NCBI GenBank assembly: GCA_008081395.1
Contig: VMCJ01000020.1
Span: 1-41,689, forward strand
DNA from: Rhodospirillales bacterium
GTDB lineage: Bacteria; Pseudomonadota; Alphaproteobacteria; Bin95
Length of the DNA: 41,689 bases
Direction of reading: 5' to 3'
The notes beneath the pieces were generated by a model. It was not told the DNA's origin and did no database searches. It was given only the letters and a program-made list of their open reading frames with translations. Shown in pieces: positions 1 through 41,689 of the stretch. Both the position numbers and the translations under genes were made by a program. Numbering within the stretch: position 1 is the stretch's first letter; each line of letters opens with the position of its first letter.

Positions 1-73
1 TCTTACAGACTGGCTTGATAGTATGACGGAACGCCCAGATGTAGCAACAGGCATGGCCCTACCAGCGGTCTGA
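1..73 (+). CDS. C-terminal fragment, probable glutathione S-transferase
   Basis: An open frame enters from the left edge (first full codon at base 2) and stops with TGA at 71-73. The 23 residues read LTDWLDSMTERPDVATGMAL and then PAV. This resembles the usual end of bacterial glutathione S-transferases, where a tryptophan-containing helix is followed by an ERPAVQRGLAVP-like tail. Only the tail is visible, so the family is inferred from a short match and nothing can be said about substrate or start. The neighbouring CoA-transferase converges on it from the right. Confidence 0.55.
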   Translation, partial: LTDWLDSMTERPDVATGMALPAV

Positions 74-175
74 GCATTGCATGGGGATGTACAGTTTTTT
101 CGATTGATTTAAACAGTGCACCTCATTTATGCAACTTGGTCCAATCCAGAAAAAGTTGAAGATTTTGTCTGCGGG

Positions 176-1345
176 TTACTCGGACAAAATCTCTTCCCGA
201 TGTTGGTCTAGTGCTGGTGGTGGACGATCTAATTTTGGTCCATCCTCATTCGCTTTAAACGCGGCCCCGATACCCGGTACCGGTTGATCTAGGCCTTGGA
301 CATTATTGAATGTCAGAAGAACATCGCGGTGAGCAAGCGTTGGATGTTTTAGTGCGTCGGGTATGGGCAGTTGGGGTGCAGCTGGCACGCCAACTGCCGC
401 CAATCTTTTTTCCCAGTTGAAAGCATTGTCGCTAGCTAAGCCAGCTTCCATTGCTGCTTTGACAGCCTCGGGGTTGTTTTTACGAGCAGCGGTATCTCTA
501 AATTTTGGATCATCTGCTAATTCCGGCTTTCCAAATGCCTTGGCCAAGCCTCGCCAATGTCCGTCTGTCAGAGCGCTAATCATTAAGTTTCCCTCGCCAG
601 TCTTAAATAAGCCTGAGGTGGGCAATAATGCAGGTGATGAATTCCCCATCAGAGGTTGTTCAAACCCAATTGCCTGATATTGCACGATGGCCTGCGCTTG
701 CATTGTTAAAGCTACATCAAACATCGCAACGTCTAGATGTTGGCCTTTACCTGTTTGGCTGCGGCGGAATAAAGCTGAAGCTACGGAAAAAGCAGCAGTC
801 ATTCCCGTGGCCATATCCACTACGTTAAAGCCAACTCGGCACGGACCAGTTTCTGGATGCCCAGTAAGTGCAATCATACCAGAGACAGCCTGGATTGCGC
901 CATCATAGGCTGGCGCTCCAGCGTAAGGACCTTCTTGCCCATAGCCAGATATGGAGCAGTAAATAATATTAGGCTTTATTTTTTTTGCCCATGAGTACCC
1001 ATACCCTAATTTATCGATAGCTCCTGCTTTAAAATTTTGAATAACAACGTCAGCGGATTTGACTAGTTTTTCTAGAATTGGCCGTGTTTCTGGCGATTTT
1101 AGATCAAGGGCAATAGATCTTTTACCTGCATTCACGCTCAAAAAGATGGGAGAAAACCCAGCCTGTCCAAGTTCGTTATCGCCCATGATTGATCGACCTT
1201 GGTCACCACCCGCCTTTCCAGGTTGGGCTGGTTGTTCGATCTTAATAACATCTGCGCCAAGGAGTGCCATTTGCTCTGCGCAAAACGGCCCTGCCAACAC
1301 TTGGGTGAAATCAATTACTCTTATTCCTTCAAAAGCGCGGGCCAT
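176..1345 (-). CDS. CaiB/BaiF (class III) CoA-transferase family protein
   Basis: The 389-residue product has the features of family III CoA-transferases, which move CoA between carboxylic acids through an aspartyl-CoA thioester. The N-terminus (GIRVIDFTQVLAGPFCAEQM, residues 7-26) is the Rossmann-like entry motif of the family. The pattern VVDMATG around residues 176-181 places Asp177 at the catalytic aspartate of formyl-CoA transferase. GKRSIALDLKSPE (74-86) is also typical. Length matches the usual 380-410. It stands alone between a convergent partial gene and a 304-base gap. Substrate cannot be assigned, because the family covers formyl, carnitine, succinyl, mesaconyl and bile-acid CoA esters. 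Start is the ATG at 1345, which gives the standard N-terminus. Confidence 0.9.
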   Translation of the reverse strand: MARAFEGIRVIDFTQVLAGPFCAEQMALLGADVIKIEQPAQPGKAGGDQGRSIMGDNELGQAGFSPIFLSVNAGKRSIALDLKSPETRPILEKLVKSADVVIQNFKAGAIDKLGYGYSWAKKIKPNIIYCSISGYGQEGPYAGAPAYDGAIQAVSGMIALTGHPETGPCRVGFNVVDMATGMTAAFSVASALFRRSQTGKGQHLDVAMFDVALTMQAQAIVQYQAIGFEQPLMGNSSPALLPTSGLFKTGEGNLMISALTDGHWRGLAKAFGKPELADDPKFRDTAARKNNPEAVKAAMEAGLASDNAFNWEKRLAAVGVPAAPQLPIPDALKHPTLAHRDVLLTFNNVQGLDQPVPGIGAAFKANEDGPKLDRPPPALDQHREEILSE

Positions 1346-1649
1346 CTAGTTCTCCTATATCAACGACTCTTAGAATAATCGTCCTTTTGTCATATGCTCA
1401 ACGCCGGAGTGTTGAAGGGGTAAATAAGTATCGTTCTAGGGGGAGCGTTAAATAAGGCAGAACAAGAAAATCTATAAATTTTGGAGGTGTCGTATTTGCA
1501 AGGTTTTGTGCTTGAATTTACCTGCTGGGGTTAATTCATCTGGCTTCAGGAAGTGTAAATTTAGGCAATCAATGCAACCAAAATTAAATGTAATGCCGAT
1601 TTTAGATTAATTAGAAATGTGCACCCCGTTTCAGAGGGTTTTCAATCAT
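1346..1649. other. Intergenic region with an orphan Shine-Dalgarno
   Basis: This divergent 304-base gap separates the CoA-transferase and ChaC-like genes, so it should hold both promoters, but I see no convincing -35/-10 pair. A strong ribosome-binding sequence, GGAGGTG at 1483-1489, is followed eight bases after GGAGG by TTG at 1496 and a 12-codon frame ending in TAA at 1532-1534. That frame matches nothing I recognise. No tRNA-like cloverleaf or terminator was found. Confidence 0.4.
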
Positions 1650-2279
1650 ATGAAACACAGCAGAGCCCTGTACGTATTCGGCTATGGATCTTTAATGTGG
1701 AGGCCTGACTTTCCATATGTTTGGTGCAAGCCCGCCCTTGCCCTTGAGCATAGTCGAAAGCTGTGCGTGTGGTCTTCGACTTATCGTGGAAGCCCTGCTC
1801 GGCCAGGGTTAGTCTTTGGCTTAGACAAAACACCGGGCCATGCTGCACGTGGAATGCTCTTCAAAGTTGATGCAAGGGACCGACGAAAAGTTATTCATTA
1901 CCTCTTTCAACGTGAATTAATTTATCCAATCTATCAGCCTAGTCGAGTGATAGTAGAAATAGGGGATAAGATCCTACCCGCGCTCACTTTCACTGTAGAT
2001 AGAGATGATCCTGCTTATGCGATCGAGATAAATAGGAACGTGCGTAGAGCTGCCATTGCATCTGGAGCGGGAAGGGCTGGTCGTTCAAAAGATTATCTTG
2101 CAAATGCGTTGTTAAAATTGCGCGAATTGGGCGTCCATGAGCCTGAGTTGGAAGCAGATCTGATAGCTGCCCAAGATTTGCCGGATGACCCTCAGCTACT
2201 TTTTAGCCTCATCGATCAAGCGATGCGTCGCCGCCTCGATCTGGTGTTCAAGCCTGCGCATGAACGTCCGCCGGTCTAG
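1650..2279 (+). CDS. chaC: ChaC-like gamma-glutamylcyclotransferase
   Basis: The product (209 residues from the chosen start) begins with VFGYGSLMWRPDFPY, the signature of the ChaC/GCG family, which cleaves glutathione to 5-oxoproline and Cys-Gly. The segment YLFQREL carries the glutamate expected to act as general acid/base. I chose the ATG at 1650 because AGAGGG lies at 1633-1638, 11 bases upstream, and the signature follows directly; an upstream in-frame ATG at 1617 lacks a ribosome-binding site. The last 84 bases overlap plsC on the opposite strand, tail to tail. A cytosolic role in glutathione turnover is inferred from the family. Confidence 0.85.
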   Translation: MKHSRALYVFGYGSLMWRPDFPYVWCKPALALEHSRKLCVWSSTYRGSPARPGLVFGLDKTPGHAARGMLFKVDARDRRKVIHYLFQRELIYPIYQPSRVIVEIGDKILPALTFTVDRDDPAYAIEINRNVRRAAIASGAGRAGRSKDYLANALLKLRELGVHEPELEADLIAAQDLPDDPQLLFSLIDQAMRRRLDLVFKPAHERPPV

Positions 2280-2906
2280 TCCATGTTCAATCGGTGGAAG
2301 AAATTCAATAATAATAGTACCTCTCTTCTTACTAAAAGAGTTCCGGCCCCAAAAGACTCCGGAATTGAGAGCAACTGGGATGACGCTGTGTTCGAGGCCT
2401 CTGTACATTGCTGCTACTCCTGGAAGATAAGCTGGAGCTGCACCCGGTGCTTTGCGAGTTCCTTCTGGAAAGATAATCACGGAACGTGAATTTTGTAATG
2501 CTAGCTGCGTTTTTGTGAGCATTCGCCGAATGGCTGATGCTCCTGAAGTCCGGTCTATAGCAATCATGCCTGCGCGCCACAGAAATGGTCCCAATGGGGG
2601 AAGAAATAGAAGCGAACGTTTCATTATAAAAGTGGGTTTGTCTAAAATCACAGCAAAGGCAATTGTTTCCCATGCGGACTGATGTTTCGCCGCAATAATA
2701 GTAGCTTGTGTTGGGATTTTTCCTCTAACTTCGCATTCTAGGCCAACAATGTCTTTCAACATTCTTAGTGAAATTTTGCCCCAAAGACGGCCATAAGCAT
2801 TAACCCATTTTTCTCTAATGAGTAAAAGTGGAAGGCCAAAAGCTCCCATTGCAACCGTCATTAGGATGAACAGAAAATTAAAAAGGATTGAACGGATTAA
2901 AGTCAT
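2196..2906 (-). CDS. plsC: 1-acyl-sn-glycerol-3-phosphate acyltransferase
   Basis: This PlsC-family enzyme acylates lysophosphatidic acid in phospholipid synthesis at the inner membrane. From the ATG at 2906 it is 236 residues, with a hydrophobic N-terminal helix (about 8-30), the acyltransferase block I variant HQSAWE (75-80; Glu in place of the usual Asp of HX4D) and block III FPEGTR (146-151). A TTG nine bases upstream is an alternative start. It lies 90-100 bases downstream of ftsX on the same strand, and ftsEX followed by plsC is a recurring alphaproteobacterial order, so it is probably the last gene of that unit. Its 3' end overlaps the ChaC-like gene. Confidence 0.9.
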   Translation of the reverse strand: MTLIRSILFNFLFILMTVAMGAFGLPLLLIREKWVNAYGRLWGKISLRMLKDIVGLECEVRGKIPTQATIIAAKHQSAWETIAFAVILDKPTFIMKRSLLFLPPLGPFLWRAGMIAIDRTSGASAIRRMLTKTQLALQNSRSVIIFPEGTRKAPGAAPAYLPGVAAMYRGLEHSVIPVALNSGVFWGRNSFSKKRGTIIIEFLPPIEHGLDRRTFMRRLEHQIEAATHRLIDEAKK

Positions 2907-3005
2907 CTTCAGCAATCAATTCGTTTTCTGACGTCTCAAAAATAACAAGTTGGTGGCATTGTTATAAACTTCTCTCGAGGGTTGTCTTGAAAATGGTTTT
3001 CTTTC

Positions 3006-3914
3006 TTAAATTCGTCGAAGCCAAATCAGTGCAGCTAGTCGAGATACAGTTACAGCTATTCCCCCTGTAGGTAGGGGTAACGACGCGATTATTAGCATGT
3101 GCCAGGTATTAAATTCTGGGATTGGGATCAATCCTTTCAACCCAGCTGAAGCATGCTCTGCAAACATTATAGTGCCCAATGCAGCCCCAGTACCAAGCGA
3201 AGCACCAATTATTGTATGTTTGAAACATGCCTTTGCGACAATGGTTGAGATCAAATGATCAGACCCTCCAAGTTGGCGCAGCAAAAGTATTGAGTCGGCA
3301 TGAATTGCTATACGAGCACCCGCAACGGTGCCGATGGCGCCAAAACTTAGGAAACACACTAGTAATGCTGCAATAAGCGAAATATTGCTAATGGCATTTG
3401 CATATTCTGAGATCCGCTTTGCCCATTTTGCGTGATCATCCACCTTTATGTCTGGTGAAACCTTCTGGAGGCGCTGCTCAAGAGTTGAGGGGTCAAGCCG
3501 CGCCCCTGGTTCAGTGATTACTTCGATGAAACGTGGCTTTGGTAAATCATCAAAATTTACAAGATCACCGAGCCACGGTGAAAGAAGCTCATCGATCTTT
3601 TTCTCCGAAGTCACAGTAGCGTGCTCAATGCCAGGAGTAATGCGTGTCATCTCCAGTACTCGAGATAAATAGTCTGTTTCTTCATTTAAAAGCGGGCCCA
3701 ATTGAATAGTGAGGCCGCCTGTAAAATTTTCTGACCACTTTTCTGCGGAACTACCAACACCCAATGCGGCAGCGGTGAACAGGGCAGCTAAAAATGTCAT
3801 TACAGCGGTTGCAATTGGAAGAATGTGGCCTGCTATATCACCTGTAAGTTCTCTGGAGATGACTGAGGTACCGTTTTGGCTTTTCGATAAGAAATGTCTA
3901 AGGCTGGAGATCAA
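3006..3914 (-). CDS. ftsX: Cell division protein FtsX
   Basis: FtsX is the membrane subunit of the FtsEX complex, which controls peptidoglycan hydrolases at the septum. The 302-residue product shows the family layout: cytoplasmic N-terminus, membrane helix at about 30-52, a periplasmic domain of about 120 residues, then three C-terminal helices (roughly 175-200, 222-250, 270-297). Sequence identity is weak, as is usual for FtsX, so the assignment leans on topology and on ftsE directly upstream. The start is TTG at 3914-3912, five bases past the ftsE stop; GAGGAC at 3928-3923, inside the end of ftsE, is well placed for it, suggesting translational coupling. Confidence 0.88.
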   Translation of the reverse strand: MISSLRHFLSKSQNGTSVISRELTGDIAGHILPIATAVMTFLAALFTAAALGVGSSAEKWSENFTGGLTIQLGPLLNEETDYLSRVLEMTRITPGIEHATVTSEKKIDELLSPWLGDLVNFDDLPKPRFIEVITEPGARLDPSTLEQRLQKVSPDIKVDDHAKWAKRISEYANAISNISLIAALLVCFLSFGAIGTVAGARIAIHADSILLLRQLGGSDHLISTIVAKACFKHTIIGASLGTGAALGTIMFAEHASAGLKGLIPIPEFNTWHMLIIASLPLPTGGIAVTVSRLAALIWLRRI

Positions 3915-3919
3915 AATAT

Positions 3920-4624
3920 TTAGTCCTCAATCAATCTACCATCTTCAAGTGTAATTACTGGATGTGGAAAACGATCAATCAGGCTCTTGCTATGTGTTGC
4001 TAAAATTATTGTGGTTCCTATTCGGTTTAAATATTCAAAAAGAGTCAAAAGCCGATCACCCATCGCGTCATCAACACTTCCAGTTGGTTCATCTCCAATC
4101 AAAAGCTTCGGTCGATTTATGACGGCTCGAGCAATAGCAATTCTTTGACGCTCGCCACCTGAAAGGGTTTGGGGTGCCGAATTAATTCGGTGATCAAGTC
4201 CAACCCATCTGATTAATTCCAAAGCTTCTTCGCGCGCCACTTGTAAATTTTCGCCGGAAATAAGCCTAGGTAGAGCCACGTTGTCAGCTAGAGATAAGTT
4301 ATTAAGGAGACGGAAATCTTGAAAAACAATTCCAATTTTTTGGCGAATTGTTGCCCGTTCTTTAGCGTTAGTTTTTTGCACATCAGAGCCAAAGAGCAGA
4401 ACGCTGCCATCTGTGGGATAGGTATCCATGAAAAGTAGTCGTAATAGGGATGATTTTCCTGCGCCGCTTGGGCCTACTAAATAGCGAAATTCTCCCCCTG
4501 GAATCGTAAGGCTGACATTTTCCAGAACATTCGGAGTATTTCTGTAAGAGAAAGTTACGGCTTTAAGTTGAGCCACTATATTTGAAGAGGCAACAGCGGG
4601 ATTACGTGCTGGCATGCGGAGCAT
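3920..4624 (-). CDS. ftsE: Cell division ATP-binding protein FtsE
   Basis: This is the ABC ATPase of the FtsEX divisome complex. The 234 residues contain Walker A GPSGAGKS (51-58), the Q-loop FQD (101-103), the signature LSGGERQ (154-160), Walker B LLIGDEP (174-180) and the switch histidine His211. The strings IGIVFQDFRLL and GDEPTGSVD are typical of FtsE. The N-terminus is about ten residues longer than in E. coli; ATG codons at 4624 and 4615 are both possible. It heads the ftsE-ftsX-plsC unit and is divergent from the zinc-ribbon gene at 4715. Confidence 0.95.
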   Translation of the reverse strand: MLRMPARNPAVASSNIVAQLKAVTFSYRNTPNVLENVSLTIPGGEFRYLVGPSGAGKSSLLRLLFMDTYPTDGSVLLFGSDVQKTNAKERATIRQKIGIVFQDFRLLNNLSLADNVALPRLISGENLQVAREEALELIRWVGLDHRINSAPQTLSGGERQRIAIARAVINRPKLLIGDEPTGSVDDAMGDRLLTLFEYLNRIGTTIILATHSKSLIDRFPHPVITLEDGRLIED

Positions 4625-4714
4625 CGCCTTGTGTCAAAGAATCATTTACATCTATATAACATCTTAGGCTGGAGACTGCTTTCCTAAGCCAGATGTTTTA
4701 CTTAATGGAACTCG
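4625..4714. promoter_or_regulatory. Divergent promoter region with inverted repeat
   Basis: The 90 bases between ftsE and the zinc-ribbon gene must drive both directions. AACATCT at 4658-4664 is repeated inverted as AGATGTT at 4691-4697, and inside these arms TTAGG (4664-4668) pairs with CCTAA (4683-4687). The whole is a bulged inverted repeat of about 40 bases. TATATA at 4653-4658 could be a plus-strand -10 with a weak TTGTGT about 18 bases upstream. It could be an operator or a hairpin in a 5' leader. Confidence 0.4.
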
Positions 4715-5452
4715 ATGCTGCTCGTTTGCCCAAATTGTGATGCGCGATATCTGGCTCCTGATCATCAAATTGGGCCAAATGGTAGGCGGGTGCGTTGTGC
4801 TCGTTGTGCTTTTGTTTGGCGCGCTGAGTTATCTTCGTCAGTTAAGACAGATGAACAACAAAATTCATCAAATTTGGACAAGACAACTCAACATGAAGAT
4901 GCGCATGTTGCTAAGTCAGAGGAGCGTTTTTTCACAGATGTTACCGCGAAAATAGAGCCTTTACCTCGTTCTCGGGTGCCAGCGCTTCGAAACACAAAAA
5001 GGCCTAGGCGTTATTGGCCTGCTTATTTTCTTGCTGGCGCGATAGGTTTTGCCATAGTTCCAAATTTAACACTCTTTCATGAGCAGTTTTCGTTTGCATG
5101 GTCTCAAACCGTTAAGTTAGTTCAAACGGTTTCTGATGTAAGGAATGATAACAACGTTGTTCAACAGGACGGTAACTTTGAAGTCAGGAATTTGAAAAAC
5201 GAATGGACTAAAAAAAAGACAGGGCTTCAATTGGTTATTCAAGGAATCGTAGTTAACAAGTCTGATGCAGAACAACCAGGGCAGTTTTTGCGGATACGTC
5301 TGTTTGATAGTGGAGATAACAAGGTGCGTGATAGGCGTGAGGAGGTGCCGGGAGGAAGTTTTAGTCCTGGTGAAAGCAGACCCTTCACTATAGTTTTTGA
5401 AGATCCAGGTGACGTTGCCAGGGCTCTTCCAACAGTCGAGGCTGCAGATTAA
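4715..5452 (+). CDS. MJ0042-type zinc-ribbon membrane protein (DUF3426-like)
   Basis: The 245-residue product starts with a zinc ribbon of the MJ0042 type: CPNC at 5-8 and CARC at 28-31, with a basic stretch between. A low-complexity linker of about 60 residues follows, then a single membrane helix (about 101-120, YWPAYFLAGAIGFAIVPNL). The C-terminal domain of about 110 residues resembles DUF3426, with the pattern VIQGIVVNKSDAEQ and a final ESRPFTIVFEDP. The ribbon would be cytoplasmic and the C-terminal domain periplasmic. Such genes often sit divergently next to ftsE in alphaproteobacteria. No molecular function is established that I can assign. Confidence 0.8.
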   Translation: MLLVCPNCDARYLAPDHQIGPNGRRVRCARCAFVWRAELSSSVKTDEQQNSSNLDKTTQHEDAHVAKSEERFFTDVTAKIEPLPRSRVPALRNTKRPRRYWPAYFLAGAIGFAIVPNLTLFHEQFSFAWSQTVKLVQTVSDVRNDNNVVQQDGNFEVRNLKNEWTKKKTGLQLVIQGIVVNKSDAEQPGQFLRIRLFDSGDNKVRDRREEVPGGSFSPGESRPFTIVFEDPGDVARALPTVEAAD

Positions 5453-5465
5453 ATCAGAATAAAAG

Positions 5466-5483
5466 GACAAAAAGTTTTTTGTC
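5466..5483. terminator. Candidate bidirectional terminator hairpin
   Basis: GACAAAA and TTTTGTC form an A/T-rich hairpin with T-runs readable on both strands. It lies between the convergent ends of the zinc-ribbon gene and aroQ. The stem is short and weak. Confidence 0.35.
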
Positions 5484-5523
5484 TCACGAATGCTCCTGAT
5501 AGTTTTCTAAGGTTTAGTTGAAT

Positions 5524-5961
5524 TCAATTCAGAAGCTCGGCCATCGCATCGATCGCCACCCGATATCCTGCTACCCCTAGGCCAGCAATGATTCCTGTGG
5601 CGGCAAGTGACACATACGATTTATGTCTAAAGCTTTCTCGTGTGTGAGGGTTAGATATATGCAGTTCTATTACTGGGCCCTTGACCATTTTTAATGCGTC
5701 GAGAATTGCTACCGATGTGTGCGTATATGCGGCTGGATTTATGATGATGCCATCGAATTTTTCGATCGCCTCTTGTATCCAACTAACAAGTTCCCCTTCG
5801 GTATTTGACTGTCGGAAGTCAATTACCAGACCCCGCATTGCGGCCTGTGCCTCTGATATCTTTTCTACTTCAGCTAGTGTTGTTGCTCCATAAATTTCTG
5901 GCTCACGGACGCCTAGCATGTTCAGATTGGGGCCATTTAAAAACAAGATTGTCTTTGACAT
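5524..5961 (-). CDS. aroQ: 3-dehydroquinate dehydratase, type II
   Basis: The enzyme converts 3-dehydroquinate to 3-dehydroshikimate in the shikimate pathway by an anti elimination through an enolate. The 145-residue length is typical. Visible landmarks are [18 protein letters not shown] (8-25, with catalytic Tyr24), NPAAYTH (75-81, His81), ELHISN (99-104, His101) and Arg112 in the following loop. The ATG at 5961 is preceded by GGGGAA at a suitable distance. It is a single-gene unit, convergent with the zinc-ribbon gene. In many relatives accBC follows aroQ, but not here. Confidence 0.96.
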
Positions 5962-6188
5962 CTAAAACATTCCCCTGATCTTCGTATAATATCCGGTTAA
6001 GCCTAATATATGAAAGATGCAAGAATTTTAGGGTCGCCTTGACCGAAGTAATCTTTGCCCAAGCTGGAAAACATTAGAGTGGGTGTAAGAACTAAGATGG
6101 ATATTATTTTAAAAAAGGTTCTAACTCACACATCTTCCGATCGGTAGATTAAATTAATAGGTGGGATTGAAAACCTTGGGGGGTTCAA

Positions 6189-7013
6189 ATGTCAGCTGTT
6201 TACGAGATTGAGGTGCAAGATGTCGTATATTTACGAGTTGATGGATTAGAACTTTTTGCAAGAATTTATCGTCCGCTTGGAGTAGGGCCCTTTGAGGGTG
6301 TCGTTGAGGTTCATGGTGGAGCATGGACTGCAAATGACAGGCTAACTAATAAAGATATTCATATGCCATTGGCAGCAAGTGGAGTTGTTGTAATGGCTAT
6401 CGATTTTCGAATGCCGCCTTTCAAAGGATATCCTGCATCTGTTCAAGATGTGAATCTAGCTGTCCGTTGGCTGAAATCGAAGGCAGATGATTTTCAAATT
6501 GATAAATCGAGGATTGGTATTATTGGGACATCAAGCGGTGGTCATCAGGCCATGCTTTGCGCCCTCCGTCCAACACATGTGGAATATAATCAACACATTC
6601 TGCATGGTGGGTATGATGCGATAGTAAATTTTGCGGTTTTGTGTTGGCCCGTACTAGACCCCTTGGCTCGTTACAGAATGGTCATGTCAAATGGAAACGA
6701 AAGACTTTTTCTTGCTCATAAGGCCTTTTGGCCTGACGAAGAAGCTATGGCCGATGGTAATCCTCAACTGATTGTTGAGCGTGGGGAGCCAATTGATTTT
6801 CCGCCCGTCCTAGTTATTCAAGGCACTAATGATGATAATCTTACACCGGATATGGCAGATAGGTTTGCTTCAGCTTACGAGGTTTCGAATGGAAGAATTC
6901 AACTCAAAAAATTTCAAGGAGCACCCCACGCTTTTATAGCTAGGGACCCCAACTCCGAGCATGCAAAAGAAGCAATCAGAGCTATTGTTGAATTTGTTAA
7001 AGAGGTGGGATGA
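6189..7013 (+). CDS. Alpha/beta hydrolase, HSL-type esterase
   Basis: The 274-residue protein has the layout of hormone-sensitive-lipase/carboxylesterase-type hydrolases. The oxyanion motif HGGAW is at 42-46, the nucleophile elbow GTSSG at 113-117 (Ser115), an acidic residue lies in QGTNDDN (211-217, Asp215 or Asp216) and the catalytic histidine is in APHAF (245-249, His247). There is no signal peptide, so it is probably cytosolic. A G-rich stretch just before the ATG serves as ribosome-binding site. Natural substrate is unknown; family members hydrolyse short-chain esters and some act as kynurenine formamidases or on xenobiotic esters. It is convergent with ubiG and has no operon partner. 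Confidence 0.85.
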   Translation: MSAVYEIEVQDVVYLRVDGLELFARIYRPLGVGPFEGVVEVHGGAWTANDRLTNKDIHMPLAASGVVVMAIDFRMPPFKGYPASVQDVNLAVRWLKSKADDFQIDKSRIGIIGTSSGGHQAMLCALRPTHVEYNQHILHGGYDAIVNFAVLCWPVLDPLARYRMVMSNGNERLFLAHKAFWPDEEAMADGNPQLIVERGEPIDFPPVLVIQGTNDDNLTPDMADRFASAYEVSNGRIQLKKFQGAPHAFIARDPNSEHAKEAIRAIVEFVKEVG

Positions 7014-7052
7014 ATTTTAACTTCTGCCTGGATGGGCAGTTTACAAACTAGC

Positions 7053-7799
7053 TTAAACTGCTGGTCGAGTGGCAGCTAACATGTAATTCATTGAAATGTC
7101 CGTACTTCTTCTCCATTCGTCTGTAAAAAGATCATAGGTTATGCCTTCAGGTTTTTTGACGATAAGACCGGCTTCGCGCAGAGGGCGAGCTAATTCAGAT
7201 GGCTTTATGAATTTTCGCCAATCATGAGTTCCGCGGGGCAGCCAGCCTAGAACATATTCTGCAGCAAATTTTGCTAAGACCAATGCCTTTGGAGTTCTGT
7301 TGATCGTTGCAGCTATAAGTAAGCCGCCCGGGCGTGTAAGGTTTGCCAATGCTCGTAAAAATGTTCCTTGGTCAGGCACATGTTCTACTACTTCCAAAGA
7401 TACCACTAGGTCGAAGTTTATACCCCTCGATGCTAAATTTTCTGCAGTATCGATTTGGTAGTCTATTTCAAGGCCCGATATCTCGGCGTGAGTTTTTGCC
7501 GCTTCAATATTATTGTCTGTGACGTCGATGCCCACGGTCTTAGCGCCAAGGCGCGCGAGAGGTTCTGTTATCAAGCCTCCTCCACAACCAACATCTATCG
7601 CAGATAGTCCTTTGAGTTGGCTTAACCCTCTGGGCCTTGAGAAATGTTCCGCCACCATGTCTGCGATGAAGCTCATGCGTGCTGGACCAAGTTGGTGCAG
7701 AGGCTGAAAAGCACCATTTGGATCCCACCACTGATCAGCTAGTGCCGCAAATTGAGCAGCCTCGTGAGGGTCGATGTTTTCTGCGGCGATTACGCTCAT
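7053..7799 (-). CDS. ubiG: Ubiquinone biosynthesis O-methyltransferase UbiG
   Basis: UbiG carries out both O-methylations of ubiquinone synthesis using S-adenosylmethionine. From the ATG at 7799 the product is 248 residues. It has AAQFAALADQWWDPNGAFQP (14-33), a UbiG hallmark, and the SAM-binding motif DVGCGGG (69-75), then VSLEVVEHVPD. The frame is open 29 codons further upstream, but GAGAGGAG just before 7799 and the family N-terminus support this start. It is divergent from lysC across 135 bases, a common alphaproteobacterial arrangement. A ubiquinone-based aerobic chain is also indicated by the COQ9 gene at 20972. Confidence 0.95.
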   Translation of the reverse strand: MSVIAAENIDPHEAAQFAALADQWWDPNGAFQPLHQLGPARMSFIADMVAEHFSRPRGLSQLKGLSAIDVGCGGGLITEPLARLGAKTVGIDVTDNNIEAAKTHAEISGLEIDYQIDTAENLASRGINFDLVVSLEVVEHVPDQGTFLRALANLTRPGGLLIAATINRTPKALVLAKFAAEYVLGWLPRGTHDWRKFIKPSELARPLREAGLIVKKPEGITYDLFTDEWRRSTDISMNYMLAATRPAV

Positions 7800-7934
7800 C
7801 CGATAATCACTCCTCTCACGTGGCTTGCCGGTGGGCTTACTCGTCAATATGTTGCGGACAATTTTATAGGCAACAATTATAAGCATATCTCGCCAGTTTC
7901 AATTAGTTGGTTAGAGCTTAAGGGATTTTCCACA

Positions 7935-9155
7935 GTGGCGCGTATCGTCCAAAAATTTGGCGGCACTTCTGTTGCTAACCTTGATTGCATTCGAAATGTT
8001 GCAGTTCGAGTCAAGGCCGCATGTGATGCTGGTAATCAAGTAGCTGTAGTTGTGTCAGCTATGGCCGGTGAAACAAATAAGCTTGTTGATCTTGTTAAGC
8101 AGGCCTCAGCACTGCACGACTCCGCTGAGTATGACGCAATCGTAGCTACAGGGGAGCAAGTCACGGCAGGACTGCTTTCTATAGTTCTTCAATCCATGGG
8201 AGTGAACGCCAGGTCATTTCTTGGTTGGCAGCTACCCATTAAAACCGATGGGATCCACGGTCGCGCTCGCATTGATGATATTGATGGCAGTCAAGCAGTA
8301 TCTTTAATGGAAAAAGGCCATGTGGTCGTCATCGCTGGTTTTCAGGGATTAAGCCCCGATAACAGAGTGACAACCTTGGGGCGGGGAGGGTCTGATACAA
8401 CTGCAGTGGCCCTCGCAGCAGCGTTTAAGGCTGATCGTTGCGAAATCTACACGGATGTTGATGGTGTTTATACTTGCGATCCAAGGATTGTGCCCAAAGC
8501 GCGAAAAATCGACCGCATTACCTACGAGGAAATGCTTGAGATGGCCTCTCAGGGTGCCAAAGTTCTGCAGACACGTTCTGTTGAAATGGCTATGAACTTT
8601 AACGTGCCTGTGACCGTTCTCTCTAGTTTTGAGGATAAGCCAGGCACAATAGTTGCGGCGGAGATTGAAAATATGGAGCAAGAAGTCGTTACCGGAATAG
8701 CCTATGACAAAAATGAGGCAAAAATCACTTTATCGAGTGTGGATGACCGTCCGGGCGTGGCTGCTGCTATTTTTGGACCTCTCACAGAGGCAGAAATCAA
8801 TGTGGATATGATCGTTCAGAATGTATCTGCAGATGGTAAAACTACCGACATGACTTTCACAGTTTCCGAGGCAGATTTTGATCGTACAATTGATCACCTT
8901 GATCGCCACAAAAGTGAAATTGGGTTTAAAGAAATTTTGGCAGACCGAAACGTGGCAAAGATTTCGGTTGTTGGTGTAGGAATGAGAAGCCACGCGGGTG
9001 TAGCTCAGCGGATGTTTAAAGCTCTTGCAGACAAAGGGGTAAACATTCAGGTCATTTCGACATCTGAAATCAAAGTTAGTGTTCTGATTTCACAAGATTA
9101 TTTAGAGCTTGCCCTTCGGGCGCTTCATACTGCTTATGGTCTCGACGCAGAGTGA
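7935..9155 (+). CDS. lysC: Aspartate kinase
   Basis: Aspartokinase phosphorylates L-aspartate, the first step toward lysine, threonine, methionine and diaminopimelate. The 406-residue product begins with VARIVQKFGGTSV, the nucleotide-binding start of the amino-acid kinase fold (residues 1-13), and has TLGRGGSDTTAVALA in the middle. Two ACT domains fill the C-terminal 150 residues (signatures IFGPLTEAEINVDMIVQNVS and MFKALADKGVNIQVISTSE), implying allosteric control by end-product amino acids. I chose GTG at 7935 because AAGGGA lies about ten bases upstream and it gives the canonical N-terminus; an upstream ATG at 7752 would add 61 atypical residues and overlap ubiG. Confidence 0.96.
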   Translation: MARIVQKFGGTSVANLDCIRNVAVRVKAACDAGNQVAVVVSAMAGETNKLVDLVKQASALHDSAEYDAIVATGEQVTAGLLSIVLQSMGVNARSFLGWQLPIKTDGIHGRARIDDIDGSQAVSLMEKGHVVVIAGFQGLSPDNRVTTLGRGGSDTTAVALAAAFKADRCEIYTDVDGVYTCDPRIVPKARKIDRITYEEMLEMASQGAKVLQTRSVEMAMNFNVPVTVLSSFEDKPGTIVAAEIENMEQEVVTGIAYDKNEAKITLSSVDDRPGVAAAIFGPLTEAEINVDMIVQNVSADGKTTDMTFTVSEADFDRTIDHLDRHKSEIGFKEILADRNVAKISVVGVGMRSHAGVAQRMFKALADKGVNIQVISTSEIKVSVLISQDYLELALRALHTAYGLDAE

Positions 9156-9160
9156 GATGA

Positions 9161-10177
9161 ATGGATAAATTAGCTGCCCAAGAGCAAATAAAACATCTCT
9201 CTTCCCGAGGTAGGGAATTGTTAGGCGTAGAACATTCAATTTTGGGTGGCGCTATGACTTGGGTATCCGAGCGAAACCTGGTTGCAGCAATATCTAATGC
9301 AGGGGGCTTTGGTGTAATCGCATGTGGTTCTATGACCACAGAACTTCTTCGCTCTGAAATAAGAGCCACAAAGGCACTCACGTCTAAGCCTTTTGGCGTT
9401 AATCTAATAGTTATGCATCCAGACTTAATGGACCTGGTCGAGGTTTGTGGAGAGGAACAAGTTGGTTGCATTGTGCTGGCAGGTGGGATTCCGCCACGAG
9501 CGGTTATGCGGCGGGTCAAAGAATTAGGGGCAACCTTGATTGGCTTTGCGCCAGCTTTGGGAATAGCAAGGAAACTTGTCCGTGATGGGGCGGATGGGCT
9601 GATAATTGAAGGAACTGAGGCGGGAGGTCACATTGGGCCCGTAGCTACCTCTGTTTTAGCTCAAGAAATTCTCCCAAATATTCCCGAAGTGCCTGTCTTC
9701 GTGGCAGGCGGTATTGGTCGTGGTGAGGCAATCCTATCATACTTGGAAATGGGTGCAGCAGGTTGTCAGCTTGGTACGCGTTTCGTTTGTTCTGAAGAGT
9801 CGATCGCTCATGCAAATTTTAAGGAGGCCTTTTTAAAGGGAGCTGCTCGTGACGCAATGCCTAGTGTTCAGGTTGATCCAAGGTTCCCTGTAATCCCAGT
9901 ACGTGCTCTTCAGAATGAAGCGCAAAAGCGTTTTATTGAGACTCAACATTCGGTGATTGAAAGATGGCGATCCGGGGAGATTGACCAGAAATCAGCTCAA
10001 CTGGAGATTGAGCATTTTTGGGCAGGTGCACTGCGTCGAGCCGTAATTGATGGGGATATTGAGGGAGGCTCGTTGATGGCGGGACAGAGTGTGGGAATGG
10101 TCAATGCTTTGCAGCCGGCTGCTTCCATCATTGCTGAGTTGCTTGATCAAGCAGAGGACGCGCTGATAAAGCGTTGA
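9161..10177 (+). CDS. Nitronate monooxygenase-like FMN protein
   Basis: The 338-residue product belongs to the nitronate monooxygenase/2-nitropropane dioxygenase family of FMN-binding TIM barrels. Supporting motifs are ILGGAMTWVSERNLVAAISN (27-46), AGGFGVIACG, GTEAGGHIG (151-159, with the expected catalytic base His157) and VAGGIGRG (181-188), a phosphate-binding loop. It begins five bases after lysC and is followed 28 bases later by ptsP, so co-transcription is likely. The physiological substrate is uncertain, because many proteins of this family are not true nitronate oxidases and the family also resembles enoyl-ACP reductase FabK. Confidence 0.88.
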   Translation: MDKLAAQEQIKHLSSRGRELLGVEHSILGGAMTWVSERNLVAAISNAGGFGVIACGSMTTELLRSEIRATKALTSKPFGVNLIVMHPDLMDLVEVCGEEQVGCIVLAGGIPPRAVMRRVKELGATLIGFAPALGIARKLVRDGADGLIIEGTEAGGHIGPVATSVLAQEILPNIPEVPVFVAGGIGRGEAILSYLEMGAAGCQLGTRFVCSEESIAHANFKEAFLKGAARDAMPSVQVDPRFPVIPVRALQNEAQKRFIETQHSVIERWRSGEIDQKSAQLEIEHFWAGALRRAVIDGDIEGGSLMAGQSVGMVNALQPAASIIAELLDQAEDALIKR

Positions 10178-10205
10178 GAAAATCTAGCTCGATGGGATAA
10201 CAAAC

Positions 10206-12476
10206 TTGGAACAAACGGCCTCTAAGGCAAATGCTAGCGGATGGCGTCAAATGCTCAGGGCTGTTCGTGATGCGGTTTCACAATCAGATTCTGCGCCGCT
10301 TCGTTTAACCAAGGTTGTTAATGTTATTGCGAAAGCTCTGAAAGCCGATGTTTGCTCGCTGTATCTTAAGCAGCGAGATGGTGTGATGGCCCTGGCTGCG
10401 ACCCATGGGCTGAGAGCCGATGCTGTGTTCAATACCCGATTGGCTCCAGGTGAGGGGCTTGTGGGTTTGGCTGCGGCTGCAACTGGTCCTGTTTCAATTC
10501 AAGATGTTCAAAATCACCCTGCTTTCGCTTACAGACCAGAGACTGGGGAGGATGCTTACAGTACATTTTTAGGAGCACCACTACTCCGCGGAGGTACTGT
10601 TGGAGGGGTCCTTGTAATACAACATGTTACTGACCGCGTTTATGAAGATGACGACCTTGAAGCGGTAGCCATTGTTGCGGCCTTGATGGCTGAAGTGGCA
10701 GCAGACCCTGAGTTGACGGCCTTTGTTGCTAATGATGAAAGTGCGCCAGCTGCGCGAATAGCAGGTACCCGAATATCTTCTGGTCTTTCCATAGGGGTTG
10801 CAGCAATGAGGGACCCCCCGTTACCTATCCAGCGAATGATTGTAGACGATATTCCTGCTGAAATTCAGCGTTTGGATCTTGCTGTTGAACTAATGCTGAG
10901 GGAACTCGACAACCTTCTTCAGGCCCCAGGTTTAGAGGCTTCGGGTGAGCATCGTGAGATTTTGGAAGCTTTTCGACTTGCTGCAAGCGATGATGCTTGG
11001 ATTAGGCGTATTCGAAATGGTGTTGAGCAAGGAATGACGGCTGAAGTAGCCGCTCGACGAGTTCAAACTGAGGCTCGTGTTAGAATTCGTCGTGCTCCAT
11101 CTGCCTACCTTCGAGAAAGGCTTGCTGATCTGGATGACCTTGCTGGCCGTTTAGTGCGCGTATTGGCTTCAGAGGCCGAGAGCTTTGGTGTCGCTGAATT
11201 ACCTGAACGATCAATTATCTTTGCACATTCGATGGGCCCAGCAGAACTTTTGGAACTCGATCGATCACGCATTGTTGGCTTGGTTTTAGAGGAAGGATCT
11301 CTATCTTCCCACGTCGCTGTAGTCGCAAGAGCATTGGGTGTACCTGCAATTTCTGGAATACCTGGTGCTTTGGCTACTGTGCAGCCAGGGGATGAGATAA
11401 TTCTTGATGCAGACCATGGGCAAGCACTTCTGCGTCCATCCTCTCAAATTCTCTCTAGTTTCCAGGCCTCTTTAGCTGCCAGGTCAGCACGCAAGGCTCG
11501 TTATGCAAACTCTACTCGTGGTCCTGCAAGGACCCGAGATGAGCAAACAATATCAATCATGGCTAATGCTGGACTTCTAATGGATGTGGAAACAGCTTTT
11601 AGTGAAGGGGCCGAGGGTATTGGCTTATTTAGAACGGAATTATCATTTCTTGGCCAGTCAGGACTCCCCAGCATTGAAGAGCAAATCGCGCATTATTCAG
11701 AGGTTCGAAAAATATCTGGTGACCGCCCTATTTTTTTTAGAACATTTGATCATGGAGGTGATAAAACACCAGCAACATTGGTGCGGAGCCGGGAGGCCAA
11801 TCCAGCTCTAGGTTGGCGCGCCATACGTATAGCTCTGGACTTACCAGAAACACTGCAAGAACAACTGTATTCTCTAGCCGTAGCTTCTGCTGGTGAGGAG
11901 CTCTGCGTAATGTTTCCTATGGTCGCGGAGGTGGCTGAAATTAGAGAAGCCCGATCAATTCTTGCGGTAGCTCTTGAGCAGGCTGCTATTGATGGAAGAG
12001 CTCCAAGTCATGTTCGTGTGGGTGTCGCTATTGAAACGCCATCCTTGGTCTGGCAAGGCGAAACGGCGCTCAGACGAATAGATTTTGCGACTATTGGAAC
12101 GAACGATTTATTGCAATTTACCTTTGCGGCAGACCGTGATGGAGTTCGGATGACCGAGCGATACGATTCATTATCATCACCAGCGTTCTCAATGTTGCGG
12201 CACATTGTTGGCCAAGCGCGAATGGCGGGAATATCACTTTCAGTATGTGGGGAGATGGCCTCTGACCCTTTGGGTGTAATAGCGCTTGTAGGTCTTGGGG
12301 TGCGAAGTCTATCGGTTGTACCTACATCAATTAATTCAATTAAAGAGGTAGTTAGGAACCTTGATGCGAAGAGTGCTGAAAAATTAGTTTTGGAGCTGAT
12401 TGACTCAGAGGAGCATAGTGTGCGCAGTCAATTTCATGAATATGCTTTGGCGGAAGGAATCCCTCTAGAGCCCTGA
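10206..12476 (+). CDS. ptsP: Phosphoenolpyruvate-protein phosphotransferase PtsP (EI-Ntr)
   Basis: The 756-residue length matches EI-Ntr, which passes phosphate from PEP to NPr (PtsO) and then EIIA-Ntr in the regulatory nitrogen PTS. Domains in order: an N-terminal GAF domain (about 30-165), the PEP-utiliser N-terminal region, the mobile phosphohistidine segment GSLSSHVAVVARALG (364-378, His369), and the PEP-binding TIM barrel with GIGLFRTEL, FFRTFDHGGDK, GTNDLLQFTFAADR and the catalytic cysteine in VCGEMASDP. All key residues appear intact. The start is probably TTG at 10206, after GGGAT; an ATG 15 codons in is the alternative. PtsO and PtsN are not in this window. Confidence 0.95.
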   Translation: MEQTASKANASGWRQMLRAVRDAVSQSDSAPLRLTKVVNVIAKALKADVCSLYLKQRDGVMALAATHGLRADAVFNTRLAPGEGLVGLAAAATGPVSIQDVQNHPAFAYRPETGEDAYSTFLGAPLLRGGTVGGVLVIQHVTDRVYEDDDLEAVAIVAALMAEVAADPELTAFVANDESAPAARIAGTRISSGLSIGVAAMRDPPLPIQRMIVDDIPAEIQRLDLAVELMLRELDNLLQAPGLEASGEHREILEAFRLAASDDAWIRRIRNGVEQGMTAEVAARRVQTEARVRIRRAPSAYLRERLADLDDLAGRLVRVLASEAESFGVAELPERSIIFAHSMGPAELLELDRSRIVGLVLEEGSLSSHVAVVARALGVPAISGIPGALATVQPGDEIILDADHGQALLRPSSQILSSFQASLAARSARKARYANSTRGPARTRDEQTISIMANAGLLMDVETAFSEGAEGIGLFRTELSFLGQSGLPSIEEQIAHYSEVRKISGDRPIFFRTFDHGGDKTPATLVRSREANPALGWRAIRIALDLPETLQEQLYSLAVASAGEELCVMFPMVAEVAEIREARSILAVALEQAAIDGRAPSHVRVGVAIETPSLVWQGETALRRIDFATIGTNDLLQFTFAADRDGVRMTERYDSLSSPAFSMLRHIVGQARMAGISLSVCGEMASDPLGVIALVGLGVRSLSVVPTSINSIKEVVRNLDAKSAEKLVLELIDSEEHSVRSQFHEYALAEGIPLEP

Positions 12477-12603
12477 ATTTAAATCATTGATGTTGGCTGT
12501 AGCAGCGGTTATGAGTATCTTTGAATTCAAGTAGTTTAGAATCACCTTCCAATAGCACAGTGCGGTAGGTGGTCTATCGAAATTAGGAACGGGCATTCCT
12601 TCG

Positions 12604-13755
12604 GTGGGTGACAACGGCAAACTAAAACTTTGGGTGGTGGCAGGAGCTACCCAAACTGCGACACCAAAATTGGTGCCGGAAGATGGGGAGCCTGTTGGTC
12701 TTTTCCTTAGGGGACTGCGCGAGCAAAAAAGCATTACCGTTGATGAAGTCGCTAGCCAAATTCGAATACGTAATGTTTATATTTCTGCGATTGAGGATGA
12801 CAGGTACGAGGCTTTGCCTGGCAGAGCATACGCTTTAGGTTTTGTTCGAACTTACGCTGAATTTTTAGGGGCAAATTCTGCAGAGGTGTCCCGACGTGCC
12901 ATGAAAGGCATTGATGCGCTTCCAAAGGCGCCGCTTAAAACAAAAATTCCTGAGGTTGAGCGAGAGCCTAGAACTGCGGTGGCAGCGGCAGCAGGGATCT
13001 GTATTGCCTTGGCCGGATATGTCTACTGGTATTTCGATAACAATAAATCTCGGTTTGAAAATGCAGCTGAGACGCTAGCAAAGCTTGAGAGCCCTTCATT
13101 TTTGGATGGACCCGAACCAGTCCGCTTAACCTCAGATCCATACCGTCCTTTCCCTGAGATTCAGCCGCCATCTAGTCCTAAAATTGTGGCGCTTCAGCTT
13201 CCATCAGACGTTAACAGGCCTGTAGCCAGGCCATTGCCACCCTCAAGGCAAAGCTCGCAGAGCGTAGTTGATAATCAAATAATTCGACCATCTGACCTTC
13301 CAGCGCAGGGCAGCTTAGCTGAGGAACTTCCAGAACCGCGTTTGGTTGCTGCTCAGGTCGATGATAATTGGTCAATACCTGCGCCAGGCCCTGCAATGGC
13401 TGCAATAGGCCCGAGTTATACCGCTGCAGCTCCTGCTGCTCACACACCCCCATCTTTGTCAACTAATGCTATTTCCTCTCCAGAACCCGCCTCTGGTATG
13501 GTGCAGCTTGTGGCCGCCTTTGATACCTGGATCGAAATTCGTTCAGTTAAGACTGATAAAGTTCTTTTTTCGCGAGTGCTTCGTAAGGGAGAAGTCTATC
13601 GAGTTCCAGATCGAACTGGGTTGACACTTACCACAGGGAATGCTGCAGGACTTGAAGTGCACATTGATGAGCTGTTAGCTCCTCCGTTGGGAACATATGG
13701 GGAGGTTGTGCGTGATTTGCATTTAGATGCGAAGGAACTTCTTGCTAGCCGTTAG
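12604..13755 (+). CDS. rodZ: RodZ-like helix-turn-helix membrane protein
   Basis: The 383-residue protein has the RodZ architecture: a cytoplasmic HTH_25 domain (about 30-95, GLFLRGLREQKSITVDEVAS), a basic juxtamembrane region, one membrane helix (about 124-144), a long proline/serine-rich periplasmic linker, and a C-terminal DUF4115 beta domain (about 297-375, beginning MVQLVAAFDTWIEIRS). RodZ links MreB to the elongation machinery. The gene lies directly upstream of ispG and hisS, the same order as rodZ-ispG-hisS in E. coli, which strengthens the call. The start is uncertain: GTG at 12604 is used here. Sequence similarity to characterised RodZ is low in the linker. Confidence 0.85.
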   Translation: MGDNGKLKLWVVAGATQTATPKLVPEDGEPVGLFLRGLREQKSITVDEVASQIRIRNVYISAIEDDRYEALPGRAYALGFVRTYAEFLGANSAEVSRRAMKGIDALPKAPLKTKIPEVEREPRTAVAAAAGICIALAGYVYWYFDNNKSRFENAAETLAKLESPSFLDGPEPVRLTSDPYRPFPEIQPPSSPKIVALQLPSDVNRPVARPLPPSRQSSQSVVDNQIIRPSDLPAQGSLAEELPEPRLVAAQVDDNWSIPAPGPAMAAIGPSYTAAAPAAHTPPSLSTNAISSPEPASGMVQLVAAFDTWIEIRSVKTDKVLFSRVLRKGEVYRVPDRTGLTLTTGNAAGLEVHIDELLAPPLGTYGEVVRDLHLDAKELLASR

Positions 13756-13824
13756 CATCTTCTGAGCACTCGTGCAGTTAGCGAACAGGCAATATTCAAT
13801 ATTTAAAATGTCAATTACCTGGGT

Positions 13825-14961
13825 GTGTCTAAAATGAGCATTCGGCCTTATCGTCATATTGAAAGACGCAAGTCTCGGCGGATTATGGTTGGGAACGTAG
13901 CTGTTGGTGGAGATGCGCCGATAACCGTTCAAACAATGACTAACTCTCTAACGAGTGATGCTGGGGCTACAATTGATCAGATTCGAATAGCAGAGGAAGC
14001 AGGGGTTGATATCGTTCGCGTTTCTTGCCCGGATGAAGCCTCAACTGCCGCTTTGAAAGAAATTGTTCACGCAGCAAATGTCCCAATTGTTGCTGATATC
14101 CACTTTCACTATCGTCGTGCTATCGAAGCAGCAAAAGCTGGGGCGGCATGCCTGCGCATAAATCCTGGTAACATTGGCTCTGCTGAACGAGTTAAGGAAG
14201 TCGTTCAGGCTGCAAAGGATCATGGTTGTGCTATCCGTATCGGAGTAAATGCAGGAAGTTTAGAGAAGCATCTTTTGGAAAAATATGGAGAGCCTTGTCC
14301 AGAGGCACTTGTTGAAAGTGCTCTAGATCATGCGCGAATATTAGAGGATCACGACTTTACAGAGTTCAAAATAAGCGTAAAGGCATCTGACGTTTTTCTT
14401 GCTGTTGCTGCCTATCAAGGTCTCGCAGACGCGTGTGATTATCCGCTACATCTTGGCATTACTGAGGCTGGCGGACTTCGCGGAGGGACGGTAAAGAGTT
14501 CGGTCGGCATTGGGTCTTTGCTTTGGGCTGGTATTGGCGACACGCTCCGTGTTTCCCTTTCAGCCGACCCGGCTGAGGAGGTTAAGGTTGGCTTTGACAT
14601 ATTAAAGTCACTTGGCCTTCGTCATCGGGGTATCAACGTTATTTCTTGTCCATCTTGTGCTCGCCAACAATTCGACGTGATAAATACTGTGGCGCTCTTG
14701 GAAAAACGACTAGCTCACATATCCACGCCAATGACAGTCTCTGTGATTGGTTGCGTTGTTAATGGACCAGGAGAAGCTCGGGAAACTGACATTGGTGTTA
14801 CTGGTGGTGGGAAGGGTACCCATATGGTCTATGTGAGTGGTTTGCCCGATCATCGAATTACTGATGTTGATCTCGTGGACCACCTGGTTACCCAGATTGA
14901 GTCAAAAGCTGCTGAGATCGAAAATGAACGTTTAGAAGCTGCCTCTGCAGAGTTGCAATAG
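13825..14961 (+). CDS. ispG: 4-hydroxy-3-methylbut-2-enyl diphosphate synthase IspG
   Basis: IspG (GcpE) reduces methylerythritol cyclodiphosphate to HMBPP in the non-mevalonate isoprenoid pathway, using a [4Fe-4S] cluster. The 378-residue product has [11 protein letters not shown] (35-45), VRVSCPDEA, and the cluster ligands Cys275 and Cys278 in SCPSCAR plus Cys310 in GCVVNGPGE, with Glu317 as probable fourth ligand. Length equals the standard bacterial form. Start is GTG at 13825 or ATG at 13834; the two differ by three residues. It sits between rodZ and hisS and is probably co-transcribed with them. Confidence 0.97.
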
Positions 14962-14977
14962 TAGAGAGTTATTATTG

Positions 14978-16225
14978 ATGTCAGTGCGCCCAGTCCGCGG
15001 GACGGTTGATCTTTTTCCAGATGATATTCGTCGTCATCGTCGCGTAATAGAAACTGCTCGAGATCTTGCCGAACTTTATGGGTTTGGAGAAATACAGACC
15101 CCTGTTTTTGAATTTACGGAGGTGTTTGCGCGCACTCTTGGGGACGTTTCTGATGTAGTGACAAAAGAAATGTACACATTTGAGGACCGTGGCGGAGAGA
15201 AAATTACCTTGCGCCCAGAGAACACTGCTGGTGTTGCAAGGGCTTATATCTCTGGGAAACTCCAAAACGAACTTCCGCTAAAATATTTCTATGCGGGACC
15301 CATGTTTCGATATGAGCGACCACAGAAAGGTCGTCAGCGTCAGTTTCATCAAATTGGTGTTGAATTGTTCGGCGTTCCATTTCCGTCAGGGGACGTCGAG
15401 GTAATAGCTCTTGCTGCCCAATTGTTAGATAAACTGGGAATGCGTGATCACTGCGTCCTCAACCTCAATACTTTGGGCGATATAGAAAGTCGTGAAACTT
15501 ACCGTGCCGCATTAGTTGAATATTTTTCTTCACATAAGACTAGGTTATCTTCCGACAGTCTCGCCCGTCTTGATAAAAACCCGTTGCGTATCCTTGATTC
15601 CAAGGATGAGAGTGACAAAAAAGTGGTTGAAGGAGCCCCCTCTTTCAATGAATTTCTTACAACTATGGCTTCGGACTTCTTCGCCGAAGTACTTCAGGGG
15701 CTCGATGAGTTAGATATTTCTTATGTTCTGAACCCACGTCTCGTAAGGGGGCTTGATTATTACTGCCATACAGCTTTTGAGTTTGTAACAGATGCATTAG
15801 GTGCTCAAGGGACAGTCATAGGTGGTGGGCGCTACGATGGCCTTATCGGTATAATGGGGGGAGCTAGCACACCTGGAGTGGGTTGGGCTGGTGGTATAGA
15901 ACGGCTCGCAATGCTTGCTGATCAGACATTACCTGAAATAACCACTTCTAAACCTATTTCACTAATTCCAATTGGCGCTGCTGCAGAGAAAAAATTAAAG
16001 CAACTTGCCTATGTTCTCAGGGGAAATGGTCAACATGTCGATATTTCTTTCTCTGGAAATCTCAAAAGGCGCATGCAGAGGGCTGGTAAGCTTGGTGCCC
16101 GGTTTGCATTAATTGTTGGTGAGGACGAGTTACACGCTAACAAAGCTACACTCAGAGATATGGAGAGTGGCTCGCAGGAAGAGATAAGACTGCAAGATGT
16201 AGTTAAGCGGTTATCTGACCTATGA
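14978..16225 (+). CDS. hisS: Histidyl-tRNA synthetase
   Basis: This class II synthetase charges tRNA-His. The 415-residue product begins [14 protein letters not shown], has class II motif 2 in [15 protein letters not shown] (111-125), the HisRS-specific peptide LVRGLDYY near residue 257, and the motif 3 region [16 protein letters not shown]-terminal anticodon-binding domain follows from about residue 325. I chose the ATG at 14978 over the TTG directly before it. The stop overlaps the start of prfA in an ATGA junction at 16222-16225, which implies translational coupling. Confidence 0.97.
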
Positions 16226-17295
16226 GTTTTGATGAAAAACTTGCACAGGTTTTAAGTCGTGTTGAAGAATTATCAGCACGCATGTCAGGCGAAGAGCTAT
16301 CGGCAGAAGAGTTGGTGAAACTCTCCAAGGAGTATAGTGAACTTGACCCTATTGCCGCTGCCATCCGAAATCTTCAAGCTCTGCGTGATGAATTTGGTGA
16401 TCTAGAAGAAATTCTGAATGATACTGAGTCCGATGCCGAGATGCGCCAACTTGCAGAGCTTGAGAAACTGGACTTAGGTCAAAAAATTGAGACCGCAGAG
16501 CGTGATGTAATGATTGCTCTGTTGCCAAAAGATGCGGACGATGAACGCAATGCAATCCTAGAAGTGCGGCCAGGAACAGGAGGCGACGAAGCCGCCTTAT
16601 TCGCAGCAGATTTGTTTAGGATGTATCAGAGATATGCTGAGTCACAAGGTTGGAAGTTTGAATCTTTATCTGTTAGCGAAACAGAACTTGGCGGTCTAAA
16701 AGAAGCTGTTGCAGAAATCGGTGGTCGTGGTGTCTTCGCAAAGATGAAGTTTGAATCAGGAGGCCATAGAGTGCAGCGTGTTCCAACAACGGAGCAAGGG
16801 GGGCGCATCCATACCTCTGCAGCAACCGTGGCGGTATTACCTGAGGTTCAGGAAGTTGATGTTTTAATAGACGAAAAAGACCTCCGGATTGACACGTTCC
16901 GATCTCAGGGTGCTGGTGGACAGCACGTCAATACAACTGACTCTGCCGTCCGGATCACACATCTTCCAACTGGTATTGTTGTCAACCAGCAAGATGAGAA
17001 GTCGCAACATAAAAATCGCGCCAAGGCAATGACCATCTTACGCGCTAGAATTTATGAGGCTGAGCGTGAGCGTCGAGATGCCGAGCGAGCAGCAGAGCGG
17101 CGAACGCAGGTAGGGTCTGGTGATAGATCTGAGAGAATTAGGACCTATAATTTCCCTCAGGGGAGGGTTACAGATCACCGTATTAATCTAACTCTTTACA
17201 AAATCGACCAAGTTGTAGCTGGAACGGGTTTAGCTGAGTTTATTGATGCATTAGTCGCCGAAGATCAGGCTTCACGACTGGCTAATATGGAATGA
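16222..17295 (+). CDS. prfA: Peptide chain release factor 1
   Basis: RF1 terminates translation at UAA and UAG. The 357-residue product has the peptidyl-tRNA hydrolysis motif GGQ (232-234, within [18 protein letters not shown]) and the tripeptide stop-codon reader PTT at 188-190 in [12 protein letters not shown], which fits the P-x-T form that distinguishes RF1 from the SPF of RF2. The gene starts inside the hisS stop and its own stop overlaps prmC (ATGA at 17292-17295). prmC encodes the methylase that modifies the GGQ glutamine, so enzyme and substrate are translationally linked. Confidence 0.97.
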
Positions 17296-18146
17296 CGGCT
17301 GATGAGTGGATTAAGGCGGCTTCCTATCGATTGACGGGACTGGAGCGGCCGCGCGCTGAAGCTAGAAATTTACTTGCTTTGGCATTGAAGGTTTCACCAG
17401 AATACTTGTTTTCTTATCCAGAAACTGAAATTTCATGTGAGAATATTTCAACTGCTGAATTATTCATTGGACGTCGTATTGCAGGTGAACCTCTTTCAAG
17501 AATTTCTGGTTTTCGTGAGTTTTGGAGCCTAGATTTTTATATCGGTGATGAGGTTTTAGATCCTCGGCCTGATACGGAGGTTTTAGTTGAGGCTGGTTTA
17601 GAGGCTATCAATCAACGGGAAATTCCATACATTTTGGACTTGGGAACGGGCTCAGGTTGCATTTTGTTAGCTTTGCTCTCTGAAATTCGAGACGCATTCG
17701 GTATAGGGATTGACCGGGCCAAGGGTGCTTGCAGATTTGCAAAGATGAACAGTCAAAGGCTTGGTCTTTCTAATCGTTCTGCATTTGTATGCGCAGATTG
17801 GGGAAGGGCCCTCAAAGCCGTAACTTCGCAATTTCAGGGGTTTGATCTGATTGTCACAAACCCCCCATATGTAGGAACGGTTCAAGGTCCGCGGCCAGAC
17901 ACGGCCACTGAAAGTTTTGACCCACCCTCGGCCCTTTATGCTGGCATTGATGGTCTTAGTGCTTACAAAGAATTAAGTCACCAAATCCCCAAGCTTATGG
18001 CGGCCAGTGGTACCGTCGTGATTGAAATAGGTGAGGGGCAAGCTGCATCAGTGAATAAGATATTTACTGATGCAGGGTTGAGGATGAAACGTGAATTCTA
18101 TGATCTTGGAGGCCATTTGCGCTGCCTAACCTTCAAAGTTGCTTAA
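17292..18146 (+). CDS. prmC: Release factor glutamine methyltransferase PrmC (HemK)
   Basis: PrmC methylates the glutamine of the GGQ motif in RF1 and RF2. The 284-residue product has an N-terminal helical substrate-binding domain (1-75), the entry motif RPDTEVLVE (92-100), the SAM-binding loop DLGTGSG (117-123) and the amide-binding signature NPPY (190-193). Length is standard. It overlaps prfA by four bases. The operon probably ends here or continues to the DUF4167 gene after about 200 bases. Confidence 0.96.
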
Positions 18147-18349
18147 AATTACGCAGATTTTTCAATAAAGATGTTGGCATTTCATATAAATTCGGTATAC
18201 CTAGAGTTGCGTCCAAGAGGAGTTTGCTCCTAAGGCGTGCCATTTTCACCGACACAGCATTAGACCACCTTCAAATTGATGGTATCGTCAAGTTGTAGTT
18301 TGGATTGTAAATATGGCCACCCCCGCAACTTAGAGCGGATATTCAGACT

Positions 18350-19060
18350 ATGAATCAAAGACGGCCGCGTGGTCGAAATAACAATAATAATCGTGGTAGG
18401 CACCAGAATCCACGGAACCAGACCTTTGACAGCAATGGTCCGGGAGGCCGGGTGCGTGGGTCTGCTTCGCAAGTGTTGGACCGTTATCTGGCGCAAGCTC
18501 GTGATGCTCAGGCAGCTGGAGACTCTATCCTTGCAGAAAACCTGTTCCAGCACGCAGAGCACTATTATAGAGTGCTAAGTGCAGCAAATGCTGCCATGGA
18601 ACAGCAGCAACGAGAACGTCACGGCTCTTACGAAGACCGACGCTCCTATCGCCCTGAAAACACAGATGCAGAGCATGATGCCCGATCCGAAGATCAGAGT
18701 GATCGCGATGACCGGCAGGACCGTTCTGAACGCTCTGATCTGCGTGAGGATCGCGACCCTGATAATTATGTTGCTACGGAGGATGCAGAGCCGCGCAATC
18801 CTCGTAGAGTATCAGGTCGCGTAAGGTCTGCAGAAGCAGAAATGGGTGAAAGTGATAGCGATCAGGCCGTTGTAGAAAATTACACCCCTCAGCCACGCCG
18901 CCGAACTGCTCGTACTCCGAAGCCTGTAGAGGAACCCAGGCTTGAATTAGAAGATGAAAATACAGAGGAGCTCGACGTTGCATTCTTAAAGGCGGAGCCT
19001 AAGCCTCGGCGCCGGCGTCGTACTTCATCAGAGATAGAAACAGCTGAAGCATCAGATTGA
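18350..19060 (+). CDS. DUF4167 domain protein
   Basis: The 236-residue protein begins with a basic, asparagine/arginine-rich patch (NQRRPRGRNNNNNRGRHQ, 2-19). The DUF4167 core follows at about 38-80, with SASQVLDRYLAQARDAQAAG and AENLFQHAEHYYRVL. The remaining two thirds is highly charged, low-complexity and probably disordered, alternating acidic and arginine-rich stretches. The basic tail suggests nucleic-acid binding, but that is inference; the family has no established function that I know of. Position after prfA-prmC is conserved in alphaproteobacteria. It is preceded by a 203-base gap with no clear promoter and overlaps the next gene's possible TTG start. Confidence 0.85.
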   Translation: MNQRRPRGRNNNNNRGRHQNPRNQTFDSNGPGGRVRGSASQVLDRYLAQARDAQAAGDSILAENLFQHAEHYYRVLSAANAAMEQQQRERHGSYEDRRSYRPENTDAEHDARSEDQSDRDDRQDRSERSDLREDRDPDNYVATEDAEPRNPRRVSGRVRSAEAEMGESDSDQAVVENYTPQPRRRTARTPKPVEEPRLELEDENTEELDVAFLKAEPKPRRRRRTSSEIETAEASD

Positions 19061-19911
19061 TTGCAGTGTCGACTAAAATACTAACTTCCCAGCAATCGCA
19101 GAGTTATAAAAACGACGGTTTTGTATCACCAATACAGGTGCTTTCAGCGGAGGAATCGCTTAGGTATCGTAAGCGGTTTGAGAATTATGAGCATCAGCAT
19201 GGTGGGTGGTATGAGCTCTCAAAAGGTCAGAAATTATATTTGATACAAACATGGGCGGCCGAACTCGCTTCTCATCCTAAAGTCCTCGATGGTGTCGAAG
19301 ACGTATTGGGTTCCGATTTGTTGGTTTGGGGATTGAGTCTCTTTGTTAAAGAAGCCAAGGCGCCAGGCTTTGTCTCTTGGCATCAAGATTCCACCTATTG
19401 GGGTCTATCTAAACCCAAGGTAGTCACGGCATGGATAGCGCTTTCACCAGCAACTATTGACTCGGGATGTATGAAAATGCTTCCCGGCTCTCACTCGATG
19501 GACCAAAGACCTCACAAAGATACGTTGGCTTCTGATAACCTTCTTACGCGAGGCCAAGAAATCCAGATGAACATCGATGATTCAGATGGCGTGTTCTGTC
19601 CTCTTGAACCTGGCGAAATGTCACTTCATCACGTTCGTACGGTTCATGCGTCTGAACCTAATAATGGTTCAGATCGACGTATTGGTGTTGCTATCCGATA
19701 TATTACTCCCGACGTCGAACAAGTTAATGGTGCAAAAGATAGTGCATGGCTTGTCCGGGGAGAGGACCGATTTAACAATTTTATTCTCGAGAGTCCGCCC
19801 AAATCAGACATGGACGAAGCGGCTCTAGCCGAGCGGGAGCGGATTATGAGCCTTCGGCAAGGTGTCCTCTATAAAGGCGTTAAGGGGACCCCTGCAAAAC
19901 TCAAAAGGTAA
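19057..19911 (+). CDS. Phytanoyl-CoA dioxygenase (PhyH) family protein
   Basis: The 284-residue product shows the Fe(II)/2-oxoglutarate facial triad of the PhyH family: HQD at 109-111 (His109, Asp111) in VSWHQDSTYWGL, and the distal histidine, probably His197, in HHVRTVHASEPNN. An arginine about eleven residues later (DRRIGVAIRY) should bind 2-oxoglutarate. MLPGSH (141-146) is another family hallmark. The start is unclear: TTG at 19057 overlaps the DUF4167 stop, and a GTG follows at 19066. PhyH proteins hydroxylate very varied substrates (fatty acyl-CoA, ectoine, halogenated carriers), so function is open. No pathway genes flank it. Confidence 0.88.
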   Translation: MIAVSTKILTSQQSQSYKNDGFVSPIQVLSAEESLRYRKRFENYEHQHGGWYELSKGQKLYLIQTWAAELASHPKVLDGVEDVLGSDLLVWGLSLFVKEAKAPGFVSWHQDSTYWGLSKPKVVTAWIALSPATIDSGCMKMLPGSHSMDQRPHKDTLASDNLLTRGQEIQMNIDDSDGVFCPLEPGEMSLHHVRTVHASEPNNGSDRRIGVAIRYITPDVEQVNGAKDSAWLVRGEDRFNNFILESPPKSDMDEAALAERERIMSLRQGVLYKGVKGTPAKLKR

Positions 19912-19998
19912 ATTCTGGTGGATGGGATTTAGCCGTAGCAGTACTTCAAAAATATTTTAATGTTTAATTCCTATAATTTCTAATAATTATCCAACACG

Positions 19999-20027
19999 AA
20001 AAGCCCGCACCCTATGGGCGCAGGCTT
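19999..20027 (-). terminator. rpsU intrinsic terminator
   Basis: Read on the minus strand, a GC-rich hairpin (AAGCC...GGCTT outer stem with GC and CCC/GGG inner pairs, 20001-20027) is followed by TTTT. It lies 32 bases after the rpsU stop codon. Confidence 0.75.
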
Positions 20028-20058
20028 AGTATTCACGAAATACAATCAATTCTGTGGC

Positions 20059-20262
20059 TTAGTAGCCTTCGCGCTCAAGGCGCTTGCGAAGCATCTTTCT
20101 ATGTCGACGCACGGCCTCGGCCCGCTCACGGGCGCGCTTTTCCGATGGCTTCTCGAATGAGCGGCGAAGCTTCATTTCGCGGAAGATACCCTCGCGTTGC
20201 ATCTTCTTTTTAAGGGCACGAAGAGCCTGATCTACATTATTATCACGAACACTTACTAGCAA
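20059..20262 (-). CDS. rpsU: 30S ribosomal protein S21
   Basis: The 67-residue product, [20 protein letters not shown] followed by an arginine-rich C-terminal helix ending LEREGY, matches bacterial S21, a small-subunit protein near the anti-Shine-Dalgarno region of 16S rRNA. The start is a TTG at 20262-20260, not the in-frame ATG 10 codons upstream. AAAGGA at 20274-20269 sits six bases before it, and the N-terminus then equals the conserved family start exactly. Transcription is monocistronic with a hairpin terminator downstream. Confidence 0.95.
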
Positions 20263-20268
20263 AATTTT

Positions 20269-20274
20269 TCCTTT
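20269..20274 (-). promoter_or_regulatory. Ribosome-binding site deciding the rpsU TTG start
   Basis: AAAGGA on the minus strand lies six bases before the TTG at 20262. The upstream in-frame ATG has no comparable site, so this fixes the S21 start. Confidence 0.75.
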
Positions 20275-20414
20275 AGTCGAGCATATGCGCATTCGCGGCT
20301 ATACCCACGAAAGCTTTTCATTTCTTTAAACCAAGTACATATAACATTTCAAGCTCTTCTTGCACTTAGTTGTTGGGTGGCGCGTCATCAAAATTGTTAT
20401 TGTGAGTTCGGTAT

Positions 20415-20975
20415 ATGTCTATTCTGAAAATTGCTCGTATGGGTCATCCAATTTTATTGGAAAGGTCAAAGACCCTAAATTCAAGTGAAATTGCCAGCAA
20501 TCTAGAGCTTCAAAAGCTTATTGATGACATGGTTGAAACGCTCAAAGACTCTGGTGGCGTTGGTTTGGCTGGTCCGCAGGTATATGCAGATAAAAGAGTA
20601 ATATTGGCTATGGCACCGCAATCAGATGATACGAGCCATGGAAATACTGAATTTACCGTCCTCATAAATCCAGAGTTGGAATTTAGGGACAAAGAGCAGG
20701 AGCTTGGATGGGAAGGGTGTTTATCGATTCCTGGCCTGCGAGGAGCAGTGCCCCGGGCTCGTAAATTAATTTATCGAGGGTTTGATCGAACTGGGCGAAG
20801 TGTAGAGGCTGAAGCTGAGGGTTTTTTTGCTCGTATTTTGCAGCATGAGGTCGATCACTTGGATGGTATTCTTTATCCTATGAGGATGACAGATTTTCGT
20901 CATTTTGGTTTCGATGAAGAGTTGGCCCGAATTGAGCGAGAAGCCGCTTATGAAACAGAGGAAAGCATTGAATGA
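20415..20975 (+). CDS. def: Peptide deformylase
   Basis: The enzyme removes the formyl group from nascent N-terminal methionine. The 186-residue product has all three PDF motifs: motif I as GVGLAGPQ (48-55; the second Ala of the usual GxGxAAxQ is Gly), motif II EGCLSIP (100-106, metal ligand Cys102) and motif III HEVDH (144-148, His144, Glu145, His148). It is therefore expected to be active. The stop overlaps the COQ9 gene start in ATGA. It has no fmt gene beside it, unlike many genomes. Confidence 0.95.
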   Translation: MSILKIARMGHPILLERSKTLNSSEIASNLELQKLIDDMVETLKDSGGVGLAGPQVYADKRVILAMAPQSDDTSHGNTEFTVLINPELEFRDKEQELGWEGCLSIPGLRGAVPRARKLIYRGFDRTGRSVEAEAEGFFARILQHEVDHLDGILYPMRMTDFRHFGFDEELARIEREAAYETEESIE

Positions 20976-21634
20976 ACAAAGCTAATGAAAAACTTAGGCT
21001 GGAAATTTTAAATGCGGCTCTCGAACATATCCCATTTGATGGCTGGACCTGCCATGCCTTAAAGGCGGGTGCAATCGACGCTGGGTATCCAGAAATAGAC
21101 GCAGAGCGAGCGTTCCCGGGAGGGCCCGCAGAAGCGGCGGAGTTTCACTCGTTTCTGTCTGATAGGGCTATGGTGTCGTCGTTTTTTGAATGCGAACCAA
21201 TGCCATCACGTACCAAAGAAAAGGTGGCAGCACTGATCCGCATACGTCTTGAAGGGGTTGCGGGCCAAAAGGAAGTGGTCCGTTTAGGATTGGGTTTACT
21301 TGCGAGACCTCAACATTGGACCAAGGGCGCACGAGCGCTTGCAAAAACAGCAGATGAAATTTGGAAAGCAGCGGGGGATCGCTCGTCGGACTTTAATTGG
21401 TATACAAAGCGCGGCTTAGTTGCAGCTGTGTATTTCTCTACGGTTACTTATTGGCTGAACGATATGTCAGAGGATTATCAGGAAACGTGGGCATTTCTTG
21501 ATCGTCGGTTGGATGATGCCATGCGTATCCCAAGGAAAGCCATGGGTGTTCTGGATAAACTTCGCACAAACCTTCCTCGGTCCGAAGGACTTTTCGCGGC
21601 TTTAAAACAGCGCCATATGGCAAGGCGATGGTGA
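20972..21634 (+). CDS. COQ9-family ubiquinone biosynthesis protein
   Basis: The 220-residue protein matches the alphaproteobacterial COQ9 family. Its N-terminus has LNAALEHIPFDGWTCHAL (13-30), the family's LpxVpfdGWT-like signature, and its C-terminal half is helical with ALAKTADEIWKAAGDRSSDFN and WYTKRGLVAAVYFSTV. COQ9 is a lipid-binding TetR-fold protein that presents quinone intermediates to COQ7 in mitochondria. The bacterial role is inferred from homology. It is translationally coupled to def by a four-base overlap. Confidence 0.88.
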   Translation: MNKANEKLRLEILNAALEHIPFDGWTCHALKAGAIDAGYPEIDAERAFPGGPAEAAEFHSFLSDRAMVSSFFECEPMPSRTKEKVAALIRIRLEGVAGQKEVVRLGLGLLARPQHWTKGARALAKTADEIWKAAGDRSSDFNWYTKRGLVAAVYFSTVTYWLNDMSEDYQETWAFLDRRLDDAMRIPRKAMGVLDKLRTNLPRSEGLFAALKQRHMARRW

Positions 21635-21764
21635 TTAATCAGCCTACATACTTTTAGTTAAGTGGTAGGCTTTGCTGATACCTTTTTGCCCGTACATGCG
21701 AACGACCAATTTATTTTTTCCAGAATTTCTTTCATAGCCCCCTTTTCGGAGTTATCATTTTGAA

Positions 21765-22400
21765 ATGAGAAGGCTGTCATCTGCGTTAAGGAAAGGGATT
21801 GCTCATAAAGCATCTGTTGCCCTGCTTTTTTTTCTAGCTTCATGTGCGCCAGGGATCCCGGACAATCCTGATAATGCTTGTGATATATTTAAGGAAAAAA
21901 GAAGTTGGTATCTTTCATCATTTGACATTGAGAAAAAGTACGGGCTTCCAATGCAAGTTCAGCTGGCCATTATTCGCCAGGAGTCTAGTTACGTTCATGA
22001 TGCAAAGACCCCAAGAAAAACCTTTTTGGGAATACCCCTGTGGTGGCGTCAGTCAACAGCATATGGATATGTTCAGGCTCTAGACGGCACTTGGCGTGAT
22101 TTTCAAAAAGCTACGGGTGATAGTTCTGCTCGAAGGGACAATTATGACGACTCAGTAAAGTTTCTAGGTTGGTATAACGATATATCGTTTAACAGATTAA
22201 AAATTCGTAAAAATGATGCGTATAATCTGTACCTTGCGTATCACGAGGGCCACGGTGGTTGGAAGAGAAAAACATATCTTAAAAAGAAATGGCTAATGAA
22301 AGTGGCTAAGAAGGTTCAGAGAAACTCGTTGATATATGGAAAACAACTAAGTCGTTGCAGAAAATCCTTGAAATCTTCTTGGTGGGCTTTCTGGGAGTAG
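21765..22400 (+). CDS. Lytic transglycosylase-type lipoprotein
   Basis: The 211-residue product has a lipoprotein signal: basic start, hydrophobic core and lipobox LASC with Cys27. Ala at +2 predicts outer-membrane sorting. The mature part has an SLT-like fold start, MQVQLAIIRQESSYVHDA (63-80), where Glu73 is the expected catalytic acid, then YGYVQALDGTW and, late, LAYHEGHGGW. These fit transglycosylases that cleave peptidoglycan glycan strands. The C-terminus is very basic, ending RCRKSLKSSWWAFWE. It stands alone with no clear operon partner. Confidence in the fold is good; exact activity is unproven. Confidence 0.82.
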   Translation: MRRLSSALRKGIAHKASVALLFFLASCAPGIPDNPDNACDIFKEKRSWYLSSFDIEKKYGLPMQVQLAIIRQESSYVHDAKTPRKTFLGIPLWWRQSTAYGYVQALDGTWRDFQKATGDSSARRDNYDDSVKFLGWYNDISFNRLKIRKNDAYNLYLAYHEGHGGWKRKTYLKKKWLMKVAKKVQRNSLIYGKQLSRCRKSLKSSWWAFWE

Positions 22401-22425
22401 TGGTGAACGTCGCCGTGTAAAACGG

Positions 22426-22644
22426 TTAGTCTATATCCCCTTCTCTTATTAGAGTGATTTCAATCTCTCCATTGCTTTCTAACCTGACTAGTTTCCAGCT
22501 TTCTACCTCTAATCCAAGTATTTCCTGCGCTTCAAATAGCATCCCAACAATTAAGTCGTCCTTTAAATTTTCGTCGTTACTCTGTGTTGTGATATCGACC
22601 AGGTCTCTGCCATTTCGCGCGGTTAAAACAAATTCATAAGTCAT
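22426..22644 (-). CDS. Small acidic hypothetical protein
   Basis: A 72-residue acidic frame starts MTYEFVLTARNGRDLVDITT and ends IREGDID. It has no membrane helix or cysteine and could form a small alpha/beta domain. The ATG at 22644 has only a weak GGAA upstream. A 61-residue plus-strand frame overlaps it almost fully, but its serine-rich translation looks like a shadow. I do not recognise the family. It may be transcribed with the membrane-protein gene upstream (23035-22742). Confidence 0.5.
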   Translation of the reverse strand: MTYEFVLTARNGRDLVDITTQSNDENLKDDLIVGMLFEAQEILGLEVESWKLVRLESNGEIEITLIREGDID

Positions 22645-22741
22645 GTTAGCATTCCAACAGTTGGTACTCTGTTAACTGGATGCCATTTTATTTTTTTCAA
22701 TGGGCAGACGTTGTTACTCAGGTTTAGCAAATTTTTCTATG

Positions 22742-23035
22742 TCAATTGATAATTCCGAATTCTATAAGAATCGTTAAGCCACCAATCCATACACCAAAGA
22801 ATGCTGCACAGAACCCAATCACCTTAAAAGCTTTTGCCCAAGTCGATTTTTGCAGCATTATTCTACTTCGAGTTTTTAGTCCTTTAAGTGTTTCAATTGC
22901 TTTTAGGCTAAATGATAATAACACGATGTAGAGAAATATAGCGGCAAAGATATGCTGAAAATCAGCATCACCCCAACCCACCTGCCAAGTTGCTGTCTTA
23001 ACCGTAGCGTCTGCCCATCTGTCAAAACCATTCAT
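22742..23035 (-). CDS. Small two-helix membrane protein
   Basis: This 97-residue protein has two predicted membrane helices, FAAIFLYIVLLSFSL (about 30-45) and VIGFCAAFFGVWIGGLTILI (about 71-91), joined by a basic cytoplasmic loop (KGLKTRSRIMLQKSTW). The helices point to an inner-membrane location. No family was recognised. The ATG follows GAGGACG and GAGAGACA. It lies 52 bases past the rpsI terminator on the same strand, so it probably has its own promoter or depends on read-through. Confidence 0.6.
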   Translation of the reverse strand: MNGFDRWADATVKTATWQVGWGDADFQHIFAAIFLYIVLLSFSLKAIETLKGLKTRSRIMLQKSTWAKAFKVIGFCAAFFGVWIGGLTILIEFGIIN

Positions 23036-23081
23036 TGTCTCTCGTTTCGTCCTCCATCTTGATGCTCTACGTACCTCAATG

Positions 23082-23109
23082 AAAAAAGGGCTTCACCGAA
23101 GTGAAGCCC
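23082..23109 (-). terminator. rplM-rpsI operon terminator
   Basis: A perfect nine-base stem GGGCTTCAC/GTGAAGCCC with a CGAA loop on the plus strand (23088-23109) is followed, in minus-strand reading, by a run of six T (23087-23082). It lies 31 bases after the rpsI stop. Confidence 0.9.
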
Positions 23110-23140
23110 CAAAAAATATATAATATTTTTTGTGTAACGA

Positions 23141-23653
23141 TTAACGCTTAGAGAACTGGAAGCTCCGTCGGGCCTTGGCTCGGCCGTACTTCTTACGTTC
23201 GACAACGCGACTATCTCGTGTCACAAATCCTGCTTGCTTCAAAGCAGGGCGAAGGCTTGGTTCAAACGCGATAAGAGCGCGAGTAAGGCCATGGCGGACA
23301 GCGCCTGCCTGACCTGATAACCCGCCGCCTTTAACCGTGCACATTAAGTCGTATTGGTTAAGGCGATCCGCAATTGCAAAAGGAGCTAACGCGTGCATCT
23401 GTAAGGTGGGCCGGGCAAAGTAGTCGGTAATTTGCTTGCCATTCACCGACATCTGTCCTTTTCCAGGCTTTATCCAAACCCGGGCTACGGACGACTTTCT
23501 GCGACCTGTTCCATAACTGCGTCCAAACTGGTCGATTTTTGGCTCAGGAAGTGCAGCGGTAGTTTCAGCTGAGGCGTTAACAACCTCTGTTGAAGCTTCC
23601 CCATCAAGCGCGTCTTTTAAGTCTGCAAGAGTGCGCGTTTCTTCGGTCATCAA
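23141..23653 (-). CDS. rpsI: 30S ribosomal protein S9
   Basis: The 170-residue product has the S9 core: [20 protein letters not shown] (about 47-66), [19 protein letters not shown], and the basic C-terminal tail [17 protein letters not shown] that reaches the ribosomal P site. The N-terminal extension of about 40 residues (alanine- and acid-rich) is common in alphaproteobacterial S9. The start overlaps the rplM stop by four bases. Second gene of the rplM-rpsI operon, closed by a strong terminator. Confidence 0.98.
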
Positions 23654-24129
23654 CGGGTCCTCCGCGGGCGCTGGGCATTTTTAACGTTCATGCTCGACAC
23701 ATCGAGCGGCTTTGGCTGTTGTGCATCGTGAGAATGCTCTGCTCCGCCATACACATGCAGCTTTTTCATTGCAGCACGGGCGAGTTTTGTCTTTGGCATC
23801 ATGCGCTCAACTGCTTTTTCGATGACGCGCTCAGGAAACTCGCCTTCTAAAATTTGGCGAGCAGTTCTGCCTTTGATGCCCCCAGGATATCCTGTGTGCC
23901 AATAATAAGTCTTAGTATCGCGCTTATTATTACCGTTCATCGCCACCTTTTCAGCATTTATGACGACGATATGGTCGCCACAGTCAACGTGCGGGGTGTA
24001 AGATGGTTTATGTTTGCCTCGGAGACGCATGGCAATCAACGCAGCCAACCGGCCGAGAACTAACCCGTCCGCATCGATTACGTACCAATCGCGTGCAACT
24101 TCCCCTGGCTTGGCGGAGACCGTAGTCAT
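23650..24129 (-). CDS. rplM: 50S ribosomal protein L13
   Basis: The 159-residue protein contains the L13 landmarks [17 protein letters not shown] (13-29), [23 protein letters not shown] and the [20 protein letters not shown] segment near residues 110-129, all diagnostic of this early-assembly large-subunit protein. It leads the rplM-rpsI operon. A sigma70-type promoter is visible 62 bases upstream of the start, at 24192-24220. Confidence 0.98.
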
Positions 24130-24191
24130 CGCTTGCCTACTCCAGTAAAATAAAAATCAACAACGCCGAAGCGCTGCTCAAAGGAACGCGT

Positions 24192-24220
24192 GTTCTAAAG
24201 TCGCAAATACCATTCGTCAA
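24192..24220 (-). promoter_or_regulatory. Probable sigma70 promoter of rplM-rpsI
   Basis: On the minus strand TTGACG (24220-24215) is separated by 17 bases from TAGAAC (24197-24192). The -35 matches consensus at five of six positions and the -10 at four. Transcription would begin about 55 bases before the L13 start codon. Confidence 0.6.
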
Positions 24221-24272
24221 TGAAAAAATGCTGGAAATTCCGATATTTGCAAATGGGGTACTATAGTAGCGC

Positions 24273-24737
24273 TTATGATGGCAGAGCGTATGAACCTGTA
24301 CCATGAGCAACTATCGAGGCTTGGTTTGAGGATGAATGGACGTGCACTTCAAAGAATGCCATCCGGCGGCCTATTCGGAGGGGATTAGCCTTAGCAATCA
24401 GTTCTTCAAGGTCTGGTGGTTGTAAAAAGGTTGTATTGATGTTTGCTGTTAGCGCCATGGGGGTCCAACCAAAATAAGCGTTGACCCCAGCAAACATAGC
24501 GACGTCTACTAAAGCCATTACTGCAGGCCCTGAAATTGATCCACCCGGTCTAACAAGATCAGGGGCATACGGAAGCCGACTTTCCGCTTCTCCATTATTT
24601 CTAAGTGCTGTAGCCATTATCCCAAGCTGTTTAGAGAGGGGGACGAGCTGATGCAGTCTTTTAGTAAACTCAAAAGCATTAAGTGGCTTTCCTATCTCAT
24701 ACTCTTCCATGCCGTTCCCCATTGGCCTTTGGGCCAT
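24273..24737 (-). CDS. PaaI-type hotdog thioesterase
   Basis: The 154-residue product has the hotdog-fold helix and surrounding strand GGSISGPAVMALVDVAM, followed by ALTANINTTFLQPP, and ends with ASIVAHGTGSYALP, the pattern of the PaaI/4HBT thioesterase group that hydrolyses acyl-CoA esters. The aspartate in ALVD is the likely catalytic carboxylate. Upstream of rplM, a thioesterase of this type is often found next to rplM-rpsI in alphaproteobacteria. It is divergent from the crotonase-fold gene at 24782 across only 44 bases, so their promoters overlap. The substrate is unknown. Confidence 0.85.
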   Translation of the reverse strand: MAQRPMGNGMEEYEIGKPLNAFEFTKRLHQLVPLSKQLGIMATALRNNGEAESRLPYAPDLVRPGGSISGPAVMALVDVAMFAGVNAYFGWTPMALTANINTTFLQPPDLEELIAKANPLRIGRRMAFFEVHVHSSSNQASIVAHGTGSYALPS

Positions 24738-24781
24738 GCAGCGTTAATCTTTACTAATGAACCTCGAAGGTTAAGTGCACT

Positions 24782-25582
24782 ATGCCCGAAACTTTGACAT
24801 CAACCGATAGCTCCTTCGTTCTTCGCGAAGATCAGTCCGGTATAGCGATTTTAACCCTGAATAGGCCAGAGAAGCGAAATCCCCTTTCCGAAGGTATGCT
24901 TAAGCAGCTCACAGAGATTTTAAACGATATCAATGACGAACCTGCGGTACGGGTAGTTATTCTTTCTCATACAGGTCCGTCATTCTCCGCTGGGCACGAC
25001 CTAAAAGAGGTGCGGGCCAACCAATCCGTTCAATACTATAACTGGTTGATGAATTTGTGTTCCAATTTAATGCTGAGTATCGTCCGCCTTCAAAAACCTG
25101 TGATAGCGGCAGTTGAAGGTGTCGCTACCGCTGCGGGTTGCCAGCTCGTAGCATCCTGTGATCTCGCAATAGCGGGTGAAAATGCAAGTTTTTCGACTCC
25201 GGGTGTAAATATTGGTCTTTTCTGCTCTACCCCGATGGTGGCGCTTTCACGGAATGTTGCTTCCAAGCATGCTATGGAAATGCTGCTCACAGGCGATCCA
25301 ATAGATGCAAAAGAAGCGGCTCGTATTGGTCTGATAAATCGCGCAGTTACCGCTGGTACTGCTTCCGCTGAAGCATATCAATTGGCTTTAAAGATCGCAT
25401 CTAAGTCAGCAATGACACTCCGTATTGGTAAGGAAGCGTTTTATCGACAGCAGGAAATGCAGCTTGATGTTGCTTATTCTTTTACTTCGGAAGTCATGAC
25501 AACAAATTTAATGGCGGAAGACGCAGGTGAAGGCATAGATGCTTTTATCGAAAAACGTTCGCCGCAATGGAAAGATCGATAG
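24782..25582 (+). CDS. Crotonase-fold protein, ECHDC3-like, altered active site
   Basis: The 266-residue protein has the enoyl-CoA hydratase fold: SAGHDLKEV (69-77) supplies the first oxyanion-hole segment, and VATAAGCQLVASCDLAIA (114-131) the second. However, the two glutamates used by crotonase (Glu144 and Glu164 in the rat enzyme) correspond to Gln121 and Gly141 here, within GCQL and STPGVNIGL. The wording TAAGCQLVASCD and GVNIGLFCSTP strongly recalls vertebrate ECHDC3. It may bind an acyl-CoA or perform a non-hydratase reaction. Divergent from a thioesterase and 12 bases ahead of an LLM oxidoreductase, with which it is probably co-transcribed. Confidence 0.88.
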   Translation: MPETLTSTDSSFVLREDQSGIAILTLNRPEKRNPLSEGMLKQLTEILNDINDEPAVRVVILSHTGPSFSAGHDLKEVRANQSVQYYNWLMNLCSNLMLSIVRLQKPVIAAVEGVATAAGCQLVASCDLAIAGENASFSTPGVNIGLFCSTPMVALSRNVASKHAMEMLLTGDPIDAKEAARIGLINRAVTAGTASAEAYQLALKIASKSAMTLRIGKEAFYRQQEMQLDVAYSFTSEVMTTNLMAEDAGEGIDAFIEKRSPQWKDR

Positions 25583-25594
25583 AAAGGTTTTCGT

Positions 25595-26545
25595 ATGCAG
25601 ATTGGTGTTCAAGTTCCTCATCGTGGGCCAATGACGGATCCAGCTTGTATCCAGGCGATCGTCTCAGAGGGAGAAGCCCTAGGATATGAAGTATTGATTG
25701 TATCCGACCATATTGTCGTTCCAAAGGATATCGATAGTAGGTACCCGTATTCTGAAGCTGGTGATTTTCCAGGCCGTGTGGGCGGCGAGTGTATGGAACA
25801 GCTTACCTTGCTAGCTTACGTGGCCGCGATGACCAAAAAGGCAAAGCTCCTTACATCTGTAATGGTCGTGCCGCACAGGGAACCTCTTTTGGCAGCTAAA
25901 TCTTTGGCAACAACGGATCAGCTTTCAGGTGGTCGATTGATCGTTGGTTGTGGAACTGGTTGGATGAGAGAAGAGTTTGACGCGATTGGAGCGGACTTTG
26001 ATAATCGTGGCGCTGTAACCGATGACTACATTCGAATTTTTAAAAAGGTATGGACAGAGGATGACCCCCAGCATTCAAGTCAGTGGTCAACCTTTTCCAA
26101 TATTGCTTTCAGGCCTCAGCCTCTTCAAAAACCTCATCCTCCCATATGGATTGGGGGCGAGTCAGGTAGAGCACAGCGCCGCGTCGCAGAGTTAGCGGAC
26201 GGCTGGTACCCACTTGGGGCCAATCCTCGTCAGCCCTTAGATACACCCGATCGATACCTAGCTGCACGCGATCAGCTTTGGAAGAAGGTTGAGGCTGCGG
26301 GCCGTAGCCCAGAAGATATTACTCTTGCTTATAATGCACCTTTTCACTTTTCCGAAGAGCAGAAGAACCGTGAGGGAACTCGACAATTCTTGACGGGCTC
26401 TGCTCAGGCAAGAGCAGATGATTTGAATGCCTTAAAAGACATTGGGGTATCCACTGTTGTCATTTCGACAGCTGGAACAACACTAGAGAAAACCTTAGAC
26501 CGCATGCGAGAATTTCAGGAGAATGTGCGGCCATTGATGTCTTAG
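25595..26545 (+). CDS. LLM-class flavin/F420-dependent oxidoreductase
   Basis: The 316-residue product is a luciferase-like monooxygenase-family TIM barrel. Markers are EALGYEVLIVSDHIVVP (28-44), LAAKSLATTDQLSGGRLIVG, GTGWMREEFDAIG and the C-terminal-side PHPPIWIGGES followed by RRVAELADGW. The pattern resembles the TIGR03619 group usually annotated as F420-dependent, but F420 or FMN use cannot be told from sequence alone. AAAGG stands seven bases before the ATG. It follows the crotonase-fold gene closely and converges on the MFS gene to its right. Confidence 0.87.
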   Translation: MQIGVQVPHRGPMTDPACIQAIVSEGEALGYEVLIVSDHIVVPKDIDSRYPYSEAGDFPGRVGGECMEQLTLLAYVAAMTKKAKLLTSVMVVPHREPLLAAKSLATTDQLSGGRLIVGCGTGWMREEFDAIGADFDNRGAVTDDYIRIFKKVWTEDDPQHSSQWSTFSNIAFRPQPLQKPHPPIWIGGESGRAQRRVAELADGWYPLGANPRQPLDTPDRYLAARDQLWKKVEAAGRSPEDITLAYNAPFHFSEEQKNREGTRQFLTGSAQARADDLNALKDIGVSTVVISTAGTTLEKTLDRMREFQENVRPLMS

Positions 26546-26600
26546 CCCTTGAGCAATCTCTAGCTTGGTCAGACGCAAAAGTTGATTCTCCAAGTTGGTA

Positions 26601-26629
26601 TAGGCTCAACCGGCTGTCTGTTGAGCCTA
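26601..26629. terminator. Ten-base-pair hairpin at convergent gene ends
   Basis: TAGGCTCAAC (26601-26610) and GTTGAGCCTA (26620-26629) form a perfect 10-bp stem with a nine-base loop between the convergent LLM and MFS genes. Its right arm contains the MFS stop codon. No T-run follows on either strand, so it could be a factor-assisted terminator or an RNA-stabilising 3' structure. Confidence 0.4.
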
Positions 26630-27865
26630 GTATTTGGTTGCAGCCCGTTTAAGCTCAGGTACGGTCCAAAAGATTGCAACTGGGATACAAATGGCGGTTA
26701 AGGACCAAGCAATCACCATAATGTAGCCATCGGTCAAATCGTGGATTACACCGCCCATCGTTGCTCCAACTGCTGCCCCAGCACCCATACAGAGGAAAAT
26801 CGCGCCCATAATTAATCCAAGATCTCGTCCACGGCCAAAAATTCTTGCTGTGAGTGCGGAAATTACGGGGCCACGACTTCCGAAACTCGCGCCGTACGAA
26901 ATAACAAAAGCCCAGAGTAGAAAATTTGACGGACTAACTGTCATCATGAAGAGAAGTAAATACCCTGATATCGTTAAGCTGTAGGACAATGTTACTGAAA
27001 GCAGAGCACCATACCTATCCGCGATTATTCCGAAAATCAGAAGACCACAAGTTGCAGAAATTCCAGAAACACCAAAAGCGCTTGCTGCTGTTATCGGATT
27101 AGTGCCTTGCTCAATGAGAAAAGCGACAACTTGGGGTTGAACGGCAAACATTGATATTGCTGTAAGAAAATGAACTGCTGACAAACACCAGTAAGGCCTA
27201 GAACGAACCGCACGGCGAAAAGTCCAATCAGATGTTGGAGAGTGTCTACCTTCTGTTTTCGGTCGTCGAAGGTCTGCCCGGCCTTCAGAAATTTTTTGCC
27301 ATGGAGCAATTGCCACAAGTATGCCAACGCAAATGACAATCAGTCCAATTGAGCTGTAAGCATTTCGCCAACCAAGATCATCAATGAAAGTTTGGGCTAC
27401 AGGAGAAAAAATCATGACTCCAACGCCAGCTGCACCTGACACTACAGCAACTGCAGTGGTTAAAGATTGCTGAAACCATCGGGCTAGTAATGCGGATTGC
27501 ACCGCAATACCAAGCGCTGCTGCTCCGAACCCCACGAGGAGGCTTAAGCACAGATAAAATTGCCATAGCGCTTCAAGTTGTGAGGCTAAAATTGGTCCTA
27601 CAGCAAGGCATCCCATTCCCAGGGGAAAGAGAAATCTTGGTCCAAACTTATCAAATAGCTTACCTGCAACCGGAGAAAAAAGCCCAAGGCAAAGCATTCC
27701 AAAAGCGTATACACTGGCTGCCTCCGCTCTGCTCCATCCAAGTTCTTTACTGACCGGAAGAAGGAAGACGGCAAAAGTCTCAGATACACCTCGTGCAGAG
27801 GCACTCATCAATACAAAAACGGCAGCAGCTAAAAATCCGAGGTTAAACCGATGATGCAGGGTCAA
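26627..27865 (-). CDS. MFS transporter (monocarboxylate/OFA-like)
   Basis: The 412-residue protein has about twelve hydrophobic helices and the MFS loop motif GKLFDKFGPR between helices 2 and 3. N-terminal helix 1 (FNLGFLAAAVFVLMSASARG) with SKELGWSRAEAASVYAF resembles monocarboxylate/oxalate-formate-type carriers. The start is a TTG at 27865 that overlaps the TGA of the ThDP-enzyme beta subunit gene, so translation is probably coupled; no clear ribosome-binding site is seen. The context suggests it imports the substrate or exports the product of the decarboxylase encoded just upstream. Substrate is inference only. Confidence 0.85.
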   Translation of the reverse strand: MTLHHRFNLGFLAAAVFVLMSASARGVSETFAVFLLPVSKELGWSRAEAASVYAFGMLCLGLFSPVAGKLFDKFGPRFLFPLGMGCLAVGPILASQLEALWQFYLCLSLLVGFGAAALGIAVQSALLARWFQQSLTTAVAVVSGAAGVGVMIFSPVAQTFIDDLGWRNAYSSIGLIVICVGILVAIAPWQKISEGRADLRRPKTEGRHSPTSDWTFRRAVRSRPYWCLSAVHFLTAISMFAVQPQVVAFLIEQGTNPITAASAFGVSGISATCGLLIFGIIADRYGALLSVTLSYSLTISGYLLLFMMTVSPSNFLLWAFVISYGASFGSRGPVISALTARIFGRGRDLGLIMGAIFLCMGAGAAVGATMGGVIHDLTDGYIMVIAWSLTAICIPVAIFWTVPELKRAATKY

Positions 27866-28473
27866 CGCGGTGGCATGCCAAGATATTCCCGAAAGCGGGT
27901 TTTCAAAAATGCCCCGTCCTGTGGAGGTAAAGACATTCCAGCTGCTTCTGGACTAATATGAACAGCAGCGAAGGCAGGGCCCTGCACAGATTGCATCCAA
28001 TCGCGGAGTTCTGTGGCTTCTTCGGTGCTATCAATTCTCCGGGTTGATTTAAAGCCTAATCCTACGGCGGTTTGCACCAAGTCTACCCCGCGCGCAGTAT
28101 GAGTTAACTGCTGCCCAGTTTCACCGTACCTTCCATTGTCTAATACGATTACTACCAGATTATCCAGGCCTTCCGCACCAGCTGCTGCAAGTCCAGTGAG
28201 GCCCATGAGAACCTCGCCGTCTCCGGTGAGCGCTAAAACGCGTTTGGTTGGTTGTGCTGCAGCTAGACCAATTGCCATTGGCACTGCTCCACCCATTGCG
28301 CCCCAAAGGTAAAAATTTAGTGGGTGGTCTCCAGCAGCCATCAGGTCGTAGCAAGGTGATCCAAGTCCGGCTACAACAAGCAGATCATCAGATCTGTCGT
28401 GCATTAGATTTGCCACTAAAATACGCCGATCTATTAGACCATCTGACTTCTTGATTATTTCAGGGGCACTCAT
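27862..28473 (-). CDS. ThDP-dependent decarboxylase, beta subunit (ComE/Ppd-like)
   Basis: The 203-residue product is a stand-alone ThDP-binding C-terminal half of a decarboxylase. The diphosphate/metal motif begins at GDGE (84-87) and closes at LDN (111-113), followed by GRYGETGQQ, as in sulfopyruvate decarboxylase ComE and phosphonopyruvate decarboxylase. The preceding LWGAMGGAVPMAIGLA is also characteristic. I chose the ATG at 28473 because it overlaps the stop of the alpha-subunit gene (ATGA); the open frame upstream lies inside that gene. Together the pair would decarboxylate a 2-oxo acid. Whether the substrate is sulfopyruvate, phosphonopyruvate or another is not determined. Confidence 0.85.
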   Translation of the reverse strand: MSAPEIIKKSDGLIDRRILVANLMHDRSDDLLVVAGLGSPCYDLMAAGDHPLNFYLWGAMGGAVPMAIGLAAAQPTKRVLALTGDGEVLMGLTGLAAAGAEGLDNLVVIVLDNGRYGETGQQLTHTARGVDLVQTAVGLGFKSTRRIDSTEEATELRDWMQSVQGPAFAAVHISPEAAGMSLPPQDGAFLKTRFREYLGMPPR

Positions 28474-29024
28474 TGTTTGTTGTCTCCTGCACTTCCTGCT
28501 GCAAATTTCTTCGTGCCAACTAACTTCTGCGCCAATAATACGGCAGTCATGCAATCACCATTGTATGCTTGGTCAATGGCTGCCCGCACTGTGTCAGCTA
28601 CATCCTCTGCGCGTTCAACTCTGTAACATTTTACTCCGGCTAACTCGAAATGAGCCTGTGTAGTACCTCCCATTGGCATTTGCCACGAGTTGAACTCACC
28701 CCACTCACCACGCATCGTCACAAACATTGGCATGGGAAATCTGCAAGTGGTCATAAGGCTCAGCATGTTGATTGTGTTTCCAACCCCACTGGATTGCATC
28801 AGCAACGCACCCTTATCACCGCCCAACCAAGCACCTGCTAGACAGGCTACGGCGTCTTCTTCAGTAGTAACTGAAATTGCGCGCATCTCATTAGCAGCGT
28901 GGGCGCGCTCAATAAGCTTTTTGTGGCCAGCGTCGGGTACATAAGCAATTTGTTTTATCCCGGCATTAACTAGGGCTTCAAAAATATCATCCCGCCAGTC
29001 GTGGGTCATTTCAGCATCTGTCAT
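28470..29024 (-). CDS. ThDP-dependent decarboxylase, alpha subunit (ComD/Ppd-like)
   Basis: The 184-residue product is the pyrimidine-binding N-terminal half of the same enzyme. It has TTEEDAVACLAGAWLGG (53-69), whose glutamate (Glu55 or Glu56) should activate the ThDP aminopyrimidine. QSSGVGNTINMLSL (77-90) and RGEWGEFNSWQMPMG (105-119) follow, like the SGLGN and RGxxGE...PMG blocks of sulfopyruvate decarboxylase ComD and phosphonopyruvate decarboxylase. First gene of a three-gene unit alpha-beta-MFS with overlapping stops and starts. No xsc, ppm or sulfolactate dehydrogenase gene is in view, so the pathway is open. Confidence 0.85.
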   Translation of the reverse strand: MTDAEMTHDWRDDIFEALVNAGIKQIAYVPDAGHKKLIERAHAANEMRAISVTTEEDAVACLAGAWLGGDKGALLMQSSGVGNTINMLSLMTTCRFPMPMFVTMRGEWGEFNSWQMPMGGTTQAHFELAGVKCYRVERAEDVADTVRAAIDQAYNGDCMTAVLLAQKLVGTKKFAAGSAGDNKQ

Positions 29025-29086
29025 CGTTAACTCAATAAGATTAATATGAACCCTGACTTTTACACGAGGCTGTTCTAGACCGCCAT

Positions 29087-30313
29087 ATGTCTAACCGCAT
29101 GACCGATATGCCTGAAGCGCTTGTCCGGGAAGCAAACGCTTTGAGTTGGCCATCCGTAAGGATTAGTTTTTATTACATTGCGATGTTTGGAACCGTTGGA
29201 GTTTTTGCACCTTTCCTTCCAATTTGGCTAAAGGACCGAAGCTTATCAGCAGAAGAAATCGGGATAGTGATGTCTGCAATCGCTTGGACCCGAGTAATGG
29301 TCAATCCACTTGCTGCACACGTCGCAGATGTAACTGGGCGACGTAGAAGATTGGCATTAATGACTGCAGCTGGGGCTTGTGTGGGTTTGGGATTTGTAAC
29401 GCAGTCTTATGGGTTTTTTGCTATTTTAGCGGCACTGATTTTTACAGCGGCTTGCCAAGGTCCCGTTTTACCTGTTGGTGAGAATCTTTGCTTACTCACT
29501 ATTAGAGCCCGTAATTTGTCGTATGGACGACTACGTGCATGGGGCTCGGTCGCTTTCATCGCGGTAGTTACTGGCGCCGGCTATTGGCTCGAGACCGCTC
29601 CATCAGATCACGTGATTTACATGTTAATTGGCGGCTGGCTTTTGATCCTGTTTTCGGTAGCTTGGTTGCCTGATCTTCGATCTCCGCCACGGGGCAAGAA
29701 AGAAAGAAGGTTTCAAGCAGCTCCTGCATGGGCTCTACTTCGCAATAAAACATTCATACTGCTGCTAGCTGCGGCAGCCGCTAATATGAGTTCACATGCA
29801 GTTTTGAATGCCTTTTCATCAATTCACTGGATTGGCGCAGGGATTAGTGAAAGCTCTATTGGCTATCTTTGGTCTATCGGAGTTTTGGCTGAGATAATTC
29901 TTTTCTGGATGGCGGCTCCAATCGTTGCACATCTGGGGCCCGGTTGGCTTATGGCCCTTGGTGCTGCTGGAGGTGTTATTCGATGGATTGGCTTGGGTTG
30001 GACAACAGATTTTTACGCACTTCTTTTCTTTCAAACGTTGCATGGATTGACCTTTGGCGCCGCTCATTTAGGGGCGATGACATACCTTCAACGACATGTC
30101 CCAGCTGAGAGCTCTGCAACAGGTCAAGCGCTATACTCTGCTCTCGGAATGGGAGCTGCTTTGGCTTTAATGCAGCCAATTGCGGGCTGGCTTTATGCTA
30201 AAAATGGAGGCGGCGCTTTTTATGCAATGGCTATCTTGGCGGCAGTTGGATTTTTATTCGCAGTATTGCTCGCTTTCAGACTAAGGAAAATTGACCAAAA
30301 TAGTCCAACCTAA
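29087..30313 (+). CDS. MFS transporter, HcaT/MFS_1-like family
   Basis: The 408-residue protein has about twelve membrane helices. The N-terminal segment SFYYIAMFGTVGVFAPFLPI followed by WLKDRSLSAEEIGIVMS and loop motif ADVTGRRRRLAL match the HcaT-type (3-phenylpropionate/PPP family) carriers. GRLRAWGSVAFI in the middle is another family feature. The gene is divergent from the ThDP-enzyme unit across 62 bases, so the two could share regulation. Transported compound unknown; related proteins are proposed for aromatic acids, sugars or nucleosides. No adjacent catabolic gene narrows this. Confidence 0.87.
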   Translation: MSNRMTDMPEALVREANALSWPSVRISFYYIAMFGTVGVFAPFLPIWLKDRSLSAEEIGIVMSAIAWTRVMVNPLAAHVADVTGRRRRLALMTAAGACVGLGFVTQSYGFFAILAALIFTAACQGPVLPVGENLCLLTIRARNLSYGRLRAWGSVAFIAVVTGAGYWLETAPSDHVIYMLIGGWLLILFSVAWLPDLRSPPRGKKERRFQAAPAWALLRNKTFILLLAAAAANMSSHAVLNAFSSIHWIGAGISESSIGYLWSIGVLAEIILFWMAAPIVAHLGPGWLMALGAAGGVIRWIGLGWTTDFYALLFFQTLHGLTFGAAHLGAMTYLQRHVPAESSATGQALYSALGMGAALALMQPIAGWLYAKNGGGAFYAMAILAAVGFLFAVLLAFRLRKIDQNSPT

Positions 30314-30492
30314 ATACATGTTGTGGGATTTAATTCGCACATAAGTTGCGGCTGCTTGTAATTGTTATAGTAAATTTGATTTTTGCAATTTCAAAATGAA
30401 GGTTGGCAAAATTGGTAAGCAATTACACAAACCTTGCGTAAACTCTTGCTAGAGTCTAACTCGATTGTTCTTTTGTCCAGGGATTTAGATAA

Positions 30493-31437
30493 ATGGGTTC
30501 CTCTGTCTTTATCGACGGTGAGGCTGGCACAACTGGCCTTCAGATATTCGACCGATTGAAGGATCGGAAGGACATAAGTCTCATCCGCCTTGATGACATA
30601 GAAAGGAAGGAATTAAAGGCGCGACAAGAAGCTCTTAATGCGGCTGATATTGCTATCTTATGCCTTCCTGACGATGCAGCTCGAGAAGCGGTTGATCTTA
30701 TTAGAAATACAACCACCCGGGTAATTGATGCTTCAACAGCCCATAGAACGGCTGAGGGTTGGACATATGGTTTCCCCGAATATTCAAAAGACCAAAGACG
30801 CCTGATTGGTGAATCTAATAGAATAAGTAACCCTGGCTGCTATTCGGTCACCTCAATTGCTATGCTACATCCGATTATTGCAGCTGGCTTAATTAAGGCA
30901 GATTGGCCAATTACAATAAACGCTGTGTCTGGATATTCTGGCGGAGGAAAATCACTTATTGGTGAATTTGAGGGTGAAAATGCATCGCCAAATCAGCAAG
31001 TAGTATTTTCTTACGCGTTGAGCTTAAAGCATAAACATCTCCCGGAAATTAAGCGCTGGGGCGGCCTGAGTCATGATCCAATTTTTGAGCCGCATGTGGG
31101 GCGTTATCATCAAGGAATGATAGTTAATATTCCTCTGCCTCTTTGGGCGATGCCAGATAAGCCAACACCCGTAGCAATCCATCAGACACTCGCTGCCCAT
31201 TATGAAAATGAGCCGTTTGTTGAGATTGCATCGCTAGGGCCACCTATGGGTTCAGACCGTTTGGATCCTGAGTGTTTAAACGGTACGAATAAACTTCGGA
31301 TTCATGTGCTTACCAATCCAGATGGGGATGCTGTGGTATTGTCAGGCGTTTTGGATAATTTGGGTAAGGGCGCATCTGGCCAAGCAGTGCAGACATTGAA
31401 TTTCTTGATTGGTTCCAGCGAAGATACGGGATTGTAA
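30493..31437 (+). CDS. argC: N-acetyl-gamma-glutamyl-phosphate reductase, type 2
   Basis: ArgC reduces N-acetylglutamyl-5-phosphate to the semialdehyde in arginine synthesis with NADPH. The 314-residue length and the N-terminal dinucleotide motif FIDGEAGTTGLQIFDRL (6-22) fit the short type 2 form. The catalytic cysteine is in SNPGCYSVTSIAML and the histidine region is KHKHLPEI. The ATG follows AGGGA. The gene next to it starts three bases after the stop. In many alphaproteobacteria this argC follows rpsI; here it is about 7 kb away on the other strand. Confidence 0.96.
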   Translation: MGSSVFIDGEAGTTGLQIFDRLKDRKDISLIRLDDIERKELKARQEALNAADIAILCLPDDAAREAVDLIRNTTTRVIDASTAHRTAEGWTYGFPEYSKDQRRLIGESNRISNPGCYSVTSIAMLHPIIAAGLIKADWPITINAVSGYSGGGKSLIGEFEGENASPNQQVVFSYALSLKHKHLPEIKRWGGLSHDPIFEPHVGRYHQGMIVNIPLPLWAMPDKPTPVAIHQTLAAHYENEPFVEIASLGPPMGSDRLDPECLNGTNKLRIHVLTNPDGDAVVLSGVLDNLGKGASGQAVQTLNFLIGSSEDTGL

Positions 31438-31440
31438 ATC

Positions 31441-31998
31441 ATGCAGTCAGTAAGTTCTTTACCAGCGCCCAAGGGATTAATTTTACCTTTCAAAGGTATC
31501 AGCCCAAGAGTGGCAGATGATGTATTTCTAGCTCCAAATTCTGTGGTCGTTGGAGATGTGGAGATAGGTGAGCGCTCAAGCCTTTGGTATAATGTGGTTG
31601 TGCGTGCTGATGTAGGGTTAATCAAGATTGGAGCAGGCACGAATATTCAAGATGGATCGGTTGTTCATGTGACAGGTGGCCAATTTGATACTCATATTGG
31701 TGACGATGTTCTGATAGGGCATCTGTGCATGATCCATGGGTGCGTCCTTGAAGACAGAGCATTTGTTGGAATGAAAGCAACAATTTTAGATGGTGCTAGA
31801 GTTGAGGCAGATGCAATGGTTGCTGCTGGCGCCGTAGTCACACCAAATAAAGTTGTTAAATCAGGTGAGCTTTGGGCTGGAGCACCAGCTAAAAAAATGC
31901 GTGATATGGATGCAGACGAAATCCAAAGACGTCGCAAGTCGGCGCCAAATTATGCAATTAATGCTTTAGATCATATTAACTCACTTCGACATGCTTAG
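31441..31998 (+). CDS. Gamma-carbonic anhydrase-family protein
   Basis: The 185-residue protein is a left-handed beta-helix with hexapeptide repeats (VVVGDVEIGERSSLWYNVVV, then repeated I-G-x-x-x-x turns). The three zinc ligands of gamma-class carbonic anhydrases are present as His76 (VHVT), His94 and His99 (IGHLCMIHG), and Arg55 and Asp57 lie in VVRADVG. The C-terminal ELWAGAPAKKMRDM is family-typical. Many close relatives (YrdA, PaaY) have weak or no CO2-hydration activity, so it may be a thioesterase or have another role. It begins three bases after argC. Confidence 0.9.
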   Translation: MQSVSSLPAPKGLILPFKGISPRVADDVFLAPNSVVVGDVEIGERSSLWYNVVVRADVGLIKIGAGTNIQDGSVVHVTGGQFDTHIGDDVLIGHLCMIHGCVLEDRAFVGMKATILDGARVEADAMVAAGAVVTPNKVVKSGELWAGAPAKKMRDMDADEIQRRRKSAPNYAINALDHINSLRHA

Positions 31999-32001
31999 GA
32001 G
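31997..32001 (+). promoter_or_regulatory. Ribosome-binding site deciding the FAH-fold gene start
   Basis: AGGAG overlaps the stop of the preceding gene and lies seven bases before the ATG at 32009. It favours that start over the in-frame ATG at 31991. Confidence 0.75.
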
Positions 32002-32008
32002 CGACATC

Positions 32009-33178
32009 ATGCAGGAATTTTTGGCTGCTAAAGCAGTGTTGCCTGATGATGGAATGGATGGTTGTCTAGTTGCACGAGTTTGGAGACCTGGTTTAGGGGC
32101 GTCAGTAGCTGTCATAAAGCCTACAGGCGTTTTCGACATAACGCGCAACTTTCCAACCCTGTCAGACCTCTTAAGTACCGTTGATCCTTCCAATGCGCTT
32201 GCTGAGATTACTTTGGGTGAGCGTGTTGGTAGTCTTGATGAGCTTTTAAGAAATAGTTCGTGTGAAATACGATCTGAGAGAGTTGCCCATTTTCTGGCAC
32301 CACAAGATATTCAGCCGGTTAAAGCTGCAGGAGTTACCTTTGCAGCCTCCATGCTCGAAAGGGTTATAGAGGAACAAGCAAAAGGTGACCCGGCCAAAGC
32401 TCAGGCTGTGCGCGCCGCCGTACAGGAAAAAGTTGGTGACGATTTATCAAAGGTAGAACCAGGGTCATCAGCTGCCGAAGGCTTAAAGGAAAAACTAATA
32501 GAGTTGGGTGTGTGGTCTCAATATCTAGAAGTGGGAATTGGCCCATACGCTGAAATTTTCACCAAATGCCCACCTATGGCCGCTGTTGGCATAGGGGCAG
32601 AGGTTGGTTTGCGTCCTGATAGCCAGTGGAATAATCCTGAACCGGAAATAGTGCTCGTCATCGCGCCTAATGGTGAAATCGTAGGGGCAACACTTGGGAA
32701 CGATGTTAATCTTCGCGATATAGAGGGCCGTTCCGCTCTATTGCTTGGGCGTGCAAAAGATAACAATGCGTCTTGTAGCTTAGGACCTTTTATACGGTTT
32801 TTTGATTCTACTTTCTCTATTGATGATGTTCGTCGATCAGTAGTCTCTTTGACTGTAACGGGACAAGATAACTTCCGAATGGATGGTCGCTCCTCAATGT
32901 CTGAGATAAGCAGAGACCCATATGCTTTAGCGAAGGCTACTTTGTCTGAAGATCACCAATATCCAGATGGTGTGTTTTTGATGTGTGGAACAATGTTCGC
33001 ACCCACAGACCTGCGAGATGGTGAAGGTTTCACCCACAAGTTTGGGGATATTGTGCAAATCTCCACGCCAAAACTTGGATGTTTAGTGAACCGTACCGCA
33101 TCTACGCACCAAATTCCGGCTTGGACGTATGGTGTGCGTGCGCTGATGCGTAGTTTGGCCAAAAGAGGTCTTAATTAA
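32009..33178 (+). CDS. Fumarylacetoacetate hydrolase-fold protein (AraD1-like)
   Basis: The 389-residue product has the FAH catalytic fold in its C-terminal half. The acidic metal ligands are around WNNPEPEIVLVI and in GATLGNDVNLRDIEGRSA, followed by a lysine in GRAKDNNASC and a glycine-rich finish LGCLVNR. Its length and two-domain layout resemble FAH-family sugar-acid dehydratases such as AraD1 (2-keto-3-deoxy-L-arabonate dehydratase) more than short-form FAH hydrolases. Substrate assignment is inference. It overlaps or abuts the gamma-carbonic anhydrase gene and probably belongs to the argC transcription unit. Confidence 0.82.
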   Translation: MQEFLAAKAVLPDDGMDGCLVARVWRPGLGASVAVIKPTGVFDITRNFPTLSDLLSTVDPSNALAEITLGERVGSLDELLRNSSCEIRSERVAHFLAPQDIQPVKAAGVTFAASMLERVIEEQAKGDPAKAQAVRAAVQEKVGDDLSKVEPGSSAAEGLKEKLIELGVWSQYLEVGIGPYAEIFTKCPPMAAVGIGAEVGLRPDSQWNNPEPEIVLVIAPNGEIVGATLGNDVNLRDIEGRSALLLGRAKDNNASCSLGPFIRFFDSTFSIDDVRRSVVSLTVTGQDNFRMDGRSSMSEISRDPYALAKATLSEDHQYPDGVFLMCGTMFAPTDLRDGEGFTHKFGDIVQISTPKLGCLVNRTASTHQIPAWTYGVRALMRSLAKRGLN

Positions 33179-33252
33179 AATCGTTTTGCACAGTGCTTTT
33201 CCAGGAAATCGGGACTTTGAAACCGTACTCTTTTGTAAATAAGTAGATTAAC

Positions 33253-34059
33253 TCAGCTTTGTTTAAAGCGAGATCCTGGAGGAGGGGGATTATTAGGTGG
33301 GCCCGCGAAACATTGTGCTTGCCTCATCCAATTCTTCGCACTTTTTCCGGATACTTCGAGTGCTACGTCTTCAATATTCCGTGTTTGTGTCACAACCTGG
33401 CAAAACTCTGTTGCCGCACCTTTCACAAATTCTCCAGAATTAATTTGATCCGAATTCCATTCCCATATTGCCCCTGATGGTGCATTCAGAAGGATATGCG
33501 GTGGTGGTCCTGGAGGAGCCTCTCCACGATTGGAAAAAGTCCAATTAAATGTGATTGCCCCAAGATGAGCGATGGCTCGAATCCTATCATCATCTTGCCT
33601 TTCGGTGCCCAACAAATCATAGATTGCTTGGGAATGAGACCATGTTTCCATAAGGCGTGCTGTTATACTTGACCGGGCGCTCATTTCTGGTCCTACCCAT
33701 GCAACACGGTGTTTTGGTTCTGCCTCTGCGTAAGCACTTGCTGTGTCAGCGGAAGATTCAAGCCAAGCTTTGACGAGGGCTTGTCCCTCTAATCCTTTCA
33801 CCCAGCCCCGTTGGTATTCAAAGCGTGAAATTCCACTTTCCGATGCTTTTATTCGAGCATGCTGGGCAACCTGAAACGCTTCTGGGTCAATGAGTGTTAG
33901 TCTTGCGTTGGTGTCACCCATATAAAGGTGCGCAAAAATATCGTTAAGGGTCCACCCTTTAAATTGCGTTTCGCGGTTGAATTCAGTGTCGTCGAGAGGG
34001 GTGACCAGTTTCTTGAGCGCCTGGCATTCGGCGGCAAAGTCATCGGCCTCTTTGATCAT
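33253..34059 (-). CDS. TIGR03084-type DinB/maleylpyruvate-isomerase-like protein
   Basis: The 268-residue protein has an N-terminal DinB/MDMPI-like four-helix domain. FKGWTLNDIFAHLYMGD (33-49) carries the first metal histidine, and MSARSSITARLMETWSHSQAI carries the HxxA-type later ligand. The order matches a family annotated TIGR03084 (putative metal-binding, actinobacterial and proteobacterial). These relate to thiol-dependent isomerases, but activity is unknown. The C-terminal part ends in a proline-rich tail. It is convergent with the FAH-fold gene and divergent from the RraA-like gene. Confidence 0.75.
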   Translation of the reverse strand: MIKEADDFAAECQALKKLVTPLDDTEFNRETQFKGWTLNDIFAHLYMGDTNARLTLIDPEAFQVAQHARIKASESGISRFEYQRGWVKGLEGQALVKAWLESSADTASAYAEAEPKHRVAWVGPEMSARSSITARLMETWSHSQAIYDLLGTERQDDDRIRAIAHLGAITFNWTFSNRGEAPPGPPPHILLNAPSGAIWEWNSDQINSGEFVKGAATEFCQVVTQTRNIEDVALEVSGKSAKNWMRQAQCFAGPPNNPPPPGSRFKQS

Positions 34060-34285
34060 AGGTTGGTTCCTTGTGGCAATGCGTATTTAAAGATACTCAG
34101 ATGACTAGTTTGTAGGTTAACGGGCAATTTTTTTGAATAATATTTCATAGGGTTAACTTAGTTGCAAAATACAAAGTAGTAAGAAAATATAATGATTGTT
34201 TTAAGGTAACTGCCACAAGTTCGTTTGTTCGGTACCTTTTTAATTAATTCTAATGAAGCCCAAATAGATTTTAATGAGGAAGCAA

Positions 34286-34963
34286 ATGATGCAGATAGGT
34301 TTTCGCATTCGTGACAATAAAGACAAGGTTTCTGATGTCATATCTGCACAGTTCAAAGATATGCCGGTTGCTAATGTTTCTGACTGTATGGCGAGGATGA
34401 CCGCGGGAGGCCCAACACTAAGGCCAATGCATGAATCAGGTTCACTTTCAGGACCAGCGTTAACTGTCAAAACCCGACCTGGTGATAATCTTTTGCTTCA
34501 CAAAGCGATTGATATGGCTAGGCCTGGCGATGTTATCGTTTGCGATGGTGGGGGTGATTGCACAAACTCGCTGATGGGCGAGATAATGTTAGCCTATGCA
34601 ATAACTAGAGGCGTGGCTGGCTTTGTTATCAACGGAGCTATACGCGATCTTGATGCTTTTAAAGAACGAAATTTGCCTGTCTTTGCAGCAGGTGTTTCTC
34701 ACCGTGGACCTTATAAGGACGGACCCGGTGAAATCGGTTATGCGATTGCTATTGATGGAATGGTCATTCAGCCAGGCGACCTTGTTATTGGAGATTCGGA
34801 TGGGGTTCTTTGTGTGCCAAAAAACTCGGCCGAAGAAGTTTTAAAAGCAACCCAGGCTAAAAATGAAGCAGAAGTAAAACAATTTGCTGATATTGAAGCG
34901 GGTAAAGTTAATCGTACGTGGGTGGATGACACTCTCAAGCGGTTAGGATGTGTGATGGAATAA
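34286..34963 (+). CDS. RraA-family protein (HMG aldolase-like)
   Basis: The product (225 residues from the ATG at 34286) has the RraA/4-hydroxy-4-methyl-2-oxoglutarate aldolase fold. The key motif GAIRDLDAF carries the Arg-Asp pair used in substrate and metal binding, and GDVIVCDGGGDCTNSLMGE supplies the phosphate/pyruvate-binding region. GAGGA at 34276-34280 suits ATG 34286 or 34289 better than ATG 34274. Aldolase-type members cleave HMG or oxaloacetate; true RraA inhibits RNase E. The visible motif favours the enzymatic group. The upstream 226-base gap is AT-rich and holds a perfect TATAAT at 34188-34193. Confidence 0.85.
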   Translation: MMQIGFRIRDNKDKVSDVISAQFKDMPVANVSDCMARMTAGGPTLRPMHESGSLSGPALTVKTRPGDNLLLHKAIDMARPGDVIVCDGGGDCTNSLMGEIMLAYAITRGVAGFVINGAIRDLDAFKERNLPVFAAGVSHRGPYKDGPGEIGYAIAIDGMVIQPGDLVIGDSDGVLCVPKNSAEEVLKATQAKNEAEVKQFADIEAGKVNRTWVDDTLKRLGCVME

Positions 34964-34972
34964 CGCCTGATT

Positions 34973-35881
34973 TTATCCGTACTTGCTCTGAAGTAGCCAT
35001 CTCACCCAGTTGCTATAAAAAATACATGAATTGCTACCCCAAGTTTGTTTAGGCTCTTGGTTAGGGTCGTCATCTGGATAGTAATTTTCAGGTAAGGATA
35101 TTTCATTACCCTTCTGAAGGTCTCGACGGTATTCAGCATCTAATGTGAGAGCGTCGTACTCAAAGTGATTCAAAACGTGAAGGTGTTGCAAACGTTCGTC
35201 AAATAGTGCGCCAAGCCCAGACTGTTCTGAAAAAAGAAGCGGTTTTAAATGAGAAAATTTTCTCAAATCGTCTATTTGGGTCTCAGTCCAACGAGAAACA
35301 GGCATTGATGGTTTTGAATCTAGAGATTTTAAAAAAGGTAGGCCTGCTTCACAGAGTGTGTGCTCGTAAACGCCAAATTTCTTCGAAGCCATTAAGTGCT
35401 TTGGAATATCATAGTAATGGTAAAGCGCAGCTTGGGCGCCCCAGCAGAGACTTAGAAGTGGAAGCCCGTTGGCACCATTGTTCCCCCGGACCCAATCTAA
35501 AATTTCTGTCATTTCTCTCCAATAGATAACATCTTCAAACGGCAGTATTTCTATAGGGGCTCCAGTTATTACAACCGCATCAAACGATGAGTTTGGTCCC
35601 AAATCTGGCCAACGTTTGTAAAATTGATCAAGGTGTCCTGGGGGTGCATTCTTTGCGGCATAATTTGACGGTGCAGCAAAAGTCAGCGAAACATTTTCGT
35701 TCGTTTGGCCAAGGACTCTGGCTAATTGGATTTCTGTATCCAATTTTTTAGGCATCAAATTAAATACACAAATTTCAAGGCGACGGGTGAGATCTTTGCT
35801 GCCTGCGGTAGTGTATACATCTAAGCCTTCGGCCGCGAGGGAAGCTGCAGCCGGTAAATTTTCTGGAAGAATTATACTCAT
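34973..35881 (-). CDS. metA: Homoserine O-acetyltransferase (MetA family)
   Basis: MetA acylates homoserine at the start of methionine synthesis. The 302-residue protein has NLMPKK (41-46), the nucleophile Cys146 in SLCWGAQAAL, and His239/Glu241 in NHFEYD. The residue that decides acyl donor, position 111, is Glu in GAPIEILPF. In studied MetA enzymes Glu111 goes with acetyl-CoA (Bacillus cereus) and Gly111 with succinyl-CoA (E. coli), so acetyl transfer is predicted despite the metA name. The start overlaps the stop of the P-loop gene (ATGA at 35881-35878), so the two are probably co-translated. Convergent with the RraA-like gene. Confidence 0.95.
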   Translation of the reverse strand: MSIILPENLPAAASLAAEGLDVYTTAGSKDLTRRLEICVFNLMPKKLDTEIQLARVLGQTNENVSLTFAAPSNYAAKNAPPGHLDQFYKRWPDLGPNSSFDAVVITGAPIEILPFEDVIYWREMTEILDWVRGNNGANGLPLLSLCWGAQAALYHYYDIPKHLMASKKFGVYEHTLCEAGLPFLKSLDSKPSMPVSRWTETQIDDLRKFSHLKPLLFSEQSGLGALFDERLQHLHVLNHFEYDALTLDAEYRRDLQKGNEISLPENYYPDDDPNQEPKQTWGSNSCIFYSNWVRWLLQSKYG

Positions 35882-36831
35882 CCAGCAATGTTCCGATTTC
35901 GTGATTCAAGACGAGTTCTGCAGGTTGTAATGTACCTGTTAGCTGTTTCTGTGCCGAAGGGATTTTCTTTAATTTCTCGCATGAGGGCGTTGTAAAGAAT
36001 TTCCATAAAGTTCTCGGGATCAGGAGTGGTATCGGTGTTAGGGCCAAATAGTTCAGCAGCGTCGATAGTCACACCAAAGCGCGCTGCCATGCTCTCATAC
36101 CTTGGTTTTCTAAACTCTAGTAATTCTGGAAAAAGTGGCCTGGCAAACTCTATTGGGTTTATGCCAACGCCATCTTCAGGTGTCTTCTCAAGCTTTGGGC
36201 CTATGAAATTAGGGTTGTAGAAAAGCGGTTTGGGATGGCTTCTAGCTCGCTCCTTTAAAGCTTCTTCTGCGTGGGCATCCGCTCTTATGTAAAGAATGAG
36301 CGAGTTGTCTATTAGGGGCCTAATGACCGGGTCTTCTGGATCATCAGGGGTAACGATTTCACACAGAGAACCAGATGCATCGTTTACGAAAGAACTACAA
36401 CTATAAATATTCCAGGATTTGGAGATGAAGTGGGGTACGTCCTTCATCGATTGGATCTCAGCCTGTCTGTAGAGATTTTGTCTCTGAAGAAATTCTGTTT
36501 TTTTGAGGCCGCCAAATTCTGGGTCGCCATAGATGCCAAGAAATGTGGAAACAGGTTCTAGATTGTCTACCGATATATTATGTCCAATAAAAATTGAGTC
36601 GGACCGTAATAAATTTGCGACGAATGGATCTTCCATGGACATAATTTTGAATTTCACGTTGTCCAAAATTGGTTCAGACAGATAACGCGTCCCGATCCGA
36701 TAATCGGCCGAATAATGAAACCATCCTCCATCGCGTCTGAGCGTTTTGGAAAGTGTTGTCTTGCCAACCCCAGACATTCCTAGAAGTGAGATGGCATGCG
36801 GCATTTGGGAGAATTCAGTCAGATCAATCAT
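35878..36831 (-). CDS. Uncharacterised P-loop NTPase/kinase-like protein
   Basis: From the ATG at 36831 the product is 317 residues. A Walker A motif GMSGVGKT lies at 18-25, followed by LSKTLRRDGGWFHYSADY, which looks like the entry of small-molecule kinases or adenylate-kinase-like enzymes. A hydrophobic strand NSLILYIRAD (176-185) could be a core beta strand; no clear ABC signature is present. The central part (100-240) matches no domain I know. The open frame extends 22 codons further to 36897 without a ribosome-binding site. It overlaps metA by four bases, which points to a role in methionine or homoserine metabolism, but the function is unknown. Confidence 0.75.
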   Translation of the reverse strand: MIDLTEFSQMPHAISLLGMSGVGKTTLSKTLRRDGGWFHYSADYRIGTRYLSEPILDNVKFKIMSMEDPFVANLLRSDSIFIGHNISVDNLEPVSTFLGIYGDPEFGGLKKTEFLQRQNLYRQAEIQSMKDVPHFISKSWNIYSCSSFVNDASGSLCEIVTPDDPEDPVIRPLIDNSLILYIRADAHAEEALKERARSHPKPLFYNPNFIGPKLEKTPEDGVGINPIEFARPLFPELLEFRKPRYESMAARFGVTIDAAELFGPNTDTTPDPENFMEILYNALMREIKENPFGTETANRYITTCRTRLESRNRNIAG

Positions 36832-36937
36832 GAGTAAGGTAGACTTATTATTTTCCTGAAAGGTCGCGGATGATAGGGCCAGACTTGAGGAATGCAAGCG
36901 CTGGTTAACTGTTGGCAGTCGTGTCTGGGCATCCTAT

Positions 36938-37438
36938 ATGGCGTATACAATGATTACTTCACGATCAACTATGTTAACGGCTGCCTTTGACCGACTTGAC
37001 CGCGGTTCGATTGGGATAGCTGCCACTGCTCTGGCTGCTAATCTTCAACTTGGTGATTGTATTGTGTTGGCGGGTCCTCTTGCTGCCGGCAAGACTACTT
37101 TCGTTCAGGCGCTAGCTAAAGCCCTTGGTGAAGTGGATGAGATTACAAGTCCAACATTCACCCTTGCTCACTTTCACACTAATGGTCGTCTTCCGTTGTT
37201 GCATATTGATGCATATCGCTTAGAGAGCAGTCACTCATTTACAGATCTTGCTTTACACGATTTTTACGAAACCCACGTAACCGCCATTGAATGGGGTGAG
37301 AAATTTATTAATTCTCTGCCAGAATCTTATAGAGTTGAGTTAGTTCCTGATGGAGAGGATACTCGTCGCCTCATTGTCAGCGCCCCCGCACAAAAAGATG
37401 AGAATTTGAAAAAAATTTCTAGGGCACTCGACAGATGA
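36938..37438 (+). CDS. tsaE: tRNA t6A ATPase TsaE
   Basis: TsaE is the ATPase that resets the TsaBD complex in threonylcarbamoyladenosine (t6A) synthesis. The 166-residue product has Walker A AGPLAAGKTT (45-54), the switch-like SPTFTLAHFH (71-80), HIDAYRLE (89-96) and IEWGEK near residue 116, all family hallmarks. The start is uncertain; ATG codons at 36938, 36950 and 36971 are in frame with no strong ribosome-binding site. It heads a tsaE-tsaB-tsaC-tsaD run and overlaps tsaB by four bases. Divergent from the P-loop gene across about 105 bases. Confidence 0.95.
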   Translation: MAYTMITSRSTMLTAAFDRLDRGSIGIAATALAANLQLGDCIVLAGPLAAGKTTFVQALAKALGEVDEITSPTFTLAHFHTNGRLPLLHIDAYRLESSHSFTDLALHDFYETHVTAIEWGEKFINSLPESYRVELVPDGEDTRRLIVSAPAQKDENLKKISRALDR

Positions 37439-38070
37439 CACTTACACTTTGCCTTCATTCATCCTCGGCGAAGCCATCTGTATTTGTTTTCCGAGATGGT
37501 GAGAAATTCGTACCAAAAATCGATAATTGTATAGGGGATCCCATATCTGGGCCTTCAATTGCAGAATTAGCAGCAGATGCTCTCTCAGCTGCTGATGCCA
37601 GTGCAGATGATGTAGACCAGATAGCAATTGATATTGGTCCTGGAAGACTGAGTGCTGTTAGAGCTGCTGTGGCCTTTACAAATGCTTTTAGTTTTGGATT
37701 GGGTAAGCCAGTTCTGCCTATTATTTCAAGTTTTGCAGTCGGTTTACTTGCTGAGAGAAAATTTGGATTACCTGCAATTGTGGTCCATAAATCGGCAGGG
37801 GGTACAGCTTTTGTAGGGCGTGTTGTAAACGGTTCTTTGGAAACATTACGTCATGGTTCCGTAGATGAAACAGTCAGATTAGTTGCCAAAGGATTACAAT
37901 CCGTATCCCTCGTTGGAGCGCCGGCCTCTTTGCTGAAAGATATAGAAGTAACACAGATGGGGGATCCAGAAATTTCAGGTGAAATATTCCCTGAGCTCAT
38001 CAAAGTTGGAGAGTTTGTGGCTGCGCCAGTTCACCCAATCACAGAACAATCGGCTTTGATTAATGTCTAA
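37435..38070 (+). CDS. tsaB: t6A biosynthesis protein TsaB, divergent
   Basis: TsaB is the ASKHA-fold partner that dimerises with TsaD for transfer of the threonylcarbamoyl group to tRNA. The 211-residue protein has the family frame: MTLTLCLHSSSAKPSVFVF at the start and IDIGPGRLSAVRAAVAFTNA in place of the usual GPGSFTGLRIGLATAKG. Its length fits. Similarity is modest and the assignment also relies on position between tsaE and tsaC. No RimI-type acetyltransferase gene follows, although one often does in other bacteria. Its last eight bases overlap tsaC. Confidence 0.82.
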   Translation: MTLTLCLHSSSAKPSVFVFRDGEKFVPKIDNCIGDPISGPSIAELAADALSAADASADDVDQIAIDIGPGRLSAVRAAVAFTNAFSFGLGKPVLPIISSFAVGLLAERKFGLPAIVVHKSAGGTAFVGRVVNGSLETLRHGSVDETVRLVAKGLQSVSLVGAPASLLKDIEVTQMGDPEISGEIFPELIKVGEFVAAPVHPITEQSALINV

Positions 38071-38662
38071 AGAAAATGCTTCTAAGGCCGCCAATACACT
38101 TCAAGCTGGAGGTGTTATCTTAGCCCCAACAGATACGGTCTATGGGCTAATGGCATTGCCTTGTCACGACGATGCCAGGGCGAAAATTTTCAGGCTGAAG
38201 AGGCGCCCTGAACATATGAATCTGCAGTTACTTTGCCCAACTGCTTTCGATCCCAAGGATATAGGTGCAATCTTACCTTCAATTGCGGCAGAACTTTTGC
38301 GTTGCGATGATATTCGTTCAAAAATTACCTTCGTCCTGCCACTAGATCTGCCTGAAAAGCCAAGATGGTTGTCTGATCGTGTTGAGGTAGGAATAAGGAT
38401 TCCGGCGGATTCTTCTCTACAGGAGATGCTTTTAAGCACTGGGCCTGTATTTGCTACATCAGCGAATGCGCATGGCAATAAGCCAGGTAAGACCGTGAGT
38501 GCAATACTGTCTCAACTAGATGGTTCTCCAGACTTTGTATGGGATGCTGGACTGCTATCTGATGAGGCCTCCACAGTAATTAATTTCAATAATGACCCTC
38601 CTGTAGAACTTAGGCGAGGTGCGGCTGGAGATCTCTCTAAATTTGGTGTTCATTATGAGTGA
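38063..38662 (+). CDS. tsaC: L-threonylcarbamoyladenylate synthase (TsaC/Sua5-YrdC family)
   Basis: The enzyme makes threonylcarbamoyl-AMP from threonine, bicarbonate and ATP for t6A formation. The 199-residue product has the YrdC fold motifs: GGVILAPTDTVYGLMA (16-31), KRRPEHMNLQLLC, VGIRIPAD and FATSANAHG. The nucleotide-binding KRR and SAN residues are visible. It is the short YrdC form without the Sua5 C-terminal domain. It starts inside tsaB and its end overlaps tsaD by eight bases, so all are likely on one message. Confidence 0.92.
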   Translation: MSKENASKAANTLQAGGVILAPTDTVYGLMALPCHDDARAKIFRLKRRPEHMNLQLLCPTAFDPKDIGAILPSIAAELLRCDDIRSKITFVLPLDLPEKPRWLSDRVEVGIRIPADSSLQEMLLSTGPVFATSANAHGNKPGKTVSAILSQLDGSPDFVWDAGLLSDEASTVINFNNDPPVELRRGAAGDLSKFGVHYE

Positions 38663-39650
38663 ACAGCTAATTTTAGGTATTGAATCCTCTTGCGATGATA
38701 CAGCTGTTGCGCTGGTTTCTGAGACAGGTGACGTGATATCCGCAGCGACACAAAACCAGGTGCGGATTCATGAAGAGTGGGGAGGTGTATTTCCCGAATT
38801 AGCTAGTCGAGCGCATGCGGCTGAAATTATCCCAACTATCAAAGCTGTAATGGCTCAAGCCAATGTTAGTTTGGACTTAATTAGGGCCATCGCTGTCACT
38901 CGTGGCCCAGGCCTTATTGGACCATTAATGGTCGGGGTAAATTCAGCAGCTGGCCTTGGAATGGCTTGGGGGAAGCCGGTGATCGGCGTCAACCACCTTC
39001 GCGGTCATTTGCGCAGTGCAGCGTTAGAAGGTGGAAATGTGAAGTATCCAGCCTTGGTGTTGCTAGTGTCTGGTGGCCATACATTACTCGCACTAATGAC
39101 TAACTCGGATGATGTGAAAATTCTTGGTGCTAGTAGAGATGATTCTGTAGGTGAGGCCTATGATAAAACAGCAAGACTACTCGGTCTTGGATTTCCAGGT
39201 GGGCCAGAGATAGATAAACTCGCCAAACTTGGAAGACCGAATATTGAATTTCCACGTCCGATGTTGAGAGAAGGACTTGAATTCTCCTTCTCTGGATTGA
39301 AAGCCGCCGTTGCTCGATATGTTGAGCGATACCCTGATAGTGAGTCTAAGGATGTGGCGGCTTCATTTGTAGCCTCAGTACTTGATGTTTTAGCGAGTAA
39401 ATGTGCTATGGCCTTAAAAGAGACGAAAGCCTCCTCTTTGGTTGTAGTGGGTGGTGTGGCGGCAAGCCCGCAAGTTCGTCATCGGATGGAAGAAGTCGCA
39501 GTCAGTGCAGGAGCTGAGCTTTCTTTACCTCCTCTGAAATGGTCAACTGACAATGGTGCAATGATAGCATTGGCTGGATGGGATTATGTTAGGTCAGGGC
39601 GGTATCCATTGCTCAGACCTGTTGCTCGGCTTTCAATACAGGATTTTTAA
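38655..39650 (+). CDS. tsaD: tRNA N6-adenosine threonylcarbamoyltransferase TsaD
   Basis: TsaD (YgjD/Kae1) transfers the threonylcarbamoyl group to A37 of ANN-decoding tRNAs. From ATG 38655 it is 331 residues, beginning LILGIESSCDDTAVAL. Metal-binding histidines are His114 and His118 in VNHLRGHL; SRAHAAEI (51-58), LVSGGHTLL and GEAYDK (166-171) are conserved. The C-terminal WSTDNGAMIALAG matches. An upstream ATG at 38619 would add 12 residues inside tsaC and is not preferred. Last gene of the tsa cluster; a TauD-like gene follows after 31 bases on the same strand. Confidence 0.97.
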   Translation: MSEQLILGIESSCDDTAVALVSETGDVISAATQNQVRIHEEWGGVFPELASRAHAAEIIPTIKAVMAQANVSLDLIRAIAVTRGPGLIGPLMVGVNSAAGLGMAWGKPVIGVNHLRGHLRSAALEGGNVKYPALVLLVSGGHTLLALMTNSDDVKILGASRDDSVGEAYDKTARLLGLGFPGGPEIDKLAKLGRPNIEFPRPMLREGLEFSFSGLKAAVARYVERYPDSESKDVAASFVASVLDVLASKCAMALKETKASSLVVVGGVAASPQVRHRMEEVAVSAGAELSLPPLKWSTDNGAMIALAGWDYVRSGRYPLLRPVARLSIQDF

Positions 39651-39681
39651 GTGCAAGCTTTCTCTAATTTTGGAGAATCAA

Positions 39682-40563
39682 ATGCAGAAAACGTCCAAAG
39701 ATACTAGGATTATCTTAGACCCACTTGGGTATGCTTTGGGCGCTGAAATTAGAGGTTTAGATATATCGCTTCCGCCAAATCAGAAGGAAGTTGATGCTAT
39801 AAACGCTATCTGGCAGCAACACCATGTTATAGTTTTTAGAGGCAAAAGGTTGCAGGCAAGTGAGATTGTAAATTTTGCCCAAGAATTTGGTCAGTTAGAT
39901 GACCATTCCTCTACGCCATTCTACAGGCATAAAGATTTTCCCCAACTGCTGCAAATTACTAATCGCTCAATAGATGGAAGACCTTCTGAGACCCGAAACA
40001 CTGGTCGAAATTGGCATTCTGATTATTCTTACACGGGGCGTCCGGCAGCGGCATCAATGTTGTACTGCGATCAGAGACCGCCCATTGGTGGTGACACCAT
40101 GTTTGCAAACATGGTTCGGGCTTATGAGACTCTTTCAACTACGATGCAAGGCATCGTTGATAACCTCCACGCTGTTTATGATATTTCATTAACTGCTGGT
40201 TTAAACGAGCGTGACCCTGACAAGACGAAAGAAGTTCGATTGCTGAATCCACCCATCGCTCATCCAGCGGTTCGGGTGCATCCACGAAGTGGGAAGCGCG
40301 CTCTCTACGTGTCGGAACGAGTATCTCATTTTCACGGAATGACAAGATCAGAAAGCAGGCCCTTGATAGACTTTTTGTGCTCTCACGCAACCCAGCCAGA
40401 AAATATCTATCGCCATGTGTGGCAAGAGGGGGATTTAGTGTGTTGGGATAATCGCACGGTGATGCATATCGCGCTTGCTGATTTTGACGAGGGCAAGCCC
40501 CGTCATATGCTGAGAGCTACAGTACTTGGAGAGCAATCTGGTTTCATTGTCGGAGAACATTAG
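39682..40563 (+). CDS. TauD/TfdA-family Fe(II)/2-oxoglutarate dioxygenase
   Basis: The 293-residue protein has the iron triad of the TauD/TfdA family: HSD at 112-114 in NWHSDYSY and the distal His262 in DNRTVMHIALAD, with Arg278 (RHMLRAT) as 2-oxoglutarate ligand. Start is ATG 39682, with TGGAG at 39671-39675 seven bases upstream; the frame is open into tsaD but that is not a real extension. Such enzymes oxidise taurine, sulfonates, 2,4-D or carnitine precursors, and the substrate here is not evident. It may be transcribed by read-through from tsaD. Convergent with the VOC gene. Confidence 0.9.
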   Translation: MQKTSKDTRIILDPLGYALGAEIRGLDISLPPNQKEVDAINAIWQQHHVIVFRGKRLQASEIVNFAQEFGQLDDHSSTPFYRHKDFPQLLQITNRSIDGRPSETRNTGRNWHSDYSYTGRPAAASMLYCDQRPPIGGDTMFANMVRAYETLSTTMQGIVDNLHAVYDISLTAGLNERDPDKTKEVRLLNPPIAHPAVRVHPRSGKRALYVSERVSHFHGMTRSESRPLIDFLCSHATQPENIYRHVWQEGDLVCWDNRTVMHIALADFDEGKPRHMLRATVLGEQSGFIVGEH

Positions 40564-40613
40564 GCCAAGCTAACAGCTTCATTACTAACAGGCCTGCCCG
40601 TCAGTTATGGTGA

Positions 40614-41057
40614 TTATCCGTTCTGATGCATCCAGCGAGCATGGTTGGGTGCCCGCTTTGTTTGAGTCCATTCCTCAAGCATTTCCCATTTGACGTCATC
40701 TAATTTTTTGCGCATCTCTGTAGTGCCAGTATTCACCGCCAATTCACACCGGTGTCCATTTGGATCGAAAAAATAAATTGACTTGAAGATGGTGTGGTCG
40801 ATCGGACCTATAACCTCAATCCCATCAGCTTCCATTTTGGCCTTAGCACTTTCAAGTTCTGCGAGTGTTGAAACCTTAAAGGCTAAATGCTGCACCCAAG
40901 CCGGTGTGTTGTGATCCCTACCCATTGCCGGTTTGGTTGGTAGTTCAAAAAACGCAAGAACATTTTCGCCTCCAGCATCCAAGAAAACATGCATATAAGG
41001 CTCAGGCTCTTTTGTTGAAGGGACTTGGTCCTCAGCGATGGCAAGTATGAAATCCAT
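40614..41057 (-). CDS. VOC (glyoxalase-fold) protein, N-terminus apparently missing
   Basis: The 147 residues carry the second half of a vicinal-oxygen-chelate protein: YMHVFLDAGGENVLAFFELP (21-40), WVQHLAFKVSTLAELESAK, and FFDPNGHRCELAV, where Glu supplies a metal ligand. The N-terminal strand-helix (typically HxxLxVxDLxxSxxFYxxxLG) is not present. The product instead begins MDFILAIAEDQVPST, which matches the middle of related proteins. No frame upstream on this strand resembles the missing part, and the upstream DNA is AT-rich. The gene is therefore probably 5' truncated and may be non-functional. Confidence 0.65.
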   Translation of the reverse strand: MDFILAIAEDQVPSTKEPEPYMHVFLDAGGENVLAFFELPTKPAMGRDHNTPAWVQHLAFKVSTLAELESAKAKMEADGIEVIGPIDHTIFKSIYFFDPNGHRCELAVNTGTTEMRKKLDDVKWEMLEEWTQTKRAPNHARWMHQNG

Positions 41058-41086
41058 ATTGAGGTATTTTCCATGTTTATATTGTG

Positions 41087-41236
41087 ATGAAAAATAGTGA
41101 ATTAAATAAATTGGTATATTGGGCTATAAAAATTCTCAAACAGCAATTTGAGAAAGATCCATATTCATTATCTTCCGAAGAACTCATGGCAATAAAATTG
41201 TACGATACGAAATTCAAAGAAAAGTTTAATAAGTAA
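41087..41236 (+). CDS. Possible 49-residue small protein
   Basis: An ATG at 41087 opens a 49-codon frame ending in TAA at 41234-41236. The product is lysine-rich (MKNSELNKLVYWAIKILKQQ, then SSEELMAIKLYDTKFKEKF) and would be mostly helical. There is no clear ribosome-binding site. The region is AT-rich, where short open frames arise easily, but the amino-acid mix looks protein-like. No family is recognised. It lies just past the truncated VOC gene. Confidence 0.35.
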   Translation: MKNSELNKLVYWAIKILKQQFEKDPYSLSSEELMAIKLYDTKFKEKFNK

Positions 41237-41377
41237 CTAATATCAGAGTTGCTGTTTTCTCAATGTAGCCTCTTAATTACTTCAAAAACAAAAATTAGCA
41301 GTCTGATAATATTTGATATTGGTTGACTAAATTAAGTTAAATGCTTTTATTTACATAATTATTTTCAGGGGGCTAAA
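41237..41377. other. AT-rich intergenic spacer
   Basis: These 141 bases hold no coding frame that I can support. They belong to the AT-rich right end of the window. A ribosome-binding stretch AGGGGG at 41367-41372 precedes the next gene. No repeat, tRNA remnant or terminator is apparent. Confidence 0.4.
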
Positions 41378-41575
41378 ATGGATAAAGTATGTGGTACATG
41401 TCAATTTGCTCATATGGAAGTAGATAACCACGATGATGTGTCTATCGAATGCCGTAAATATCCTCCAACAATAATCAATAGCGGCAGCCTAGCAAAATTC
41501 CCCAAGATATTACCGAAGTGGCATTGTGGTGAGTACTCCGAGGGGGACAAAAACTACTGGGATTTACTCCCCTGA
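41378..41575 (+). CDS. Small four-cysteine protein, putative metal binder
   Basis: The 65-residue product has cysteines at 5, 8, 25 and 50 in the order CGTC, ECRKYPP and WHCGEY. Small proteins with the layout CxxC - CRxxPP - WCGEx occur in phages and scattered bacteria and are thought to bind zinc or an iron-sulfur centre; function is unknown. AGGGGG five bases before the ATG is a strong ribosome-binding site. It lies in AT-rich DNA beyond a truncated gene, suggesting acquisition by transfer. It is cytosolic by lack of a signal. Confidence 0.65.
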   Translation: MDKVCGTCQFAHMEVDNHDDVSIECRKYPPTIINSGSLAKFPKILPKWHCGEYSEGDKNYWDLLP

Positions 41576-41689
41576 TCATCAAATATGTCAACTCAGCATT
41601 TTATAATTCAATTATTTTTGCAGACATTTATATTGATTTTTTGAATTAAATTTCATACCGAAATAGAGTTTTTATTATAATATGGGTGT

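Follow-up and report, generated by a model that had tools for sequence, protein, structure and literature searches.

Which acid does a two-gene ThDP decarboxylase act on when its genes overlap that of an MFS carrier, and does the carrier serve the enzyme? The question is raised by a 41,689-nucleotide stretch of DNA from a Rhodospirillales bacterium (contig VMCJ01000020.1; the whole stretch analysed here is called the window), in which the original prediction had seen a split, 'ComDE-type' decarboxylase 'fused in an operon' with an MFS gene. The three overlapping genes proved to be real and lie on the minus strand, where alpha and beta overlap by the 4 bp ATGA (Table 1). The beta subunit is taken from the ATG at 28473, giving 203 aa, and the TTG start of a 230-aa beta open reading frame is probably too early. 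The MFS reading frame begins with a TTG within the beta stop, again a 4-bp overlap; an alternative ATG start at 27808 leaves a gap of 53 bp to beta. The word 'fused' thus stands for an operon-like overlap of genes but not for a fusion of proteins. The alpha-beta-MFS order is kept in three further genomes of the genus (G002, G003 and G001), with beta subunits 90%, 78% and 74% identical, respectively, to that of the window. A second, HcaT-like MFS gene diverges from alpha at a distance of 62 bp from the alpha start, the operon MFS gene lying downstream in the same direction as alpha and beta. The stretch between the divergent genes may be a shared regulatory region; its sequence is little conserved within the genus, and an alignment of four members revealed no conserved operator in it. 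A scan of 26400-29300 for sigma-70-like promoters returned no site, and an Rfam search of the region gave nothing useful.

Table 1 Features of the alpha-beta-MFS locus, in window coordinates
Feature	Coordinates	Strand	Evidence
Alpha subunit (PYR half, N-terminal ThDP domain), 184 aa	28470..29024	-	PF02776, E 1.6e-7
Beta subunit (PP half, C-terminal ThDP domain), 203 aa	27862..28473	-	PF02775, E 3e-19
Operon MFS carrier (MCT / oxalate-formate type), 412 aa	26627..27865	-	PF07690, E 1e-42
Divergent MFS_1_like (HcaT-like) carrier	29087..30313	+	PF12832, E 1.9e-61
Intergenic stretch between the divergent genes	29025..29086	.	4-member genus alignment

Pfam, AlphaFold2 and Foldseek agree that alpha is the PYR half and beta the PP half of one ThDP enzyme, as had been predicted. 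The AlphaFold2 models have pLDDT values of 90.7 (alpha) and 95.2 (beta), and Foldseek searches of the PDB matched alpha to AzcB (3.3e-15) and RhiE (3.1e-9) and beta, as its top match, to RhiF (2.1e-13). The pair has what is expected of a two-subunit ThDP decarboxylase, namely PYR and PP domains on two proteins with neighboring genes, a ThDP-activating Glu in alpha (E55) and a GDG...N motif in beta (G84-D85-G86, N113). Further motifs are VPDAGH (with D31 and H34), QSSGVGN and TMRGEWGEFNxWQ in alpha, and GDG-E (84-87) and DN..YGETGxQ (with E118) in beta.

To place the pair, we built a tree with ComDE and AepY/Ppd proteins from 158 alpha-beta pairs, or 153 distinct pairs after removal of five duplicates, taking only loci at which both genes had been called side by side; the loci lost in this way include some of the window's own family (L062, L065, L069, L074 and L075, in genomes G001, G010, G008, G013 and G012). 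The window pair and others, 145 of the 153 in all, form a separate clade with support of 1.00, the outgroup being eight ComDE/AepY-type pairs. The outgroup pairs have a Cys in alpha (VPC) and a Ser in beta (STG) in 8/8 cases, as do RhiE and RhiF, respectively. In the clade the Cys is replaced by Asp (VPD) in all 145 pairs and the Ser by Glu (ETG) in 142, while the alpha His corresponding to H34 is found in 134; these three residues occur together in 134 pairs, the other 11 lacking the full set. The catalytic alpha Glu and the G-D of the beta motif are present in 145/145, and 141 pairs also keep the final G of GDG. Judged by sequence, VPC plus STG would mark the sulfo- and phosphonopyruvate enzymes, and VPD plus ETG the clade. 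We found no characterised member of the clade and know of none that has been studied biochemically, so this residue logic is indirect.

Taken together, these findings lead us to favor, with a probability of roughly 60%, the reading that the pair is a non-oxidative 2-oxo-acid decarboxylase, probably fed by MFS-mediated carboxylate uptake. Alpha and beta would assemble into one ThDP enzyme, probably an alpha2beta2 heterotetramer like RhiEF, that releases an aldehyde from a 2-oxo acid without oxidation. The Cys/Ser pair has given way to Asp31 and His34 of alpha and Glu118 of beta, a more pyruvate-decarboxylase-like set, and the enzyme would not act on sulfopyruvate or phosphonopyruvate because the Cys/Ser pair kept by the enzymes for those substrates is replaced. 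Both flanking carriers would most likely import a carboxylate that is the substrate or its precursor. We regard the non-oxidative decarboxylation of a 2-oxo acid to an aldehyde as very likely and the exclusion of sulfopyruvate and phosphonopyruvate as likely, in keeping with the earlier suggestion that the pair may act on another 2-oxo acid; an import role for a carrier stands at about even odds.

The evidence on the carriers comes from gene neighborhoods. We reduced 144 clade pairs (duplicate contigs dropped) to 64 representatives by collapsing at 70% identity, a step that leaves some shared ancestry, and devised two tests after inspecting the neighbors: MFS genes occupy 13 of 355 positions within three genes of the pair versus 1 of 243 at six or more genes (p = 0.007), and aldehyde dehydrogenase genes 14 of 355 versus 0 of 243 (p = 6e-4). 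Before the collapse, MFS genes filled 30/581 positions within two genes versus 4/1021 at four or more. No aldehyde dehydrogenase gene lies beside the window's pair. Within the window's subclade the best-kept neighbor is the HcaT-like gene, which adjoins alpha-beta in 10 of 11 pairs and is also adjacent in the above loci of the window's family that were excluded from the tree. This carrier narrowly misses the cut-off of NF008346 (241.5 versus 259). The operon MFS carrier stays below the NCBIfam cut-offs of its top matches, SfMCT (149.5 versus 320) and bile_salt_MFS (102.4 versus 400), as well as that of oxalate-formate MFS (2A0111; 88.6 versus 374.85). In one relative (L118), a gene of the TauE/SafE sulfite-exporter family stands beside the HcaT-like gene.

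It is a serious possibility, at somewhat less than even odds, that the decarboxylase is not supplied by the MFS proteins, whose genes would be neighbors by chance or for regulatory reasons or would encode exporters. The operon MFS gene is adjacent to alpha-beta in one genus only, and we rejected it as a conserved partner on that ground and because the divergent HcaT-like gene is better kept. Moreover, homologues of the operon MFS occur in 37 of 385 genomes, at some examined loci beside LLM, FAH and oxoprolinase genes, and the HcaT-like gene in 63 of 385, commonly with no alpha-beta next to it; a comparison of coordinates indicated that both are mostly unlinked to alpha-beta. Against this possibility are the 4-bp overlap in the window, the adjacency in all four genus genomes that hold the pair, the recurrence of MFS adjacency in separate branches of the clade, and another MFS-alpha-beta arrangement on contig C3 of this genome. 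The predicted link to a transporter survives as an enrichment of MFS genes beside the clade but not as a conserved tie to the operon MFS.

With respect to the substrate, we think it unlikely that the enzyme decarboxylates something out of the ordinary, for example a heteroaryl carboxylate or alpha-imino acid in the manner of LumKL and AzcBC. AzcB is the closest PDB match of alpha in both sequence and fold and likewise has VPD, and LumKL is, according to a 2025 paper, a two-subunit quinoxaline carboxylate decarboxylase (PMC12746152). However, alpha is only about 27-28% identical to AzcB, beta is nearer to RhiF than to AzcC, and the genes beside the window's pair include no recognisable set for ring degradation.

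We consider it improbable that the pair is a divergent sulfopyruvate (or phosphonopyruvate) decarboxylase whose pathway is incomplete in the draft genome. TIGR03845 and TIGR03846 are the nearest function-bearing families, RhiEF is the top PDB match of beta, some relatives are recorded as 'phosphonopyruvate decarboxylase', one relative has the TauE-family gene, and the genome sequence, at 96.29% completeness, may have missed some genes. Nevertheless, alpha scores 116.6 against TIGR03845 (cut-off 147.95), beta 128.1 against TIGR03846 (221.5), and neither reaches the 312.5 of the AepY/RhiEF-type family TIGR03297 (beta 100.8, alpha 63); in a joined alignment the pair shares 28% identity with ComDE pairs and 29-30% with two AepY proteins. 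Together with the separate clade and the replaced Cys/Ser pair, these scores led us to abandon the ComDE-type label. Genome content points the same way: the reported lack of partner genes holds within the window and extends to the genome, where no Xsc exceeds its cut-off (best score 238.3 bits versus 676.4) and none of four PEP-mutase-superfamily proteins is over a phosphonate-mutase cut-off at E<=1e-60. One of the four is over the prpB cut-off, two match prpB best yet fall below it, and the fourth has no family match at that threshold. Nor did the 153-pair tree and the genome search place the pair with a known decarboxylase whose full pathway is encoded elsewhere in the genome. Equally improbable is a ThDP carboligase or lyase in place of an aldehyde-releasing decarboxylase: the Foldseek matches also include acetolactate synthases, pyruvate oxidases and 2-hydroxyacyl-CoA lyases, as expected because of the shared superfamily, and CoA-transferase and acyl-CoA dehydrogenase genes lie near many relatives, but the two-subunit ThDP relatives found with a named function are decarboxylases and aldehyde dehydrogenase genes are enriched beside the clade.

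The clade to which we assign this putative 2-oxo-acid decarboxylase is widespread. Relatives at E<=1e-40 occur in 79 of 385 alphaproteobacterial genomes, confirmed relatives are found in at least 587 stretches of species genomes, and many plasmids carry relatives as well; those examined for the tree fall in one clade distinct from known enzymes, and database records sometimes name them 'phosphonopyruvate decarboxylase' or 'thiamine pyrophosphate-binding protein'. A test of VPC plus STG versus VPD plus ETG would be a simple way for environmental surveys to avoid counting them among sulfonate or phosphonate genes. Two-subunit TPP decarboxylases were described in PMC12746152 as having no earlier examples outside rhizocticin and coenzyme M biosynthesis and as rare, and the remark on rarity looks wrong. 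The clade points to a carboxylate pathway, open to study in cultivated Bradyrhizobium, Herbaspirillum and Paraburkholderia. In plasmids of peanut Bradyrhizobium, genes for a Glu/Leu/Phe/Val dehydrogenase and an aldehyde dehydrogenase lie beside alpha-beta. These neighbors suggest a possible breakdown of 4-methyleneglutamate, a compound tied to peanut chemistry; a limited search found no paper making this link. More speculatively, and with rather less confidence than the other way, this large, overlooked clade may serve bacteria generally as a module that removes one carbon from carboxylic acids, and the window would hold a carrier-coupled version of it. Such a module would convert a 2-hydroxy or amino acid to a 2-oxo acid for decarboxylation by alpha-beta and pass the product to an aldehyde dehydrogenase, then to a CoA-transferase, an acyl-CoA dehydrogenase, a MaoC hydratase and a CoA ester lyase; some clusters would fit a substituted 2-oxoglutarate broken down via itaconyl- or mesaconyl-CoA.

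We found no paper on the window's gene cluster in the open literature, and the top NCBIfam match of beta is a function-less entry, NF004813 (PRK06163, 'hypothetical protein'; 136.7 bits, below the cut-off of 240). Among known systems, ComDE (Leisingera and Sulfitobacter records) has the same split into adjacent, overlapping genes, yet belongs to a different clade whose family cut-offs the window's proteins do not reach. AepY/Ppd (TIGR03297) has the same two domains fused in a single chain, carries VPC and STG, and adjoins aepX in two of three records but not in the third. LumKL, of riboflavin breakdown, is likened here by its description in PMC12746152: a catabolic cluster encodes it, again as a ThDP decarboxylase of two subunits, although it is actinobacterial and part of an aromatic ring pathway. 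AzcBC (PDB 9u8q, 9u8r and 9u8s, the entry being titled TPP-dependent alpha-imino acid decarboxylase) is also two-subunit, but at 22% identity for beta, besides the alpha value given above, the two subunits are not both close relatives of the window's; we found no open paper on AzcBC or 9u8q. RhiEF, a phosphonopyruvate decarboxylase (PDB 9iz3/9iz4), likewise consists of two small proteins, the PYR and PP halves, with Foldseek identities to 9iz4 of 20% for alpha and 24% for beta, and differs in having VPC and STG where the window has VPD and ETG. The window thus encodes a two-subunit ThDP enzyme of known architecture in an apparently uncharacterised branch.

The window alpha–beta pair is neither ComDE nor AepY nor RhiEF, although ComDE/AepY families remain among the nearest for two proteins that miss every curated NCBIfam cut-off. 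In a FastTree phylogeny of 153 distinct alpha–beta pairs, rooted on fused AepY-like proteins, 145 pairs (the window pair included) split with support of 1.00 from an outgroup of eight, made up of three ComDE-like pairs (two from comE-annotated records) and five fused AepY-like proteins (three from aepY-annotated records; the remaining members are loci L115, L116, and L117). The phylogeny called for in the original prediction, made here against ComDE and Ppd-like proteins, thus puts the window pair in a separate clade. Two comE-annotated records (L170 and L171) carry histidinol-dehydrogenase-like, alpha-hydroxy-acid oxidase, and universal stress genes alongside.

As originally predicted, the alpha, beta, and MFS genes overlap; all three lie on the minus strand. 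The window belongs to a 2.57-Mb draft genome (176 contigs, 96.29% complete; the window is contig C11) that has three genes each for alpha and beta and, with 20 PF02775 matches in 2.57 Mb, a rich ThDP enzyme set. The gene order of the second copy recurs in three genus relatives, and the Ldh_2 protein beside the third alpha gene falls in the malate/lactate/ureidoglycolate dehydrogenase family (339.3 against a cut-off of 336). Convergent with the operon MFS, window 24782-26545 encodes an enoyl-CoA hydratase (PRK08139) and an LLM oxidoreductase of TIGR03619, both above cut-off; other genomes, too, have LLM and FAH genes in the neighbourhood of MFS homologues.

Alpha and beta genes of the window genome and the adjoining MFS gene
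Feature	Location	Strand	Remarks
alpha	28470-29024	minus	N-terminal (PYR) ThDP domain
beta	27862-28473	minus	C-terminal (PP) ThDP domain
MFS gene	26627-27865	minus	4-bp overlaps along alpha, beta, MFS
second copy	G000 contig C3, L104:10751-13185		MFS-alpha-beta, then class III CoA-transferase
third alpha	G000 contig C137 (L103)		beside DctM, Ldh_2 dehydrogenase, PEPCK; no beta there
third beta	G000 contig C40 (L009)		between glutathione-synthetase-like gene and TauD; no alpha there

A search of the genome for xsc and PEP mutase, proposed in the original prediction, found no Xsc above cut-off (best 238.3 versus 676.4 bits) and four PEP-mutase-superfamily proteins, among which only the prpB cut-off was passed, by one protein; two others have prpB as their best match below cut-off, and one has no match at E ≤ 1e-60. 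With cut-offs missed, the tree separating the pair, no Xsc above cut-off, and motifs that differ, the ComDE-type assignment first offered is not supported. The alpha motif column reads VPD in 145/145 clade pairs versus VPC in 8/8 outgroup pairs, and the beta residue before TG is Glu in 142 of the 145 versus Ser in all eight; every one of the 153 pairs keeps the ThDP-activating Glu of alpha and the G-D of beta.

Going by motif spacing and pyruvate decarboxylase motifs, alpha D31 presumably corresponds to position 28, and beta E118 to position 476 or 477, of that enzyme. D28 and E477 (yeast numbering) are described in PMC3534367 as affecting decarboxylation, and positions 476/477 as forming or bordering the S-pocket. 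The Cys and Ser of sulfo- and phosphonopyruvate enzymes would then be replaced in the clade by acid residues resembling those of pyruvate decarboxylase, and with D31 and E118 so placed the enzyme would be expected to release an aldehyde from a plain 2-oxo acid, one lacking a sulfonate or phosphonate head. The best reading is that the pair probably acts on a 2-oxo acid other than sulfopyruvate or phosphonopyruvate, together with a carrier.

This reading was already put forward in the original prediction, but the better-kept carrier is a divergent HcaT-like MFS on the other side of alpha, not the operon MFS. The HcaT-like gene stands beside alpha in 10 of the 11 pairs of the window subclade (support 0.98), whereas the operon MFS adjoins beta in four genomes of a single genus. 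Gene clustering places the HcaT-like gene in 15 loci (families f1, f12, and f95); it occurs in 63/385 class genomes, mostly away from alpha–beta when coordinates are compared with those of beta matches. At loci with pairs, MFS proteins, a set gathered by iterating from the window MFS and including HcaT-like proteins, occupy 30/581 positions within two genes of the pair versus 4/1021 at a distance of at least four genes. Once the pairs were collapsed to 64 representatives, the counts within three genes (355 positions) versus six or more genes away (243 positions) are 13 versus 1 for MFS (p = 0.007), 14 versus 0 for aldehyde dehydrogenase (p = 6e-4), 13 versus 0 for LysR, 10 versus 1 for acyl-CoA dehydrogenase, and 8 versus 1 for CoA-transferase (p = 0.06), and the same test gave no enrichment for MaoC, CoA ester lyase, MmgE, or alpha-hydroxy-acid oxidase; these statistics are descriptive, because the tests were set up after the neighbours had been seen and the labels were drawn from neighbour proteins. 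In genus g2, pyruvate-dehydrogenase-like E1 alpha and E1 beta genes directly precede another alpha–beta pair (L107, L109, L110, L111, and L112), and a 124-aa protein with no Pfam match at E 0.01 directly follows beta (L063:9442-9816).

Plasmid-borne relatives have other neighbours. On plasmids of Haematobacter, Bosea, Mesorhizobium, and Sinorhizobium, a recurring cluster (L164, L169, L179, and L180) has an aldehyde dehydrogenase gene beside alpha–beta, and genes for acyl-CoA dehydrogenase, CaiB, MaoC, and CoA ester lyase lie a short distance off. Alpha–beta lies with tricarboxylate transporters, MmgE/PrpD, and aconitase on a Shinella plasmid, near an alpha-hydroxy-acid oxidase gene on a Sphingobium plasmid, and divergent from Glu/Leu/Phe/Val dehydrogenase and aldehyde dehydrogenase genes on a peanut Bradyrhizobium plasmid (L176:2236-6585). 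These neighbours suggest that the relatives shorten carboxylic acids by one carbon, which bears on the relatives and not directly on the window substrate.

Two-subunit TPP decarboxylases are stated to be rare in a 2025 paper (PMC12746152). Beta matches at E ≤ 1e-40 occur in 79/385 class genomes, and a scan of species genomes gave at least 590 pattern matches, at least 587 of them confirmed (80 kept), with many Bradyrhizobium and Burkholderiales among the matches listed. We recognised no published characterisation of the clade, which is weak evidence of absence because subscription journals lie mostly outside the literature covered.

AlphaFold2 gave confident models (mean pLDDT 90.7 for alpha, 95.2 for beta), for which the top Foldseek matches were AzcB and RhiF, respectively, followed by the wider ThDP superfamily. 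RhiE and RhiF are tested phosphonopyruvate decarboxylase subunits, according to a review (PMC12141560). In the structure-match alignments RhiE has VPC and RhiF has STG, as in the outgroup and unlike the window clade, whereas AzcB has VPD, like the alpha proteins of the window clade.
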